Both the position numbers and the translations under genes were made by a program. This document shows positions 1 through 64,000 of a stretch of DNA of 64,000 nucleotides, in pieces. The notes under the pieces were generated by a model that had not been told where the DNA came from, did not search any database, and saw only the letters and a list, made by a program, of their open reading frames with translations. Source of the DNA: an uncultured Bacteroidia bacterium (GTDB lineage: Bacteria > Bacteroidota > Bacteroidia > Bacteroidales > UBA932); the NCBI GenBank assembly GCA_902762655.1, contig CACWOZ010000001.1, positions 124,001 through 188,000 on the forward strand. Reading direction: 5' to 3'. Each line of letters starts with the position of its first letter. Position 1 is the stretch's first letter.

Positions 1-2
1 AT

Positions 3-1187
3 ATACGCAAACTGGAGAAGTTCATGCAGGGCAAGCCCGTGGCCGAGCAGGAAATCAGCCGCCAGCTCCTGAACGAGGTCGTGGCATACGCCGAGTCGGG
101 CCAGTGCCGCAGGAAACTGCTGCTCAACTACTTCGGCGAAGAATACACTCAGGAGAACTGCGGTTGCTGCGACAACTGCCTCCACCCGAAGCCCGTATTC
201 GACGGCCGCAAGGACATGCAGCTTGTCATCGACCTCATCACCAGTCTTCCGGAGCACTTCAAGGTCGAGCATCTCGCATGCATACTCGCTGGCAAGGAGA
301 CGGCCTTGATCAAGAGCTACAAGCACGACGAACTCGAATTCTTCGGCAAGGGCAGCGCCCACGACGAACGCTTCTGGATCACCGTCATCCACCAGGGAAT
401 AGTACATCATTTGCTCGAGAAGGAGATAGAGTCCTACGGCCTGATCTCCGTTACCGGAGCCGGCCTTGAGTTCCTGATCGCCCCGAGCAAGCTTGAACTC
501 GTGCAGGACGGTGTATTCAGCGACGACGGTTCCGACGACTTCGAAGACGAAGAGGCTGCAGCCGCAGCAGGTGCGGTGCGCGGCGGAGGAGGATGCGACG
601 AGAACCTCCTCAAGATGCTCAAGGACCTCCGGAAGGATGTCGCCCGCCGCCTGAAGCTCCAGCCGTGGATCATATTCGGCGATCCTGCACTGCAGGATAT
701 GGCCATCCTGTATCCTGTCACGATAGATGAACTCAAGAACTGCCAGGGCGTAGGCGAAGGCAAGGCGCGCAAGTTCGGCGCCGAGTTCGTCAAGATTATC
801 GCACAGTATGTCGAAGAGAACGACATCACCCGCCCGGACGACTTCGTGGTGAAGTCGGCTCCCAACAAGAGCGCAAACAAGATTTTCATTATCCAGAGCA
901 TAGACCGGCGCATGGACCTCGGGGACATCGCTTCCGCAAAGGGTATGGACCTCGATGAACTGGTGACGGAAATAGAGGGCATAGTTTCCACCGGAACCAA
1001 GCTGAATCTGGATTATTACATTGAAGACAATTACGACGAGGAAGATGTGGAGGAGATTTACGAATACTTCCGAATCGAAGCCGAATCCGACTCGGTCGAT
1101 GAGGCCATCTCCGCCCTCGGTGGCGATTTCGAAGAACTCGAAATCCGCCTCATCCGCATCAAGTTCCTGTGTGATATAGCATCATAG
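3..1187 (+). CDS. recQ: ATP-dependent DNA helicase RecQ (5' end outside window)
   Basis: This is the C-terminal part of a RecQ 3'-5' DNA helicase, which acts in recombinational repair and replication-fork processing. The reading frame is open to the window start, so the first visible ATG at 24 is internal and the helicase core with its Walker motifs lies upstream. Visible parts, in order: the RQC zinc cluster (a Cys near base 103, then CGCCDNC at about 157-180), the RQC winged helix, an acidic, alanine- and glycine-rich linker (bases 520-600), an HRDC domain (about 600-830, with the ILYPVTIDEL and CQGVGEGKARKFG stretches), and a C-terminal helix-turn-helix-like tail (about 880-1180) of the kind found in Bacteroidota RecQ. 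It ends 7 bases before dnaG on the same strand. Identification is firm; the missing N-terminus is only a window effect. Confidence 0.93.
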   Translation: MRKLEKFMQGKPVAEQEISRQLLNEVVAYAESGQCRRKLLLNYFGEEYTQENCGCCDNCLHPKPVFDGRKDMQLVIDLITSLPEHFKVEHLACILAGKETALIKSYKHDELEFFGKGSAHDERFWITVIHQGIVHHLLEKEIESYGLISVTGAGLEFLIAPSKLELVQDGVFSDDGSDDFEDEEAAAAAGAVRGGGGCDENLLKMLKDLRKDVARRLKLQPWIIFGDPALQDMAILYPVTIDELKNCQGVGEGKARKFGAEFVKIIAQYVEENDITRPDDFVVKSAPNKSANKIFIIQSIDRRMDLGDIASAKGMDLDELVTEIEGIVSTGTKLNLDYYIEDNYDEEDVEEIYEYFRIEAESDSVDEAISALGGDFEELEIRLIRIKFLCDIAS

Positions 1188-1194
1188 AACGGCA

Positions 1195-3192
1195 ATGATA
1201 CCCAAGGAAACGGTCGACCTCATCCTGGATACCGTACGGATAGAGGACATAGTAGGGGACTTCGTGACGCTGAAGCGCCGCGGGGCCAACTACGTGGCCT
1301 GCTGCCCTTTCCATCAGGAGAAGACTCCGTCGTTCTACGTGTCGCCTTCGAAAGGTATCTACAAGTGCTTCGGATGCGGGAAGTCCGGGTCCGCCGTAGG
1401 CTTCCTGATGGAGCACGAGCATAATTCCTACGTGGAGGCCCTGCGCTACATTGCGAAACGCTATAACATAGAGATCGTCGAGGAGGAGGAATCACCGGAA
1501 GAGCTTGCCAGCCGCCAGCGCAGCGAAAGTCTGATGCTCGTGAGCGAGTTCGCACAGAAGTTCTTTGCAGACCAGCTCAAATCAGGCGAAGGAAAGGATG
1601 TAGGCCTTGCCTACTATCATTCCCGCCGCCTGGAAGATGATACCATAGAGAAATTCGGGCTCGGCTGGGCCCCATCTGCCCGTACCGCATTGCTGGATGC
1701 CGCACGCAAAGCTGGCTACAAAGATGAGTATCTGTTGGATGCAGGACTTGTGGTAAAGAGGGAAGATGGCACCCTCGGCGACAAGTTCCGCGAACGCGTG
1801 ATGTTCCCGATACAGTCGGTGAGCGGACGTACCATCGCCTTCAGCGGCCGTACTCTCAAGGCCGACAATCCTGCAAAGTACGTCAACTCTCCCGATACCG
1901 AAATCTACCGCAAGAGCAACATCCTCTTCGGCATCTATTTCGCCAAGAGCGAGATATCCCGTCAGGATGAGTGTATTATCGTCGAGGGTAATATCGACTA
2001 TGTGATGCTCCAGCAGCTGGGCATACACAATGTGGTGGCCCCCTGCGGAACGGCGCTTACGGTGCAGCAGATCCGCCTGATACACAAGTTCACCGAGAAT
2101 GTGCTGCTGATGAACGACGGCGACTCCGCCGGCATACACGCTTCGCTGAAGGATATCGACCTCATCTTGTATGAAGGCCTGAACGTGCGCGTGGTGCTTC
2201 TTCCGGAAGGGGAGGACCCGGATTCGTTCAGCAAGGGCAGGAGCCTGGAGGAAGTGCAGGCGTACATCGCTGCCAATGCAAAGGATTTCCTCGATTTCAA
2301 GTCGGACATCCTCCTCGGGGAAGCCGCCGGGAATCCTCTCAAGAAGGCGAATTTCGTAAACGACATAGCGGACACCATCGCCCGCATACCCGATGCGGTA
2401 AAGCGCTCTGTTTATGTGAACACGGCCGCCGAGAAGTTCGACGTGGCTCCGGACATCCTCTTTGCGCGAGTGAAGACTACCCGCGACCGCCTGCTGGAAG
2501 ACGAGCGCCGTGAGCGCGAGCGTGCCGCCAGGGGAACCGATGGAGCAGAGTCCCCCTCTTCCGCGTTGCTTCGCAACCCTGTACGGGAAAATGCTCCAGA
2601 GGGGGACTCTGCTCCATCGGCATCGGCCAGATACACTCCGGAGAACCGTATCCTTGCGGCGGTGGAGGGCGATATTCTGACCTTCCTGCTGCAGCACGGA
2701 TGCGAAGAACTGCACTTTGAGACCGACTCCCCGTACTACGATCCTGATGCCACCGATACCGTGGCCGGCTTCATCGCCTCCGCCATAGAATCTACCGGAC
2801 AGCCATTGGCCAACAGCGGTTTCCGCCGCGTATATGATGCATATCTCGATCTTTATGATGAGGGCAGGCAGCAGGACGAGATTATCCGCACCCTTCTGGA
2901 CTCTCCCGACAGAACGCTTGCGGAAATAGCTGGAGAGTTCTCCACCAGACCTTATCAATTGTCTGTGAAGCGTTTGGAAAGTTCCATGACATCTGAGCAG
3001 TCATGGCTCGTGGCATATGTTCCCCGCGCCATGCTCACCCTGGCAGAGCGCCGGGTGGCATCGCGCTTAGAGGAAATACGGCGCGCCCTTCACGACATAA
3101 CGTCCGAAGAATCACTCCCTCTTCTGCAGGAGATGACCAAATTGCAGAAAAGACAGAAGAAATTGAAAGATACTCTGAAAAAAGAAGATTAA
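1195..3192 (+). CDS. dnaG: DNA primase DnaG, with an in-frame palindromic insert
   Basis: Synthesises the RNA primers used by the replisome. The 665-residue product has the N-terminal CHC2 zinc finger (C37, H40, C58, C61), the RNA polymerase core, and a Toprim domain ([11 protein letters not shown] near residue 262, NDGDSAG near 310), followed by a helicase-binding C-terminal region. The linker before the C-terminal region (residues about 448-476) is encoded by a perfect 23-bp inverted repeat with a 38-nt loop. A nearly identical loop occurs in dnaX. The linker reads through in frame, so the gene appears intact. The ATG at 1195 lies 7 bases after recQ and fits the family N-terminus (start [10 protein letters not shown]). 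metG follows after 8 bases, so the two are probably cotranscribed. Confidence 0.97.
2537..2620. repeat. In-frame palindromic element, dnaG copy
   Basis: The left arm 2537-2559 is perfectly complementary to the right arm 2598-2620 (23 of 23). The loop 2560-2597 begins TCCGCGTTGCTTCGCAAC and itself contains a small GTTGC/GCAAC hairpin. Both arms and the loop are translated as part of DnaG; the loop encodes [15 protein letters not shown]. The loop matches the element at 7898-7983 in dnaX with only a few substitutions, while the arms differ. This resembles in principle the protein-coding palindromic elements known from Rickettsia, but relatedness to that family is not claimed. Confidence 0.9.
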
Positions 3193-3200
3193 GACTATAT

Positions 3201-5285
3201 ATGGAAAAGAAGTTCAAGAGAACCCTGGTGACCTGCGCGTTGCCTTATGCCAATGGCCCGGTGCATATCGGGCATCTTGCCGGAGTATATGTGCCGGCTG
3301 ATATTTATGTGAGATATCTCCGACTCCGCGGGGAGGATGTGCTGTATGTGTGCGGCAGCGATGAGCACGGAGTGCCCATTACCATCAAAGCACGCCAGCA
3401 GGGCTGCAGCCCGCAGGACATAGTGGACAAATACCACAGTATAATCAGCGAGAGTTTCAAGGCCCTGGGCATCAACTTCGACATTTATGGCCGGACATCG
3501 TCTAAGGTTCACGAGAAGAATGCATCGCAGTTTTTCCGCAAACTCTACGACGAAGGCAAGTTCGTCACGCAGGAGAGCGAGCAGTATTACGACCCTGAGG
3601 CCAAGACCTTCCTCGCCGACCGTTATATTGTGGGCACCTGCCCCAAGTGCGGTAACGAGAGCGCCTACGGTGACCAGTGCGAGAAGTGCGGCTCAACTCT
3701 CAGCCCGGAGGAACTCATCAATCCTCACTCCAAGTTGAGTGGGGCAGAACCCATTAAAAAGAAGACCACGCACTGGTATCTTCCCCTGCAGGACTATGAA
3801 CCCTGGCTTCGCGAATGGATTCTGGAAGGACACAAGGAGTGGCGCTCCAATGTCTACGGCCAGGTCAAGAGCTGGCTGGACGGAGGCCTCCAGCCCCGTG
3901 CCGTCACGCGGGATCTTGACTGGGGTGTCCCTGTGCCTGTAGAAGGTGCGGAGGGCAAGGTCCTCTACGTGTGGTTCGATGCACCTATCGGATACATTTC
4001 CAACACCATGGAGCTTCTGCCGGATGACTGGGAGAAGTGGTGGAAGAGCCCCGATACCAAACTGGTGCACTTCATCGGCAAAGACAATATCGTGTTCCAT
4101 TGCATAGTCTTCCCTTCGATGCTTAAGGCATACGGCGATGGCTTTATCCTCCCCGAGAATGTGCCTGCAAACGAATTCTTGAATCTCGAAGGCGACAAGA
4201 TATCCACATCCCGCGGATGGGCCGTTTGGGCTCATGAGTATGTGCAGGATTTCCCGGGAAAGGAGGATGTGCTGCGCTACGTACTGACTGCCAACGCTCC
4301 CGAAACCAAGGACAATGATTTCAGCTGGAAGGAATTCCAGACCCGCAACAATTCCGAGCTGGTGGCTATTTTCGGAAACTTCGTTAACCGTGCCGTGGTT
4401 CTCACGCATAAGTATTTCGAAGGGAAGGTGCCCGCTGCCGGCGAGTTAACCGACGTGGACCGCGAGACTCTTGCCGAGGTCCCCGTGCTTCGCGAAAGCC
4501 TTGAGAAGAATATCGAGAACTATCGTTTCCGCGAAGCTCTGAAAGATGCCATGCAGATAGCGCGTCTTGGCAACAAATACATTTCCGACAGTGAGCCGTG
4601 GAAACTTGCGAAGACCGATCTCGCCCGCACAGGCACCATCCTGAATGTGTGCCTGCAACTCTGCGCCGATCTTGCCATCGCTTTCGAGCCTTTCACTCCT
4701 TTCGCTTGCGAGCGTTTGCGTAAAATGCTGAACCTGTCTTCCGTGGCCGGCATTGCCGGTCCGCAAAGCGTAGGTTGGGAGCAGTTGGGGGCGACCGATA
4801 TTCTGAAGGAGGGCCATCAACTGGGAGAGGCGGAGTTGCTGTTCGCGAAGATAGAGGACGATGCCATCCAGAAGCAACTCGACCGCCTTGCCGCCATCCG
4901 TGCGCAGAAAGAGGCGGAAGCCAAGGCAGAACTTGCGAAACAGGTCGCTCCACAGAAGGACGAATGCACCTTTGAGGAATTCGAGAAGATGGACATCCGT
5001 ACTGCGACCGTGCTGGAGGCGGAGCGTGTGCCCAAGACCGACAAACTCCTGAAACTCACGATAGATACCGGCCTCGACAAGCGCGTGATAGTGTCCGGCA
5101 TTGCCGAATACTACAGCCCCGAGGACATGCTTGGCAAGCAGATCTGCATCCTCGCCAATCTCAAACCCCGCACTATCAAGGGGATTGAGAGCAAGGGCAT
5201 GATTCTCATGGCCAAGCAGAACGACGGAAAGATGCGCTTCATCACTCCGCAGGAAGCAGTGGTGAACGGTTCGCAGGTTGGTTAA
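3201..5285 (+). CDS. metG: Methionine-tRNA ligase (MetRS)
   Basis: Charges tRNA-Met with methionine. The 694-residue protein starts [10 protein letters not shown]. It has the HIGH motif (residues 22-25), a four-cysteine zinc knuckle (about residues 147-164, CPKC...CEKC), the KMSKS-equivalent KISTS at 333-337, the anticodon-binding helical domain, and a C-terminal OB-fold tRNA-binding domain (about 590-694) that mediates dimerisation in homologues. The ATG at 3201 is chosen because the conserved N-terminus begins there. An in-frame extension upstream to 3003 would overlap dnaG by 190 bases and adds nothing conserved. The stop codon overlaps the end of the convergent methyltransferase gene by 4 bases. 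Confidence 0.97.
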
Positions 5286-5914
5286 TACTTCTTGCGTATC
5301 AGACTTATGCCGTCCCTGAGCGGCAGGATTACGACCTCCACGCGGGGGTCGTTTTTCACATGGTCGTTGAAAGCGCGCAACGCTTCCGTCTTGGCGTCGC
5401 GGTAGGTTTCATCGAAGGGCTTTCCGCCAAGCAGCACGTCGTCGGCGACAATTATTCCGCCTGGACGGAGTTTGGGGAGGATTGCCTCGTAGTAGTCTAT
5501 ATACTCGCGTTTGTCGGCGTCGATGTAGGCAAGGTCGTATGGCCCCTGCAGCCGTGAGAGTGTTTCCAGGGCGGGCCCTGTGTGTAGTTGTATCCTGCTT
5601 TCCAGCCCGGCATCCCGCCAGCCCTTGCGGATAATGTCTTCGAGTTCGTCATCTATCTCCAAGGTGTCCAGAGAACCGCCTTCCGGCAGGCCGGAAGCAA
5701 TGCAGGCTGTGGAATATCCCGTGAAGGTACCGATCTCCAGGGCCCTGAGCGCTCCGCTTATCTGCGTGAGCATGGTGAGCAGCCTGCCTTGTACAGGCCC
5801 GCACATCATGCGCGGGTAGTTGGTGTGCATGTGGGTGGCGGCCTCTATCCTCTCCAACGCGTCGCCGAAGGGAGAGCTGTGGGCAAGCAGGTATTTTTCC
5901 AGGGGAGAAGACAT
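5282..5914 (-). CDS. SAM-dependent O-methyltransferase (class I, COG4122-like)
   Basis: A 210-residue class I methyltransferase of the catechol/caffeoyl-CoA O-methyltransferase-like group. The SAM-binding motif I is [12 protein letters not shown] (about residues 57-68), the acidic motif is YIDADKREY, and the metal and substrate motif is [11 protein letters not shown], where the paired Asp residues would help bind a divalent metal in family members. The substrate cannot be deduced. It lies immediately downstream of the secreted protein at 5916 on the same strand (1-base gap), so the two are probably one transcript, and it converges on metG. Fold assignment is strong; the biological role is unknown. 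Confidence 0.9.
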
Positions 5915-5915
5915 T

Positions 5916-6584
5916 TTATTTCTTCTTGATGCTGCGGAGTTGGTGGGTGTCGGTGGAGATGACCATCTCTATCTTCTTGTCGGACGAAGAGGATACAATC
6001 TCTATTCTTGCGTTCTCGAAAGGCCTGGCGGCGAGAAACGCATCCAGGGCTGCCTGCCTGTCGGTATGGACGGGGCCTATGGGTTTGGAACACAGGGCCT
6101 TGAGGCCGCGGTAGGCTACTTTGTCCGATTCCATCGCGCGGTTTATGTATTCTTGCAAAATGTCGATATAGGCGGGCAGATAAACCAGTTCATCCCCACC
6201 GGTCATATAGGCGGGAGCTATCGGAATCATCACTACGTCGAAGCCCTGCTTGAGTTGGTTCTCGTCTTCCGGGTCACCGCCTTTAGTAAGCGTCATGTAT
6301 GTGAAGTTGGCATCGAAGGTGAAGCGCACGAAGTAATAGAGGTTGGTGTAGCGGTCGCGGGTGTAGTCGGTGACCGTGCAGAACTCGTAGGGGGAAGCCA
6401 TCCATCGGCTGGAAATCTCTTCTTTCAGCACGGCATCGAATACTTCCTGCCCGGTCAGTACCACGCGTGTCGTGCGGGACGGAAAGTCCTCCAGGCGCGC
6501 CTTGCGGGTATAGATGCGGCCTTGTGCGAAGGCGCATGATCCGCAAAGTACCAGAAGCAATGCCAATAAATATTTTTTCTTCAT
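5916..6584 (-). CDS. Secreted protein of unknown function
   Basis: A protein of about 222 residues with a clear Sec signal peptide (MKKKYLLALLLVLCGSCAFA, cleavage after AFA before Q). The ATG at 6584 is preferred. A GTG three codons upstream at 6593 is also in frame but would only add residues before the basic n-region. No cysteine sits at a lipobox position, so a periplasmic or exported soluble protein is likely. The mature part is mixed alpha/beta with a conserved-looking run TDYTRDRYTNLYYFVRFTFD and a basic C-terminus ending RSIKKK. I do not recognise a family. It is divergent from dnaX, with about 50 bases between the starts. Confidence 0.75.
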   Translation of the reverse strand: MKKKYLLALLLVLCGSCAFAQGRIYTRKARLEDFPSRTTRVVLTGQEVFDAVLKEEISSRWMASPYEFCTVTDYTRDRYTNLYYFVRFTFDANFTYMTLTKGGDPEDENQLKQGFDVVMIPIAPAYMTGGDELVYLPAYIDILQEYINRAMESDKVAYRGLKALCSKPIGPVHTDRQAALDAFLAARPFENARIEIVSSSSDKKIEMVISTDTHQLRSIKKK

Positions 6585-6594
6585 GTTTCTCACG

Positions 6595-6627
6595 TTGGCA
6601 AATTTACACTTTATTTTATTATTTTTG
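6595..6627 (+). promoter_or_regulatory. Promoter of dnaX (Bacteroidota type)
   Basis: The -7 element TATTTTTG at 6620-6627 matches TAnnTTTG exactly, with a TTG at 6595-6597 (22-nt spacing) as a possible -33 element. The dnaX ATG at 6635 is only 7 nt after the box, so the transcript would be leaderless or nearly so. Confidence 0.6.
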
Positions 6628-6634
6628 TAATCCT

Positions 6635-8368
6635 ATGAGTGAGTATATAGTATCTGCACGCAAGTACCGTCCGGATTCCTTTGAAACCCTTATCGGACAG
6701 GACAACATAGCCAGGACGCTGAAGAATTCCATTCTCCGCGGCCAGCTGGCCCATGCCTATCTTTTCTGCGGCCCCCGCGGAGTAGGCAAGACCAGCACCG
6801 CACGAATTTTCGCGAAGACCATCAACTGCATGCATCCTACTGCAAATATGGAGCCGTGCGGGGAGTGTGAGTCCTGCGTGTCCTTCGCCGAAGGCCGCTC
6901 ATATTGCATTTATGAACTGGACGCTGCCTCAAACAATAGCGTAGAGGACATCAAGACCCTGATGGAGAAAGTGCAGATACCTCCTCAGGTCGGCAACTAC
7001 AGCGTGTACATCATCGACGAGGTCCACATGCTCAGCCAAGCCGCTTTCAACGCCTTCCTCAAGACTCTGGAGGAACCACCGGCATATGCTATATTCATCC
7101 TTTGCACAACAGAAAAGCATAAAGTCCTTCCGACCATCCTCTCCCGTTGCCAGACCTACGATTTCAACCGTATCGGCATCTCCGACATGGTGCGCAACCT
7201 GCGTGGGATAGCGGACAAGGAAGGAGTTAAAGTAGATGATGAATCCCTGCACGTGATTGCCCAGAAGGCGGACGGAGCCATGCGCGACGCCCTCACGATC
7301 TTCGACCAGACCGTTGCCTTCTGCGGTAGCGACATCCACTATGAGGATGTTATCCGTAACCTTGGAGTGCTGGACTACGATTATACTTTCAAACTTGTGG
7401 ATTTCTTCCTTGCAAAGGATTACGCCAGTGCTCTTCTGGAGTTCGACGACGTTCTCTCCAAAGGGTTCAACGCCCTGCATTTCGTGTCGGCCCTGGGTGA
7501 GCATTTCCGCAACCTGTTGGTGGCACGCACGGGAGGCCTGGAGTCGTTGCTCGACCTGCCGGAGTCCCTTAAGGGTCGCTATCGCGAGCAGGCCGGGCGC
7601 TGTACTATCCAGTTTTTTTATGACGCGCTCGGTATTACCACTGCCTGCGAGGCAGGTTACAAGTCCAGCACAAATCAGCGGTTGCATATCGAGTATGCCC
7701 TCATGAAGCTGGCATTTCTCGGCGGTGTGCCCGTGGCAGCTGCATCTCTCCCACTAGAAATCAAAGGGGAGGAGATAGTTCAAAGTGTTGATAATCAGCA
7801 AGATAGCCGCCATGTAACGAATGAGCCTGCCGCGACAAAGCGAAGCAGCCGGGCTAAGAAGGTTATGTCGGGGCTGCTGGCCGGGGAGGAGGATGATACC
7901 GCTTCTGCGGTCACCACTTCTTCCGCGTTGCTTCGCAACTCTGTACAGGAAAATGCTCCGGAAGGGGTGACTGCAGAAGCGGTTGACCCCGACATCCCGA
8001 CAGAAGACGAAATCCGGACAAAATGGCCGGAACTGGTGAAGGAATGCTCCAAGGGTAAACCAAGATTGGAGAATGCCCTTGCCAGCGCCGCACTCTCGTT
8101 TGCCGAAGAGGACGGATTCAGGAATGTCAGTTTCGAGGTGACCAACGAGGCCCAGAAGCAATGGATAGAGAACGGACTCCTGCGCAATATGGAAACCAGC
8201 TTTGCCAGGATACTCGGCAGCGGCAGGGTTCACTTGTTCGTAACCGTCAAACAGGTCGAAGAATCTGCACCAAAAGTATATCTTCCGGCAGAAAAGGCAC
8301 AAGAATTGATGAATACCAATCCCGAGGTCCTGAATCTTGTGAAGGATCTGGGCCTGGACGCAAATTAG
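6635..8368 (+). CDS. dnaX: DNA polymerase III gamma/tau subunit, with an in-frame palindromic insert
   Basis: Clamp-loader ATPase of the replicative polymerase. The 577-residue product has Walker A GPRGVGKTS (residues 46-54), a four-Cys zinc module (C65, C75, C78, C81), Walker B YIIDEVHML, sensor-1 and the arginine-finger SRCQ. Domain III follows, and then a low-complexity linker with the palindromic element (residues about 422-450) before a tau-like C-terminal domain. ATG 6635 (MSEYIVSARKYRP) matches the universal start; the frame is open upstream to 6467 but that stretch runs antisense through the neighbouring gene. lptB follows after 6 bases. No slippery A-run for programmed frameshifting stands out. 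Confidence 0.96.
   Translation: MSEYIVSARKYRPDSFETLIGQDNIARTLKNSILRGQLAHAYLFCGPRGVGKTSTARIFAKTINCMHPTANMEPCGECESCVSFAEGRSYCIYELDAASNNSVEDIKTLMEKVQIPPQVGNYSVYIIDEVHMLSQAAFNAFLKTLEEPPAYAIFILCTTEKHKVLPTILSRCQTYDFNRIGISDMVRNLRGIADKEGVKVDDESLHVIAQKADGAMRDALTIFDQTVAFCGSDIHYEDVIRNLGVLDYDYTFKLVDFFLAKDYASALLEFDDVLSKGFNALHFVSALGEHFRNLLVARTGGLESLLDLPESLKGRYREQAGRCTIQFFYDALGITTACEAGYKSSTNQRLHIEYALMKLAFLGGVPVAAASLPLEIKGEEIVQSVDNQQDSRHVTNEPAATKRSSRAKKVMSGLLAGEEDDTASAVTTSSALLRNSVQENAPEGVTAEAVDPDIPTEDEIRTKWPELVKECSKGKPRLENALASAALSFAEEDGFRNVSFEVTNEAQKQWIENGLLRNMETSFARILGSGRVHLFVTVKQVEESAPKVYLPAEKAQELMNTNPEVLNLVKDLGLDAN
7898..7983. repeat. In-frame palindromic element, dnaX copy
   Basis: The left arm 7898-7920 pairs with the right arm 7961-7983 with two mismatches. 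The loop 7921-7960 begins TTCCGCGTTGCTTCGCAAC and is nearly the same as the loop in dnaG (2560-2597). The arm sequences are unlike those in dnaG, yet again self-complementary. It is read in the same frame as in dnaG, encoding SSALLRN..VQENAPEG in a protein linker. Confidence 0.88.
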
Positions 8369-8374
8369 AACATA

Positions 8375-9169
8375 ATGAAACTTCGCTGCGAAAACCTGGT
8401 TAAGAAATATGGCGTGCGCACCGTCGTAAAGGGTGTGTCGATGGAGGTCAACCAAGGAGAAATCGTCGGCTTCCTCGGCCCCAATGGCGCAGGAAAGACG
8501 ACCAGTTTTTACATGATAACCGGCCAGATCGTGCCAAACGAGGGACGCATCTTCCTCGACGATGAGGAACTCACCGGCCTTCCCATGTACAAGCGTGCCC
8601 AAAAAGGCGTAGGCTATCTGCCTCAGGAGGCATCGGTCTTCCGCAAAATGAGTGTAGAGGACAACATTCTTTCCGTAATGGAAATGACAGGGATGTCCAA
8701 GTCCGAGCGTAAGGACCGTATGGAGCAGTTGATTGATGAATTCAATCTTTCCAAAGTGCGCAGGAGCCTTGGAATACAGCTGTCAGGAGGCGAGCGCAGG
8801 CGCTGCGAAATAGCCCGGGCACTGGCCATCGACCCAAAGTTCATCCTTCTGGACGAGCCGTTCGCAGGCGTCGATCCCATTGCAGTCGAAGATATCCAGT
8901 ATATCATTGCGAAACTCAAATACCGTAATATCGGGGTTATAATCACAGACCACAATGTGGGTGAAACCCTTGCCATTACCGACCGTGCATACCTTCTGTA
9001 TGAAGGCACGATCCTCCAGCAGGGGACTCCGGAGGCGCTTGCCGGCGATGAAGACGTTCGAACAAAATATCTCGGTTCCGGATTCGTGCTCAAACGCTCC
9101 GTTTCCGTGGAGCGCGCTCAGCGCGAATATGCCGGGATGCTTGCAAAACAGAAAAAGGAGGGAGAATGA
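8375..9169 (+). CDS. lptB: LPS export ABC transporter ATP-binding protein LptB
   Basis: Cytoplasmic ATPase that drives LptFG extraction of lipopolysaccharide for transport to the outer membrane. The 264-residue protein has Walker [10 protein letters not shown] (about residues 36-44), Q-loop, signature LSGGERRR, Walker [13 protein letters not shown] and the switch His in ITDHNVGE. The LptB-specific wording of these motifs ([22 protein letters not shown]) separates it from other small ABC ATPases. The C-terminus extends about 20 residues past the usual end (charged, ending KKEGE). Its stop overlaps the start of the response regulator gene by 4 bases, suggesting coupled translation. Confidence 0.95.
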
Positions 9170-10311
9170 AAATACTTGTGATAGATGATGAGCGTTCCAT
9201 CAGGAATTCGCTGAAGGAGATTCTTTGTGACGAAGGATATGAGGTCGACCTGGCCGAAGACGGCGCCGCCGGTATCGAGATGATAGGCAAAGAACACTAC
9301 GATGTTGTGTTCTGCGACATCAAGATGCCGGTGAAGGATGGAAATGAGGTGCTGGACTACGTGCAAAGCGAGGGAATTGACTCTGCGGTAGTGATGATAA
9401 CCGGCCACGGCGATCTTGATACCGCCATAGACTGCATCAAGCGGGGGGCGTTTGACTACATCCCCAAACCTCTCGATCTTAACCGCATTCTTATTACTGT
9501 CAAGAACGCATCCGAACGCACCGTACTCGTGAAGGACAACAAGGTGCTCAAGAAAAAAGTGTACGGACAGCAGATGATAGGTTCTTCGCCGGCGCTACAG
9601 CAGATCCGGGATATGATTACAAAGGTTGCCCCGACCGATGCACGCGTGCTGATCACCGGAGCGAATGGTACAGGCAAGGAGCTGGTAGCCCGCAGCCTGC
9701 ATCAGCAGAGCGGACGCAGTGCCATGCCTTATATCGAGGTAAACTGCGCTGCCATCCCTTCCGAACTTATAGAAAGCGAACTTTTCGGGCACGAGAAGGG
9801 CTCTTTCACATCTGCCATCAAACAGCACAAGGGCAAATTCGAGCAGGCCGACGGAGGCACACTTTTCCTCGATGAAATAGGCGATATGTCCCTGGCGGCC
9901 CAGGCTAAGGTGCTGCGCGTGCTACAGGAGAAGAAACTCTCCCGCGTGGGCTCCGACAAGGACATACAGGTAGATGTACGCGTGATAGCGGCTACCAACA
10001 AGGATCTCCGCAAGGAAATCGAGGAGAACCGTTTCCGCGAGGACCTCTACCATCGCCTGAGCGTCATTCTCATCAAGGTGCCTTCGCTGGACGACCGCAG
10101 GGAGGACATTCCCGAACTTGTGAATTACTTTGTGGAACAGATTTGCGCTGAGAGCGGCAAGAGTGTCGTGGCCTTCAGCGATGATGCCCTCCGGCTCCTG
10201 CAGGAGAGACACTGGCCTGGCAATATCCGCGAACTACGGAACGTGGTTGAGCGCCTGCTCATCCTTGGCGGCAATCCCGTTTCTGCAAAAGACGTAAAAG
10301 ATTTCGTATGA
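9166..10311 (+). CDS. Sigma-54-type (NtrC/AtoC) response regulator lacking the Fis HTH domain
   Basis: 381 residues: a receiver domain with phospho-acceptor D51 (VFCDIKMP), then an AAA+ domain with Walker A GANGTGKE, the loop GSFTSA (residues 212-217) in place of canonical GAFTGA, Walker [13 protein letters not shown] and the R-finger region [11 protein letters not shown]. The protein stops right after the AAA+ lid (ending SAKDVKDFV), so the usual C-terminal Fis-type helix-turn-helix is absent. It could act from solution without a specific enhancer, or may not be a classical sigma-54 activator. It overlaps lptB and cmk by 4 bases each. The NtrY-like kinase at 13542 is a plausible partner (inference). 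Confidence 0.9.
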
Positions 10312-11012
10312 TAGCAGTACCCGACATCATCATTGCCGTGGACGGCTGGTCCTCCACCGGCAAAAGTACCTTCGCAAAACTTGTCGCTAAGCACTTTGGC
10401 TTTTTATATCTCGACTCCGGAGCCATGTACCGGGGAGTTACCCTGCTTGCCCTGGAGAAAGGCATGATTGGGCCGGATGGGATAGACAGGCCCGCTCTCA
10501 AGGCGGCTCTTGAAGCGGGTTTCGACCTGCATTTCGAGCGTCCGGGGGATGGTAGTACGCAACTTTTCTGTGGCAGCCGCAACATCGAGAAAGAGATTCG
10601 CACCATGGAAGTCTCCTCGCAGGTAAGCCCGGTTTCAGCCGTGCCTTTCGTGCGTTCCTGGGTGGATGAGCGCCTGCATGCGTTCAGCATCAACGGACGC
10701 GTCATCATGGACGGCCGTGATATAGGCACTACCGTGTTCCCCGCTGCGGAACTCAAGATTTTCATGACGGCCAGCGACGAAGTACGCGCCCGGCGCCGTT
10801 TCGACGAACTCCAGGCAAAGGGAACTCCCGCCACAATGGAAGAGGTGATGGCGAACCTCAAGGAACGTGATTATATCGACTCTCATCGTGAGACTTCTCC
10901 TCTCAGGCGTGCGGAAGATGCCTTTGAACTGGATAATTCAGATATGAATCTGCATGAGGAACTGGTCTGGATCCAGGGGCTGATACAGGGTAAGTTTGGC
11001 ATTCTGGGCTGA
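10308..11012 (+). CDS. cmk: Cytidylate kinase
   Basis: Phosphorylates CMP and dCMP in pyrimidine nucleotide metabolism. The 234-residue enzyme has a P-loop GWSSTGKST (about residues 13-21), the LDSGAMYRG nucleotide-monophosphate motif, the MDGRDIGTTVFP motif and the lid R..RRFDEL. Length and motif order are normal for Cmk. It overlaps the response regulator by 4 bases and ispH by 1 base. The cmk-ispH pairing is common in Bacteroidota. Confidence 0.95.
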   Translation: MIAVPDIIIAVDGWSSTGKSTFAKLVAKHFGFLYLDSGAMYRGVTLLALEKGMIGPDGIDRPALKAALEAGFDLHFERPGDGSTQLFCGSRNIEKEIRTMEVSSQVSPVSAVPFVRSWVDERLHAFSINGRVIMDGRDIGTTVFPAAELKIFMTASDEVRARRRFDELQAKGTPATMEEVMANLKERDYIDSHRETSPLRRAEDAFELDNSDMNLHEELVWIQGLIQGKFGILG

Positions 11013-11944
11013 TGACGGTAGAGATCGACAGGAATTCCGGTTTTTGCGGAGGTGTGATCCGCGCCATCGAGGGGGCGGAGAAGCTGCTCGCCGAAAACGG
11101 CCTGTTGTATTCTCTCGGGGCCATAGTGCACAACGAAGCCGAACTGGCGCGCCTACATCAAAAGGGGTTGATTACGGTTTACAAGGAGAATTTCAAGGCG
11201 GAGACCGGCGCTTTTCCGGCTGAGCCTTTTTTTGGCGAAGACGGGAATGACGCCGGCGCAGCCCCCAGAATTCTCTTGATCCGGGCTCACGGAGAGCCGC
11301 CGCAGACTTATATCCAGGCACGTGAACTTGGGTTCGAGGTGGTGGATTTCACTTGCCCGGTAGTGCTCAATATACAAAAGAGCATACGTGAAGCGGCCGA
11401 ACTCAATGCCCCTGGCGGACAGATTGTCATCTTCGGTAAAATCGGTCATGCAGAGGTCCTTGGCCTTGTCGGGCAGGTGGGCGGAAAGGCCGTGGTGATT
11501 GAGAATTCTTTGCAGTTGACGGACGCACTCTCGGACGGTCGCATAGACACATCCCTCCACATTGACATCTTCTCACAGACTACCAAGAGCCCGGTGGAGT
11601 ACGAGGAAATATGCAGGATGCTCGCGCAAAAGATGGCGTCGCCGGATCTGCTTACCGTGCACAACACAATCTGCAGGCAGGTGGCTTCTCGTCACAAGGA
11701 GTTGGCAGACTTCGCCCGCACGCATGACGTTGTGGTATTCGTATCTGGCAGAGAGAGTTCCAACGGAATGGTGCTGTCTGAACTCTGCAAGAAGGAGAAT
11801 CCACGCACTTATTGCATCGTGGATGCATCCGGGCTGGATGCTTCCTGGTTTAGTTCGGACGATAATGTGGGTGTGTGCGGGGCCACTTCCACACCCAAGT
11901 GGTTGCTTGAAGAAGTCGCTTCCCGGATCAAAAATTTGCATTAA
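11012..11944 (+). CDS. ispH: 4-hydroxy-3-methylbut-2-enyl diphosphate reductase (IspH/LytB)
   Basis: Last enzyme of the MEP isoprenoid pathway, making IPP and DMAPP with a [4Fe-4S] cluster. The 310-residue protein has the three expected cluster cysteines: C12 (GFCGGV), C115 (FTCPVV) and C221 (NTICRQVA), plus the catalytic HGEPP and a C-terminal CGATSTPKWL. The start ATG overlaps the cmk stop by 1 base. About 57 bases separate it from efp, and that gap contains a promoter. Confidence 0.96.
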   Translation: MTVEIDRNSGFCGGVIRAIEGAEKLLAENGLLYSLGAIVHNEAELARLHQKGLITVYKENFKAETGAFPAEPFFGEDGNDAGAAPRILLIRAHGEPPQTYIQARELGFEVVDFTCPVVLNIQKSIREAAELNAPGGQIVIFGKIGHAEVLGLVGQVGGKAVVIENSLQLTDALSDGRIDTSLHIDIFSQTTKSPVEYEEICRMLAQKMASPDLLTVHNTICRQVASRHKELADFARTHDVVVFVSGRESSNGMVLSELCKKENPRTYCIVDASGLDASWFSSDDNVGVCGATSTPKWLLEEVASRIKNLH

Positions 11945-11966
11945 TGACGCAGAATCCTTATTTTTG
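11935..11966 (+). promoter_or_regulatory. Promoter of efp
   Basis: TTTG at 11935-11938 and TATTTTTG at 11959-11966 are separated by 20 nt, an exact match to the Bacteroidota -33/-7 arrangement. The start codon of efp is at 12002, leaving a leader of about 30 nt. Confidence 0.7.
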
Positions 11967-12001
11967 CGTGTTATACCCGAAATTATTCAATAAGTATTTA
12001 T

Positions 12002-12565
12002 ATGGCAACAACTGCAGATTTCAAGAACGGCCTCTACCTTAATTTCAACGGCAAGCCTTGTATGATCGTTTGGTTCCAGCATGTGAAACCCGGAAAGGGC
12101 CCGGCTTTCGTAAAGACTAAACTTCGCAACCTCGAAAACGGACGCATTCTCGAGAATACTTTTACCGCTGGTGCAAAGGTCGAGACTATCAATGTGGAGC
12201 GCCGCCCCTATCAGTTCCTTTATGGTGATGAGGACGGTTTCAACTTCATGCACGAAGAAACTTACGAGCAGATCCACCTCCCTCACGACGTTGTCGAGAA
12301 TGCTGACCTTATGAAAGAAGGACAGCATGTCGAGATGATGTTCGTCGCCGACGAGGAGCGCTGCCTCACCTGCGAACTCCCGACATATGTAACCCTCGAA
12401 GTTACATACGCTGAGCCTGCAGTCAAGGGTAACACCGCTTCTACCTCCGCACTTAAGGAAGTTACCCTCGAGACCGGAGCGAAGATCATGGTTCCCCTCT
12501 TCATCAACCAGGGCGACGTGATTACCGTCAACACCACCGACCGTTCCTACGGCCAGCGCGTGTAA
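12002..12565 (+). CDS. efp: Translation elongation factor P
   Basis: Relieves ribosome stalling at polyproline stretches. The 187-residue protein has the N-terminal KOW-like domain with the tip loop VKPGKGPAF, where K32 is the residue that contacts the tRNA acceptor in homologues, followed by two OB domains. The C-terminus ends in the EF-P signature TVNTTDRSYGQRV. It has its own promoter upstream and a rho-independent terminator 20-50 bases downstream, so it is likely monocistronic. No EF-P modification gene is visible in the window. Confidence 0.96.
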   Translation: MATTADFKNGLYLNFNGKPCMIVWFQHVKPGKGPAFVKTKLRNLENGRILENTFTAGAKVETINVERRPYQFLYGDEDGFNFMHEETYEQIHLPHDVVENADLMKEGQHVEMMFVADEERCLTCELPTYVTLEVTYAEPAVKGNTASTSALKEVTLETGAKIMVPLFINQGDVITVNTTDRSYGQRV

Positions 12566-12587
12566 GTTGCTGATGGTAAAGAAGATT

Positions 12588-12619
12588 AACGGCGATCTCG
12601 TTTGAGGCCGCCGTTTTTT
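12588..12619 (+). terminator. Rho-independent terminator of efp
   Basis: Stem AACGGCG (12588-12594) pairs with CGCCGTT (12609-12615) across a 14-nt loop, followed by a T run to 12619. The T run overlaps the stop codon of the convergent DUF4783 gene, so it may serve both directions. Confidence 0.75.
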
Positions 12620-13025
12620 ATTGAACCCTTTCTATCTTGAACTGCTGAATCTGATTGTTCTCGTCATTGCAGTAGACGAAAATGGTCACGAGATATGTTT
12701 CTCCGCCGGCGTTCAGATTGCCGAGTGCGTATTTCATGTTCGCACGGCCTGCGGTGTAGGTGACCTCAAAAGAGCGCGGGGTGTGCAGATTGAAGAAATT
12801 ACTCACAATCTGCTTCGCCTGCACTTTACTGGAATTGCCGCCCTTGGAGAGAATCGTAATATCCAGATTGTCCGAAAACCAGGCGGAAAGAGCGTCTGCA
12901 TTGCCTTGTGATATGTATTTCGAGATAGGCACGAACACATCATAACTCCCGTTCTGGGCCGTTGCTCCCACAGCGGTGCACAGCATCAACGATGCGATGA
13001 TGAATGCCTTGAATCCAACCTGCAT
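12618..13025 (-). CDS. DUF4783-type secreted protein
   Basis: A 135-residue protein with a Sec signal peptide (MQVGFKAFIIASLMLCTAVG, then ATAQ). The mature domain of about 110 residues has the pattern of the Bacteroidota DUF4783 family (an NTF2-like cone; PISKYISQGNADALSAWFSDN near the start, and FEVTY, YLVTIFVYCNDEN and IQQFKIER strands). Function is unknown. ATG 13025 is chosen because the signal peptide starts there; the frame is open further to 13112 but that extension overlaps rlmH. It is divergent from rlmH, with only 49 bases between starts. Confidence 0.8.
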   Translation of the reverse strand: MQVGFKAFIIASLMLCTAVGATAQNGSYDVFVPISKYISQGNADALSAWFSDNLDITILSKGGNSSKVQAKQIVSNFFNLHTPRSFEVTYTAGRANMKYALGNLNAGGETYLVTIFVYCNDENNQIQQFKIERVQ

Positions 13026-13036
13026 ACGAAAAGATC

Positions 13037-13069
13037 TTTTGCAAATACTGCGCCAGATCATTATCTTTG
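13037..13069 (+). promoter_or_regulatory. Promoter of rlmH
   Basis: TTTTG (13037-13041) and TATCTTTG (13062-13069) with 20-nt spacing form a full Bacteroidota promoter. The rlmH ATG at 13075 is only 5 nt after the box, predicting a leaderless or nearly leaderless mRNA. Confidence 0.7.
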
Positions 13070-13074
13070 CATTC

Positions 13075-13545
13075 ATGAAGATAGTTCTTCTCACTGTCGG
13101 CAAGACGGACATCTCCTGGGTGGGGGAGGGGTTGCAAGTGTATGCGTCCCGCCTGCGTCATTATGCGAAATTCGAAGTCAAAGAGATTCCGGAATTGAAG
13201 AATGCTTCCTCGTTGAGCGAGGAACAGATCAAGACCAAGGAAGGGCTCTCGATTCTGAAGGAGAGTGCAGGCATGGAGATTATCTTGCTCGATGAGCATG
13301 GAAAGGAATACCGGTCCATTGAATTCGCCGGATGGCTCCAGGACCGTCTCAACCGTGGAGGGAAGGATATCTGTTTTGTAATCGGCGGGGCCTATGGCTT
13401 CAGCGCGGAAGTGTATTCTGTGGCGTCAGGGAAGATATCTCTCAGCAAAATGACCTTCTCTCACCAGATGGTGAGAACGATTTTTGCAGAGCAGTTGTAC
13501 CGGGCGTTCACAATTATTAAGGGAGAACCATATCATCACGAATGA
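13075..13545 (+). CDS. rlmH: 23S rRNA (pseudouridine-1915 N3)-methyltransferase RlmH
   Basis: SPOUT-class methyltransferase that methylates pseudouridine 1915 of 23S rRNA. The 156-residue product starts MKIVLLTVGKT and carries the trefoil-knot SAM site FVIGGAYGFS and the C-terminal LSKMTFSHQMVR and FTIIKGEPYHHE motifs that define the family. The ATG at 13075 fits the family length exactly. It overlaps the start of the sensor kinase gene by 4 bases. Confidence 0.96.
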   Translation: MKIVLLTVGKTDISWVGEGLQVYASRLRHYAKFEVKEIPELKNASSLSEEQIKTKEGLSILKESAGMEIILLDEHGKEYRSIEFAGWLQDRLNRGGKDICFVIGGAYGFSAEVYSVASGKISLSKMTFSHQMVRTIFAEQLYRAFTIIKGEPYHHE

Positions 13546-16500
13546 ACAGGCGCAAGGTGATGGATATAATTGCAGGCTGTCTTCTTGCGGTCAGTCTGAT
13601 CATGCTGGGGCTTTCGAGTCTCGGCAGTTATCCGTCGCGCCGTGCGGAGGTATCGGCAAACAGACTTGAGCGTACGGTGAATCACCGGATGGCAGTTTTG
13701 GACCGCTATGTCGCCCAAGCCCTGGAAGTACCATCCGATGAATGGCTGCAACTTGACCATCTGCCGCATGACATGGTGATTTACCGCTATGTGGGTGACT
13801 CCCTGCAGAGTTGGTGTAACCGATTCCCGGTGATTAATGATGATATACGCTCCGGGATGATGCTGGATGCAATAGCAAGCCCGCGGTCTCCTGGCAGGTC
13901 ACCGCTTGCTGCAATCGGCCGCGAGGTGTCTTTCTGCAATCTTGGGCCGAAGTGGTATCTTGCAAAATCTGTTGACAGTCTTGGCATGCACATCATCGCC
14001 GGCTTGGAAATCGTGAATACGAACTCTGCCGCTCCTGTGCCGTACAACATCCAACCTATCTCCTTCAGTGAAGGAAAGGAGGTGCGTGTGGGTGGCGTTC
14101 CCAAGTTTAAACTGGTCTATGATTCTCCCGGCCCGGTCATCGCTGTCAATCCCGTCCTCCTCTTCCTTGCCCTTGCCATATTCATTGTCTGCGGATTTGT
14201 CTTTCTGTACTCCAAGCCGTCTCTCAAACGTTTCTGGATAGCCTTCCTGCCCATCTTCCCCATAATGGTCATGCTACAGGCATGGGGCCGCAGTATAGGC
14301 AATGAGATCCCGGTCTTCTCTCCGACAGTATATGCTGACTCTGGCTTGTTCTATTCACTTGGTGCGCATGTGAATTATCTGATAGGTATCCTGTTGCTGG
14401 TAGGGTTCATGTACATCGTGCGCCGCGATATATACCGACGTCTCCGTACCCGCCGGTCGAGAGTGATGTGGACGCTTCTCATAAGCCTGATGGTGGTCGG
14501 TGTGTTTTATTATACCGTTATGGCTCTAAGGAGCATTGCCCTGAATTCCAATATTTCCCTGGAGCTTTACAAACTGGAGAACTTCACGCTGACAAGTGCA
14601 ATCATAATCTTCTCCTATATTCTTCTGCTTACGATAGTTATGATGCTTGTGCAGATGCTTACGCCCGTCTTTTCAAGACGTCCTGCAATCCGCATCATGC
14701 TCTCGGTTTTCGGGGCAGTGCTCTTTGTGAGCATCACAGCATCCTTAGGCCTGAAGAAGGAACAGGATAGCCTCGAGGTTTGGGCGCGCAGGCTTGCAGT
14801 CAGCAGGGATATTTCGCTGGAGATGCGTCTGCGCTCGGTAGAGGAACGCATCGCAACCGACCCCATTATCGCATCGCTGTCGGTGTTGGACAACGGAGGA
14901 GCAAGCATCAGTAACCGTCTGGAGGAGAGTTATATGCGGCGCATCATGCAGGACTACGACGTGACCGTATCGCTGAAGGCTGAAGATTTTGCGTTGCTTT
15001 ATTCTTCCGAACCCATTTCGCCCAAATCCCGCTTTTCTTTCGTGGACGCCGGCAACGGATTCGTCACCTATCTCGGAGCCTTCTATTACAATATAGGGAA
15101 CTATGGCCTGAGCCGGGTACTGATCATCATCGAGCAGAAAACTGACTGGAAATACAGCGGTTACGCCAGCATAACAGGACCCACCTTGCCTGGAGAGGTG
15201 CTGATTCCCGCAAAGTATTCCTTTGCGCGCTACGATGACGGCAAACTCCTTACATTCAGGGGCAATTATGCTTATTCCGTGAGGATTAACGACGAGTTGC
15301 GGGAGTCTGGTCGAGTCAAGCGCGGGGACTGGGTACATTTTATCTACGGAGTCACCCCGGCAGAGACGGTAATCATCTCTCGCCAGAAGATAAAGACCAT
15401 AAACTATGTTATCTCCGTCATATTCATTGGTCTGCTATGCTTCCTGTTTTTCACCCTGGTTTCGATGCGCAAGGCTCGCCGCAGGGCTTTCGGGCAGAGT
15501 TATTTCCAGACCAGGATACGCCTTGTAGTGCTGACATCGCTGGTGCTTTCGCTCGTCACCATGGCGGCCGTGAGCATGGCTTTTGTCATTAACCGTAATG
15601 AAGTGAACCGCAATACCTTGATGTCGGAAAAGATAAATTCCATACAGGCCTCGGTATCTGCAAGGGTGCGCGGGGTCCTCAAGGGTTCGGACCTGCGTAC
15701 GCCGGAATTGATGCGCATCATCAGCGACGTAGGGAACAATACCAACTCCGATATCACCATCTATTCACCTTCCGGCATGGTGGTGATGTCGACGGCCCCG
15801 GATGTGTTCTATCAGATGATAGTGGAGCCTAGGATGGATTCAGAGGCTTATGTGTCGATAGTCAAGAATACCAGCCGCTATTTCATCCACAAGGAAAGGA
15901 TAGGGAAGAGGACTTTCTATAGCATGTATGCGCCATTGCTCGGAGATGACGGTTCGGTGCTGGCTATCATCTGCTCTCCTTACACCGATGAGAGTTATGA
16001 TTTCGAATCTTATGTCGTCAGCCACTCGCTGATGATAGTTTCGCTGTTCATTTTCCTGCTGCTGGTCGCCACTTTCATGGTGTCCCGTGTGCTTTCTCTG
16101 ATGTTCAAGCCACTTGTGGAGATGGGAACCAAGATGGATGCCGCCGGCATTGAAGAACTTGAATATATCCAGTATAACAGCAAAGATGAGATTTCCGGAC
16201 TTGTAAATGCCTATAACAGTATGGTGACCGAACTCCGGGAAAGTACCCGCCAGCTTGCCCAGGCGGAGCGCGACAAGGCATGGAGCGGTATGGCACGCCA
16301 GGTGGCTCACGAGATCAAAAATCCTCTTACTCCCATGAAGCTCCAGATCCAGCGTCTGATGCGGCTCAAGAGCAAGGGGGATGACAGTTGGCAGGACAAG
16401 TTCGATGAAATCAGCAAGACCCTGCTCGACCATATCGAAATCCTTACTGAAACCGCAAACGAGTTCTCTACATTCGCGAAACTCTATTCGCAGGAACCGG

Positions 16501-16946
16501 ACGAAATCGACCTTTCCGCTCTTCTCCAGGAGGAACTGTCGATGTTCGACAGCAGGGGCGGATTCAAGTTCGAGTATATTGGTCTGGAGGATGTGAAGGT
16601 AATGGGACCGAAGCCGCAGTTGACGCGGGTGTTCGTTAATCTCATCAACAATTCAGTACAGGCGATGACGGAACGGGGAGACACCGGGGGAGTAGTGCGC
16701 ATCAGCCTCCGCAATTCTATCACCGACGGCTTCTACGACATAGTCTTCGAAGACAGTGGCCCTGGTGTCGATGACGAGAACGTGGAGAAATTGTTCACCC
16801 CCAATTTCACGACCAAGAATAGTGGCAGCGGGCTTGGACTCGCTATATCGCGAAGCGTGCTCGAGCGCTGCGGTGCCAGTATTTCTTATAGCCGCTCTTT
16901 CACCCTTGGTGGTGCTTGTTTCACTATTCTTTATCCCAAGGGATAA
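13542..16946 (+). CDS. NtrY-like membrane sensor histidine kinase
   Basis: A 1134-residue kinase. Hydrophobic segments suggest about 10 transmembrane helices: one near residues 8-26, a cluster of about six between 200 and 400, one near 622-642, one near 660-680 and one near 825-850. Extracytoplasmic regions lie between about 30-195 and 400-620, and a further one of about 140 residues precedes the last helix. A HAMP-like segment follows (about 850-900), then the H-box VAHEIKNPLTPMK with H923 as the phosphorylated His, the N-box NLINNSVQAM, and G-boxes EDSGPGVD and GSGLGLAIS. It is likely the partner of the NtrC-type regulator at 9166, though separated by four genes. It is probably cotranscribed with rlmH through a 4-base overlap. 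Confidence 0.9.
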   Translation: MNRRKVMDIIAGCLLAVSLIMLGLSSLGSYPSRRAEVSANRLERTVNHRMAVLDRYVAQALEVPSDEWLQLDHLPHDMVIYRYVGDSLQSWCNRFPVINDDIRSGMMLDAIASPRSPGRSPLAAIGREVSFCNLGPKWYLAKSVDSLGMHIIAGLEIVNTNSAAPVPYNIQPISFSEGKEVRVGGVPKFKLVYDSPGPVIAVNPVLLFLALAIFIVCGFVFLYSKPSLKRFWIAFLPIFPIMVMLQAWGRSIGNEIPVFSPTVYADSGLFYSLGAHVNYLIGILLLVGFMYIVRRDIYRRLRTRRSRVMWTLLISLMVVGVFYYTVMALRSIALNSNISLELYKLENFTLTSAIIIFSYILLLTIVMMLVQMLTPVFSRRPAIRIMLSVFGAVLFVSITASLGLKKEQDSLEVWARRLAVSRDISLEMRLRSVEERIATDPIIASLSVLDNGGASISNRLEESYMRRIMQDYDVTVSLKAEDFALLYSSEPISPKSRFSFVDAGNGFVTYLGAFYYNIGNYGLSRVLIIIEQKTDWKYSGYASITGPTLPGEVLIPAKYSFARYDDGKLLTFRGNYAYSVRINDELRESGRVKRGDWVHFIYGVTPAETVIISRQKIKTINYVISVIFIGLLCFLFFTLVSMRKARRRAFGQSYFQTRIRLVVLTSLVLSLVTMAAVSMAFVINRNEVNRNTLMSEKINSIQASVSARVRGVLKGSDLRTPELMRIISDVGNNTNSDITIYSPSGMVVMSTAPDVFYQMIVEPRMDSEAYVSIVKNTSRYFIHKERIGKRTFYSMYAPLLGDDGSVLAIICSPYTDESYDFESYVVSHSLMIVSLFIFLLLVATFMVSRVLSLMFKPLVEMGTKMDAAGIEELEYIQYNSKDEISGLVNAYNSMVTELRESTRQLAQAERDKAWSGMARQVAHEIKNPLTPMKLQIQRLMRLKSKGDDSWQDKFDEISKTLLDHIEILTETANEFSTFAKLYSQEPDEIDLSALLQEELSMFDSRGGFKFEYIGLEDVKVMGPKPQLTRVFVNLINNSVQAMTERGDTGGVVRISLRNSITDGFYDIVFEDSGPGVDDENVEKLFTPNFTTKNSGSGLGLAISRSVLERCGASISYSRSFTLGGACFTILYPKG

Positions 16947-16962
16947 TTATCGATTTTTTCGT

Positions 16963-16970
16963 TATCTTTG
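16963..16970 (+). promoter_or_regulatory. -7 box of engB
   Basis: TATCTTTG matches TAnnTTTG exactly and lies 4 nt before the engB ATG (16975). No convincing -33 TTG is seen at the right distance. Confidence 0.5.
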
Positions 16971-16974
16971 TAGT

Positions 16975-17571
16975 ATGAAGATAACGGATGCAAAGTTCGC
17001 TGGTAGTTGTACGAGGGTTTCCTCTAAACCCAAGCGCAGACTGCCCGAGTTTGCTTTCATAGGGAGATCGAACGTCGGCAAGAGTTCGCTGATCAACATG
17101 CTGACGGGCAACAGCCGCCTGGCCATGACATCTTCAACTCCCGGCAAGACCAAACTGATCAACCACTTCCTTATCAACGATAGTTGGTATCTGGTAGATC
17201 TGCCGGGCTATGGCTATGCCAAGATGAGCCAGAAGGCGAGGGAGGAACTAAGGCAGATAATCAATGACTATATCCTCGGCTCTGAAGAACTGGTCTGTCT
17301 CTTCGTTTTGGTCGACTCCAGATTCGATATCACCCGGATTGACCTCGACTTTATCGCCGGGCTGGGCGAAAACGGAGTGCCATTCTCCATTATCTTCACA
17401 AAATGCGACAAACAGAGCGCCGCGGCAACCGCAGCACAAATAGAGAAAGACAAGGCGATCCTTCTTCGGGATTGGGAGGCTCTTCCGCCCATGTTTGCAA
17501 GTTCTTCGGAAAAGAAGTCGGGACGCGGGGAAATACTGGATTATATAGGAACATTATTGTCAGACAAATAA
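16975..17571 (+). CDS. engB: Ribosome biogenesis GTPase EngB (YihA/YsxC)
   Basis: Small GTPase needed for assembly of the large ribosomal subunit. The 198-residue protein has G1 GRSNVGKSS, G2 T in STPGKTK, G3 DLPGYGYA and G4 TKCDK, plus a C-terminal SS (G5-like). The start ATG at 16975 gives the typical family N-terminus (MKITDAKFAGS); an upstream extension to 16756 lies inside the kinase gene and is rejected. It is followed after 6 bases by prs. Confidence 0.95.
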   Translation: MKITDAKFAGSCTRVSSKPKRRLPEFAFIGRSNVGKSSLINMLTGNSRLAMTSSTPGKTKLINHFLINDSWYLVDLPGYGYAKMSQKAREELRQIINDYILGSEELVCLFVLVDSRFDITRIDLDFIAGLGENGVPFSIIFTKCDKQSAAATAAQIEKDKAILLRDWEALPPMFASSSEKKSGRGEILDYIGTLLSDK

Positions 17572-17577
17572 TATATT

Positions 17578-18567
17578 ATGCAACACGAACACAGAATGCT
17601 GGTTTTCAGTTGCAAAGCCTCTCAGGCTTTTGCAGAAGAAGTTGTAAAGTATCTTCAGGAAACTGAGGGGGTAGACGACGAACATATCGTTCTCGGTGCC
17701 CTTGATGTCGACAAATTCAGCGATGGCGAGTTCCAGCCGTCGTACCGCGACAGTGTCCGCGGCGCAACGGTGTTCCTCATCCAGAGCACTTTTCCTCCGG
17801 CAGACAACCTGATGGAACTTCTGCTCTGCATCGATGCCGCCAAACGTGCATCCGCCGACAAGGTCATTGCGGTCATGCCTTACTTCGGATGGGCACGCCA
17901 GGACCGCAAGGACCGTCCCCGCGTCAGCATCGGAGCAAAACTCGTGGCCAATCTGCTGCGCGCCGCAGGCTGTGACCGTGTCATGACCTGTGACCTCCAT
18001 GCCGACCAGATCCAGGGCTTCTTCGATATCCCGGTCGACCATATCTACGGCAGCGGTGTTTTCGTAAAGGCCATCGCCGAGTCGACCAAGTTCGCCAACC
18101 TGGCCATCGCCGCCCCCGACATGGGTGGTGCAAAGCGAGCCAATGCATATTCCAAGTTCTTCAGCAAAAGACGCGACTGCCCTGTCATCATCTGCCATAA
18201 GACTCGCGAGCGTGCCAATGTAGTGGCAGAGATCAAGGCCATAGGTGAAGTTGATGGGAAGGATGTTGTTATTGTAGACGATATGATAGATACCGCAGGC
18301 ACCCTCTGCAAGGCTGCCGAAGTGCTAAAGAAATTGGGGGCCAAGAGCGTTCGTGCATGCGCTACCCACGGCGTGCTTTCCGGTGGCGCTGTGAAGCGCA
18401 TCGAGGATTCGGCACTTGACGAAGTATTCATCACGAACACCATACCTCATCCCGAGCTTGAAAACAATCCAAAGATCAAAGTGCTGAGTATCGCTCCTGT
18501 GTTTGCCACCATCATGCGCAGGGTTTACATGTACGAACCCGTAAGTACCGAATTCGAAATCAAGTAA
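17578..18567 (+). CDS. prs: Ribose-phosphate pyrophosphokinase (PRPP synthetase)
   Basis: Makes PRPP from ribose 5-phosphate and ATP for nucleotide, histidine and NAD synthesis. The 329-residue protein has the class I motifs: SDGEFQ, the ATP-binding FGWARQDRKD, the metal-binding TCDLHADQIQGFF, and the PRPP loop VIVDDMIDTAGT (D234 region). The start MQHEHRMLVFSC is 6 bases after engB. The stop TAA directly abuts the ATG of the small membrane protein. Confidence 0.96.
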   Translation: MQHEHRMLVFSCKASQAFAEEVVKYLQETEGVDDEHIVLGALDVDKFSDGEFQPSYRDSVRGATVFLIQSTFPPADNLMELLLCIDAAKRASADKVIAVMPYFGWARQDRKDRPRVSIGAKLVANLLRAAGCDRVMTCDLHADQIQGFFDIPVDHIYGSGVFVKAIAESTKFANLAIAAPDMGGAKRANAYSKFFSKRRDCPVIICHKTRERANVVAEIKAIGEVDGKDVVIVDDMIDTAGTLCKAAEVLKKLGAKSVRACATHGVLSGGAVKRIEDSALDEVFITNTIPHPELENNPKIKVLSIAPVFATIMRRVYMYEPVSTEFEIK

Positions 18568-18798
18568 ATGAAAGTTCTTTTTGCCGCAATACTTCTCGTG
18601 GGAATCTGCGTTGTGCTGCTCAGCGTGGGCATAATTGCCGGGCGCGGATTCCCTCAGTACGATGTCGGCGGCAACGAGAAACTTAAGGCCCGCGGAATCA
18701 CCTGCTACAAGGATGAGGACGCGAAACTGCATAAACCAAAGGTCTGCTCCGGCAATTTTTCAGATGCCTGCACGGACTGTAACCTCTACAAACAATGA
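18568..18798 (+). CDS. Small membrane-anchored cysteine protein, function unknown
   Basis: 76 residues with one N-terminal transmembrane helix (about residues 4-24, rich in V, L and I) ending in [11 protein letters not shown], then a short hydrophilic tail with four cysteines ([24 protein letters not shown]). The tail could bind a metal or form disulfides. The single-helix-plus-cysteines layout recalls NqrM (DUF539), but the cysteine spacing is different, so this is not assigned. The gene abuts prs with no gap and overlaps der by 4 bases, which supports it being real and coexpressed. Confidence 0.75.
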
Positions 18799-20105
18799 AT
18801 GGACTTGTAGCAATCGTAGGCCGGCCGAATGTCGGCAAAAGTACTCTCTTCAACCGCCTGGTGGGAATGCGCCAGGCGATTGTCGACGATACGGCGGGAG
18901 TGACCCGCGACCGCCACTATGGTAAGACGGACTGGAACGGCCGGGAGTTTTCGGTCGTGGATACGGGAGGATATACCACCAATTCCGACGATGTTTTCGA
19001 AAGTGCAATCCGCCGTCAGGTGCAGATTGCTATAGATGAAGCGGATGTCGTGCTCTTCATGACAGAGGCCGCTACCGGCATCACCGATTATGATTCCGAG
19101 ATAGCTGATGTGCTCCGACGCTCGAAGAAACCGGTTGTCCTATGCGTGAATAAGGTGGATTCCGGCGAGAAGATGTACGATGCCTATGAATTTTACGGTC
19201 TTGGCCTCGGAGAGGTGTATACCATCTCCGCGGCCAACGGCAGTGGCACCGGCGACCTGCTGGACGCTATCGTGAAGGTCCTTCCCGAAGAATCGGAAAC
19301 CGAGGACCCTTATGCCGGGCTTCCGCGCATAGCCATCGTCGGCAAGCCTAACGTGGGCAAGTCCTCTATCACCAATGCTCTCCTGGGAGAGGAACGCAAC
19401 ATAGTCACTCCCGTGGCTGGCACGACACGCGATTCCATCGAGACCCACTACAACAAGTTCGGGCATGAATTCATGCTCGTAGATACCGCCGGCATACGCA
19501 AGAAAGGCAAGGTTAACGAAGACCTCGAATTCTATTCCGTGATGCGTTCTATCCGTGCTATCGAGCATAGCGATGTCTGCGTTCTGATGATAGATGCCAC
19601 CATGGGTATGGAGGCGCAGGATATGAACATCTTCAACCTGATCGTACGCAACCGTAAGGCCTGTGTGCTCGTTGTGAACAAATGGGATCTCTTTGTCAAG
19701 GACTCTAAGACCATGAAGGAGTACACCGAAGCCCTGAGGACAAGGCTTGCTCCATTCGACGATGTCCCGGTGATTTTTACATCGGTGGTCAAGATGCAAC
19801 GCATCCAGGATGTGCTGGACGCCGTTGCTGAGGTTTATGCTAACTACTCGCAGAAGATTCCTACCGCACGCCTGAACGAGGCTCTCCTCCCGATAATCGA
19901 AGAGACCCCTCCTCCGGCATGGAAGGGCAAGTATGTGAAAATCAAGTATGTTACACAACTTCCTACTCGTTTTCCCTCGTTTGCCTTCTTCTGCAATCTG
20001 CCTCAATACATCAAGGAACCATACAAGCGCTTCCTTGAAAACCAACTGCGCAAGCATTTCAACCTGACCGGTTGCCCGGTGCAGATTTACTGCAGGCAGA
20101 AGTAA
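18795..20105 (+). CDS. der: Ribosome-associated GTPase Der (EngA)
   Basis: Essential double GTPase for 50S ribosome maturation. The 436-residue protein has two G domains: the first with [15 protein letters not shown] and NKVDS, the second with [18 protein letters not shown] and NKWDL, then a KH-like domain (about 350-436). Length is typical. It overlaps the upstream small gene by 4 bases. xseA starts 2 bases after its stop. Confidence 0.97.
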
Positions 20106-20107
20106 TT

Positions 20108-21208
20108 ATGTCCTCCCGCGACGAAATATCCCTCCTAGAACTTCAGGAAATCATCCGGGATGGTGTTGAAAGCGCCGTCCCGGATAAACTTTGGGTAAAG
20201 GCGGAGGTCGCGGCTGTGCAGGCGAGGGCAAACGGGCATTGTTATCTGGAACTTTCCCAGAGCGAGGACGGGCGCCTGCTTGCAAAGGCCCGCGCTGTTA
20301 TCTGGAAGGGCGTATGGTTTGCCTTGAGGCGCTATTTCTTCGATGCCACAGGCAGCGACCTCGCCCCCGGAATGCAGATACTTGCCCGCGTACAGGCCAA
20401 CTACAGCGAACTCTACGGTCTAACCCTGGTCATCGACGAACTAGAGCCTCAGTTCACCCTCGGAGCCGCGGAATTGGAGAAGCGCAGGACCATCGACAAA
20501 CTTGAGAAGGAGGGCCTGCTCGAAAGGCAGCAGGAACTCTCTCTCCCCGACATCCCTTACGCTCTTGCTGTAATATCTGCCGCGGATGCTGCAGGCTACG
20601 GGGATTTTTGCCGTCATCTCGAAGAAAATGAGTATGGATTCAAATTCCGGGTCGACCTTTTCCCCGCCACTATGCAAGGAGAATCTGCCCCTGAAAGCAT
20701 TGTGGATGCGCTTCAGTCAGTCGAAGCTGCCGGAGGGTACGACGCTGTCCTCATACTTCGCGGAGGCGGTTCCCGTCTGGATCTCGCTTGCTTCGACGAT
20801 TACGGTCTTGCCTTCGCAATTGCGAACTGCCCCTTGCCCGTGTTTACCGCGATTGGTCATGACCGCGACCACTCGGTAGCCGATATGGTATCCTTCGAGG
20901 CGGTCAAGACACCTACCGCCCTGGCGGATCTCTTCATAGGCAATGTTGCCGCAGAAGACGAACGCATAAGCAGTTACAGTTCCCGCCTGCGTCTGGCCAT
21001 CTCCAATAAAATCTCCGCCATGGAGGCCGCCGTTACCCTGCTCGAACAGCGCATCAAGGCCGCCGACCCGCGCAGCATCCTCACCCGTGGATACTCCCTC
21101 GTCACCGATGCCGGCGGTGTCGTTGTGAATTCAGCCGCCTCCCTCCGTCCCGGACAACGCATCCATATCCTCTTTGCGGATGGAAGCGCTACCGCGGAAG
21201 TCCTCTAA
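20108..21208 (+). CDS. xseA: Exodeoxyribonuclease VII large subunit
   Basis: Catalytic subunit of the ssDNA-specific exonuclease VII. The 366-residue protein has the N-terminal OB-fold (LWVKAEVAAVQARANGHCYLEL), the central nuclease domain with the conserved LILRGGGSRLDL and FTAIGHDRDHSVAD stretches, a short coiled-coil part and the C-terminal DPRSILTRGYSLV motif. It is somewhat shorter than the E. coli protein, mainly in the coiled coil. ATG 20108 is used; a TTG at 20072 in the same frame lies inside der and is not supported. Confidence 0.94.
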   Translation: MSSRDEISLLELQEIIRDGVESAVPDKLWVKAEVAAVQARANGHCYLELSQSEDGRLLAKARAVIWKGVWFALRRYFFDATGSDLAPGMQILARVQANYSELYGLTLVIDELEPQFTLGAAELEKRRTIDKLEKEGLLERQQELSLPDIPYALAVISAADAAGYGDFCRHLEENEYGFKFRVDLFPATMQGESAPESIVDALQSVEAAGGYDAVLILRGGGSRLDLACFDDYGLAFAIANCPLPVFTAIGHDRDHSVADMVSFEAVKTPTALADLFIGNVAAEDERISSYSSRLRLAISNKISAMEAAVTLLEQRIKAADPRSILTRGYSLVTDAGGVVVNSAASLRPGQRIHILFADGSATAEVL

Positions 21209-21215
21209 CTTTTTG

Positions 21216-21223
21216 TAAATTTG
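21216..21223 (+). promoter_or_regulatory. -7 box of xseB
   Basis: TAAATTTG is a perfect TAnnTTTG match just after the xseA stop and 6 nt before the xseB ATG (21230). It implies a second, nearly leaderless transcript for xseB and perhaps the glycogen operon. No clear -33 TTG is present. Confidence 0.45.
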
Positions 21224-21229
21224 CACGTT

Positions 21230-21412
21230 ATGACGGATAATTTTGACTATAAGAAGGCGTTGGAGGAGTTGGAAACCATCGCGAAGAAGGTGGAGGATCC
21301 TGCGACGGCCTTGAGCGATATCGACAAATTGATTGCGCGTGCCGACGAACTCATCGCCCGCTGCCGCGAATACCTCCGCACCGCCCGCAGCATGGTAGAA
21401 AAGATAGACTAG
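21230..21412 (+). CDS. xseB: Exodeoxyribonuclease VII small subunit
   Basis: 60 residues starting MTDNFDYKKALEELETIAKK, with the xseB-type pattern (YKKALEELETIAKKVEDP, then a helical hairpin with ADELIARCREYLRTA). It forms a multimeric complex with XseA in homologues. ATG 21230 is preferred to a TTG at 21221, which lies in the -7 box. It is 21 bases after xseA and 1 base before glgB. Confidence 0.85.
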   Translation: MTDNFDYKKALEELETIAKKVEDPATALSDIDKLIARADELIARCREYLRTARSMVEKID

Positions 21413-21413
21413 T

Positions 21414-23378
21414 ATGAAGAAGATATACGAAACCGACCCGTGGCTTGAACCATTCAAGCCTGCTATAGAAACGAGGTGCAAGCGCCTGGAAGCGGAAATA
21501 GCCCACATCAAGGGCAATCATTCAAAACTCGCGGACGGGGTTAATAACCATCTGTACTACGGCCTTCATAAAGTCGTAGACGGTTGGGTGTTTCGCGAAT
21601 GGGCGCCAAACGCCACACGCATTTGGCTTATAGGAGAATTCAACAACTGGAAAAAGGCCGAGGCCTGGGCCCTAAGCCCCTGCGGGGATGGCAATTGGGA
21701 AATCAAACTTCCGTCGATGTTCCTCCGCCATGGCGAACTTTACAAACTATTCATAGAGTGGCCCGGGGGTGGTGCGGAACGTCTTCCCGCTTATGCTACC
21801 AGGGTAGTCCAGGATCCGGATACGAAAGTTTTCAGTGCACAGGTATGGGATGTCGCTCCTTACGAATGGAAACATGGCAAGGCTGGCAAGCGCCCTACCC
21901 CGCTCATCTATGAGTGCCACATAGGCATGAGTTCCGAGCAGGAGAAGGTGGCAAGTTTCGATGACTTCCGCACAACGGTTCTCCCGCGTGTGCACAGGCT
22001 TGGTTACGATACTTTGCAGATAATGGCCTTGCAGGAGCATCCCTACTATGGGTCCTTCGGATATCAGGTCAGCAATTTTTTCGCTCTCAGTTCCCGCTTC
22101 GGTACCCCGGAACAGTTCAAGCGGCTCGTGGATGAGGCACATGCGCTTGGAATCGCGGTAATCATGGACATCGTCCACTCCCATGCCGTTTCCAATGAAA
22201 TCGAAGGACTGGGCCGTTTTGACGGCAGGGAAGACCTTTATTTTTATCCCGGGGATGCCGGACATCACCCTGCGTGGGGCTCGAGGTGCTTCGATTATGG
22301 CAAGGATGCGGTGAAGTATTTCCTCCTCTCCAACTGCAAGTACTGGATGGAGGAGTATAATCTCGACGGATTCCGCTTCGACGGAGTTACATCCATGCTC
22401 TACTGGGACCATGGTCTTGGTACGGACTTTGGAAATTACGAGATCTATTTCGGAACGGGGGTCGACGAAAATGCCGTTGCCTATCTTGGGCTTGCAAACA
22501 GGCTCATCCATGAAATCGATCCTGATGCCATAACCATAGCCGAGGATGTCAGCGGCATGCCCGGGCTTGCCGCCCCGCAGGAGGCGGGGGGTGTGGGATT
22601 CGACTTCCGCATGGCCATGGGTATCGCCGACCACTGGATCAAGTGGATTAAGGAAAAAAACGACGAACAGTGGAGCCCTGGTGAAATCTGGTACGAACTT
22701 ACCAACAAACGCGCCGACGAAAAGACTGTCAGTTACGCAGAGTGCCACGACCAGGCGCTGGTGGGCGACAAAACCATCATCTTCCGTCTTGTCGACAAGG
22801 AGATGTATTTCTCCATGGACAAAGGGAAACAGAATCTTACAGTGGAGAGGGGGGTGGCCCTACACAAGATGATACGTCTCGTGACGGCCGCAACGGCCGG
22901 CAACGGGTATCTCAATTTCATGGGTAATGAGTTCGGCCATCCCGAATGGATAGACTTCCCCCGAGAGGGTAATGGCTGGAGTTTCTCCCATGCAAGACGC
23001 CTGTGGTCGATAGCGGACAACGATGCCCTCCTTTACAAAGGACTCGAAGATTTCGATCGGGAAATGATACGTTTCATCCGCAAAAACCGACTGCTCGTCG
23101 ACCGGCCTGTGCTGCTCACGGCAGATGAACAGAAGCAGATACTGGTTTTCCTACGGAAAAATTGTATCTTTGCATTGAATTTCAACCCGGTAAACTCCAT
23201 TGGGGATTACGGATTCTCGGCTCCTGAGGGAGAATACGAACTTGTATTCAGCACCGATGAGCCTCGTTTCAACGGGTATGGCAGACTCGCTGCCGGAGAA
23301 AGGCACATTACCGTTGACCATACTTTGTATCTGTACTTGCCGTGCCGGAGCGCTTTGGTGTTGAAAAAAATCAAATAG
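21414..23378 (+). CDS. glgB: 1,4-alpha-glucan branching enzyme (GH13)
   Basis: Introduces alpha-1,6 branches into glycogen. The 654-residue protein has an N-terminal CBM48-like domain (VFREWAPNATRIWLIGEFNNW), then a GH13 barrel with the nucleophile D323 in FRFDGV, acid/base E377 in IAEDVSG and the third acid D446 in CHDQALVG, and a C-terminal all-beta domain. It resembles the eukaryote-like GH13_8 branching enzymes used by Bacteroidota. It is the first gene of a five-gene glycogen operon whose members are separated by only a few bases or overlap. Confidence 0.95.
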   Translation: MKKIYETDPWLEPFKPAIETRCKRLEAEIAHIKGNHSKLADGVNNHLYYGLHKVVDGWVFREWAPNATRIWLIGEFNNWKKAEAWALSPCGDGNWEIKLPSMFLRHGELYKLFIEWPGGGAERLPAYATRVVQDPDTKVFSAQVWDVAPYEWKHGKAGKRPTPLIYECHIGMSSEQEKVASFDDFRTTVLPRVHRLGYDTLQIMALQEHPYYGSFGYQVSNFFALSSRFGTPEQFKRLVDEAHALGIAVIMDIVHSHAVSNEIEGLGRFDGREDLYFYPGDAGHHPAWGSRCFDYGKDAVKYFLLSNCKYWMEEYNLDGFRFDGVTSMLYWDHGLGTDFGNYEIYFGTGVDENAVAYLGLANRLIHEIDPDAITIAEDVSGMPGLAAPQEAGGVGFDFRMAMGIADHWIKWIKEKNDEQWSPGEIWYELTNKRADEKTVSYAECHDQALVGDKTIIFRLVDKEMYFSMDKGKQNLTVERGVALHKMIRLVTAATAGNGYLNFMGNEFGHPEWIDFPREGNGWSFSHARRLWSIADNDALLYKGLEDFDREMIRFIRKNRLLVDRPVLLTADEQKQILVFLRKNCIFALNFNPVNSIGDYGFSAPEGEYELVFSTDEPRFNGYGRLAAGERHITVDHTLYLYLPCRSALVLKKIK

Positions 23379-23381
23379 CAT

Positions 23382-25325
23382 ATGGCTTTTTTAAAATTCA
23401 ATAAGGCTGAACTGGTGAATCTCTCCTATTCGCTTAAGAGAGAGATCATCTGCGTTAACAAGACGGGCGCCTATTGCAATACCAGCATAGTCACTTGCAA
23501 TACCCGCCGATACCACGGACTGCTGTCCGTCACGCTGGACCGCTTCGGGGGAGACAAGTATCTGCTGCTCTCCGCCATTGACGAGTCTTTCATCGTGAAC
23601 GGCAAACAATTCAATCTGGGTATACACTGCTATGGTGACATCTACGAACCAAGGGGGCACAAATATGTGGTTGATTTCAGCGCGGATCCCATTCCTTCGA
23701 TAACCTACAAGGTCGGTGACATTGTTTTCCGTAAATCATTGTTGCTTCATCCGGACAAAGACCAGTTGCTCATCAAGTATGAGCTTCTAGAGAGTCCCGC
23801 CAAGGCGACAGTCCGCCTGAAACCGTTCCTTGCTTTCAGGAACATCCATGCGCTCACGAATTGCAACGATACCGCAGACCAGGGCTATTCCCAGGTAGAG
23901 AACGGAGCGAAGTTCCGCATGTACGGCGGCTTCCCGGACCTGGTGCTCCAGACTTCGGATGCCCACACATCATATAAGCATAATCCTGAGTGGTACTACG
24001 GCATTACCTATTCCGACGAATACCGCCGCGGTTTTGATTGCAAGGAAGATCTCTTTGTGCCAGGCTTTTTTGAGGGCACGATGAAGGCGGGAGATTCAAT
24101 TGTACTGTCCGCATCGCTCAAAGAGGAGAATCCTGCCACTCTCAAACGAGGATTCAACGCGGTGGTGGCCAAGGCTCCCACCATAACTAACTACCGCGAC
24201 CTGCTTGCCCGTTGGGCCAACCTCTTCATCTGTAACCATAACGGCCGCAAGCGTATCACCGCCGGTTTTTCCTGGATGTATACCGGGCTTCTCCGCGAGA
24301 CCCTGATATCCCTCCCCGGTCTCACCCTTTATGCCAACGGCGACACCAAAACCTTCGAGGAAGTTCTCGACAATCTCATTGCCGACGAGCAGGAACGTCT
24401 GTTCCGTCGTACCACCCAGGTGGAGGCCCCTCTGCTGCTCGCATCAGTACTGCAGCACTACATCATGTTCGGTGCATCCCCTTCCAAAGTCTGGAAGAAG
24501 TACGGCGTGATTGTCAGGGGCATTCTGGAGAGTTATCTCCCCGGACGCAGGCGCGAGGTTGCCATGCATCCGAACGGACTGCTCTGGGCACAGATGGAAA
24601 ATGTCGCGCTTAGTTGGATGAACGCGTATGTGAACGGGGTTCCCGTTACCGAGCGCGCCGGTTATCAGGTGGAAACCAATGCTCTGTGGTACAACAGCAT
24701 TTGCTTTGCCGTCGAGATGGAGGGTAAGTACGGCACCGCCGCGACTTTCGTCAAGGAGTGGAGCACTATCCGCGACCTCGTGAAGGCCAACTATCAGAAG
24801 ACCTTCTGGAATGAAGAGCGTGGCTGCCTTGCTGACTATGTCGACAACAGTGGCCAGAACTTGGACGTCCGCCCGAATCAGCTGATTGCTATCTGGGTGA
24901 AGAATTCTCCTCTGGATGACGAACTTCATCCTTCCATCTTCCGGGTTGTTTCTGCCGAACTGGAGACTTCGCGCGGTATACGCACCCTTTCTCCCCGCGA
25001 CCCCAAATACAAGAATGTGTACGAGGGTTCGCAGGTCGACCGCGACCTTGCCTATCATCAAGGCAGTACACGTCCGTTCCTGCTTGAATACTATGTGGCT
25101 GCCGGTTTCCGCATTATAGGCCCAGGTTTCCGCAAGAAAGCCGAATGGCTCTGCGAAGGCCTATATGAAGACCTTAGCAAGCATGGCGTTGTCGCATTCA
25201 GCGAACTTTACGACGGCGACCCGCCGCAGGAACCGCATGGTGCTATCGCATCTGCGCTCAGTACCGCCGCCCTGCTGACCGTCAATTATATTACGGAACT
25301 TAATTCGAAGGAGGACCACAAATGA
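23382..25325 (+). CDS. Glycogen debranching enzyme (amylo-alpha-1,6-glucosidase type, GH133)
   Basis: 647 residues: an N-terminal domain of the bacterial and archaeal debranching type (GAYCNTSIVTCNTRRYHGLLS near residue 30) and a C-terminal (alpha/alpha)6 glucosidase domain with the conserved segments ITAGFSWMYTGLLRETLI, NGLLWAQMENVALSWMN and YHQGSTRPFLLEYYVAA. It hydrolyses alpha-1,6 stubs of glycogen during mobilisation. It starts 3 bases after glgB and overlaps the next gene by 4 bases. Confidence 0.9.
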   Translation: MAFLKFNKAELVNLSYSLKREIICVNKTGAYCNTSIVTCNTRRYHGLLSVTLDRFGGDKYLLLSAIDESFIVNGKQFNLGIHCYGDIYEPRGHKYVVDFSADPIPSITYKVGDIVFRKSLLLHPDKDQLLIKYELLESPAKATVRLKPFLAFRNIHALTNCNDTADQGYSQVENGAKFRMYGGFPDLVLQTSDAHTSYKHNPEWYYGITYSDEYRRGFDCKEDLFVPGFFEGTMKAGDSIVLSASLKEENPATLKRGFNAVVAKAPTITNYRDLLARWANLFICNHNGRKRITAGFSWMYTGLLRETLISLPGLTLYANGDTKTFEEVLDNLIADEQERLFRRTTQVEAPLLLASVLQHYIMFGASPSKVWKKYGVIVRGILESYLPGRRREVAMHPNGLLWAQMENVALSWMNAYVNGVPVTERAGYQVETNALWYNSICFAVEMEGKYGTAATFVKEWSTIRDLVKANYQKTFWNEERGCLADYVDNSGQNLDVRPNQLIAIWVKNSPLDDELHPSIFRVVSAELETSRGIRTLSPRDPKYKNVYEGSQVDRDLAYHQGSTRPFLLEYYVAAGFRIIGPGFRKKAEWLCEGLYEDLSKHGVVAFSELYDGDPPQEPHGAIASALSTAALLTVNYITELNSKEDHK

Positions 25326-26614
25326 GAGTGCTGATGTTCGGCTGGGAGTTCCCCCCTCATATTGCCGGGGGGCTCGGTACGGCCTGTGAAGGAATTGTCA
25401 AAGGCCTTGCATACAACGGTGTAGAGAGTATTTTCGTAATGCCCTCCGCCAGTGGTGACGAAGACCAGAGCGCAACGCGTATCATCAACGCCAGCGACGT
25501 CGCCGTCGAGAATTTCACCGGCACGGTCGACGAGTTCCTCGACAAGGTCAAGTTCATCCATATAGATTCCAATCTCATCCCTTACGCCGATCCGGAGGAA
25601 TTTTCGAAAATTGTCGAAGATGAGCGTGCCCGACAGGTGAAGGATTTCCGCATCAGTTTCGGGCAGAAATACAAGTTCTCCGGCAAATATGGTGCGAACC
25701 TTCTCGAGGAGGTTGCACGTTATGCGATGGTTGGTGGCACAATAGCAATGCAGCATAAGGACGAGTTCGACATCATCCATGCTCACGACTGGCTGACCTA
25801 TCTCGCCGGAATTGCAGCTAAAGAACTCACCGGCAAGCCGCTGGTTGTGCATGTGCATGCTACTTCCTTCGACCGCGGAACCGATGATATGGTCGATTCC
25901 CGTGTATATGCGATCGAACGCCGTGGCATGGAGGCTGCCGACAGGGTGGTCACCGTCAGCGATCTCACCCGTAATATCGTAATCAACAAATACGGCATCG
26001 ATCCTTCGAAAGTCGTGACGGTGCATAACGCTGTTGATTTCAGCGGCCGTGAAAACCTTGAAGTAGAGCGTGGTGTCCGCGACAAGGTGGTCACCTTCCT
26101 CGGCCGTATTACCTTCCAGAAGGGTCCCGAGTACTTCATCGAGGCTGCTGCGAAAGTTCTGAAGCGCACCAATGGTGTGCGTTTCGTGATGGCTGGCAGC
26201 GGAGATATGATGAACCGTTCCATCCGTATGGTTGCCCGGCTCGGCATATCCGACCGTTTTCATTTCACCGGCTTCCTCCGCGGTGCCGACGTGCAGAAGA
26301 TGTTCGCCCTTTCCGACGTGTACATCATGCCGTCGGTGTCCGAGCCCTTCGGCATCTCGCCTCTTGAGGCAATGCGTACCGGTGTTCCTTCTGTCATATC
26401 GCATCAGAGCGGCGCTGCAGAGGTGCTGAAATATGCTCTCAAAGTAGATTTCTGGGATGTCGATGCAATGGCAGACGACATCTACGCCCTCCTTACCTAT
26501 CCCGCCCTTTCCCGTTTTGCGGCTCAACAGGGTTTCGACGAAGTGAACGAGTTGAAGTGGAACAATGCCACTGCCAAACTCAAGAAAGTTTATGAATCCG
26601 TTTTAAATCAGTAG
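25322..26614 (+). CDS. GT4-family glycosyltransferase, probable glycogen synthase
   Basis: 430 residues with the GT-B fold: N-terminal substrate loop WEFPPHIAGGLGTAC, HDWLTYLAG, a hinge HVHATSFDRG, and a C-terminal nucleotide-sugar site EPFGISPLEAMRTGVP with the E-x7-E pattern. In Bacteroidota this type sits in glycogen operons and takes the place of the classical GlgA; the sugar donor (ADP- or UDP-glucose) is not settled by sequence. No GlgC is in the window. Its start overlaps the debranching enzyme by 4 bases, and the GH57 gene follows after 3 bases. Confidence 0.85.
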   Translation: MRVLMFGWEFPPHIAGGLGTACEGIVKGLAYNGVESIFVMPSASGDEDQSATRIINASDVAVENFTGTVDEFLDKVKFIHIDSNLIPYADPEEFSKIVEDERARQVKDFRISFGQKYKFSGKYGANLLEEVARYAMVGGTIAMQHKDEFDIIHAHDWLTYLAGIAAKELTGKPLVVHVHATSFDRGTDDMVDSRVYAIERRGMEAADRVVTVSDLTRNIVINKYGIDPSKVVTVHNAVDFSGRENLEVERGVRDKVVTFLGRITFQKGPEYFIEAAAKVLKRTNGVRFVMAGSGDMMNRSIRMVARLGISDRFHFTGFLRGADVQKMFALSDVYIMPSVSEPFGISPLEAMRTGVPSVISHQSGAAEVLKYALKVDFWDVDAMADDIYALLTYPALSRFAAQQGFDEVNELKWNNATAKLKKVYESVLNQ

Positions 26615-26617
26615 CTT

Positions 26618-27793
26618 ATGAAAAAGCTTTGTTTCTATTTCCAGATACATCAGCCCGACCGTCTCCGCGTGTTCCGCTTTTTCGATATCGGCAAGGACTC
26701 GCATTATTACGACGATTTCGTGAATCGTACCATCCTGAGGCGCATCGCCCAAAAGTGTTATATTCCGATGAATAAGTTGCTGTTGGATGCCATCAAAGAA
26801 AACGACGGCAAATTCAAGGTGGCTTTCTCCATCACCGGAAGCGCACTGGAGCAGTTCGAACGCTATGCCCCCGAGGTTATAGACAGTTTCCGTGCCCTTG
26901 CTGCTACGGGTGCGGTCGAATTCCTTTGCGAGACTTGCAACCACTCTCTCTCTTCGCTCAAGAGTGAGAATGAGTTCAAGCATCAGGTGCTCAAGCATAA
27001 GGCTACCATCGAAAAATATTTCGGAGTGACTCCGGTCACTTTCCGCAACACAGAACTCATCTATTCCAACGCGATAGGAAAACAGGTTTACGACATGGGC
27101 TTCAAGACCATCCTCACCGAGGGGGCCCGTCATATCCTTGGATGGAAGAGTCCCAACTATATCTATTCCAACGAGATCAAATCTTCCCAGAAACTTCTGC
27201 TCCGCAATTATGTGCTCAGCGACGATATTGCTTTCCGCTTTGCCGGGTCAGGCTTGACTGCCGAGCAGTTCGCAGCCAAAGTGAATGCGGAAGAAGGAGA
27301 AATAGTCAACCTTTTCATGGACTACGAGACTTTCGGTGAACATCAGAGCGTTGAAACCGGTATCTTCGAATTCATGAAGGCGTTGCCCAAAGCGGCCATT
27401 GCGGCCGGGATCAAGTTTGTGACACCTGCCGAAGCTGCTTCCAAACTCAAGGCGGTGGCTCCTCTCAGCGTGCCTCAGCCTATTTCCTGGGCGGATGAAG
27501 AGCGCGATGTCACCGCATGGCTTGGAAACGAGCTCCAGCAGGACGCGTTCAACAAACTCTACTCCCTTGTAGAGAAACTTTCGATCATAGACAATGCCGA
27601 CCTCTGGTCCGACTTCGGCCGGCTCCAGGAGAGCGATCATTTCTACTATATGTGCACCAAGTTCTTCTCGGACGGCGATGTGCACAAGTATTTCAACCCT
27701 TACGACACTCCTTACGAGGCATTTATCAACTATATGAACGTATTGAGTGACTTTATTATCAGAGTAAACGACGAATATGCAACCAAGAATTGA
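26618..27793 (+). CDS. GH57 family glycoside hydrolase (alpha-amylase type)
   Basis: 391 residues starting MKKLCFYFQIHQPDRLR, the HQP motif that opens GH57 domains. The presumed nucleophile is E146 in FRNTELIY and the acid/base is D235 in MDYETFGEH. Members act as alpha-amylases or 4-alpha-glucanotransferases on alpha-glucans. No signal peptide is seen, so it should act in the cytoplasm on glycogen or maltodextrin. It overlaps the phosphorylase gene by 17 bases, an unusually long overlap for this operon. Confidence 0.9.
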   Translation: MKKLCFYFQIHQPDRLRVFRFFDIGKDSHYYDDFVNRTILRRIAQKCYIPMNKLLLDAIKENDGKFKVAFSITGSALEQFERYAPEVIDSFRALAATGAVEFLCETCNHSLSSLKSENEFKHQVLKHKATIEKYFGVTPVTFRNTELIYSNAIGKQVYDMGFKTILTEGARHILGWKSPNYIYSNEIKSSQKLLLRNYVLSDDIAFRFAGSGLTAEQFAAKVNAEEGEIVNLFMDYETFGEHQSVETGIFEFMKALPKAAIAAGIKFVTPAEAASKLKAVAPLSVPQPISWADEERDVTAWLGNELQQDAFNKLYSLVEKLSIIDNADLWSDFGRLQESDHFYYMCTKFFSDGDVHKYFNPYDTPYEAFINYMNVLSDFIIRVNDEYATKN

Positions 27794-30338
27794 GATCAGC
27801 AGCCCCAGCTGGACGAGCGTGCGCGTGACGCGTCACCTGCCCGGTGAACTCGAGGGACTGGAAAGACTTTGCAAGAACCTTTGGTGGTGCTGGAACGACA
27901 GCGCGAAATCACTTTTTAAATACATAGATCCGGATATCTGGCATCGTTCGAGGCACAATCCGATGGTAATTCTGGACACTGTCTCCCTGAAGCGCTACAA
28001 GCAACTCTCGAAAGACGGAGAATTCCTCGGCAGACTGCATTCGGTTATGGACGAGTTCAATGCCTACATGGCCGAAAAGTCCAAGAGGGGCAATCCCTCA
28101 ATAGCCTATTTCTGCATGGAGTACGGACTGGATACCTCGCTGCAGATTTATTCCGGAGGCCTTGGCATCCTTGCAGGCGACTACCTCAAGGAGAGCAGCG
28201 ACATGAATGTTAACATGGTGGCGGTTGGCCTGCTTTACCGTTATGGTTACTTCACCCAGAAGATTACTCCTCAGGGTAACCAGGTGGCAGAATACAACGC
28301 CCAAGACTTCCTCAAGATCCCTGCCGAGCCTGTAACGGATGCTGATGGCAAGTGGATTACTGTCAGTTGCCAGTTGCCGGGACGTGAACTTCACGCCCGC
28401 ATTTGGAAGGTGCCCGTCGGCCGTACGGACCTGTATCTGCTCGATACCGACTTTGAAGATAATATCCCGGAGGACCGCCAGGTGACATATCAGTTGTATG
28501 GTGGCGATTGGGAGAACCGCCTCAAGCAGGAGATTCTGCTCGGTATAGGTGGAATCCGCGCCCTGCGTGCTATCGGCCTGCACCCGACCATCTACCATTC
28601 AAACGAGGGGCATGCTGCCTTCATAGGCCTTGAACGCCTTCGTGAATACATGTACGACCAGAAGATGGATTACAGCGAGGCTATGGAACTTGTGCGCGCC
28701 AGCGGCCTTTTCACTACCCATACCCCGGTTCCAGCCGGCCACGATGCCTTCGACGAAGGCATGATGTACCGTTATTTCGGGCACTATCCATCACGTTTCG
28801 GCATCAGTTGGGAAACCCTTCTCGGACTGGGCAAGATTAATGTCGACGATCACAACGAGCGCTTCAGCATGAGCGTTCTCGCAGCAAACTGCTCCCAGAA
28901 CGTCAACGGTGTTTCAATGCTCCACGGGAAAGTCAGCCAGGAAATTTTCGCCGGCATGTACAAGGGCTATCTTCCGGAAGAACTCCACATCAGCTATGTG
29001 ACCAACGGTGTGCATTATCCGACGTGGGCTTCCAAGGAATGGAAGGCCGTGCATGCCAAGGTCTTCGGTCCTGAATTCCAGACTCACCACTACGACAAAC
29101 GCTGTTTCGAGGGCATTTATAATGTGTCCGACGAGGAGATATGGGAGACCCGCAAGATTCTCAAGAAGGAATTGATCCGCATCATAAACGACCGTCTTTC
29201 CAATCCCGAACTCAGCAGCCACTATTCTCCCAGCGAAGTCGTGCGCATCAAGGAGAATCTCCGCGAGGATGTGCTCACCATAGGGTTCGCCCGCCGCTTC
29301 GCAACTTACAAGCGTGCGACCCTGCTTTTCTCCGACCTCGACCGTCTTGATGCTATCGTGAATGACCCGAAGCATCCCGTGCAGTTTATCTTCGCCGGCA
29401 AGGCTCATCCCGCCGATGGCGCAGGGCAGGACCTTATCCGCCAGATTATCGATATCTCCAAACAGGAAAGGTTCCTCGGCAAGATAGTCTTCGTGCCCGG
29501 CTATGACATCTCCCTCGCCAAGCGTCTGGTCCAGGGCGTCGATGTCTGGCTGAACAATCCTACCCGCCCTCTCGAGGCCTCCGGTACATCTGGTGAAAAG
29601 GCCGTCATGAACGGTGTAATGCATTTCTCCGTGCTCGACGGATGGTGGGTGGAAGGTTACAAGGAAGGCTGCGGCTGGGCCCTGCCTCTCGAGAAGACCT
29701 ATGATGACCAGAACTACCAGAATGAGCTGGATGCTGCAAAGATATATGCCATCATCGAAAACGAGATAGCACCCTCATATTATAATAAGGACAGCCGTAC
29801 CGGCATCTCTACAGAATGGCTGGGATATATCCGCAATACCATCGCCCATGTGGCGTGCAACTTCACCACCAACCGAATGATGGAAGACTACTGCGTGCAG
29901 TACTATCAGCCGCAGTATGACCGCTTCAACTTCTTGATTGCGGACGGCAGTGCCAAAGCGCGTGAGATAGCCGCCTGGAAAAAGAAGGTGGAAGAAGCGT
30001 GGCCAGCCATCAATGTCATTTCGTTCACGGCTCCGAATGCCTCCTATGTGCTTTCGCAGGATAATCCTCTCGACAGCGAAGTGGTCGTCGGACTTGGCGG
30101 ACTCAACCCGGAGGATATCGGTGTCGAGATGATACTTGCAGTAGCGGACAAGAAGAATGTGCTCCACATCCAGGAGAGCATCCAGTATGACGTAATATCT
30201 TTAGAAGAAGGAGTGGCAAAGTATCACGCTTCTGTCATACCTGAACGTACCGGCATGTATCAGATCGGGGTGCGTCTGTATGCAAAGAATGCTCTTCTGC
30301 CCCACAGAATGGACTTCCCGCTTGTGAAATGGCTGTAG
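27777..30338 (+). CDS. glgP: Alpha-glucan (glycogen) phosphorylase, GT35
   Basis: Releases glucose 1-phosphate from glycogen. The 853-residue protein is of the Thermotoga-like alpha-glucan phosphorylase type: an N-terminal DUF3417-like domain (LPGELEGLERLCKNLWWCWN), then the GT35 core with FCMEYGL, HSNEGHAAF, the PLP-binding lysine K608 in SGTSGEKAVMNG, and a C-terminal extension after residue about 700. It overlaps GH57 upstream by 17 bases and ribF downstream by 10 bases. Confidence 0.95.
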   Translation: MQPRIEISSPSWTSVRVTRHLPGELEGLERLCKNLWWCWNDSAKSLFKYIDPDIWHRSRHNPMVILDTVSLKRYKQLSKDGEFLGRLHSVMDEFNAYMAEKSKRGNPSIAYFCMEYGLDTSLQIYSGGLGILAGDYLKESSDMNVNMVAVGLLYRYGYFTQKITPQGNQVAEYNAQDFLKIPAEPVTDADGKWITVSCQLPGRELHARIWKVPVGRTDLYLLDTDFEDNIPEDRQVTYQLYGGDWENRLKQEILLGIGGIRALRAIGLHPTIYHSNEGHAAFIGLERLREYMYDQKMDYSEAMELVRASGLFTTHTPVPAGHDAFDEGMMYRYFGHYPSRFGISWETLLGLGKINVDDHNERFSMSVLAANCSQNVNGVSMLHGKVSQEIFAGMYKGYLPEELHISYVTNGVHYPTWASKEWKAVHAKVFGPEFQTHHYDKRCFEGIYNVSDEEIWETRKILKKELIRIINDRLSNPELSSHYSPSEVVRIKENLREDVLTIGFARRFATYKRATLLFSDLDRLDAIVNDPKHPVQFIFAGKAHPADGAGQDLIRQIIDISKQERFLGKIVFVPGYDISLAKRLVQGVDVWLNNPTRPLEASGTSGEKAVMNGVMHFSVLDGWWVEGYKEGCGWALPLEKTYDDQNYQNELDAAKIYAIIENEIAPSYYNKDSRTGISTEWLGYIRNTIAHVACNFTTNRMMEDYCVQYYQPQYDRFNFLIADGSAKAREIAAWKKKVEEAWPAINVISFTAPNASYVLSQDNPLDSEVVVGLGGLNPEDIGVEMILAVADKKNVLHIQESIQYDVISLEEGVAKYHASVIPERTGMYQIGVRLYAKNALLPHRMDFPLVKWL

Positions 30339-31192
30339 TTGCTACAGGATTTTTCGACGGTGTCCACATAGGACACCGTCTGGTTCTCGAGACTCTCGTA
30401 TCCGAGGCGCACAAGCGCGGAGAAGAGAGTCTCGTACTCACATTCTGGCCTCATCCCAGGATTGTCCTCGCCCAGGATGCCCTAGGCCTCCGTCTGCTTA
30501 ACACCCCGTCCGAAAAGCTGTCCCATCTTGAGGCGCTTGGCGTAGACAGGGTGGTCCAACTTGAGTTCACCAAGGATTTCAGCATGATGGGGACCGAGCG
30601 GTATCTGCGAGAGATTGTCAAGGAGAAGTACGGCGGAACGGCTATCCTGCTGGGCTATGACAACAGGATAGGCCACGATTCTCTCACGCCTGCCCAGACG
30701 GCTGAAATAGCCTCTTCGCTGGGAATCGACGTAATCCGTGCCGAGAAGGTTTCGGCAGTTGGTATTGCGGTGAGTTCCACAAAGATACGTACAGCCCTCA
30801 ATTCTGGTGACGTGGAGACGGCGTCCTCTTATCTCTGTTATGATTATTGTCTCTCCGGCACCGTCGTTCACGGCAAGAAACTGGGGCGCACCATTGGGTT
30901 CCCTACGGCCAACATGGAGATTGACGAGCCACTGAAACTCATCCCCGCCATCGGGGTGTATCTTTCCCGTGTCGAAGTGGACGGAGAGTCATACTTCGGC
31001 ATGACTAATATCGGGGAGAATATCGAAACTCACATTTTCGAATTCGACAAGGATATTTACGGACATACGATCAAGGTTTCTTTTATCAGGCATGTACGAA
31101 ACGAAATGTCTTTCCCGTCGTTGCTGGAATTAAAAACCCAACTTCATATTGATGAAGATAATTGCAAAAAATTGTTATATTTGCATAAATAA
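30329..31192 (+). CDS. ribF: Bifunctional riboflavin kinase/FAD synthetase
   Basis: Converts riboflavin to FMN and FAD. The 287-residue protein has the nucleotidyltransferase domain (GFFDGVHIGHRLVL near residues 7-20, and SSTKIR) and the C-terminal kinase domain (GRTIGFPTANMEI, MTNIGE). It is translationally linked to glgP by a 10-base overlap, which may be only an accident of gene packing. A hairpin with a T run at 31203-31231 follows. Confidence 0.95.
   Translation: MAVVATGFFDGVHIGHRLVLETLVSEAHKRGEESLVLTFWPHPRIVLAQDALGLRLLNTPSEKLSHLEALGVDRVVQLEFTKDFSMMGTERYLREIVKEKYGGTAILLGYDNRIGHDSLTPAQTAEIASSLGIDVIRAEKVSAVGIAVSSTKIRTALNSGDVETASSYLCYDYCLSGTVVHGKKLGRTIGFPTANMEIDEPLKLIPAIGVYLSRVEVDGESYFGMTNIGENIETHIFEFDKDIYGHTIKVSFIRHVRNEMSFPSLLELKTQLHIDEDNCKKLLYLHK
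31176..31183 (+). promoter_or_regulatory. -7 box upstream of greA
   Basis: TATATTTG, a perfect TAnnTTTG match, lies within the last codons of ribF. A -33 TTG at the usual distance is not seen. The terminator-like hairpin at 31203-31231 lies between this box and greA. Confidence 0.4.
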
Positions 31193-31202
31193 CCAACCGA
31201 GG

Positions 31203-31231
31203 GTTCTGCTCATGAAGCAGAACTCCTTTTT
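31203..31231 (+). terminator. Terminator or attenuator between ribF and greA
   Basis: The stem GTTCTGCT (31203-31210) pairs with AGCAGAAC (31216-31223) across a 5-nt loop, followed by TCCTTTTT. It can end the glycogen-ribF transcript. If the box at 31176 is the greA promoter, it would lie in the greA leader and act as an attenuator. Confidence 0.65.
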
Positions 31232-31242
31232 GATTAACTAAT

Positions 31243-31713
31243 ATGGCAGCAATACATTATATGAGCCAGGAAGGGCTCGACAAACTGAAGAAGGAATTGG
31301 CTGAGGCTCTCGCACAGCGTCCTGTTATCTCCGCAGCAATTGCGGAAGCACGCGAGAAGGGAGATCTCTCTGAAAACGCAGAATATGAATCAGCCCGCGA
31401 AGCCCAGGGTCTGCTCGAACTCAAGATCGCCCAACTCCAGAATCAGGTGGCCAATGCCAAGGTTGTGGATGCCTCCCAACTAAGCACCGACAAAGTCCAG
31501 ATGCTCAACAAGGTGAAAGTACAGAACCTCTCTGCAGGAATGACCATGGAATTCACTATCGTAGGTGAATCCGAGGCCGATTTCAGCAAGGGTAGGCTAG
31601 CTGCTACAACTCCCATCGCCAAGGCTCTCCTTGGCCATGGTAAAGGCGAAGTGGTTGAGGCGAAAGTTCCTTCCGGAGTAATGAAGTTCAAGATTCTCGA
31701 CATATCTCTATAG
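31243..31713 (+). CDS. greA: Transcription elongation factor GreA
   Basis: Rescues backtracked RNA polymerase by stimulating transcript cleavage. The 156-residue protein has the N-terminal coiled coil with the acidic tip EKGDLSENAEY (about residues 42-52) and the C-terminal FKBP-like domain (TPIAKALLGHGKGEVVEAKVP). Length is standard. The HIT gene follows after 3 bases. Confidence 0.96.
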   Translation: MAAIHYMSQEGLDKLKKELAEALAQRPVISAAIAEAREKGDLSENAEYESAREAQGLLELKIAQLQNQVANAKVVDASQLSTDKVQMLNKVKVQNLSAGMTMEFTIVGESEADFSKGRLAATTPIAKALLGHGKGEVVEAKVPSGVMKFKILDISL

Positions 31714-31716
31714 ACT

Positions 31717-32121
31717 ATGGCAACAATTTTCACACGCATAGCCAACGGAGAGATTCCTTCCTACAAAGTTGCTGAGAACGAGGATTTTTACGCTTTCCTC
31801 GATATCAGTCCGCTTGCCGAAGGACACACTCTTGTAATCCCAAAGAAGGTGGAAGACGATTACATCTTTCACCTCGACGCAGATGTATATGAAGGTCTGT
31901 GGGCCTTCGCCCGCAAGGTCGCTGTTGCCCTCAAGGCAGCTGTGCCCTGCAAAAGAGTAGGGGTTGCAGTTTTGGGCATGGAAGTCCCCCACACCCATAT
32001 TCATCTTGTGCCGCTTCAGACCGAGGGCGACCTGGACTTCCGAAAAGTACGCCCGGAGGTCAGCAAAGAGCGCATGGCGGAAATAGCAGAATCGATACTT
32101 TCCGAATATGAAAAACTCTAG
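31717..32121 (+). CDS. HIT family protein (HinT-like nucleotide hydrolase)
   Basis: 134 residues with the histidine triad HTHIH at 92-96 and the N-terminal IFTRIANGEIPSYKV typical of HinT-like purine nucleoside phosphoramidases. Cytoplasmic, no signal peptide. It overlaps the next gene by 14 bases. The greA-HIT pairing is common in Bacteroidota. The physiological substrate is unknown. Confidence 0.93.
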   Translation: MATIFTRIANGEIPSYKVAENEDFYAFLDISPLAEGHTLVIPKKVEDDYIFHLDADVYEGLWAFARKVAVALKAAVPCKRVGVAVLGMEVPHTHIHLVPLQTEGDLDFRKVRPEVSKERMAEIAESILSEYEKL

Positions 32122-33214
32122 AATATTCCTGGTTGCCGCAGCGCTTATCGCCGCATCCTGCAATGCAGATAAGGCCTCCGTCGATTGCACGGTGGCGGAC
32201 GCACCGTCTTCCGCCCTTGTGCTGAAGCAACTCAACGGTACCGTGGTCGAAGTGCTCGACACTGTAAAGACAGATGCTTCCGGGCATTTCCGTTACGATG
32301 TGAAAGTCGCCCAGGGCAAGCCCGAGTTCGTTTATGTCTATAAGGGAGACCAGCGTGTCGCATCCCTTCTTCTCGAGAAGGGGGAGAAGGCGGTCGTAAG
32401 TGCTGATACCCTTGGTAATTACGATGTTTCCGGATCCGAAGGTTCCGCCCTTCTCAAACAGGGAGATGATTCTTTCCGCACATATGTAGCCAACCTCTAC
32501 GCTCTGGCCGCAGCCGGTGCTCCTCAGGCCGAAATCAACAAGGAATATGTGAGCCACTACAGGAACAGCACCAGGTTTGTGTTGTCCAATTCCAAGTCTC
32601 TGGCCGTCATACCTGTTCTTTACGAGAATATCGGAGGTGCGACTTACACCTTCGGTGGAGTTAGCGATGCTCTGGTATTCCGTTCTATCTGCGATTCGCT
32701 CAAGACCGTATATCCCGATTCCAAGTATGTCAAAGCCCTTGAGGCCGAGACTGTGCGCCGGGAGCAGTTATTCTCGCTGCAGAACCGCATCGCCTCAGCC
32801 GGCGAGCGTGCCTATCCTGCACTGAGTCTGCCTTCCGTCACCGGCAAGACGGCCGATCTCGACAGTCTTGACGCCAAGGTGAAACTGCTGTGGTTTTGGG
32901 ATGCCCGCGAAGCCACTCACAAGATTTTCAATCTGGATGTACTTAAACCTGTGTATGAGCAGTACAAAGCCAAGGGACTGGAAATCTATGCTGTCTGCGT
33001 AGATCCGGACAAGGCGGAGTGGGCCCAGGTTGTGAAGGCTCAGGAACTTCCCTGGGTAAATGTGAACGACGGTCTTGGCACTGCCTCACGCTCTCTCTAC
33101 CTATACAACGTGCAGAGCGTGCCTTGCTGCCTGCTTCTCACCGAAGATGGGATTACTCCTGTCAAAGTCAGTGAAAAGTCTCTGCGCTCAGCGCTGGACA
33201 AGGAGCTAAAATAG
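32108..33214 (+). CDS. Thioredoxin-fold lipoprotein lacking the CXXC active site
   Basis: 368 residues. The N-terminus is a lipoprotein signal (KNSRIFLVAAALIAASC, Cys18), followed by a DUF4369-like beta domain (about 25-125) and a C-terminal TlpA/AhpC-like thioredoxin fold (about 235-368). Where active TlpA proteins have WCxxC, this one reads LLWFWDAREATHK, and the cis-proline region reads VQSVPCCLLL. The fold is therefore recognisable but the redox pair is lost. It is probably attached to the cell envelope and may act as a binding or scaffold protein. It overlaps the HIT gene by 14 bases and the convergent tsaB by 9 bases. Confidence 0.82.
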   Translation: MKNSRIFLVAAALIAASCNADKASVDCTVADAPSSALVLKQLNGTVVEVLDTVKTDASGHFRYDVKVAQGKPEFVYVYKGDQRVASLLLEKGEKAVVSADTLGNYDVSGSEGSALLKQGDDSFRTYVANLYALAAAGAPQAEINKEYVSHYRNSTRFVLSNSKSLAVIPVLYENIGGATYTFGGVSDALVFRSICDSLKTVYPDSKYVKALEAETVRREQLFSLQNRIASAGERAYPALSLPSVTGKTADLDSLDAKVKLLWFWDAREATHKIFNLDVLKPVYEQYKAKGLEIYAVCVDPDKAEWAQVVKAQELPWVNVNDGLGTASRSLYLYNVQSVPCCLLLTEDGITPVKVSEKSLRSALDKELK

Positions 33215-33931
33215 TTTCTTAGGAGTAGTTGCGATAAACTGCTTGAGATAGAAGGGTTCGAAGTACGCTATGTCTTCGAACTCTTTTTTTTCGTACTTCC
33301 CGGTGGCCGGTATCAGCATAGCGGTCGCTTCGGGGCAGGTCTGGCGGAAACTGTCGGCGTAGCGGGAGCCGGCCTCTGGCGGAACTTCGTTCACTGCGCC
33401 GACACCTTTCTGTGCAGCGAATTTTTCAGCGGCGTCGCCGATGACGACTACCGGGCCGGCGGCGAAGAGGTCCGCGAAACTGTTTTCGTCGAGTATAACT
33501 GGAGAAATATCGGTCTGGCGCACACCTTCAGGGGAGTATACGGCGGTGTATACCTCCATCCTGCGGGCATCAATCATCGGAAGAATAGCCTTGCATCCTT
33601 CCGGGAGTCCTCCTTCGATAGCCTGCCTTGCGAGGATATCGAGAGTGCTGACTGCTATCAGCGGCACCTGTCCTCCGAAACACAGGCCTTTCGCCGTGGA
33701 TGAGCCTACACGGAGTCCCGTGTATGAACCTGGGCCGGCGCTGACCGCAACGGCGTCAAGGTTCTTGACGGTCCATCCGGATTCATCCATAATTTCTTTA
33801 ACGAAAACAGCCGTAAGCGAAGCGTGCGCCCTTGGCTCTGTGCTCCGGCGGGAGCATACTATGTGTCCATCCTCGGCAAGTGCGGCGGAACACAGGGAGG
33901 TTGATGTTTCTATAAGCAGAAGTCTAGCCAT
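33206..33931 (-). CDS. tsaB: tRNA threonylcarbamoyladenosine biosynthesis protein TsaB
   Basis: Scaffold partner of TsaD and TsaE in t6A37 formation on ANN-decoding tRNAs. The 241-residue protein has the ASKHA N-terminus (LLLIETSTSLCSAAL), AVSAGPGSYTGLRVG, and AISTLD-like AVSTLDILA. Length is usual for TsaB. It overlaps cvpA by 8 bases, so the two are one transcript reading leftwards. Confidence 0.94.
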   Translation of the reverse strand: MARLLLIETSTSLCSAALAEDGHIVCSRRSTEPRAHASLTAVFVKEIMDESGWTVKNLDAVAVSAGPGSYTGLRVGSSTAKGLCFGGQVPLIAVSTLDILARQAIEGGLPEGCKAILPMIDARRMEVYTAVYSPEGVRQTDISPVILDENSFADLFAAGPVVVIGDAAEKFAAQKGVGAVNEVPPEAGSRYADSFRQTCPEATAMLIPATGKYEKKEFEDIAYFEPFYLKQFIATTPKKLF

Positions 33932-34418
33932 TGACTATGAGTTCTTTCAAATAAGGGAAAACCTTGAGGGACAGATCGTGGAGCGAAGTGTATACAACAG
34001 AAGAATTAAGCACTTCCGCTTTGATGATGCCGTATTTGGTGATGACTGGGTCGAGGATGAAAATCAGCAACCCTATTACGATCGCTGCCTTGAGAAGTGC
34101 GAATACGAATCCAAGCAGGCGGTTGAGCCAGCCGAGAGACGCCAGACTCAATGTCTTGGTGATAATCTTGCCGACCGCAGCGAGTAGGAAAATGGTGATG
34201 ATCACGGTGATGGCAAAGGCGGCAATGTTTACGATCTTCTGATCTGCATGTATGAAGCCGTTCAGCCATTCTCCGATGACAACTGAGAACTTGAAGGCAG
34301 CCCATACGCCCACAAAAATCGATACCAGAGAGACCAGTTGTTCCACGAGACCTTTCCGTATGCCTGTGACGAGTGCCGGCACAAAACATACAAGCAGTAT
34401 TATATCAAGAGTTTCCAA
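33924..34418 (-). CDS. CvpA family membrane protein
   Basis: 164 residues with four predicted membrane helices (about residues 3-20, 28-47, 65-88 and 101-122), starting METLDIILLVCFVPALVTGIRKG. The pattern L..L.....G...G...Q..S......G matches CvpA, a family linked in other bacteria to colicin V production and envelope homeostasis. Its exact role in Bacteroidota is unknown. It is divergent from ileS, with about 55 bases between starts. Confidence 0.85.
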   Translation of the reverse strand: METLDIILLVCFVPALVTGIRKGLVEQLVSLVSIFVGVWAAFKFSVVIGEWLNGFIHADQKIVNIAAFAITVIITIFLLAAVGKIITKTLSLASLGWLNRLLGFVFALLKAAIVIGLLIFILDPVITKYGIIKAEVLNSSVVYTSLHDLSLKVFPYLKELIVNG

Positions 34419-34427
34419 AGAATTGAT

Positions 34428-34435
34428 TATATTTG
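34428..34435 (+). promoter_or_regulatory. -7 box of ileS
   Basis: TATATTTG is a perfect TAnnTTTG match with a 37-nt gap to the ileS ATG (34473). No good -33 element is seen. No T-box-like structure is seen in the short leader. Confidence 0.5.
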
Positions 34436-34472
34436 TAAATTATTTAAGGTAGCACAAATTTACGGAAAAAAT

Positions 34473-37400
34473 ATGACATTCAAAGAATATAAGGGATTGG
34501 ATCTTGTTGCTACGGGAAACCGTGTGCTGGAGCGCTGGAAAGAACACAAGGCATTCGAACGCAGTCTGGAACTTGCGGAAGGAGAGCCGGAGTTCATCTT
34601 CTTTGAAGGTCCTCCGTCGGCCAACGGAAAACCTGGAATCCACCATGTGATGGCCCGCTCCATCAAGGATGCTATCTGCCGCTACAAGAGCCAGACCGGG
34701 TGGAAGGTCCGCCGCCGTGCAGGATGGGATACCCACGGACTCCCCGTCGAGCTCGGTGTGGAAAAGAAACTCGGAATCTCCAAGGCCGACATAGGCACCA
34801 AGGTTTCGATCGAAGAATATAACCGCACCTGCCGCCAGGAGGTGATGAAATATACTAAGGAGTGGACTAACATGACAGAGCGCGTAGGCTATTGGGTCGA
34901 TCTGAATGACCCTTACATCACCTACGACAACCGTTATATCGAAACCCTCTGGTTCCTCCTGAAGAAGATATACGATAAAGGTCTTTTGTATAAGGGATAT
35001 ACGATCCAGCCTTACAGTCCTACGGACGGCACCGGCCTCAGTTCACATGAACTCAACCAGCCGGGTTGCTACCGCGATGTTTCCGATACGACTGCGACCG
35101 TACAGTTCGAGGTTGTGCGCGATGCTCTGTCCGAAAAGCTTTTCGGCGAAGATCCCGTATACTTCCTGGCATGGACAACGACACCATGGACACTTCCCTC
35201 CAACACTGCGCTCTGTGTGGGGCCCGGAATCGAATATGTCCGCGTGGCATCTACCAACCAGTATACGGGCCAGAAGGCAACCTATGTGCTGGCCAAGGAA
35301 CTGGTGGGTGCATGGTTCGGCGAGAAGATTCCTTTCGAAGTCCTTCCTGGATCGTTCAAGGGCTCAGAACTCGTAGGCATCCGCTACAAGCAATTGATTC
35401 CCTGGTTCAAGCCAGATGGAGATGCCTTCCGCGTTATCCCCGGAGATTATGTTACGACCGATGATGGTACAGGCATAGTGCATATCGCCCCGACCTTCGG
35501 TGCAGATGACAAGAGGGTGGCTGCCGCAGCCGGTATCGTGGGCGTGATGCCCGTCGATATCAACGGCAACCCGATGGCGCAGGTGGACACTCAGGGCCGT
35601 TTCGTGCGCCTTGAGGATCTTGATCCTGTATATGTGGCATCTTCGGTGGATCCTTCCTACAAGGAATTCTCCGGCAGGTATGTCAAGAATGCGATAGACG
35701 ATTACTTCCGCAAACTCCATGGCCAGGAGCCTCTGGACAAGGATGCTCCCGTGCTCGATGTGGATCTTTGCGTGATGATGAAACAGGACGGACGCCTGTT
35801 CCGCATGCAGAAACATGTGCACAGTTATCCCCACAGTTGGCGAACAGATTGCCCCGTCATATATTATCCTCTGGATTCATGGTTCATCCGTACTACGGCC
35901 GTCAAGGACGAGATGGTTGCTCTAAACAAGCAGATACGCTGGAAGCCCGAATCCACAGGAACCGGCCGTTTCGGGGTGTGGCTCGAGAATATCCAGGACT
36001 GGAATCTCAGCCGCAGCCGCTTCTGGGGTACACCACTCCCTATCTGGCGAACCGAAGACGGAAAAGAGGAAATTTGCATCGGTAGCGTAAAGGAACTGTA
36101 TGCAGAGATAGATAAAGCGGTCGCAGCGGGTATTATGGATACCAATCCTCTTAAGGAAAATGGCTTCGATCCTGCCGATATGAGTAAAGAAAACTACGAC
36201 CGCATCGATCTCCACAGGCCCTACGTCGACAATATCTTCCTTGTGAGCCCTTCTGGCAGGAAGATGATCCGCGAAAGCGATCTGATCGACGTTTGGTTCG
36301 ACTCCGGCTCAATGCCATACGCCCAGACAGGGCTCCGCGGCATAGACAGCGGCGATTTCGGCAGCACCGCCGACTTTATCGCCGAAGGTGTCGACCAGAC
36401 CCGTGGCTGGTTCTATACGCTTCACGCCATCCATACTATGGTCAGCGGAACTCCCGCTTTCAAACGCGTCATTTCCAATGGCCTCGTGCTCGACAAGGAT
36501 GGCAATAAGATGAGCAAGCGTCTCGGCAACGCCGTCGATCCTTTCCAGGAACTCGATAAGTACGGAGCCGATGCCCTTCGCTGGTACATGCTTACTAATG
36601 CCCAACCTTGGGATAACCTGCGCTTCGACGAGGCTGGTGTGGATGAGATCCGACGCAAGTTCTTCGGCACGCTCTACAACACCTACTCGTTCTTCGCACT
36701 ATATGCAAATGTGGATGGCTGGCAGCCCGGAAACGCTGCCAATGCCCTGCGGACGGGCAATGCCCGTACCGGGCTCCCCTTGCGGGACACGGACGGGCCC
36801 TTTGCCCGTCGCGGATGGCTTGAGCGAGGCAGCGTTTCCGAGATCGACCGCTGGATCATATCGCTGCAGAACAGCCTTATACGCGACGTGCGCGCTGCCT
36901 ACGAGGATTACGACATAACCCTCGCCGGCCGCTTGATCCAGAACTTTGTATGCGACCATCTCTCCAACTGGTATGTCCGCCTGAACCGCAAGCGTTTCTG
37001 GGGTGGAGGGCTTACTGCTGACAAGCAGGCTGCATATGAAACGCTTTACAGTGCGCTAAAGACTGTCGCGCTACTAAGTGCTCCAATAGCGCCTTTCTAT
37101 TCCGATGAACTTTGGCGCGATCTTGTTCCCGGTTCGGAGTGTGTCCATTTCGAGCGTATGCCCGAGGCGGATGAAACTCTTATCGACAAGGATCTCGAGG
37201 AGAGGATGGAACTCGCGCAGAAGGCGACATCTCTGGTGCTCGCTCTGCGCCGCAAAGTGAACATCAAGGTCCGTCAGCCCCTTGCCAAGATGGTGATTCC
37301 GGTAATGTCCGACAAGGTCCGGGACCAGTTGGAGGCGGTAAAGAGCCTTATCCTTGCAGAAGTGAATGTCAAGGAGGCGGAGTTCCTCGCTGACACCACA

Positions 37401-37940
37401 GGCATCATAACCAAAAAGATCAAGCCGAATTTCCGTGTACTCGGAAAGAAGTACGGCGCCCAGATGAAAGAGATTGCTGCCGCATTCTCCAAGTTGGATC
37501 AGGCAGCCATCTCCGCCATTCAGGCTTCGGACGAATACACCCTGGAACTTGCTTCCGGCCCTGTGAGGCTTATTCCGGAAGATTATGAAATCAGTTCGGA
37601 GGATATGCCTGGCTGGCTTGTCGCATCCGAAGGGCCTCTTACCATCGCACTTGATATCCAGTTGAGTGATGCCCTGATCAAGGAAGGAACAGCCCGCGAA
37701 CTCATCAACCGTATCCAGAATCTCCGCAAGGAGAACGGATTCGAGGTTACCGACAAGGTAGATGTATGCATTATCGCCGCCGAAGACGCTTCCCGCGAGA
37801 TAGCAGCATCCCTTGCTGATTACAAAGATTATATTGCTTCGCAGACACTTGCCTTGTCGGTCTCCATGGCTACTGAAGGCGAAGGGACCGAGGTTGAGTG
37901 GAACGAAGGTACAATAAAGATAATAGTTAACCGTAAATAA
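34473..37940 (+). CDS. ileS: Isoleucine-tRNA ligase, with an in-frame hairpin-rich insert
   Basis: Charges tRNA-Ile. The 1155-residue protein starts MTFKEYKGLDLVATGN and has the class I HIGH motif as PGIHHVMA (about residue 55), the editing domain with TTPWTLPSN, the KMSKR motif in GNKMSKRLGN and a C-terminal anticodon-binding domain. The Bacteroidota-type length without a zinc finger is normal. Between the catalytic core and the anticodon-binding domain (residues about 753-790) there is an insert encoded by nested inverted repeats (36728-36840). The frame is open upstream to 34338, but that part overlaps the divergent cvpA gene. Confidence 0.96.
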   Translation: MTFKEYKGLDLVATGNRVLERWKEHKAFERSLELAEGEPEFIFFEGPPSANGKPGIHHVMARSIKDAICRYKSQTGWKVRRRAGWDTHGLPVELGVEKKLGISKADIGTKVSIEEYNRTCRQEVMKYTKEWTNMTERVGYWVDLNDPYITYDNRYIETLWFLLKKIYDKGLLYKGYTIQPYSPTDGTGLSSHELNQPGCYRDVSDTTATVQFEVVRDALSEKLFGEDPVYFLAWTTTPWTLPSNTALCVGPGIEYVRVASTNQYTGQKATYVLAKELVGAWFGEKIPFEVLPGSFKGSELVGIRYKQLIPWFKPDGDAFRVIPGDYVTTDDGTGIVHIAPTFGADDKRVAAAAGIVGVMPVDINGNPMAQVDTQGRFVRLEDLDPVYVASSVDPSYKEFSGRYVKNAIDDYFRKLHGQEPLDKDAPVLDVDLCVMMKQDGRLFRMQKHVHSYPHSWRTDCPVIYYPLDSWFIRTTAVKDEMVALNKQIRWKPESTGTGRFGVWLENIQDWNLSRSRFWGTPLPIWRTEDGKEEICIGSVKELYAEIDKAVAAGIMDTNPLKENGFDPADMSKENYDRIDLHRPYVDNIFLVSPSGRKMIRESDLIDVWFDSGSMPYAQTGLRGIDSGDFGSTADFIAEGVDQTRGWFYTLHAIHTMVSGTPAFKRVISNGLVLDKDGNKMSKRLGNAVDPFQELDKYGADALRWYMLTNAQPWDNLRFDEAGVDEIRRKFFGTLYNTYSFFALYANVDGWQPGNAANALRTGNARTGLPLRDTDGPFARRGWLERGSVSEIDRWIISLQNSLIRDVRAAYEDYDITLAGRLIQNFVCDHLSNWYVRLNRKRFWGGGLTADKQAAYETLYSALKTVALLSAPIAPFYSDELWRDLVPGSECVHFERMPEADETLIDKDLEERMELAQKATSLVLALRRKVNIKVRQPLAKMVIPVMSDKVRDQLEAVKSLILAEVNVKEAEFLADTTGIITKKIKPNFRVLGKKYGAQMKEIAAAFSKLDQAAISAIQASDEYTLELASGPVRLIPEDYEISSEDMPGWLVASEGPLTIALDIQLSDALIKEGTARELINRIQNLRKENGFEVTDKVDVCIIAAEDASREIAASLADYKDYIASQTLALSVSMATEGEGTEVEWNEGTIKIIVNRK
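36728..36840. repeat. In-frame hairpin-rich insert in ileS
   Basis: The outer arms 36728-36740 and 36828-36840 are a perfect 13-bp inverted repeat. Inside it, GCGGACGGGCAA (36749-36760) pairs with TTGCCCGTCGC (36802-36812) with one bulge, and ACGGGCAATGCCCGT (36753-36767) is itself a small hairpin. The segment is translated as a GNARTGLPLRDTDGPFARRG-type stretch. Its sequence differs from the dnaG/dnaX element, so it is a separate family. Confidence 0.75.
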
Positions 37941-37948
37941 GTTTAGCA

Positions 37949-38350
37949 ATGGCAGAACAGGTTAAAACACGTTATTCCGATGAGGAACTTGCTGAGTTCA
38001 AGCAGATCATCGAGGGTATGCTGGAAAAAGCCAGGGCTGAGTACACCACTCTTCGTGGCGTCGTGATGCACGGCGGCAACAACGATATAGAGGATACTTC
38101 ACCCTCTTTCCGTACCGTTGAGGATGACGGTGCGAACCAACTTACCAAGGAAGAGGCTAGCCAGTTGGCTCAGCGCCAATACAAGTTTATCAAGAATCTT
38201 GAGGCAGCCCTTGTGCGTATTGAGAATAAAACCTACGGCATTTGCCGTGTAACAGGCAAACTTATCCCTAAGGAAAGGCTTCGCCTGGTTCCTCATGCAA
38301 CTCTGACCGTGGAGGCAAAGGAGATGCTCGCAAAGCAGGGAAAGAACTAG
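37949..38350 (+). CDS. TraR/DksA family protein with degenerate zinc site
   Basis: 133 residues: an N-terminal coiled coil (about 8-105, with the tip region near TSPSFRTVEDDGAN) and a C-terminal segment with the DksA signature G-x-Y-G-x-C (KTYGICRVTGKLIPKERL, then VPHAT). Only one of the four zinc cysteines remains. DksA-family proteins bind the RNA polymerase secondary channel and work with ppGpp; whether this one does is not known. It starts 8 bases after ileS and is followed by lspA after 3 bases. Confidence 0.88.
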   Translation: MAEQVKTRYSDEELAEFKQIIEGMLEKARAEYTTLRGVVMHGGNNDIEDTSPSFRTVEDDGANQLTKEEASQLAQRQYKFIKNLEAALVRIENKTYGICRVTGKLIPKERLRLVPHATLTVEAKEMLAKQGKN

Positions 38351-38353
38351 TAT

Positions 38354-38896
38354 ATGAAGGTTTCCAGAGGGGCAAAGTTGCTCATCCTAGGGATATTGTT
38401 GGTAATTGCCGACCAGGTAATTAAGTACCTGGTCAAGACCAATATGAGCCTCGGGGAACAGATTCCGGTTATCGGGAACTGGTTCCGGCTCTGCTTTGTC
38501 GAAAACGAAGGTATGGCCTTCGGAATGAAATTCGGAGGTTCCGTCGGCAAGTTCCTGCTCTCACTCTTCCGCATCATCCTGTTCGGTGCGCTGTGCTGGT
38601 GGATATCCTCACTGGACCATGGCAAGAAGGCTCCTACCGGAGTCCTGGTAGGACTGACGCTTATTACTGCAGGTGCCTTGGGCAACATCATCGACTGCCT
38701 GTTCTACGGCTTGATTTGGGACTATGCCCCTTTCATGTTCGGCAAGGTGGTGGATATGTTCTATTTCCCGCTTATCCACAACGCTGCCGGAGAAGTCATC
38801 TTCTTCAGTCCTGTATTCAATTTTGCCGATTCCTGCGTAACGGTCGGAGCGTTCTATCTGCTGCTATTTCACTGGAAGTTTTTCGTCAAAGAATAA
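38354..38896 (+). CDS. lspA: Lipoprotein signal peptidase (signal peptidase II)
   Basis: Cleaves the signal peptide of prolipoproteins, consistent with the many lipoproteins in this window. The 180-residue inner-membrane protein has four membrane helices and the two catalytic aspartates in GNIIDCLFYG and NFADSCVTVGAF. Compared with proteobacterial LspA it has longer loops, which is usual in Bacteroidota. It ends the ileS-dksA-lspA operon; a strong terminator follows. Confidence 0.95.
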   Translation: MKVSRGAKLLILGILLVIADQVIKYLVKTNMSLGEQIPVIGNWFRLCFVENEGMAFGMKFGGSVGKFLLSLFRIILFGALCWWISSLDHGKKAPTGVLVGLTLITAGALGNIIDCLFYGLIWDYAPFMFGKVVDMFYFPLIHNAAGEVIFFSPVFNFADSCVTVGAFYLLLFHWKFFVKE

Positions 38897-38922
38897 GGGA
38901 CGTTGATAATCAAGCAGTTAAG

Positions 38923-38958
38923 CAAAACCGTCTGGTGCAAACGCACCAGACGGTTTTG
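38923..38958. terminator. Bidirectional terminator after lspA
   Basis: The left arm AAAACCGTCTGGTGC (38924-38938) is perfectly complementary to GCACCAGACGGTTTT (38943-38957) around a 4-nt loop, with one more C-G pair outside. The A-rich 5' flank and T-rich 3' flank let it work for lspA and for the convergent PorT-like gene. Confidence 0.9.
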
Positions 38959-38987
38959 TGTAATTTCCTGATATTCAGGGGGGTAAT

Positions 38988-39557
38988 TTAGAAGAGATAT
39001 GCTACGCCGAAGTTGATGCCAGTGGCCTTGGTTGTTGCGTTGTCGCTGGAATTGCGGTCGAGCAAACCGGCATTGTAGCCAACGTGTACGCGGATCATAT
39101 CCATAACGTCGAGGGCAACGCCACCGCCGATGAGAATGTCGAACTGGGTGTATTTGGAGTTGTCACCGTAGTTGTTAGTCTCTACACTTACTCCGCCAGC
39201 GGAAATGGTAGTCTTGGAAGATAAGCCATAGCTGAGGGTAGGGCCTGCAAAAGGAACAAGTTTGAAACCGTCAGCAACTTCGATTGCGTAGTTGAAGAGG
39301 ACGGGAACTGCGAGATAGTTCTCTTTTACAGTAACGTTGTCACCTTTGTAGCTGTACATTGCGAAATCGATACCGGGAGCAACTGCAAGACCGCTTGCGA
39401 GAGGAATGTTGTAACTTGCTCCGACGAAGAGACCGCCGAGGTCATTGTCGCTGTCATTGAAGTTCTTGGTTCCGTAACCGATTCCTACACCGATCTGTGC
39501 ATTTGCACTAAGAGCTGCTACAGCTGCAAGTGCAAGGGTAATGATGATTTTTTTCAT
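38988..39557 (-). CDS. PorT-like outer-membrane beta-barrel protein
   Basis: 189 residues with a Sec signal peptide (MKKIIITLALAAVAALSANA, cleavage before QIGVGIGYG) and an eight-strand-like pattern of alternating hydrophobic residues ending in GINFGVAYLF, with a terminal Phe as expected for outer-membrane barrels. It matches the porin-family/PorT_2-type small barrels of Bacteroidota. The mature sequence is rich in G, Y and N. The promoter was not found. Confidence 0.82.
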   Translation of the reverse strand: MKKIIITLALAAVAALSANAQIGVGIGYGTKNFNDSDNDLGGLFVGASYNIPLASGLAVAPGIDFAMYSYKGDNVTVKENYLAVPVLFNYAIEVADGFKLVPFAGPTLSYGLSSKTTISAGGVSVETNNYGDNSKYTQFDILIGGGVALDVMDMIRVHVGYNAGLLDRNSSDNATTKATGINFGVAYLF

Positions 39558-39603
39558 TGTCTTAATATACTAAGGTTTAAATTTTTTCCGTTTTAATAGA
39601 TGC

Positions 39604-41823
39604 TTATTCTGCCGTTTCCGTTGCAAGTTCTTCCACCGGAACTTCCTCTGCACCGGCTTCAGGTGCATCTGCCTCAATGGCTGCTGCGGCTTCTGTCTCG
39701 GCTTTTGCGGCCTTGCAGGCTTTGTATTTCGGCACTCCGAAATAGACACCTGCTGCAAGCAGAAGGATAATGATGGTCCAAATGATGCACTTGCGGCGGC
39801 GGACTTTCTTCGCCTCCACGGGATCTACTGCCTTGAGTTTGGGGTACTTTGCAATGCTGGTAAGATCCTTTCCGAACTTAGGCTTCACATAAGCTGCGGC
39901 ATTCACCGCCCATCCGTTGGCATTGAGCACGGGGCCTAGGTCGCGCCTGCGGAGTTTACGCCAGGTGATGAACACAGAAGGAAGGGAGATGACTAGCATC
40001 AGGCCTATGATTATGAGGATCAGCGCCCACCATTTAATGGCTGCTATGCCCTTCACCAAGGATACTACAAACTGTCCGAGAAGTCCGAGGGCCATTCCCA
40101 ATGCCGCAAATATACCTGCGAATTTGGCAATGTCGAAGTTGCTTTGGATGGCCGTAGCTGGAGCTGTGCCGGATGTTGCCTTGTCGGCTGATGCTGTGAG
40201 GCCGGCCATGCTCTTGTCATTCTTCTCTGCGGCGGATTTATCCACTTTGTCGGATATCCACTTCGCAACCTTTTTGTATGGTGCCCAGAATGCCTGACGC
40301 AGAGAAATGGGGTTGTCAACTATACTGGTAACGGTGGCGTCATACTGCACGCCGTCGCGGTCGTAGAAGATGGCGTTCTTGCCCGGGCGGAGGCCGTCAA
40401 CGTCGCCATCGGTAAGCACGGCTGCGATAGGGAAGCTCTTTCCGTTTACCTTGTTGGTGCAGCTGCAGTAAAGGATGTACATTCCACTGAGCGAGGAGAT
40501 ATCTCCCTGCTTACCGGCATCGATTACCTTTATGCAAAGGTCGGTGCTGCGCTGGTCGATATACAGGCGTCCGGCCTGGAAGATGGCTTTGTCTTTCTTT
40601 GAATAGAAATCCTCGAAGACTACATAGTTCTTGAGGAACTTGTAGAAGTCGCGCACATAGTGCAGGAGTTTGTCCACCGCTTCGATGCTGAGGGCTTCAG
40701 GTTCGAGGGCCTTATCCTTTTCGATAAGTTCGAGCAGGGCGGCCTTCTTGTCTGCTTTGAGAGTGGCATTCACTACGTTGATGCCAAGGGCTTCGACCTC
40801 TGCACCTTTCTTGGCCGCCTTCCATGCGGAGTAAGCGTCGAACTTGGCGAGAACGCCGAGCCACTCCTCTTCGGTGATGGCGTCCTTCTTGGGGAACTCT
40901 ACGTCGAATACCAGGGCCTTAAGGGTTGCGAATGCACCCTTCCATGCGGGGTTGATGCCGCCGTTCAAAGGAAGTTTGCCGTCGGCTGAAGGACGGGCGA
41001 GGGGATAGGTGGCGATTTCGCCTGCTGCGGCAGCGAGATCTCCATCACTGATGGCTCCCACTTTATCTACCGAAACATCCACCACTCCGGCTACTGCATC
41101 ATTGAAGGAGATGAGTTTGCAGCGCATGAAGTAGTCTGCGATTTTCTCCTTGAGGGCATCGCATGCGGCGAGTGCCGCCTCGGTATTCTCTCCGTAAGGT
41201 CCCTTTTCTTCAGCAGCCTTCCAGGCACTGTAGTCTGCGCATGTAGCGTAGAAGGCATCGATCTGATCGGCGGTTACGCCGTCAGCACCGCTGCGGTCCT
41301 TGGATGGAGTTGTGGTGGCGATGATATTCTTGATGGTTTCCTTGAGGATTTCATCGTCCGCGCTGGCCTCGGTAATGATGCCGTCGCCGTTGAATTGAGT
41401 ATCTGCGAAGATCTTTTCGTTGTCGGAAGTTTCCGCAAGCGAGATGCCGTCCTTTTCTATCTTGAGATTTGCCAGAATCTGACGGGCGGATTTCTCGAGT
41501 TTGGCGCCTTCTTCATTCTCGGTATTGAAGTCGGTAAACTTCAGGCAGTCCTGCCCTTTGAGGAGCAGGTCTGGATCTTTGATGACTCCGGTGACCCACT
41601 GCGAAGCAGCAATAACCTCGTCCACATGGATTCGGCCGTCACCGTCTTCATCCAGAAGTTTCAAGGTTTTGTCATCGAATTCAAGACCGGTGGTAGGGCA
41701 GGAGAGGACAGTCCATTTCTTGCGGTCTAGTTTGTCCAGATTTGCGATATCGGCGCCACTTTCCAACTTCACTCGCACGGTGCCTCCGACAGAGGCATAC
41801 TTCCAATTGTAGTTTTCTTTCAT
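39604..41823 (-). CDS. EF-hand containing membrane protein of unknown function
   Basis: 739 residues without a signal peptide. The N-terminal part has a canonical EF-hand loop DEDGDGRIHVDE (58-69) and a second EF-hand-like loop DTQFNGDGIITE (141-152), with two weaker Asp-rich stretches (KDGISLAE near 125 and SGADGVTADQI). The central part (about 200-560) is helical with many W and A residues and resembles no enzyme I know. Three hydrophobic segments follow (about 565-585, 592-615, 679-698), and the C-terminus is an Ala/Glu-rich tail. Topology suggests membrane anchoring with a large soluble domain. Calcium sensing is plausible from the loops but not shown. Confidence 0.8.
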   Translation of the reverse strand: MKENYNWKYASVGGTVRVKLESGADIANLDKLDRKKWTVLSCPTTGLEFDDKTLKLLDEDGDGRIHVDEVIAASQWVTGVIKDPDLLLKGQDCLKFTDFNTENEEGAKLEKSARQILANLKIEKDGISLAETSDNEKIFADTQFNGDGIITEASADDEILKETIKNIIATTTPSKDRSGADGVTADQIDAFYATCADYSAWKAAEEKGPYGENTEAALAACDALKEKIADYFMRCKLISFNDAVAGVVDVSVDKVGAISDGDLAAAAGEIATYPLARPSADGKLPLNGGINPAWKGAFATLKALVFDVEFPKKDAITEEEWLGVLAKFDAYSAWKAAKKGAEVEALGINVVNATLKADKKAALLELIEKDKALEPEALSIEAVDKLLHYVRDFYKFLKNYVVFEDFYSKKDKAIFQAGRLYIDQRSTDLCIKVIDAGKQGDISSLSGMYILYCSCTNKVNGKSFPIAAVLTDGDVDGLRPGKNAIFYDRDGVQYDATVTSIVDNPISLRQAFWAPYKKVAKWISDKVDKSAAEKNDKSMAGLTASADKATSGTAPATAIQSNFDIAKFAGIFAALGMALGLLGQFVVSLVKGIAAIKWWALILIIIGLMLVISLPSVFITWRKLRRRDLGPVLNANGWAVNAAAYVKPKFGKDLTSIAKYPKLKAVDPVEAKKVRRRKCIIWTIIILLLAAGVYFGVPKYKACKAAKAETEAAAAIEADAPEAGAEEVPVEELATETAE

Positions 41824-41838
41824 ATCGATCTTGTCTTG

Positions 41839-42681
41839 TTAAAATACGAGAACGGCGGCTACAGGGTAGTGGTCTGAAATATAGGGAACACCTTCGTATG
41901 TTTTCGTAATCGTCTCGAACGATGGTGTGGCGCGGAAGCCGGATTCATAGATATAGTCTATAACCCGCTGCCCTTTCTCTGTTCCGAACCCTTGGTATGT
42001 GTTTAGACTGTCGGTCTTGGGAGCGATGTCGCGGACCGACTCCATCCTTCCTGAAAGAGACTGCAGGCAAGGATCACCCAGGTTCACATTGAAGTCTCCG
42101 GTGAGAATCATCGGATAGCCTTCGGGATTTATATCATCGATGCGGTCGACTATCAGGCTGAGCCCTTTTGCACGGGCTTCCTTGCCAAGGTGGTCGAGGT
42201 GGGTGTTGACATAATAGTAATATTTATTGTAGCGCTTGTCTTTTAGCAGGGCCCATGTGGCTGTGCGGAAACAGGCGGCATCCCATCCCTTGGAGGGCGT
42301 TTCGGGGGTTTCTGAAAGCCAGAAATTGCCCCATCTGATCATTTCCTGGGTTTTTGTATTCCAGAAAATCGCCATCACCTCACCTTTCTCCTTGCCATCA
42401 TCGCGGTGCACTCCTACGTGATCGAAATCGGGGCAGGTCTCTTCGATATAGTCAAGCTGCATCTTGAGCGCTTCCTGGAGGCCGAAAATGTCTGGCTTCT
42501 GATCTGCAATCATAGCCGGTGTGGCTGGTTTACGCTTGTCCCAGTGGTGATCGCCATCGGGTGCTGAACCAACTCGTATGTTGTAAGAAATGACTTTGAG
42601 AGCCTGTTCGCTTGTTTTGCAAGAATTAAAAACAAGAATGAAGAGGACGATGCTGATGATCGCGAGAAGTACTTTTTTCAT
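41839..42681 (-). CDS. Secreted endonuclease/exonuclease/phosphatase (EEP) family lipoprotein
   Basis: 280 residues with a lipoprotein signal (MKKVLLAIISIVLFILVFNS then Cys21). The EEP fold motifs are VISYNIRVG, IFGLQEA, GEVMAIFWN, TWALL, VNTHLDHLG, LTGDFNVN, IDYIY and SDHYPVAAV, which include the expected metal and catalytic Glu, His, Asp and Asn residues. Members cleave phosphodiesters or phosphate esters; in Bacteroidota the real substrate of this secreted group is not known. It is a paralogue of the gene at 43018, sharing the FWLSETP...GWDAA block. Confidence 0.88.
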   Translation of the reverse strand: MKKVLLAIISIVLFILVFNSCKTSEQALKVISYNIRVGSAPDGDHHWDKRKPATPAMIADQKPDIFGLQEALKMQLDYIEETCPDFDHVGVHRDDGKEKGEVMAIFWNTKTQEMIRWGNFWLSETPETPSKGWDAACFRTATWALLKDKRYNKYYYYVNTHLDHLGKEARAKGLSLIVDRIDDINPEGYPMILTGDFNVNLGDPCLQSLSGRMESVRDIAPKTDSLNTYQGFGTEKGQRVIDYIYESGFRATPSFETITKTYEGVPYISDHYPVAAVLVF

Positions 42682-42701
42682 TTTTTAGGAATTAGTATTC
42701 A

Positions 42702-42732
42702 CAAAAATAAATAAAAATCTCTACATTTGCAA
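42702..42732 (-). promoter_or_regulatory. Promoter of the EEP gene at 41839
   Basis: On the minus strand, TTG (42732-42730) and TATTTTTG (42709-42702) are separated by 20 nt. The start codon at 42681 lies about 20 nt after the box. It overlaps the oppositely oriented box of tRNA-Ser. Confidence 0.65.
42722..42729 (+). promoter_or_regulatory. -7 box of tRNA-Ser
   Basis: TACATTTG matches TAnnTTTG, about 70 nt before the mature tRNA 5' end. No -33 element is clear. The GC-rich leader between them (42734-42752) holds two small hairpins, CCCG/CGGG and GGGC/GCCC, and is followed by a GC-rich stretch. Confidence 0.45.
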
Positions 42733-42800
42733 TCCCGTTCGGGCAGAAGCCCCTGCGGGTACGCCCTGCGGATTGGAATGCTGCAGCGCGTTTTAACGAT

Positions 42801-42885
42801 GGAGGTGTGGCCGAGTGGTCGATGGCGGCAGTCTTGAAAACTGTTGAACGGCAACGTTCCGGGGGTTCGAATCCCTCCGCCTCCG
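42801..42885 (+). tRNA. tRNA-Ser (anticodon UGA)
   Basis: The acceptor stem GGAGGTG pairs with CGCCTCC (one G-T), the D arm contains GCCGAGTGGTC, and the anticodon stem GCAGT/ACTGT encloses the loop CTTGAAA with anticodon TGA. A long variable arm (TTGAACGGCAACGTTCC region) confirms a serine tRNA. The T loop is TTCGAAT. CCA is not encoded. A terminator follows directly. Confidence 0.95.
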
Positions 42886-42887
42886 CT

Positions 42888-42922
42888 AAAAACCGTTTCT
42901 AGATACTCTGGAAGCGGTTTTT
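42888..42922 (+). terminator. Terminator after tRNA-Ser
   Basis: AAAAACCGTTTC (42888-42899) pairs with GAAGCGGTTTTT (42911-42922) with one G-T pair and an 11-nt loop, followed by T-rich DNA. Confidence 0.8.
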
Positions 42923-42930
42923 TGTATTTT

Positions 42931-42953
42931 ATATCCCAAATAATATCCCAAAA
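42931..42953. repeat. Short direct repeat downstream of tRNA-Ser
   Basis: ATATCCCAAA (42931-42940) recurs at 42943-42952 with a 12-base period. It may be a remnant of integration at the tRNA 3' end, but no integrase or second att copy is visible in the window. Confidence 0.4.
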
Positions 42954-42981
42954 ACTATTTTGATGCTTGAATTACGGTCAC

Positions 42982-43012
42982 TTGAATTCAGTTGGATTTT
43001 TCTATATATTTG
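42982..43012 (+). promoter_or_regulatory. Promoter of the EEP gene at 43018
   Basis: TTG (42982-42984) and TATATTTG (43005-43012) with 20-nt spacing. The ATG at 43018 is only 5 nt after the box, predicting a leaderless or nearly leaderless mRNA. Confidence 0.65.
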
Positions 43013-43017
43013 CTTCC

Positions 43018-43962
43018 ATGAAACGAACAATCATTTTTCTTGCTACATCAGTATTATTGTTGTCTTCTGCCTCTGTTTTGTATGCTGACAGGCCGAAAGG
43101 AGCAAATCTCACAGTGGGAACGTACAACATAAGATACCAGAATACGAAAGACAACATAGCAGGTAATGGATGGGAGGAGAGAATTCCCTGGATTATTTCT
43201 TTGGTGGAGTTTGTTGGACCTGACATCCTTGGGACACAGGAAGCCACCCCATCACAGCGTACAGATTTGATTGAAGGTCTGGCGGGTTATTCTTGTATAG
43301 GTGTCGGGCGGAACGATGGCGAAAACGGACCAAAATCAGGTGAACACTCTCTTGTATTCTATCGGACAGATCGTTTCAAATTGTTGGATCACGGGGATTT
43401 TTGGCTATCCGAAACCCCGGATGTCCCCTCAAAAGGATGGGATGCTGCTTTGCCCAGAATCTGCACCTGGGGATGCCTTCGCGATCGTGTCACTCACAAA
43501 AGAATCTGGATATTCAATCTACACAACGATCACCGTGGCGTCCAGGCACGTTTGGAAAGTTCTAAACTGGTGGTGAAAAAGGTTAAAGAGATGACCGTTC
43601 CCAAAGATGTTGTATTCATCACCGGAGATTACAACCTGGACCAAAACAGTGAAGTGTATAATATTTACGCAGAACATTTCCAGGATTCATATGAAACTGC
43701 ATTGTATCGTTATGCTCCCAATGGGACATTTAATGCCTGGCAGACTGCTGCGCTTACGGAAAGCCGCATCGACCATATATTCGTCAACTTTGGAATAGAG
43801 ATCCTCAATTACGGGGTGCTCACAGAGACATATCGTTCGCCCGTGGCGGATGAGGGAGGCCTTCAGCGATCGGCAAATTTTCCGTCCGAGATAGGATACC
43901 GAGAGACGGTGGCAAGGCTTCCTTCAGACCATTTTCCCGTCTTTATAAAGGTGAAGTTGTAG
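43018..43962 (+). CDS. Secreted endonuclease/exonuclease/phosphatase (EEP) family protein
   Basis: 314 residues with a Sec signal peptide (MKRTIIFLATSVLLLSSASV, cleavage near LYA). EEP motifs: VGTYNIRYQ, ILGTQEA, GVGRNDG, SLVFYRTD, FWLSETP, FNLHNDHRG, ITGDYNLD, IDHIFVNF and LPSDHFPVFI. Its best visible relative is the gene at 41839. The base composition is visibly more AT-rich than the housekeeping part of the window. ATG 43018 begins the signal peptide; the frame is open to 42967 without further support. The exported substrate is unknown; it may process phosphorylated glycans or nucleotides (inference). Confidence 0.88.
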   Translation: MKRTIIFLATSVLLLSSASVLYADRPKGANLTVGTYNIRYQNTKDNIAGNGWEERIPWIISLVEFVGPDILGTQEATPSQRTDLIEGLAGYSCIGVGRNDGENGPKSGEHSLVFYRTDRFKLLDHGDFWLSETPDVPSKGWDAALPRICTWGCLRDRVTHKRIWIFNLHNDHRGVQARLESSKLVVKKVKEMTVPKDVVFITGDYNLDQNSEVYNIYAEHFQDSYETALYRYAPNGTFNAWQTAALTESRIDHIFVNFGIEILNYGVLTETYRSPVADEGGLQRSANFPSEIGYRETVARLPSDHFPVFIKVKL

Positions 43963-44018
43963 ATTAGTTTCAGGGCTCTTTGCCTTGGAGGTGTATGTAC
44001 TAATTATAACTAGTAGCC

Positions 44019-46601
44019 ATGTTACACCTCTTATTAATCCTTTTACAGATACCCATCCAAGTCTGCGGCCTGAAGACCGAACACCTGAAAGAACCGATAG
44101 GGATTGATAACTCTAATCCACGTTTCTCCTGGCATCTGGAGGACAATCGTTCCGGAGCGAATCAAACAGCCTTCAGGATAATCGTATCAAACAATCCTGA
44201 GGATTTCAGCAGCCCCGTCTGGGATTCCGGCAGAATTGTATCCGATGCTCCGACAGTGACATATTCGGGCCTTCCGTTGCAGCCGATGACAAAGTATTGG
44301 TGGAAAGTGTGCTGCATGGATATGGATGGGTTGCCCCATGAGTCTAAGGTCAGCATATTCGAGACGGGCAAGATGGCACAATCCAATTGGCACGGATCAT
44401 GGATATCGGATAATAATGACATTCACCATCAACCTGCTCCACGATTCAGAAAGGAGTTTAAAGTTTGTGGTTCAATAGAATCAGCCCGGGCCTATATTGC
44501 CACAGCAGGACTATATACCTTATTGATAAATGGAAGGAAGGTGGGAGACCATGTCCTGGATCCTGCATTTACCCGTTTTGACCGTCGTGTCCTATATTCC
44601 ACCTACGATATTACGCCATATATAAAGGACGGCGGAAACGCTGTAGGGGTGGAACTGGGTAACGGTTGGTATAATCATCAGGCGATAGCTACATGGGGAT
44701 TTGACAAGGCTCCCTGGCGTTCACGTCCGACGTTCTGCATGGATATCCATATCGTTTATTCCGATGGAAGTGATGATTGGATATCCTCCGACTCCGGATG
44801 GGCCACTTCTTCGGAAGGGCCGGTAATTTATAACAATATTTACACTGGTGAGCATTATGATGCGCGTAGAGTACAGGATGGCTGGGCCGAAGCTGGTTAC
44901 GATGAGGGAGATTGGGACAAGTCTATACTTCGCAGTTGCCCGGCGAGCATAGTGTCATCCCAACAGATGGTACCAATAACAGAGAATCCGGAAACAGAAG
45001 CCGTTAAAATAATACAATTAAGGCCCAATAGATGGGTGTATGACTTTGGGTACAACACGGCCGGGAACGTTCATCTTCGTATCAAGGGACCAAGGGGCAC
45101 AGTCGTCACACTGAAATATGCAGAACGTTTAAGCGTAGAAAACAGGGCTGACCAATCCAATATAGACTATTATTATTTCGGGGACAGAAAGGTGGAACCA
45201 TTCCAAACGGACAAGATTATCCTAAGTGGAGGGGAAGATTCCTTCTCCCCCTCGTATAGCTACAAGGGCTTCCGTTACGTCGAAGTGAATTCTTCTTCTC
45301 CTTTGGATATGGGAAAGGACAATCTTAAAGCGGTAAGCAGCCACAGCGCCGTGCCTGAAGCCGGAGTACTAACCAGTTCATCAAAACTGGTGAACGCCAT
45401 CTGGGAGGCTGCAAGACGAACGTATTTATCCAACCTTCAGGGATATCCCACCGACTGCCCGCAAAGAGAAAAGAACGGATGGACTGGAGATGCGCACATT
45501 GCCGTGGAAACTGGCCTCTACAACTACGATGCGTTCACCATTTACGAAAAGTGGCTTGCAGACCATCGCGATGAACAGCAGCCGAACGGGGTCCTGCCGG
45601 ACATCATCCCCACCTGTGGATGGGGTTATGCCAGCCCTTCTTCAAATGGGAACGGTTTGGACTGGACCAGCACTATCGCTCTGATTCCCTGGGAATTATA
45701 CTTGTTCTATGGTGACGAGAAACCCCTTCGGGACAATTATTCCAACATACGCCGGTATGTCGATTACGCACTGACTCTTACCAAGGACGGACTTTGCTCC
45801 TGGGGAAGAGGCGACTGGGTTCCGGTGACCACTCGGAGCAATAAAACGTTGGTATGTTCCTGTTTTCTGTACAAAGACCTGTGTATCCTTTCCCGGGCCG
45901 CCCGGATGTTCGGTTTTCAAGAAGACGAAATAAAGTACTCAGCCGTTGCCGAAGAAGTCAGGAATGCCATCAACGCGAAATACCTCGACCCTGCTTCCGG
46001 GATATATGCCGAGGGAATGCAGACAGACCAGAGCCTGCCGCTGGTATTCGGGCTGGTGCCGGATGAAGCGAAAGCAAAGGTGGTCGAGGCCCTGGTAAAG
46101 AAGGTTGAGGCCGACGATTACCACGTAAATGCCGGTGTTCACGGAGCCAAGGCCGTGCTCAACGCCTTGAGCGAAAACGGAAGAGGGGATATTGCATACA
46201 GGATAGCAACTGCAGTCGATTATCCGTCCTGGGGATGGTGGATTGCAAATGGCCGCACAACACTGATCGAGAACTGGCGCCTGGACGCTTCCCGCGACAA
46301 TTCCGACAATCACATAATGTTCGGAGACGTGGCCGCGTGGTTCCATCGTAGCCTGGGAGGAATAAACCCGGATCCTGAACAGCCTGGATTCAAGCACATC
46401 ATACTCCGTCCCGTATTCCCCAGAGGCCTGGACAGATTTGAGTGCAGCCATAATTCCCCTTATGGGGAGATAATCAGCAAGTGGGAGCGGAAGGGCCGGA
46501 AGATCAGGTACACTGCCGTAATCCCGTGCGGATGCTCTGCTACTCTGACCAAGCCGGACGGGTCTACAGTCGAACTCCCTTCCGGAACTTATAGTTTTTG
46601 A
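44019..46601 (+). CDS. Alpha-L-rhamnosidase (GH78)
   Basis: Removes terminal alpha-L-rhamnose from glycans. The 860-residue protein has a short Sec signal (MLHLLLILLQIPIQVCG), an N-terminal Fn3-like Bac_rhamnosid domain (LKTEHLKEPIGIDNSNPRFS), beta-sandwich domains and an (alpha/alpha)6 barrel with the catalytic region DCPQREKNGWTGDAH (about 480-492). It ends in a C-terminal beta domain. Its last 38 bases overlap antisense with the end of the GH92 gene. No TonB-dependent SusC/SusD pair is present nearby. Confidence 0.93.
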   Translation: MLHLLLILLQIPIQVCGLKTEHLKEPIGIDNSNPRFSWHLEDNRSGANQTAFRIIVSNNPEDFSSPVWDSGRIVSDAPTVTYSGLPLQPMTKYWWKVCCMDMDGLPHESKVSIFETGKMAQSNWHGSWISDNNDIHHQPAPRFRKEFKVCGSIESARAYIATAGLYTLLINGRKVGDHVLDPAFTRFDRRVLYSTYDITPYIKDGGNAVGVELGNGWYNHQAIATWGFDKAPWRSRPTFCMDIHIVYSDGSDDWISSDSGWATSSEGPVIYNNIYTGEHYDARRVQDGWAEAGYDEGDWDKSILRSCPASIVSSQQMVPITENPETEAVKIIQLRPNRWVYDFGYNTAGNVHLRIKGPRGTVVTLKYAERLSVENRADQSNIDYYYFGDRKVEPFQTDKIILSGGEDSFSPSYSYKGFRYVEVNSSSPLDMGKDNLKAVSSHSAVPEAGVLTSSSKLVNAIWEAARRTYLSNLQGYPTDCPQREKNGWTGDAHIAVETGLYNYDAFTIYEKWLADHRDEQQPNGVLPDIIPTCGWGYASPSSNGNGLDWTSTIALIPWELYLFYGDEKPLRDNYSNIRRYVDYALTLTKDGLCSWGRGDWVPVTTRSNKTLVCSCFLYKDLCILSRAARMFGFQEDEIKYSAVAEEVRNAINAKYLDPASGIYAEGMQTDQSLPLVFGLVPDEAKAKVVEALVKKVEADDYHVNAGVHGAKAVLNALSENGRGDIAYRIATAVDYPSWGWWIANGRTTLIENWRLDASRDNSDNHIMFGDVAAWFHRSLGGINPDPEQPGFKHIILRPVFPRGLDRFECSHNSPYGEIISKWERKGRKIRYTAVIPCGCSATLTKPDGSTVELPSGTYSF

Positions 46602-48531
46602 CCTGCTTTTCTCCTGCAACGTATTCTCCGCTGACTGGGTTAAGCGGATAGAAGCCCAGCGCGGACCATATATACCAGGCACTCATCTGCCCGCAGTCGT
46701 CGTTGCCGCACAGGCCCCCGGGGGTGTTCAGGTAGCATTCGGCGAAAACCTTGCGTATCAACTCCGCAGCTTTCTCCTGCTGCCCCGCGAGAGTGTATAG
46801 ATAAACCACGTGATGGCAGGGTTCGTTCCCGTGGGCATACTGCCCTATCAGGCCGGTCACGTCAGACGCCTCTCCCGTCATCTCCGGAGGGACGCTGACT
46901 CCGAACAGGGTATCCAGTTTAGCGGCGAAGGCCTCCTTTCCTCCCAGAAGGGCCATCAGGTCCTCAGGGTCCTGAAGCACGTGCCAAAGATAATGCCAGG
47001 CATTCCCTTCCGTGAAATCCCCTCCCTGATGAGAAGCGTGGGAGTAGCGGTATGGCTCGAACGGCTCCCTCCAATTACCGGAGGAGTCCTTTCCTCGGAA
47101 GAATCCTGTCTGCGGGTCGAAAAGGTTGCGGTAGTTGCGCGCCCGGGCATCAAAAAACTCCCGGTCTTCATCCTTTCCCAGAAACTCTGCAAGACGTGCG
47201 GCGCACCAGTCATCATAACAACTCTCCAATGTGCGAGAAGCGGACTCGACTTTCACAAGGTCGAAGGGATAATAGCCGTATTTATCGTATATCGCCCAGT
47301 CGGATTTCTGATGCGGGGTGGTGAGGGATGCTTTCACGGCCTCCCAGGCCTTTTCTGCATCGACACCCTTAAGCCCCTTCAGGCAGGCATCTACCACGGT
47401 TGGCACGGAGTGGTTGGCAATCATACAATAATTGTCTTTCCCGCAGAGGTCCCATACTGGGAGATGCCCCCGCTGACCGGCCTCGTCTATCATACTGTTT
47501 ACTATGTCCGCCTCCAGGTCGGGGGTAAGCAGGGTCCGCAGGGGATCGGCCGCTCGGAAGGTGTCCCACTGGGAGAACGTAGAATAGCGAACGGGGGCGC
47601 CCAGGTCGGAAATGATGTTAGGCTGAAGATACAAATGGTACAGGGAAGTATAGAAGGCTGTCTTGATGCTGTCGGACGCGTCGATGTCAATAAGTCCGAA
47701 AACTTTTCTCCAGCCCTTTTCGGCCGATTTCCGCACCTTGTTAAAATTCCATCCACGAACCTCCGCGAGATTTATATGTGCTCCTTCCGAAGAAGTGTAG
47801 GAGATGGATACTTTCGCTTTGAGTCTTTCTTTTCCGGCGCCGAAATCAAGGACCACTGCCGGGCCCACATAGGTGGGGTCTATGCAGACGGTGTCCACCT
47901 GTTTCACCGGCTGGTCGAAGACTATTTCGTACCAAAGGTCGTAATCTACCCAGCTGCTGGCCGCTATATGGCCGCGCAGGGTATTGGCATCTGCGCTGCA
48001 ACCCTCCCAACTCCTGATGGCACCCTTCATACTCGGGGTGCTGGTGCGGTCTCGCATTTGGATGCTTTGGAAATTGATGAACAGGTTTCTGGCGGAGCCT
48101 CCAAAGTCAAAATCATAGCAGGCAACACGTGGAGAACAGGTAATGCCGACGCGGGTGCCATTGTCCGGCAACGATACTCCATAAAAGCCGGGAGCTGCGG
48201 ATTCATCCTTCTTTACGCTTGAATAACCTTCGCCGTGCGTATCTGAGAACGGCATCATCAGAATATTGCATAGCGATGGCACGCCGGTGCCGTTCAGGCG
48301 GTTCTGGGCAAACCCCAGAATCAGGGAATCCGAGTAATTATAGCCACTGCAGTACTTCCACAGGTAGTTCCCGGTCTGAGGGCCAGGTTGAACCATCCCG
48401 AGAGGGCAGGATGCTGCCGGAAAAGTGTGGCCGGTATAGTCGGTGCCGATGAACGGATCGGCGTATTTATAGTTATCCGTGCAGGATGTTGCCAGGGCGA
48501 CCAGCAACAAAACGATAAGTTTATTATTCAT
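46564..48531 (-). CDS. GH92 alpha-mannosidase, C-terminally shortened
   Basis: A 655-residue lipoprotein (signal ending LVALATSC, Cys17). GH92 enzymes are calcium-dependent exo-alpha-mannosidases. Conserved blocks visible are YADPFIGTDYTGHTFPAASC, LGFAQNRLNGTG, TAFYTSLYHLYLQPN, YSTFSQWDTFRA, GNEPCHHVVYLY and GNDDCGQMSAWYIWSALGFYPLNP. The usual C-terminal beta-sheet part after SGEYVAG is missing; the last residues KQVKNYKFRKGVRL are antisense to the tail of the GH78 gene. It is cotranscribed with the upstream GH2 gene (8-base overlap). Confidence 0.88.
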   Translation of the reverse strand: MNNKLIVLLLVALATSCTDNYKYADPFIGTDYTGHTFPAASCPLGMVQPGPQTGNYLWKYCSGYNYSDSLILGFAQNRLNGTGVPSLCNILMMPFSDTHGEGYSSVKKDESAAPGFYGVSLPDNGTRVGITCSPRVACYDFDFGGSARNLFINFQSIQMRDRTSTPSMKGAIRSWEGCSADANTLRGHIAASSWVDYDLWYEIVFDQPVKQVDTVCIDPTYVGPAVVLDFGAGKERLKAKVSISYTSSEGAHINLAEVRGWNFNKVRKSAEKGWRKVFGLIDIDASDSIKTAFYTSLYHLYLQPNIISDLGAPVRYSTFSQWDTFRAADPLRTLLTPDLEADIVNSMIDEAGQRGHLPVWDLCGKDNYCMIANHSVPTVVDACLKGLKGVDAEKAWEAVKASLTTPHQKSDWAIYDKYGYYPFDLVKVESASRTLESCYDDWCAARLAEFLGKDEDREFFDARARNYRNLFDPQTGFFRGKDSSGNWREPFEPYRYSHASHQGGDFTEGNAWHYLWHVLQDPEDLMALLGGKEAFAAKLDTLFGVSVPPEMTGEASDVTGLIGQYAHGNEPCHHVVYLYTLAGQQEKAAELIRKVFAECYLNTPGGLCGNDDCGQMSAWYIWSALGFYPLNPVSGEYVAGEKQVKNYKFRKGVRL

Positions 48532-51500
48532 ACAACTGTTTGATATCTATCTTGTGGGCCTTGCTCTTTTTCCATTTTATTGACACCGTTTTCGATTCCC
48601 CGGGCATTAAGGAGAAATAATTGTCTGAATAGTCCACGGGCAGAATCTCATCCCCGTTCTTGTCTTTGATTATCACCCGCAGGAGTAGAGCGGGGGTTTC
48701 GGAATTGTTCTGCACGGTATAATCGGCGGCATTCTTTCCTGTCCACTTAAACAGCCTCGACAATTTCGCTTTTGGTAAATCCCGGATGGCTCTGAGATTG
48801 CCGGGTTCCGCTCCCAGAATATAGAAGTTCTCGGAAACTGGCTTGCCATCGGAGGCGGACAAAGCCAGCGCCAGGTAATAAACAGGCTCTCCTGCCGGAG
48901 GTTCTGCCACAAAACACTGGACTTTGGAATCAGCGGGAAGATCAATTGCTTCAGACTTCTTTGAAAGAAGGCCCCCGCGATACCCGTAAACCCTCATCTC
49001 TGCCTTGAGATCATCCGCTCCCCGTCCGTTGGCCACCGCCTCTACCATCTTGGCAGCGCCGTTGTACTGGATATGCACCGGTTCGCAGGCCTTCTTGCAG
49101 CCGAAATAGGCCCCGCCGGGCTGGAAATGATAGTCGTATGTGCACCATACCATAGAAGGCCAGCAGGAATGGGACATCCAGAGAAGCATCCCCATACGGC
49201 CCGCCGAGTTGGCGGATTCGAACATCGCCCGGTAACCCTCGTAATTCAGCCATTGGGCCAGGGCGCAGAACTCTTCGGCGGATTTGCACGGCCCGAAAGC
49301 TTCTTCCAAAATGGAGTTATATGTGACTGCCTTCTGGGCACCGTCAGCGGTGAAATCGTGCTTGCCCCACATCTCTCCTTGAGGCCAGAGGGCATCTTCC
49401 GGCATCATCTTCCGGAGACTCTCGACAACCGGTACGTTGGGCATACCCCGCTCCGAATGGAACTTCCCGCTCTGATGAGTGAAATAGTACTCGGGGCTCT
49501 CTGCACGGTAAGGTCCCCTGCCGCTTACCGGACCGTCCGCGGAACTGGATATGTAGGGGATGTCCGGATGCAGCCCGGCAACGACCTCGTCCCGCAGGGG
49601 AGTATCGAGGGACTCGGGCGGATAGCCTTCGTTCCTTCCGCAATATAGAACTATGGAGGGATGGCGGCGTATCCTCGACACCCAGTCGCGGGCATTTGCA
49701 AGGAACATCGCTTCGTCGTCAGGATCCGGTCCGTCGGACGGATTGGCCAGCCAGAAATCCTGCCAGACCATTATGCCGTGGCGGTCGCAGGCATCGTAGA
49801 AAGACTTGTGCGGAGTCTGCCCGACCCAGTTGCGGATCATATTGAAATTCTCCAGCCGGTGATAGCCGACAGCGATGTCGTACTGTTCCGGGCTGTAGTC
49901 CAGGTTCTGCTGGGGGAAGCCCCAGTTTCCGCCCATAGGGTTCACCCGCATTCCATTGACGTACAGGTTAAGCGCACCGTCGCGGTCTTCGCGCCGGACT
50001 TCGCGGATTCCTGCCTTGAAATGGAGGGAGTCAGATATCTGACCGTCCACCCGGACAATGAAGCCGGCGTCATATAGGAAGGGCTCTCCATAGCCGTTCG
50101 GCCACCAGAGATTCATCTTCCTGTCTTTAAGCTGGGGGAAGTCGACGGGGGAGAAGGAGACCACTCCTGCCCCTGAAACTTCTTTCGAGAACCGTATGTC
50201 TCCTATCCATCCTTCCACTTCCGCTTTGTCGGCATCGCTGTTGAGGATCACTGAAGCGGTCATACTGGCGAGGCCCTCGGCAGCGATGCTAGAAACGACC
50301 AGGGGATCCGAAAGGCCTGCAGGCCCCTTTTCAATGATTCGCACGTCATCCCATATACCGCAGTTGCGGCCGCGGACGGTGGTCATCCAGTCCCAGCCTA
50401 TGCTGGCATGGAAGGTGGGGTTGTCCGCTCCGAGAATGCCTCCGTTGTAGCCGGTCCACCTGGCGGTCTTTTCCTTCACCGCCCCGGGGTGGGCGTTATG
50501 TATAATCTTTATTTCCAGGATGTTGCGTCCTTTTATCAAGATATCCGTAATGTCGAAGCGTCCGCGCATGAAAGCCCCCTCAATGCGTCCGAGGTCCATT
50601 CCATTCAGACGCACGTCCGCCTTCCAGTTGATTCCGCCCAAATCCAGGATGCTCCGCTTGCCTTCTCTGGTTCCGGCCGAATCGAATTCCTTGCGGTAAG
50701 TAAAATCCGAATTAAAGAAAGATTCGGATATCTGCTCCCAGTTGTCTCCGAAATCCGGATCCGGCACAGCTCCTGCCTTGATATAGCTTGTGAGGATGGT
50801 GCCGGGAACGGTGGCTGGAAGCCAGATGTCCGTGCCCTCACGACGCACTTTCCATCCTTTTGTCGTTGGTTGGTCCTTTGCAGGCCCATAGACTTCCAAC
50901 TCACTAAGGCAATAAGGCAAATTGTCGGCCGTGCCGCCGGACATGCTTATGCGCACGAACCTACCCCTTCCATGGCCTGCGGCCATCCATTTCTTTCCGT
51001 CCCGGGATATCTCCGTTGCAGTGTTGACCGGCTCATTGATCCAGACAGGATTGACTGAACTGATTCTCTGTACGCTGCCAAGATCTACCATTACCCATTC
51101 GTTCCCGGTTCCGGAACTCAGCCATGCGCTGGTGAAATGTTTGGATGGGAGGGCATCCAACGACACTTCCTTGATTCTCCAGCGGCCTTCGTGAGGGAAG
51201 CTGAGATTGACCCTCATTCCGCTTTCCGTTGCCTGGAGAGGAATTTCGACGCAATGCTCGGAACCTCCCTTGCCCCCTCCAAGCGCCTCTTGATAAAGCA
51301 CCCGGACCGACTCTGCGTCAATGCTGTATCCATGCGTCCTGTATTCAATCCATCCTTCCCTGCCGTTCAGGATGTTTCGCGAATGGGTGTCACCGTCAAG
51401 GGTATTTTCGCGCTCAACCCTGTCCACAACACCTTCCGAGGTGACGACCTCCAGCCAGGCAGGGCTTCCCTGCAGCAGGATGCCGTCAGTTACCAGTTGT

Positions 51501-51622
51501 GCCGTCAGGTTATGGTCGTAGTTTGAAGATGCGGTTGCCGTGTGGTTCAACGCGATATTGGCCTCCGGTACCCCTGCGCAGGAAACCAGAGACAGTGACA
51601 GTAAAAAGGGGATTAGTTTCAT
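48524..51622 (-). CDS. GH2 family glycosidase (beta-mannosidase-like), lipoprotein
   Basis: 1032 residues with a lipoprotein signal (MKLIPFLLSLSLVSC, Cys15) and ATG 51622. After it comes an F5/8 type C-like sugar-binding region (about 20-235), then a GH2 sugar-binding domain (WLPATVPGTILTSY), Ig-like domains and a barrel with the presumed acid/base Glu in YCGRNEGYPPE and the nucleophile in FHSERGMPN. The architecture fits exo- or endo-beta-mannosidase-type GH2 enzymes. With GH92 it suggests attack on mannose-containing glycans. The frame continues to 51760, but that part has no signal-like start. Confidence 0.88.
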   Translation of the reverse strand: MKLIPFLLSLSLVSCAGVPEANIALNHTATASSNYDHNLTAQLVTDGILLQGSPAWLEVVTSEGVVDRVERENTLDGDTHSRNILNGREGWIEYRTHGYSIDAESVRVLYQEALGGGKGGSEHCVEIPLQATESGMRVNLSFPHEGRWRIKEVSLDALPSKHFTSAWLSSGTGNEWVMVDLGSVQRISSVNPVWINEPVNTATEISRDGKKWMAAGHGRGRFVRISMSGGTADNLPYCLSELEVYGPAKDQPTTKGWKVRREGTDIWLPATVPGTILTSYIKAGAVPDPDFGDNWEQISESFFNSDFTYRKEFDSAGTREGKRSILDLGGINWKADVRLNGMDLGRIEGAFMRGRFDITDILIKGRNILEIKIIHNAHPGAVKEKTARWTGYNGGILGADNPTFHASIGWDWMTTVRGRNCGIWDDVRIIEKGPAGLSDPLVVSSIAAEGLASMTASVILNSDADKAEVEGWIGDIRFSKEVSGAGVVSFSPVDFPQLKDRKMNLWWPNGYGEPFLYDAGFIVRVDGQISDSLHFKAGIREVRREDRDGALNLYVNGMRVNPMGGNWGFPQQNLDYSPEQYDIAVGYHRLENFNMIRNWVGQTPHKSFYDACDRHGIMVWQDFWLANPSDGPDPDDEAMFLANARDWVSRIRRHPSIVLYCGRNEGYPPESLDTPLRDEVVAGLHPDIPYISSSADGPVSGRGPYRAESPEYYFTHQSGKFHSERGMPNVPVVESLRKMMPEDALWPQGEMWGKHDFTADGAQKAVTYNSILEEAFGPCKSAEEFCALAQWLNYEGYRAMFESANSAGRMGMLLWMSHSCWPSMVWCTYDYHFQPGGAYFGCKKACEPVHIQYNGAAKMVEAVANGRGADDLKAEMRVYGYRGGLLSKKSEAIDLPADSKVQCFVAEPPAGEPVYYLALALSASDGKPVSENFYILGAEPGNLRAIRDLPKAKLSRLFKWTGKNAADYTVQNNSETPALLLRVIIKDKNGDEILPVDYSDNYFSLMPGESKTVSIKWKKSKAHKIDIKQLYE

Positions 51623-51716
51623 ATATAAAATACACATTCTCCGCCACTTTTCCTGATTTTTCAGGGAAGGAGGAGGATATGGTGTACTAAATAAGTTATA
51701 GGCTGAAGATAATAAC

Positions 51717-51748
51717 CAAAAATACACAGTTACTAATGAAAAAATCAA
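51717..51748 (-). promoter_or_regulatory. Promoter of the GH2-GH92 operon
   Basis: On the minus strand, TTG (51748-51746) and TATTTTTG (51724-51717) with 21-nt spacing. The start of GH2 is about 95 nt downstream. It overlaps the beginning of the small ORF at 51736 on the other strand. Confidence 0.55.
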
Positions 51749-51891
51749 ACTATCTGACACCTCGTGCCGATATCGTGCTTCTGCAGTTGGAGCAGTCGGT
51801 CGCCACGGTTTCTACTTTGACATTGCTTGATGCAATCGATTCCCCCAACATTACGGAGGATATTTCCGGTACTTCTTTTATTGATTATTAA
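51736..51891 (+). CDS. Small protein upstream of the lipoprotein gene
   Basis: An intact 51-codon ORF (ATG 51736 to TAA 51889-51891) encoding a peptide that starts MKKSNYLTPRADIVLLQLEQ and ends EDISGTSFIDY. It lacks a classical signal peptide. The pattern of a lysine start, a short PxxxVxxLxLE segment and a Ser/Thr/Asp-rich acidic tail is similar in style to small proteins that precede surface-protein loci in Bacteroidales (family recollection, not verified). The gene ends 12 bases before the lipoprotein gene, so the two are probably cotranscribed. Function unknown. Confidence 0.6.
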   Translation: MKKSNYLTPRADIVLLQLEQSVATVSTLTLLDAIDSPNITEDISGTSFIDY

Positions 51892-51903
51892 TTCTCTTGG
51901 AAC

Positions 51904-53562
51904 ATGAAAAAGATTATACTTTATTCAGCAGCGATTGCAGCTCTTTTCGCGTGCAACAAAATTGATGAAGAAGTGATCCCTGTCAATTCCGAGGGAAAAC
52001 AGATTATTACTGCCTACGCTTCCATTCCTTTCACCAAACTCGCATATTCGGAGAACACCGTCGGTGGAGGCAGCGGCCTCAGCTCCACCTGGGAGACCGG
52101 GGATACCTTCAAGGCGATCCAGAAGACCGGTGGTGATGTTAAGGTCGTAACGTTCACTCTCTACGATGGCGACGGCACCACTTCGGGAAAGTTCCAAACC
52201 GAAACGGAAGGCGTAACCGACGAAACCCAGTGGACAGCCGTCCTCGGCAGCCATTCCACTATCTCCGGGGAAGAAGAAATCCATTGCTCTTACAAGGGTC
52301 AGAACGGCAAGCTTGCTTCGCTTGACGACTATAATTACGTGGTTTCCAGCGGCACTGGCACAGCTCCTACCTTCAGTTTCAATCCCGGAACTGCAAAGTC
52401 CTACATTATGAGGATCAAACTCCCCGCTGGAATCAAGTGCATCGAATATACTCCTAGTGTATGGTTCAGAGTTTCCAGCAGTTCTGTTGAGGAAAGCCAT
52501 TATTATGCCAAGAGGTTTCCAGGTGGTACGGATCAGTCCGATTTTGCAGCTTGGACACCTGAGAATACAAGCACCATAACTCTGGATTCCCCATCTTCTG
52601 CCGGAGACATCGTTTACCTTGCAGTTCCTGCAGTTGATTTTTCTCAGAGTTATCATATTTATCCTAGCAGTGCCGGAGCACAGTTTGAGCAGTTGAAGAG
52701 GGGTGTTATTATCACTCTCCTTAATAATGTTTCGGATGATGCAACACTCTCTACCGGAGAGGTAATGGGAAGCGATTTATCCTCCAAGGGTGGTCAGATT
52801 GGCACATTCGATTTGAGCGGCGCTACGCTTATAAGCCGTCCCAGGCCTTCGGATGCGATTCTTTTCTCTGCCACAGGCGTAACTGTTGCTGATGATTCTG
52901 GCGGAAAAGATTATATGAATTTTACCGTTAATACCGAAACTTATTGGGCTCCTTTCAATGTTGGCGCAAGTTCTGCTACCGAAGTGGGTAATTACTACGC
53001 TTGGGGTGAGTTGAATCCCAAATCGGACTACTCCGAAGCCACGTATACTTACTATGCGGATGCAGGGAACGGAAAGACATACAGCAGACTGGTTGATCGT
53101 TTTTATGGGGATCTTGATAATAGCATAGTCGGAGGCAAGGGCTTATTCTCGACAAGGTGTTCCAGATACGATGTCGCTCGTGTAAAATGGGGCAAAGCCT
53201 GGCGTATGCCTGGCGTGGAAGAAGCATATGCACTGTCAAAGGGGACTGTCTCAACGAATGCCACAGCTATGACAATTACCAAGGATGCCATATCGATTGT
53301 CATCCCCGTAAGTGGCCGTAAAGAAGGTACGTCTTCTCCCGGTGTTAAGATGAGCGCTTGGACAGTTGCCTATACCGCCGCATTCTGGACTGCCGATTCG
53401 CCAGCTATATCACAGGCGACCGCCGGTAAAGACGTGGTTCAAATAGTCGCTAATAAGAAAAAGGATCTTTCAGGATTGGACTTTTACAGTAGCGGAATGT
53501 ACAAGTATTACGGACTCCCTGTACGTGCAGTCCTTACCACATCAACGGTTACCTTTCCGTAG
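51904..53562 (+). CDS. Surface lipoprotein, fimbrillin-like plus Fib_succ_major-like module
   Basis: 552 residues. The signal MKKIILYSAAIAALFAC has lipobox Cys17, followed by NKIDEE, an acidic stretch like the surface-export signal of Bacteroidota. The N-terminal half (about 30-310) has the fimbrillin-like pattern TKLAYSEN...STWETGDTFKAIQ with WTAVLG and SYKGQNG. The C-terminal half (about 330-550) has WAPFNVGASSATEVGNYYAWGE, YDVARVKWGKAWRMPG and YYGLPVRAVL, which resemble the Fibrobacter succinogenes major paralogous domain. It is close to the gene at 59786. Its role may be surface binding; no enzyme motif is seen. Confidence 0.8.
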   Translation: MKKIILYSAAIAALFACNKIDEEVIPVNSEGKQIITAYASIPFTKLAYSENTVGGGSGLSSTWETGDTFKAIQKTGGDVKVVTFTLYDGDGTTSGKFQTETEGVTDETQWTAVLGSHSTISGEEEIHCSYKGQNGKLASLDDYNYVVSSGTGTAPTFSFNPGTAKSYIMRIKLPAGIKCIEYTPSVWFRVSSSSVEESHYYAKRFPGGTDQSDFAAWTPENTSTITLDSPSSAGDIVYLAVPAVDFSQSYHIYPSSAGAQFEQLKRGVIITLLNNVSDDATLSTGEVMGSDLSSKGGQIGTFDLSGATLISRPRPSDAILFSATGVTVADDSGGKDYMNFTVNTETYWAPFNVGASSATEVGNYYAWGELNPKSDYSEATYTYYADAGNGKTYSRLVDRFYGDLDNSIVGGKGLFSTRCSRYDVARVKWGKAWRMPGVEEAYALSKGTVSTNATAMTITKDAISIVIPVSGRKEGTSSPGVKMSAWTVAYTAAFWTADSPAISQATAGKDVVQIVANKKKDLSGLDFYSSGMYKYYGLPVRAVLTTSTVTFP

Positions 53563-53570
53563 TAAATTCC

Positions 53571-54701
53571 TCAAAAGTTCTCATCAAGCCATTGTCCGAA
53601 GAAGCGGTCATATACTATGTACCCTTCTTCGGATTTGTATATTACCTCCTCTTCCAGCATACGGGTCAAAGCGCTTTTGGCGCTGCTGGTTGCGGTGAGC
53701 CCGTATTTGGAGATAAAGGCTCCGGAAAGGACCTCGCGGACCTTATGTTCTTTCGCAATTGCTTTGACAAGTTTTACCTGACCTTTAGGATATACCTGCA
53801 GAAGGTGCTGGTAGTAGAATGCATTCTCATTAAGAATATCCCGAATGCACTCCTGCGCCAAATCAACGTCGACAGAGCGGTCATTTTTTGCATACATCCG
53901 GTTCAAAACCATCTGTATATACCAGGTATATCCTTCGTACTGTTCGTATATCCAGTCAAATACCTCTTTTGGCAGACTGCGTCCCTGCTTTAGAAAGAAT
54001 CCCTCGGCGAATGCAAAGTAAGTTTTTTGATCTATAACTCCAATTGTTTTCTCGGACGTACTCTGATAGAACGGACGTTTAGGTGAAAGGAACATCTCCC
54101 CCAGCATATGGGCCTGGCTTCCGGAAAAGATAAAATGTATGTTGTGCAGATCCTGTACGTATGAACGCAAAAGGGCCTCCACGCTCTTCTCAGGATACTT
54201 CGTTATCTGCTGAAACTCGTCGAATGCAATGTAGCAGGTTTTTGGGGACTGTTTCAGATAGTCAAATATTTGTTCCAGCGTACTGGGCTCGTTGCCCTGT
54301 ACTATGTCCAGCCCGATTTTCGGTTGACCGGATACCGGGTCCACGCTCACATTTGGGCGCAAGCCCTTGAATATGGTGGCTATTCTTTTGAGGAGTTTCA
54401 GCGGGTTGGAATCGAGTTGCCCCAGAACTGCTGAAGCGAAGGTCTGGGTAAAATCATAGAGGGAAGTCGTTGGATATAGATCGATATATACAGTGACAAC
54501 ACTCGGGTCCTGCTGTTTCAACAAATAATAAATATGTTTTATCAGGCCGGTTTTGCCAAGCCTTCGTGGAGAAGTCAGCGTTATGTTACGGCCATTACGC
54601 AGTGTGTCCAGAAGCTCTTCTGTCTCTTTTTTGCGATCACAAAAAAACTCCGGGGATTCATAGCCGGTTATCAAGAACGGGTTGTAAATCTGTGATTTCA
54701 T
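53571..54701 (-). CDS. AAA-type ATP-binding protein with C-terminal winged helix
   Basis: 376 residues with Walker A SPRRLGKTG (K50), Walker B CYIAFDEFQQ (D161, E162), a sensor FIFSGSQ and a C-terminal winged-helix-like region (about 310-376). It matches the ATPase_2 (PF01637)-like family of P-loop proteins that is widespread in Bacteroidales genomes, often in accessory DNA, and whose function is mostly unknown. It has no signal peptide. It lies between lipoprotein and phosphoesterase genes without being related to them in sequence. Confidence 0.85.
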   Translation of the reverse strand: MKSQIYNPFLITGYESPEFFCDRKKETEELLDTLRNGRNITLTSPRRLGKTGLIKHIYYLLKQQDPSVVTVYIDLYPTTSLYDFTQTFASAVLGQLDSNPLKLLKRIATIFKGLRPNVSVDPVSGQPKIGLDIVQGNEPSTLEQIFDYLKQSPKTCYIAFDEFQQITKYPEKSVEALLRSYVQDLHNIHFIFSGSQAHMLGEMFLSPKRPFYQSTSEKTIGVIDQKTYFAFAEGFFLKQGRSLPKEVFDWIYEQYEGYTWYIQMVLNRMYAKNDRSVDVDLAQECIRDILNENAFYYQHLLQVYPKGQVKLVKAIAKEHKVREVLSGAFISKYGLTATSSAKSALTRMLEEEVIYKSEEGYIVYDRFFGQWLDENF

Positions 54702-54773
54702 TTCATTGCGGTTTTATCATTGCGAAAATCTCGCAACGCAAATATCGCAATAAAAAACGAATCTGCAAATTAT

Positions 54774-56324
54774 TTACCTCATATAGTGAGTGCCGGTGGC
54801 AAAGCCGCGGTAGTCTTGCATAAGCGTGTGCGAGCGGTAGGTGACGGTTTTGCCGGAGGGCATACGGTGAGTGGCGACTATTTCCCAGTCTTTTTCTGAG
54901 GCTGGATCTCCCGAGGGTGCAGGGACTGTCCAGAATGCGTCTACGTCGGCCTTGTAGATGCGGCTTCCACCGTAGGGGGCGCCGAACACATCTACCATAT
55001 ATGCGGCCGAACAGGCATCGAAAAACTTGACTTCCGTCTGCTTCATCGGGGTCTCGACACCGTTCTGCACGAACTTTACTTCCCAGTCGCTTGTGCCGTT
55101 CCAGATACGCACCACGAAATGGCCTTTGAGCGCTTCCGGCCAGGCGTAGACATTGTCGCGCTTGGCTTCCTCGGACTTTATGCCGGAAAATGGCGTGTCA
55201 GGGCCATAACTGTCGTTGCCACTGTACACCCTCATCTGGAAGCCGGCATCTTCTGTAGTGGCCTTGTTGTATTCCCAGGCAAGGGAGTGGCCGTCGAAAC
55301 CGAGCACCCCATAGCCGAGCGGACATCCGCTGGGGGAGAGGTTGCTGAACCACCAGGCTCCGCAGAGAGCCTGGATGTTATGTTCCCAGATACGGCCCTC
55401 GTCATGGAAGACATTGTTTATGTTATGCTCATGACCGGATAGAACATGAGCCTCCGCAAATTCTTCCAGCAGGGCTTTCACCTCGGGTTTATGGGCAAAA
55501 CGTCCGTAGAGAGCGGAATGAACGCAGAACACGACCACCTTGTCCTTCTTGTCCCGTACCAACGCCAGGTCTTCCCGCAGCCATTTCATCTGGGTATCGT
55601 TGAGCCCTGTAGTATATGAAATCTTGATTCCGTCCCGCTGGGTCCCGGTGTACTGGATATCATCCATAACGACAAAATGGGCGTTGCCTATGTCGAAAGA
55701 ATAATCGGTAGGGCCGAAGTTGCGGACGAAATGCTCCGTGACCGCATATTCGCTTTTCCCGCCCTTATTGTCGTGATCATGATTTCCTATGCAGTAGAAG
55801 AAAGGAACGGTACTGCGACGGAGTTTGAAGGAAGTGAATCCCTTTTTGATTACGGGGGCCCTGTCCATCACATCCCAGAGCTGGTCGCCCAGGCTTATGC
55901 CTATGACCTGCCCATCCCTGCGATGCCGTTTGATAGTCCGCTGGATGTCCGGTATGCTTTCCGAAAAGAAACGGTCAACGTTCATGGAATCCCGTACGTG
56001 GGCATCCGAAACGGCTATTAAGGTGAATTTGTCAGATACTTTGCGCCGGGCTTTGAGTCTGAAGTTCAAGTCCTCGTCTCCAATGTATTTGAAGAATGCA
56101 GGTCGTCCGTCCTTGCCCAGTGGGATTTCGTATTCTGCCGGCACGGTGATGCTGACCGTCCTGGCAAGGGAATCTGCATCAATGGCAAACATCCCGGAGG
56201 CATCCGTAAGTGCATGGGAGTAGCCGTCGGTGACGACTATCCCCTCGATTCCACTGCCGGTGAGGAAATCCGTCACTGTTCCGGTAATCGGAACCGTAAG
56301 AAGGAACAGCAGCAGCCTGAACAT
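54774..56324 (-). CDS. Secreted calcineurin-like phosphoesterase (stand-alone)
   Basis: 516 residues. A short signal-like N-terminus (MFRLLLFLLTVPIT) is followed by a MetallophosN-like beta domain (about 15-95), the metallophosphoesterase core with D107 and H109 (SDAHV), D146 (SLGDQ), N181-H182 (GNHDH), H269 (VHS) and H298/H300 (GHEH), and a MetallophosC-like C-terminal domain (about 335-516). All metal ligands are present, so it should be an active phosphoesterase acting outside the cytoplasm. The same three-domain unit is fused to the ends of the proteins at 56328 and 61554. It is 3 bases downstream of the fusion gene, in one operon. Confidence 0.88.
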   Translation of the reverse strand: MFRLLLFLLTVPITGTVTDFLTGSGIEGIVVTDGYSHALTDASGMFAIDADSLARTVSITVPAEYEIPLGKDGRPAFFKYIGDEDLNFRLKARRKVSDKFTLIAVSDAHVRDSMNVDRFFSESIPDIQRTIKRHRRDGQVIGISLGDQLWDVMDRAPVIKKGFTSFKLRRSTVPFFYCIGNHDHDNKGGKSEYAVTEHFVRNFGPTDYSFDIGNAHFVVMDDIQYTGTQRDGIKISYTTGLNDTQMKWLREDLALVRDKKDKVVVFCVHSALYGRFAHKPEVKALLEEFAEAHVLSGHEHNINNVFHDEGRIWEHNIQALCGAWWFSNLSPSGCPLGYGVLGFDGHSLAWEYNKATTEDAGFQMRVYSGNDSYGPDTPFSGIKSEEAKRDNVYAWPEALKGHFVVRIWNGTSDWEVKFVQNGVETPMKQTEVKFFDACSAAYMVDVFGAPYGGSRIYKADVDAFWTVPAPSGDPASEKDWEIVATHRMPSGKTVTYRSHTLMQDYRGFATGTHYMR

Positions 56325-56327
56325 GGA

Positions 56328-59300
56328 CTATTCGAAGTTGACCCCGTATCCGAACCCGTAGAACGTGTTGTTCTTAATGTACGAAGACGTCGTCTTGGTA
56401 GTGTAGGTAGCGCTCCATCCGCTCGGCATGGTATGGGTGGCGGTGATGGTGAAGCCGCTGCTTGCAAAGCTCCTTGAAGAATACCAGAACTGGTCTGTGT
56501 CTTCGCCTGCTCCTCCATAAATGCTATCGAAGGTCTTGGCTATGTAGCAGTGTACAGCACGGTCATTGGTGGCAGTGGAAACCCTTGTCATCTCCGTGGT
56601 AGAACCGCCGTAGCCAAGAGATACCGTCCAGTAGTCTGAGGCGTCATTTGAGGAACCTGCGTCAGGAAGACGTACAATGAATTTTCCGCTCATGGGACTT
56701 TCCCAAGAGTAGGACTTGCCGCTGCGGGTGTAGGTCTCTCCGCCGTTATAAACCCAGAACTGGAAAGAAGGTGCTTCTTTGGTCATCTTGTTGTACTCGG
56801 CGTATATGTCGGAAGAGCCGAAGGTGAGCACGCCGTAACCTGCGATGCTGCCGATACCGTAACTTATGTCCCCATCCCAAAAGTAGCCGGAAAGGGTCTG
56901 GATCGTATGCTCATAAATGCTGCGTCCGCTTCTTGCCGCCCATCCTTTGTAGAGATTGTTCTTTATGCAATGGGTGTGTCCGGAAAGGACATGTGCATTG
57001 TAGAAATTGTTTTTGAGTATGCCCATGACATCATTCTGCGTGCCACTGTCTCCCCCAGAGGAATCGCTGAGCGGTGCATGGCAACAAAAAACGACAATCT
57101 TGCTGGCGGGACTCGAAACCTTGGCTACGTCAGCCCTCAGCCATGACACCTGCTCGCTCGTGAATCCTGCTCCGTAATTGACAGGGATATATCCATTTTT
57201 CCCGCTTCCGTTGCCGTCGCGGCGGATGATGTTGTCCATCACGATGATGTGGGCGTTACCCATATCGAAGGAGTAGTTCGTGGGACCGAATGTATCCACG
57301 AAGGCCTGCTCCGCATCGTAGTCGGTAGACTCGCCGGAATCGTAATCGTGATTCCCGATCGTATAGAAGACGGGGATGGTATTGCCGGAAGCGTCGGTGA
57401 TGCTGCAGAAGTCGTTGCGGATACTGCTTGCCATAGCCATATTGTCCCACATCTGGTCTCCAAGGGAAATGCAGATTACCTCTCCGGCATCGGCATTGGC
57501 CGGTGTTCCGACAGGGATGCCGGAAGATACAAGAGTCCTTGCAGTGGACTGTATGTCGGATACGGCTGATTGGAATTTCGTGCGCATGGCTGCGCTCTGA
57601 ACATGTTCATCGGTGACGGCCAGAATGGTAAAGCGGGAAGGAACGCCTCCGGCGCGGGCAGTAAGCGTGAAGTTCTTCTCCACCACCCCTGAAACAGGGA
57701 TTGATACCGGTTGCCAGAAAGCAGGCTGGTTATTGGCGTCCAGCGGGATCTCATAAGCGGCCGGCACCGTTATGCTGACGGTCCTGGCATTTGCATTGGC
57801 CACCATCTGGTACTGTCCGCTGGCATTGGTGGAAACACAGGTGTAGCCGTCAGTTACGGTGACTCCTGAGATGCCATGGCCCTCGCTGTCCTTTACCGTT
57901 CCGCAGAGATTGTTGCCGGGGATGATGGCATAATCGCCCATATCTTCCCAGACGGAAGGAGCTGTGGCGGTACCGTCAAGGTCAGGAGAGTTTCGCACCG
58001 GACGGATGTTGAGCCCGTAGTACATCTCCGTGGAAGGGTCGCTGTTCCTGCCGTAGTTGATGCCTCCGTTGGTCATCTCTAAACGGAGGGCGGAGTTGGT
58101 GAGGTTGGCGTAGGATGGCGTAGCCCTGATTCTGGAATCGCTCCAGTAGAAACCACGGTAAGTCTGATAACTGCGTCCTGTGCCGTAGAAACCCCCGAAC
58201 GGGAAGAATACCTCATCTCCTCCGTTCCAGAATTTGCGTCCCCTGACGCTGATGCCGGTGCCATAATAGTCTGTGGAAACAATCTGAGTGGAGAGTCCGG
58301 ACGCTGTTACTTCTACGGCATCGGAGGAAGAGTCGATATCAATGCTGCTGCCGGTAAGGGAGACGAGATCTTCAATGGTGGGCATACGCCAGGCACTTCC
58401 CCAGCGGACGCGGGCTGCATCGTATTTTGTTCCGGAAATCTGTTGGAGTTTCAACGTGCCGTCGGAAGATCCGTTTGATACCAGATGCAGGGTGAATGCG
58501 CCAATCTGGGTTGAAGGGAAATTCTCCATGCTGCCGACAGTATGGTTTCCGTCGTATGTCCAGTCTCCGGAAGAGAATGTCGTACGCGGAGCGATTTCTC
58601 CCCACATGTAAAACTCTCCGTATAGATCATCGACAGATGTTGCGCCGCTGATGTTCGCGCCCAGGTTGAAAGGAGCCCATGCTGGAGAGACGGAGGTGGT
58701 GTATTTATAGTCCTCGAGATTGTTGTATTTATTGCAGAACTCGGTGTCGGGATCCTTCTCTATGGTAAGGTTGCGGCCACCCATAGAGATGGCTTCAGCC
58801 GGCAGAGGTCTGTCGATGAGAGTCATTCCACTGAGATCGAAAGTGCCGATTGTGCCGGCCTTGGCAGAAAGGTTGCTGCTGATCACGCGCCCGTTCGATT
58901 TGTTGCGTGCGGCATTCATGAAGGTGAAGATTGCACCTTTGTTGTTTTCGTTGATGTAGCTGCCGTACTGCGTTGCAGGGATGGCAAGGTAGCAGTAGTC
59001 TCCGGCCGAGGATTCGCTGCCGAGATCCGCCTCATATACCGTATCGAAATGACCGTCGTGTTTGATCGAGTTGGAAGATGTGCTCACTTTCCAGTAGCAT
59101 GCGGTACAATACTCTATGTATCTGACACTGGCCGGGAGCTTTATGCGCATGAAATATGAAAGACGTGTGCCTGTGGAAAAGTTGAAAGAGGGAGACGTTC
59201 CGGTTCCTGTGGCAACTGTGTAGTCGAAATCTCCGAGTCCGGCAAGCGAACCGTTCTGCGATCCGTATCCACAGTCCAGCTTGGAAGATGACGGAGTGGC

Positions 59301-59648
59301 ATTCTCACCCAGGACTGCAGTCCATTCAGTTCCCCCGTCTATGCCGTCGACATAGGCGCGGAACTTGCCCTTGGACGTGCCGGCACCGTCATACAGGTCG
59401 AACCGCACGATCTGGCCGTCATCCGTCAGTGCATAGAAACTGTCGCCGGCTTCCCAGATGGACTTCAGACCGGAGGCCTTTCCTTCGATGTCGTTTTCGG
59501 AATATGCCAGTTTGGTTGTTTCCGGAAGTTTGACCGTGGCTATGATTTCAGCAGCCCCCTGTGTTTCAGGTTGTTTTTCTTCTTTCGTACATGAAAATGC
59601 AAGTGCCAGGCATCCTAGTGCAAGAACTATCTGTCTTATTCTCATCAT
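56328..59648 (-). CDS. Surface lipoprotein fused to calcineurin-like phosphoesterase (fusion A)
   Basis: About 1106 residues from ATG 59648 (signal MMRIRQIVLALGCLALAFSC, Cys20, followed by TKEEKQ, a surface-export-like signal). The order is a fimbrillin-like domain (TTKLAYSENDIEGK...WEAGDSFYAL), a Fib_succ_major-like module (WAPFNLGANISG, YDAARVRWGSAWRMP), then a MetallophosN-like domain (GTVKDSEGHGISGVTVTDGY), the phosphoesterase core (VTDEHV, SLGDQMWD, TIGNHDYD, CCHAPL, SGHTH) and a MetallophosC-like end. The phosphoesterase metal ligands appear intact. The frame is open to 59678 with further ATGs upstream. Confidence 0.85.
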   Translation of the reverse strand: MMRIRQIVLALGCLALAFSCTKEEKQPETQGAAEIIATVKLPETTKLAYSENDIEGKASGLKSIWEAGDSFYALTDDGQIVRFDLYDGAGTSKGKFRAYVDGIDGGTEWTAVLGENATPSSSKLDCGYGSQNGSLAGLGDFDYTVATGTGTSPSFNFSTGTRLSYFMRIKLPASVRYIEYCTACYWKVSTSSNSIKHDGHFDTVYEADLGSESSAGDYCYLAIPATQYGSYINENNKGAIFTFMNAARNKSNGRVISSNLSAKAGTIGTFDLSGMTLIDRPLPAEAISMGGRNLTIEKDPDTEFCNKYNNLEDYKYTTSVSPAWAPFNLGANISGATSVDDLYGEFYMWGEIAPRTTFSSGDWTYDGNHTVGSMENFPSTQIGAFTLHLVSNGSSDGTLKLQQISGTKYDAARVRWGSAWRMPTIEDLVSLTGSSIDIDSSSDAVEVTASGLSTQIVSTDYYGTGISVRGRKFWNGGDEVFFPFGGFYGTGRSYQTYRGFYWSDSRIRATPSYANLTNSALRLEMTNGGINYGRNSDPSTEMYYGLNIRPVRNSPDLDGTATAPSVWEDMGDYAIIPGNNLCGTVKDSEGHGISGVTVTDGYTCVSTNASGQYQMVANANARTVSITVPAAYEIPLDANNQPAFWQPVSIPVSGVVEKNFTLTARAGGVPSRFTILAVTDEHVQSAAMRTKFQSAVSDIQSTARTLVSSGIPVGTPANADAGEVICISLGDQMWDNMAMASSIRNDFCSITDASGNTIPVFYTIGNHDYDSGESTDYDAEQAFVDTFGPTNYSFDMGNAHIIVMDNIIRRDGNGSGKNGYIPVNYGAGFTSEQVSWLRADVAKVSSPASKIVVFCCHAPLSDSSGGDSGTQNDVMGILKNNFYNAHVLSGHTHCIKNNLYKGWAARSGRSIYEHTIQTLSGYFWDGDISYGIGSIAGYGVLTFGSSDIYAEYNKMTKEAPSFQFWVYNGGETYTRSGKSYSWESPMSGKFIVRLPDAGSSNDASDYWTVSLGYGGSTTEMTRVSTATNDRAVHCYIAKTFDSIYGGAGEDTDQFWYSSRSFASSGFTITATHTMPSGWSATYTTKTTSSYIKNNTFYGFGYGVNFE

Positions 59649-59706
59649 TATTTTACTTTTAAATCTATACATATACACATTTGACCATTTCTTTCCCTTT
59701 TATTTT

Positions 59707-59721
59707 AACCCTTTCAGGGTT
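59707..59721. terminator. Short hairpin in the divergent intergenic region
   Basis: AACCCT and AGGGTT enclose TTC. A short stem without a proper T run, so only a weak terminator or structural element. Confidence 0.25.
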
Positions 59722-59737
59722 CGGGTGGCGAAAAGTG

Positions 59738-59751
59738 TATCATATATGATA
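59738..59751. promoter_or_regulatory. Perfect 14-bp palindrome, operator-like
   Basis: TATCATATATGATA is fully symmetric and lies in the 137-base gap between the divergent genes at 59648 and 59786, where a regulator of both could bind. No cognate regulator is visible. Confidence 0.4.
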
Positions 59752-59785
59752 TAACGCAAGAAACACGTTTAATAACCATTGTGAT

Positions 59786-61435
59786 ATGAAAAAGTTTTTC
59801 GTTTTAATGCTCATTATCGCTGCGGTAGTCGCATGCGAGAAAAAAGAGAAGGAAAAACCCGGTCCTGGTCCTGGTCCTGAACCTGAAACTCCCGGTGTGG
59901 TCGCTACTGTAACCGCTCCCGGTGGGGAAATGAAGGCCGCCTGGGCTGAAGGAGACAGTTTCACTGCAATCCAGAAAACAGGAAATGACAGTACTTTTGT
60001 TACGTTCAAACTTGTTTCTGGAGCCGGCACTGCAGTTGGCTCTTTCAAAGCCGAAACCGAAACCGCCACGGAAGAAACCGTATGGACCGCCGTCCTTGGC
60101 AAGCGCACTTCCATTGTTGGATCCGAGATCCATTGCACCTACAAGGGACAGGATGGCAAGCCTGCATCGATCGACGATTACAACTATGTGATCGCCACAG
60201 CATCCGGCCTCGAGCCAGCCTTCGATTTCAGCAAGGGCAAAGCACTGTCCTATGTGATCAAGGTGAAGCTTCCTGCCGGCATCAAGGCCATCGAATATAC
60301 ACCTTCAGCATACTTCGCGGTGACGAATACCGGCATAGATACATGCCTCTATCAGGCCCCGATGTATCCGGAAGGAGAGCCTGTCACCGAAATGGCTGCC
60401 TATGCATCCTCGAACACCGGCACCATTACGCTGGTCAATGCTTCCGCAGCAGGAGAAGAGGTTTACATCGCCGTTCCGGCAATCAATTTCTCCCACTCCT
60501 GGGACATGCACAAGGGCTCCAACGGTAAGTTCACTTACAAGAATATCGAGGTGGGTGTCATCATTACCATTCTGAATGACAAGTCCGACGACGCTACCAA
60601 GTCCAACGGAACCGTCATGGGAGAAGACGTGTCGGAGAAGGGCGGCAAGAGCGGTGTCATCGACTTGAGCGGTGTCGCACTTCTTTCCCGTCCGAAACCT
60701 TCGGAGGCCATTCACATGACAGCCACCGACGTGCGTTCTTACGATACCTCCGGTGGTAAATACTACATGGATATCACTACTGACTGCGATATCTACTGGG
60801 CTCCTTACAATGTTGGTGCGACTTCACCTACGGAGGTGGGCAACTACTACGCATGGGGCGAGCTTGAGCCGAAGGATGATTATTCCAAGGATACCTACAC
60901 GCTTTATGAGGACGTGAAGGGAGACGGTGTCAAGACCTACACCATCATTTCTTCCCGCATATACGGAGAGAAGGATAACAGCGTAATCGGCGACAAGGGG
61001 CTCTATACCATCAGGGGAACCAGGTACGATGTTGCCAGGGTCAAGTGGGGCAAGGCTTGGCGTATGGCAGGTGTCGAAGAGGCCTACGGGCTTTCCAAAG
61101 GCACGGTTACGACCACTGCGACAGCCATGACCGTCACCAAAGACGGCTCAACCGTCACCATTCCTGTCTGCGGACGCCGCGAGGGAACGACTCCTGCGAG
61201 TGCTAAAATCGTCAACCTTTGGACTGTCGATTATACGGCCTGCACATGGCTGGGTGATCAGGCGGCTTTCAAGGATGCCACATCCGGAAAGGATTGCGCA
61301 TGGATGATTTCCAACACCAAGAAGAACCTGAACGATATCGACTTCTATTCAGGAAGTCTCTATCGTGAGTATGGTCTGCCCGTGCGTGCTGTTCTGGCAA
61401 CGTCTTCTGTCGTATTGAAGGAAAAATCCGAATAG
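59786..61435 (+). CDS. Surface lipoprotein, paralogue of the gene at 51904
   Basis: 549 residues with lipoprotein signal MKKFFVLMLIIAAVVAC (Cys17), a lysine/glutamate-rich export-like stretch (EKKEKEK), then a PGPGPGPEPETPG linker made by a small hexamer repeat (59860-59880). The fimbrillin-like half has the AAWAEGDSFTAIQ pattern and the C-terminal half has WAPYNVGATSPTEVGNYYAW, VARVKWGKAWRMAGVEEAYG and EYGLPVRAVLATSSV, close to the 51904 product. There is no fused enzyme domain. A terminator hairpin follows at 61462. Confidence 0.8.
   Translation: MKKFFVLMLIIAAVVACEKKEKEKPGPGPGPEPETPGVVATVTAPGGEMKAAWAEGDSFTAIQKTGNDSTFVTFKLVSGAGTAVGSFKAETETATEETVWTAVLGKRTSIVGSEIHCTYKGQDGKPASIDDYNYVIATASGLEPAFDFSKGKALSYVIKVKLPAGIKAIEYTPSAYFAVTNTGIDTCLYQAPMYPEGEPVTEMAAYASSNTGTITLVNASAAGEEVYIAVPAINFSHSWDMHKGSNGKFTYKNIEVGVIITILNDKSDDATKSNGTVMGEDVSEKGGKSGVIDLSGVALLSRPKPSEAIHMTATDVRSYDTSGGKYYMDITTDCDIYWAPYNVGATSPTEVGNYYAWGELEPKDDYSKDTYTLYEDVKGDGVKTYTIISSRIYGEKDNSVIGDKGLYTIRGTRYDVARVKWGKAWRMAGVEEAYGLSKGTVTTTATAMTVTKDGSTVTIPVCGRREGTTPASAKIVNLWTVDYTACTWLGDQAAFKDATSGKDCAWMISNTKKNLNDIDFYSGSLYREYGLPVRAVLATSSVVLKEKSE
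59860..59880 (+). repeat. Hexamer tandem repeat (Pro-Gly linker)
   Basis: About three copies of GGTCCT (Pro-Gly repeats) encode the flexible linker after the lipid-anchored Cys of the lipoprotein. Such repeats can change in copy number. Confidence 0.6.
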
Positions 61436-61461
61436 ATTACCATAAACCATTCTAATTGTTC

Positions 61462-61496
61462 ATCGTCCCGGTGCGCGAGATGTGTGCCGGGACGAT
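61462..61496 (+). terminator. Terminator after the lipoprotein gene at 59786
   Basis: ATCGTCCCGG (61462-61471) pairs perfectly with CCGGGACGAT (61487-61496) over a 15-nt loop. The T content after it is weak (TATAGTTTT). Confidence 0.6.
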
Positions 61497-61553
61497 ATAG
61501 TTTTACTATGTAAAAAAATCAGGGAATAGCAGCCAGCAGGTGTATTATTTTGT

Positions 61554-64000
61554 ATGCAATACAAAAAGTCGTTCTCATATTGCGCATTATTTATCGCTTC
61601 TCTTTTTGCGGTGCTTTCATCCTGCACGGAGATCGCCGAGCCGTCCATTCCCTCTGATGGAGTGGTGATTACAGCCACTGCCTCCCTGCCTGGATGCCGT
61701 ACCAAAATGATATACGAAGACTCTTTCCCGGAGCTTGACGGAATAAAGGCCGGGTGGGAGACCGGGGACACTTTCCTCGCGTTGGAGATCAACGGCAGCA
61801 CGGTTACGCCTGTAACGTTTACGGCTACCGCTCCCGGTGACGTGGCGACCACATTCACATCTTCCGGAGCCGTTGCCGCCAACAGCACGACCAAGTGGGT
61901 CGCAGTCCTTGGGAAGGCTGCCGGTTTTGGCAATGGCGGCATCATCTGCCGGTATTCCGGACAGGACGGTTCGCTGAAGGGCCTGGAAGGGTACGATTAC
62001 ATGACTGCATCGTCAACAGGAGAGAATCCGGACTTCAAGTATTCTAATGGCAAGCATCTGACATATCTCCTCCGGCTGAAAGCTCCTGCTGGTGTAGGAA
62101 AGCTCGAATTCAATACAACGGCCGACCCGGCCGAGTGGCTTGTTGCTTCCGACGGCACCTCGACCCCTTGCAAGGCCGACTATCGCCCGAAAGCTGTTAA
62201 AACCCTAACGCTCTCAGGAGAGACTAAAGAAGGGGATATTGTATATCTGGCGGTGCCTGCAATCGATTATTCCGATGCCGGACTCATAGTCACGGCCATG
62301 AACGGTTCCGGCACCAAGTCCCAGGGTAAAGTGAAGAGCGCAGACCTGTCGGCCAAGGGCGGGCAGGCCGGTACCTTTGAAATGGACGCCCTGATTGACA
62401 GGCCTCTCGAGGGAGATGCAATTGATTTCGTGTCCGTATGCAAAGTCCGTCTCGAGTTCGTGAACAATGTTTCCTGGCAGGGCCTTCAGGATAATTACCG
62501 GTTCAGGACCTCGCCCCGTTGGGCGCCGTTCAACATCGGAGCGTCTGCAAAGCCTTCATCTGCCGAAGAGGCATACGGATCCTATTTTGCCTGGGGAGAA
62601 ACGGAACAGCGCGAATCCTACAGCCAGAACAACTACAGATACAACGGAAAGGACGGAAATCTGGGAAAGGTGAAAACCTATCCCGGAGAGTCTGACGTTT
62701 CCCTTAATGTTAATGTGATCTCCGGAACAAAGTACGATGTCGCCCGCGTGAAATGGGGCAGCCTCTGGAGAATGCCTTATGCCGAAGAGATGATGTGTTT
62801 CCTCGGGTATAATGGCACGTTTACTTATACCGCCGGGCAGAGTGAACAGACTGACACGTACTTTTCCACGAGGGACGTCACGGAATATGAGGGAGTATCC
62901 GTAAGCGGGCGCACTTTCTCCCGCAACGGCAAGACCATTTTCTTCCCGTTTGCCGGAAGGTATTTTTTCACCGAGGGCGGATCGGTATCCACTCCTTCGC
63001 TGGTGGGGAAGGCCGGATTGTATTACAGCGGCACCCACAACAACCAGGCTGGAGTTTCCCAAGCATACAGGGTGTACATGAGGACCACGCAGGTGGACTA
63101 TCTCTCGCAGGAATGTTCATACGCCTTCTCCGTACGCCCCGTTCTGGCTGAGGAAACAGATGAGCCAGTCAGTGTCACTGCGAGCGGTCGCGTCACCGAC
63201 TCTTCTACCGGTAATGGCATAGCCGGGGTGACGGTGTCCGACGGTTACAATTGCTGCGTAACCGATGCGGACGGCCGCTACTGCATGGATGCGGACAGCC
63301 GTGCCCGTACGATCAACGTCACGGTCCCCGCTTCGTACGAGATGCCGCTTGGCCCTGACGGCCGCCCGGCTTTTTACAAGAGGGTCGATTTCTTGAAAGG
63401 CCAGGATGCCGTCGCGGACTTCTCTCTCACGCCCCGAAGCAGTGCTTCATCACGGTTTACGCTCATCACCGTTTCCGACGCCCACATCAAAACCGAATCC
63501 AACCTGAACGACTTCATATCCGGTCCTGTCCCGGATATCCAGAATACGATAAATGAGCTGGAAGCATCCGGCAACGCCGGAACCATAATAGGAGTCGGGC
63601 TTGGAGACCAGCTCTGGGACAGTCCCGATATGGCCGCTTCCGTGCGGGGCGTCTATACCGGATTCCGCACGTCGGGCGGCACGATGCCTTTCTTCTATAC
63701 GATAGGCAACCACGACCACGTGATTGTTCCGGACGGAACAGATATCCAGAGTACCGACAACTTCGTGGAGAATTTCGGCCCGACCGACTTCTCCTTCGAC
63801 ATCGGTAACGCGCATTTCGTGGTGCTGGACAACATCGACTTCACTGGGGATTACTCGGGAACCGCCATCAAGTACAGGGAAAGGTTCAACGGGGAACAGA
63901 TACACTGGCTCAAGCAGGACATTGCCAACGTTTCCAACAAGGCGGGCAAACTCGTAATCCTTTGCACCCATGCTCCTATGTACAGCCCCCTGGGCAATCT
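61554..64000 (+). CDS. Surface lipoprotein fused to calcineurin-like phosphoesterase (fusion B, 3' end outside window)
   Basis: Open from ATG 61554 to the window end, at least 815 residues with no stop. The signal MQYKKSFSYCALFIASLFAV is followed by a lipobox at LSSC (Cys24). It has a fimbrillin-like domain (GIKAGWETGDTFLAL, WVAVLGKAAG, CRYSGQDG), a Fib_succ_major-like module (WAPFNIGASAKP, YDVARVKWGSLWRMP), a MetallophosN-like domain (GRVTDSSTGNGIAGVTVSDG) and the start of the phosphoesterase core (VSDAHIK, VGLGDQLWD, TIGNHDH, CTHAPMY). The layout is the same as fusion A. Confidence 0.88.
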   Translation, partial: MQYKKSFSYCALFIASLFAVLSSCTEIAEPSIPSDGVVITATASLPGCRTKMIYEDSFPELDGIKAGWETGDTFLALEINGSTVTPVTFTATAPGDVATTFTSSGAVAANSTTKWVAVLGKAAGFGNGGIICRYSGQDGSLKGLEGYDYMTASSTGENPDFKYSNGKHLTYLLRLKAPAGVGKLEFNTTADPAEWLVASDGTSTPCKADYRPKAVKTLTLSGETKEGDIVYLAVPAIDYSDAGLIVTAMNGSGTKSQGKVKSADLSAKGGQAGTFEMDALIDRPLEGDAIDFVSVCKVRLEFVNNVSWQGLQDNYRFRTSPRWAPFNIGASAKPSSAEEAYGSYFAWGETEQRESYSQNNYRYNGKDGNLGKVKTYPGESDVSLNVNVISGTKYDVARVKWGSLWRMPYAEEMMCFLGYNGTFTYTAGQSEQTDTYFSTRDVTEYEGVSVSGRTFSRNGKTIFFPFAGRYFFTEGGSVSTPSLVGKAGLYYSGTHNNQAGVSQAYRVYMRTTQVDYLSQECSYAFSVRPVLAEETDEPVSVTASGRVTDSSTGNGIAGVTVSDGYNCCVTDADGRYCMDADSRARTINVTVPASYEMPLGPDGRPAFYKRVDFLKGQDAVADFSLTPRSSASSRFTLITVSDAHIKTESNLNDFISGPVPDIQNTINELEASGNAGTIIGVGLGDQLWDSPDMAASVRGVYTGFRTSGGTMPFFYTIGNHDHVIVPDGTDIQSTDNFVENFGPTDFSFDIGNAHFVVLDNIDFTGDYSGTAIKYRERFNGEQIHWLKQDIANVSNKAGKLVILCTHAPMYSPLGN

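Follow-up and report, generated by a model that had tools for sequence, protein, structure and literature searches.

The repeats in dnaX and dnaG

The window, i.e. the whole stretch of 64,000 nucleotides that was analysed, carries the genes dnaG and dnaX, both assigned by NCBIfam and Pfam, and each of them contains an inverted repeat (Table 1). The true start of dnaX is probably downstream of the listed GTG, since its best domain match begins only at residue 57 of the listed frame. The initial annotation had reported an inverted repeat at 7898-7983 in dnaX, a near-identical loop in dnaG and the in-frame position of both copies, and these three observations were confirmed. The inner 33 nt of the two loops differ at 2 positions, and the loop half CTGTACGGGAAAATGCTCC has 2 matches in the window when up to 3 mismatches are allowed, where 0.01 would be expected. 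In the dnaG copy of another genome (G173; L468 / L490), about 30 nt have been lost in and before the left arm, and the right arm matches that of the window genome.

Table 1. Positions of the two repeats and of the genes that contain them (coordinates of the window)
Feature	Position	Strand	Remark
Inverted repeat in dnaX	7898-7920 / 7961-7983		23-nt arms, 91% complementary, spacing 40 nt
Left 20-nt arm, dnaX copy	7902..7921	+	pairing reaches 7898
Constant 38-nt loop, dnaX copy	7922..7959	+	translated SALLRNSVQENA(P)
Right 20-nt arm, dnaX copy	7960..7979	+	pairing reaches 7983
Inverted repeat in dnaG	2537-2559 / 2598-2620		23-nt arms, 23/23 complementary, spacing 38 nt
Left 20-nt arm, dnaG copy	2540..2559	+	pairing reaches 2537
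Constant 38-nt loop, dnaG copy	2560..2597	+	
Right 20-nt arm, dnaG copy	2598..2617	+	pairing reaches 2620
dnaX reading frame	6467..8368	+	GTG start
dnaG reading frame	1195..3192	+	

The only Rfam match in the window was a tRNA. In two stretches carrying copies (L028 and L001), a search at E<=5 returned MIR898 (34 bits for a cut-off of 75) and snoZ247 (20 bits for a cut-off of 38). Both of these scores are below the cut-off, and a known structured RNA was not supported.

Distribution and anatomy of the family

When the whole genome was searched with the dnaX stretch, the same loop was found at several further places, and a loop pattern allowing up to 3 mismatches gave 8 copies. The dnaX loop has 2 changes relative to the commonest loop of this genome. 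Using an IUPAC loop pattern (<=3 mismatches), we detected the element in 59 of 400 genomes of the same genus, which may be Cryptobacteroides, the window genome included; a reversed control pattern gave no match among those listed in this search. In a family-wide draw, 3 of 149 genomes were positive, that is 1 of the 138 outside the genus. Many of the genomes searched are incomplete. The element also occurs in at least 119 stretches of a named collection; 79 of the 80 listed bear the label Bacteroidales or Bacteroidia, the remaining one being Schwartzia, and many come from rumen or other ruminant gut samples.

A wide loop pattern returned 179 matches, including other subfamilies. Removing the 66 with other loop ends left 113 copies, which fall into 48 locus clusters, 20 of them with a single copy. 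The unit consists of a 20-nt arm, a 38-nt loop and a second 20-nt arm, i.e. 78 nt or 26 codons. The arms had initially been measured at 23 nt; pairing is indeed present, weakening from 21 to 24 nt, but the arm consensus (CGGAAGGGGATACCCTTTCC; 78 copies) carries no information beyond 20 nt. Arm lengths were also examined for a phase signal, which was rejected as there was no peak at 19/22 or 20/23. The description of the arms as unrelated does not fully hold across the family, in which they scatter around this one 20-nt consensus; the dnaX and dnaG left arms each depart from it at 10 of 20 positions.

The loop contains small stems, in which 97.9% of the cells pair (26 loop sequences, hand-picked from 49 distinct ones). 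In this hand-picked set, 18 cells were changed on both sides, compared with 4.8 in shuffles (0/500), and the covariation score was 0.257, compared with 0.142 (0/500). Two other measures were not above shuffle level: pairs with a double change (3 vs. 1.5; 59/500) and further pair types (7 vs. 6.8; 307/500).

A second subfamily (L118-L137, L162-L177) was found in four genomes (G020, G092, G208 and G251), with the loop ends GGGCGCTT...GCGCCC and arms around CTTGCACCA. Part of its copies look intergenic by eye. Several copies in G092 have nearly equal arms, and some adjoin runs of CGTCATTCCCG repeats. Composite arrangements were observed twice. In L349 (about 4030-4205), three loops follow one another with a period of 69 nt. 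In L388 (about 889-926, minus strand, and the adjoining stretch), a copy has next to it a second, decayed loop and a third arm.

Host genes and reading frames

Beyond dnaX and dnaG, the element is present in unrelated genes, on either strand. According to Pfam, the genes of the first 21 copies include dnaX (in three genomes), dnaG, metG, uvrA, mraW and rsgA, as well as genes for a RadA-like protein, a UvrD-type helicase, a FabD-like acyltransferase, the ATP synthase A chain, a prephenate dehydrogenase and an MFS transporter, the matched domains being presumably those of RadA and FabD where these names are used. The reading frame is unambiguous in 61 of the 113 copies. Two of the six frames account for 53 of these 61 (35 and 18 copies, with the peptides SASLRDPVRANA and GAFARTGSRSDA), the other frames for 8. 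The remaining 52 copies have an ambiguous frame (46), short flanks (5) or no frame of 150 codons (1).

Arms of the locus, loops of the genome

Within a copy, 90.2% of the arm positions pair, compared with 49.2% between copies (n = 113), and the 2039 arm pairs observed within copies compare with a maximum of 1187 in 1000 shuffles. The association of a fixed loop with differing yet pairing arms, first noticed in dnaX and dnaG, is found in 104 of the 113 copies (at least 15 of 20 pairs). Direct duplication of the arm was rejected: the right arm matches the left one at 35% of positions directly and at 90% when inverted.

We compared copies within the same genome using 222 pairs from the 12 genomes with at least 3 sampled copies. 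The loops are 98.3% identical, whereas the arms are 51.1% identical, for 49.3% in independent draws from the column frequencies. The loops of the window genome are less uniform (94% identical). Arm pairs sharing at least 16 of 20 positions represent 1.4% of the within-genome pairs versus 0.4% of independent draws, and sampled copies of the same genome never share an arm (best 17/20). In five genomes (G019, G270, G179, G288 and CAMVMG), the distance of the arms to the consensus ranges from 0 to 12 of 20 positions, while most loops are the commonest of their genome. For instance, left arms are 0 to 10 positions from the consensus in G270, where all 10 sampled loops are identical, and 1 to 12 positions in G019, where 11 of 12 loops are identical. 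Where the arms of orthologous loci are similar (37 of the 72 pairs to which a genome was assigned, partly by accession prefix), the loops of two species differ on average by 2.0 of 38 positions; between the loci within a genome, the mean is 0.62 (233 pairs). Arm sequence is therefore chiefly a property of the locus and loop sequence chiefly one of the genome, since loops are uniform within a genome while arms vary, and loops differ between species even where arms are similar.

The idea that the two arms of each copy could derive from one ancestral sequence, which the initial annotation had named as evidence to the contrary, was half borne out. A single 20-nt consensus exists; 48 of 5246 arm pairs from different loci share at least 17 of 20 positions.

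Loops typical of the species and arms typical of the locus would be accounted for without any conversion if the 38-nt loop inserted by itself beside a short quasi-palindromic site, the second arm being then made as an inverse copy and one-arm alleles representing empty targets. Such sites would agree with the self-complementarity of the arms, which have at least 6 internal pairs in 28% of cases, compared with 2.7% of shuffles and of flank 20-mers. However, left arms can be identical at two different loci (L350/L376). Together with the alleles described below, this makes insertion of the loop alone rather unlikely in our view.

Alleles without the element and with one arm

For insert lengths, we relied on close relatives, because lengths measured against distant relatives scatter, the linkers themselves varying in length. 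At two sites, relatives have neither arms nor loop: L483 and L484 are 81 nt shorter at the L024 site, and L488 and L489 are 72 nt shorter at the L155 site. No direct target-site duplication was obvious by eye at these two sites, and no usable clean empty site was found in G020/G092.

Relatives with one arm or most of one were found at four sites. A tRNA-synthetase-like gene (ileS by eye) carries the element in G179, and exactly one arm in G288 and G183 (91% and 89% flank identity to G179), where it is 57 nt shorter, i.e. 38 + 19. One arm or most of one is also present at the L116 site in two genomes (63 nt shorter), in mraW in one genome (54 nt shorter), four further genomes having no arm, and in a LysM-domain gene in one genome (57 nt shorter). 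The length differences at all these sites are multiples of three, and the reading frame is kept in relatives without the insert.

The one-arm alleles at these four sites are what targets of a loop inserting alone would look like. However, both arms are missing in relatives at two sites, mraW has no arm in four further genomes, and the one-arm breakpoints differ, with 3-5 nt of microhomology at the three closely examined by eye, as expected for in-frame deletions. From these variable breakpoints and this microhomology, the one-arm alleles look like deletions, though they are possibly targets. Moreover, the arms seem to arrive together with the element, because both are missing in relatives at two sites and because unrelated loci can share an arm.

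Changes between orthologous copies

Different species carry copies at orthologous sites, with the loop in either orientation. We paired orthologous copies by their flanks and obtained 124 pairs; 14 were dropped for a copy with fewer than 15 of 20 arm pairs, leaving 110. The loop is flipped in 42 of these 110 pairs. With falling flank identity, the mean number of arm differences is 2.5, 5.8, 7.9 and 8.1, for 10.0 between other loci. In seven orthologous pairs, both copies have the same arm mismatch, probably by inheritance. One of these seven pairs (L149/L296) has a flipped loop, and this flip must have happened in place, since the shared mismatch marks common descent.

These data bear on the possibility that each species received its own insertions at a few tolerant linkers, with arms drawn from a varied donor pool. 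The dispersal of the 113 copies over 48 clusters, 20 of them single, would agree with it, as would the other palindromes found in some of the same linkers in relatives and two close pairs with largely different, mirrored arms (L099/L148 and L139/L147). However, the arms of orthologues are closer to each other than to those of other loci, the seven shared mismatches point to inheritance, and the sampled copies of one genome never have an arm in common. Independent insertions are thus an improbable source of the pattern.

Arm differences were then classified as one-sided or mirrored in the opposite arm. The 17 close pairs (>=84% flank identity) have 29 one-sided and 21 mirrored positions. Three pairs contain 20 of these 21 mirrored positions: L099/L148 (8 mirrored, 1 one-sided), L139/L147 (9 mirrored, 2 one-sided) and L350/L388 (3 mirrored, 5 one-sided), L388 being the compound copy. 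The other 14 pairs have 21 one-sided positions and 1 mirrored, in a split that was made after the fact and among close pairs that are not all independent. Mirrored positions are 109 for 44 one-sided in the 24 pairs at 78-84% flank identity, and 422 for 105 in the 69 pairs below 78%. Mirrored changes at distant orthologues would fit either arm copying or selection of a hairpin.

Both of these processes had been put forward in the initial annotation, and copying fits the data better: loops flip while arms are kept, and there is no G-U excess. A selected RNA (or DNA) hairpin, maintained by compensatory mutations as a host regulator or binding site, would explain the predominance of mirrored changes at distant orthologues and the covariation in the loop stems by two of four measures. 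However, most close pairs display uncompensated changes, and both loop orientations occur at the same site. The element was undetected (<=3 mismatches) in 341 of the 400 same-genus genomes, and its copies are in unrelated genes, on either strand. Furthermore, arm mismatches in the mRNA sense display no excess of G-U (GT 25, AC 39, p = 0.10; 91 copies with a strand). Selection of a hairpin is thus unsupported, and we consider it improbable. An asymmetry of GT and AC according to loop orientation was rejected: 22 vs. 49 when each cluster mismatch was counted once (p = 0.002) became 11 vs. 18 with one copy per cluster (p = 0.26).

A possible mechanism

The reading that we favour, with about an even chance of being right, is that of a selfish DNA palindrome about 78 nt long, located in frame in protein linkers, with arms copied in cis and a loop homogenised across loci. 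It is preferred because loops flip, because G-U is not in excess and because loop and arms contrast with each other. After insertion, one arm would be recopied from the other at the hairpin by template switching, so that the arms would stay complementary. As this copying would take place from arm to arm within a locus, each locus would drift to its own arm sequence. Another process would keep the loop uniform among the loci of a genome, either gene conversion via the 38 nt that the copies have in common or an active loop that homes anew. The element would need no function in the host: the mostly used frames would give short hydrophilic peptides, tolerated by linkers.

We infer this mechanism from the comparisons above, and two models are close. 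In a more novel reading, which is possible but to which we give less credit than to the favoured one, there would be two separate modes of concerted evolution, the stems being copied in cis within each locus while the loop alone would spread and be renewed in trans among loci; the 38-nt loop would then be the mobile unit, lodging in unlike hairpins or exchanged between them. The arms may perhaps have changed by rare whole-arm replacements, since gradual correction alone predicts mirrored changes over more close pairs. Homogenisation of the loop would have to act through only 38 nt of homology, and repeated insertion at favoured sites would look alike.

Finally, we looked for enzymes that could mobilise the element, and found none among the two families sought in 12 carriers. 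A Y1 (IS200-type) transposase domain (Y1_Tnp) was detected in 0 of 12 carriers versus 1 of 12 non-carriers (E<=1e-8, incomplete genomes), unlike what is expected of REPs mobilised by RAYT. A reverse transcriptase domain (RVT_1) was detected in 4 of 12 carriers versus 7 of 12 non-carriers. A link to either enzyme was thus not supported. One same-genus genome in which the element was undetected (G044; L436-L440) has five Y1-transposase matches.

Comparison with known repeats

In transposable repeats, it is usually the ends that are conserved, the interior being freer. Here the reverse is observed, with a conserved interior and ends that are free yet self-matching. Unlike MITEs, the copies have no one terminal inverted repeat in common (49% arm pairing between copies) and follow a loose consensus only. 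In-frame palindromic repeats are a known kind of element; what appears to be new is this family, as well as its reversed pattern of conservation. In the literature searched, outside of which lie most subscription journals, no description was found of a coding palindrome with a constant loop and locus-specific stems.

The Rickettsia palindromic elements (RPE) are, in the accessible part of PMC10969869, short palindromic repeats of about 150 bp that lie in frame within unrelated genes and encode a conserved peptide. According to the sections consulted of two other papers, RPEs lose their repeat identity over time (PMC6649704), and two RPE families correspond to CGTC repeats, seemingly without a dedicated transposase (PMC3733652). 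Our family resembles RPEs in that its palindromes occupy several protein genes unrelated to one another, in frame, and are absent from relatives in which the frame is kept. Unlike RPEs as described in these texts, a comparison by description and not by sequence, it has a constant loop and a stem that differs by locus.

The CGTC- and GTAG-tagged REPs have, in the part of PMC3733652 available, stems of 5-13 bp and loops mostly of 2-5 nt, with GTAG or CGTC as a tag at the end, and are also found inside genes, many of them replication and repair genes. The presence of hairpins within genes is a common point with this description. In contrast, our repeats have variable stems of 20 bp and a 38-nt loop, and the consensus of the type-a arms (78 copies) starts with CGG and has no such tag.

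Perfect inverted repeats in coding sequence are also reported from the mitochondria of Nematomorpha, with repeat conversion or template switching proposed to maintain them; the accessible text does not describe a dispersed constant loop (PMC6649704). According to the available part of PMC8604942, short inverted repeats that undergo template switching have their arms homogenised and their spacer inverted, in coding DNA too, and the combination of the two is a signature published there. Template switching is however a mutational process and no repeat family, and alone it accounts for neither the spread of the element nor its uniform loop.

If the favoured reading is true, the family would be a natural record, in many copies, of how arms are copied from each other and spacers inverted within bacterial genes. 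It would also allow tests, in a genus of which hundreds of species have been sequenced, of how coding palindromes without a known transposase arise and persist.

In relatives without the element, other palindromes were observed in frame in the linkers of metG, the MFS transporter, mraW and the L038 gene (L072, L073, L267, L042, L045, L078, L081). In proteins such as MetG or MraW, a given linker can thus hold different palindromes in different species, and the linkers of these four genes look like general landing places. These other palindromes include TGTCATTCTGAGCGAAGCGAAGAATCT and GATTCCCGG...CCGGGAATGAC and by eye resemble the CGTC-tagged repeats, as presented in the accessible part of PMC3733652.
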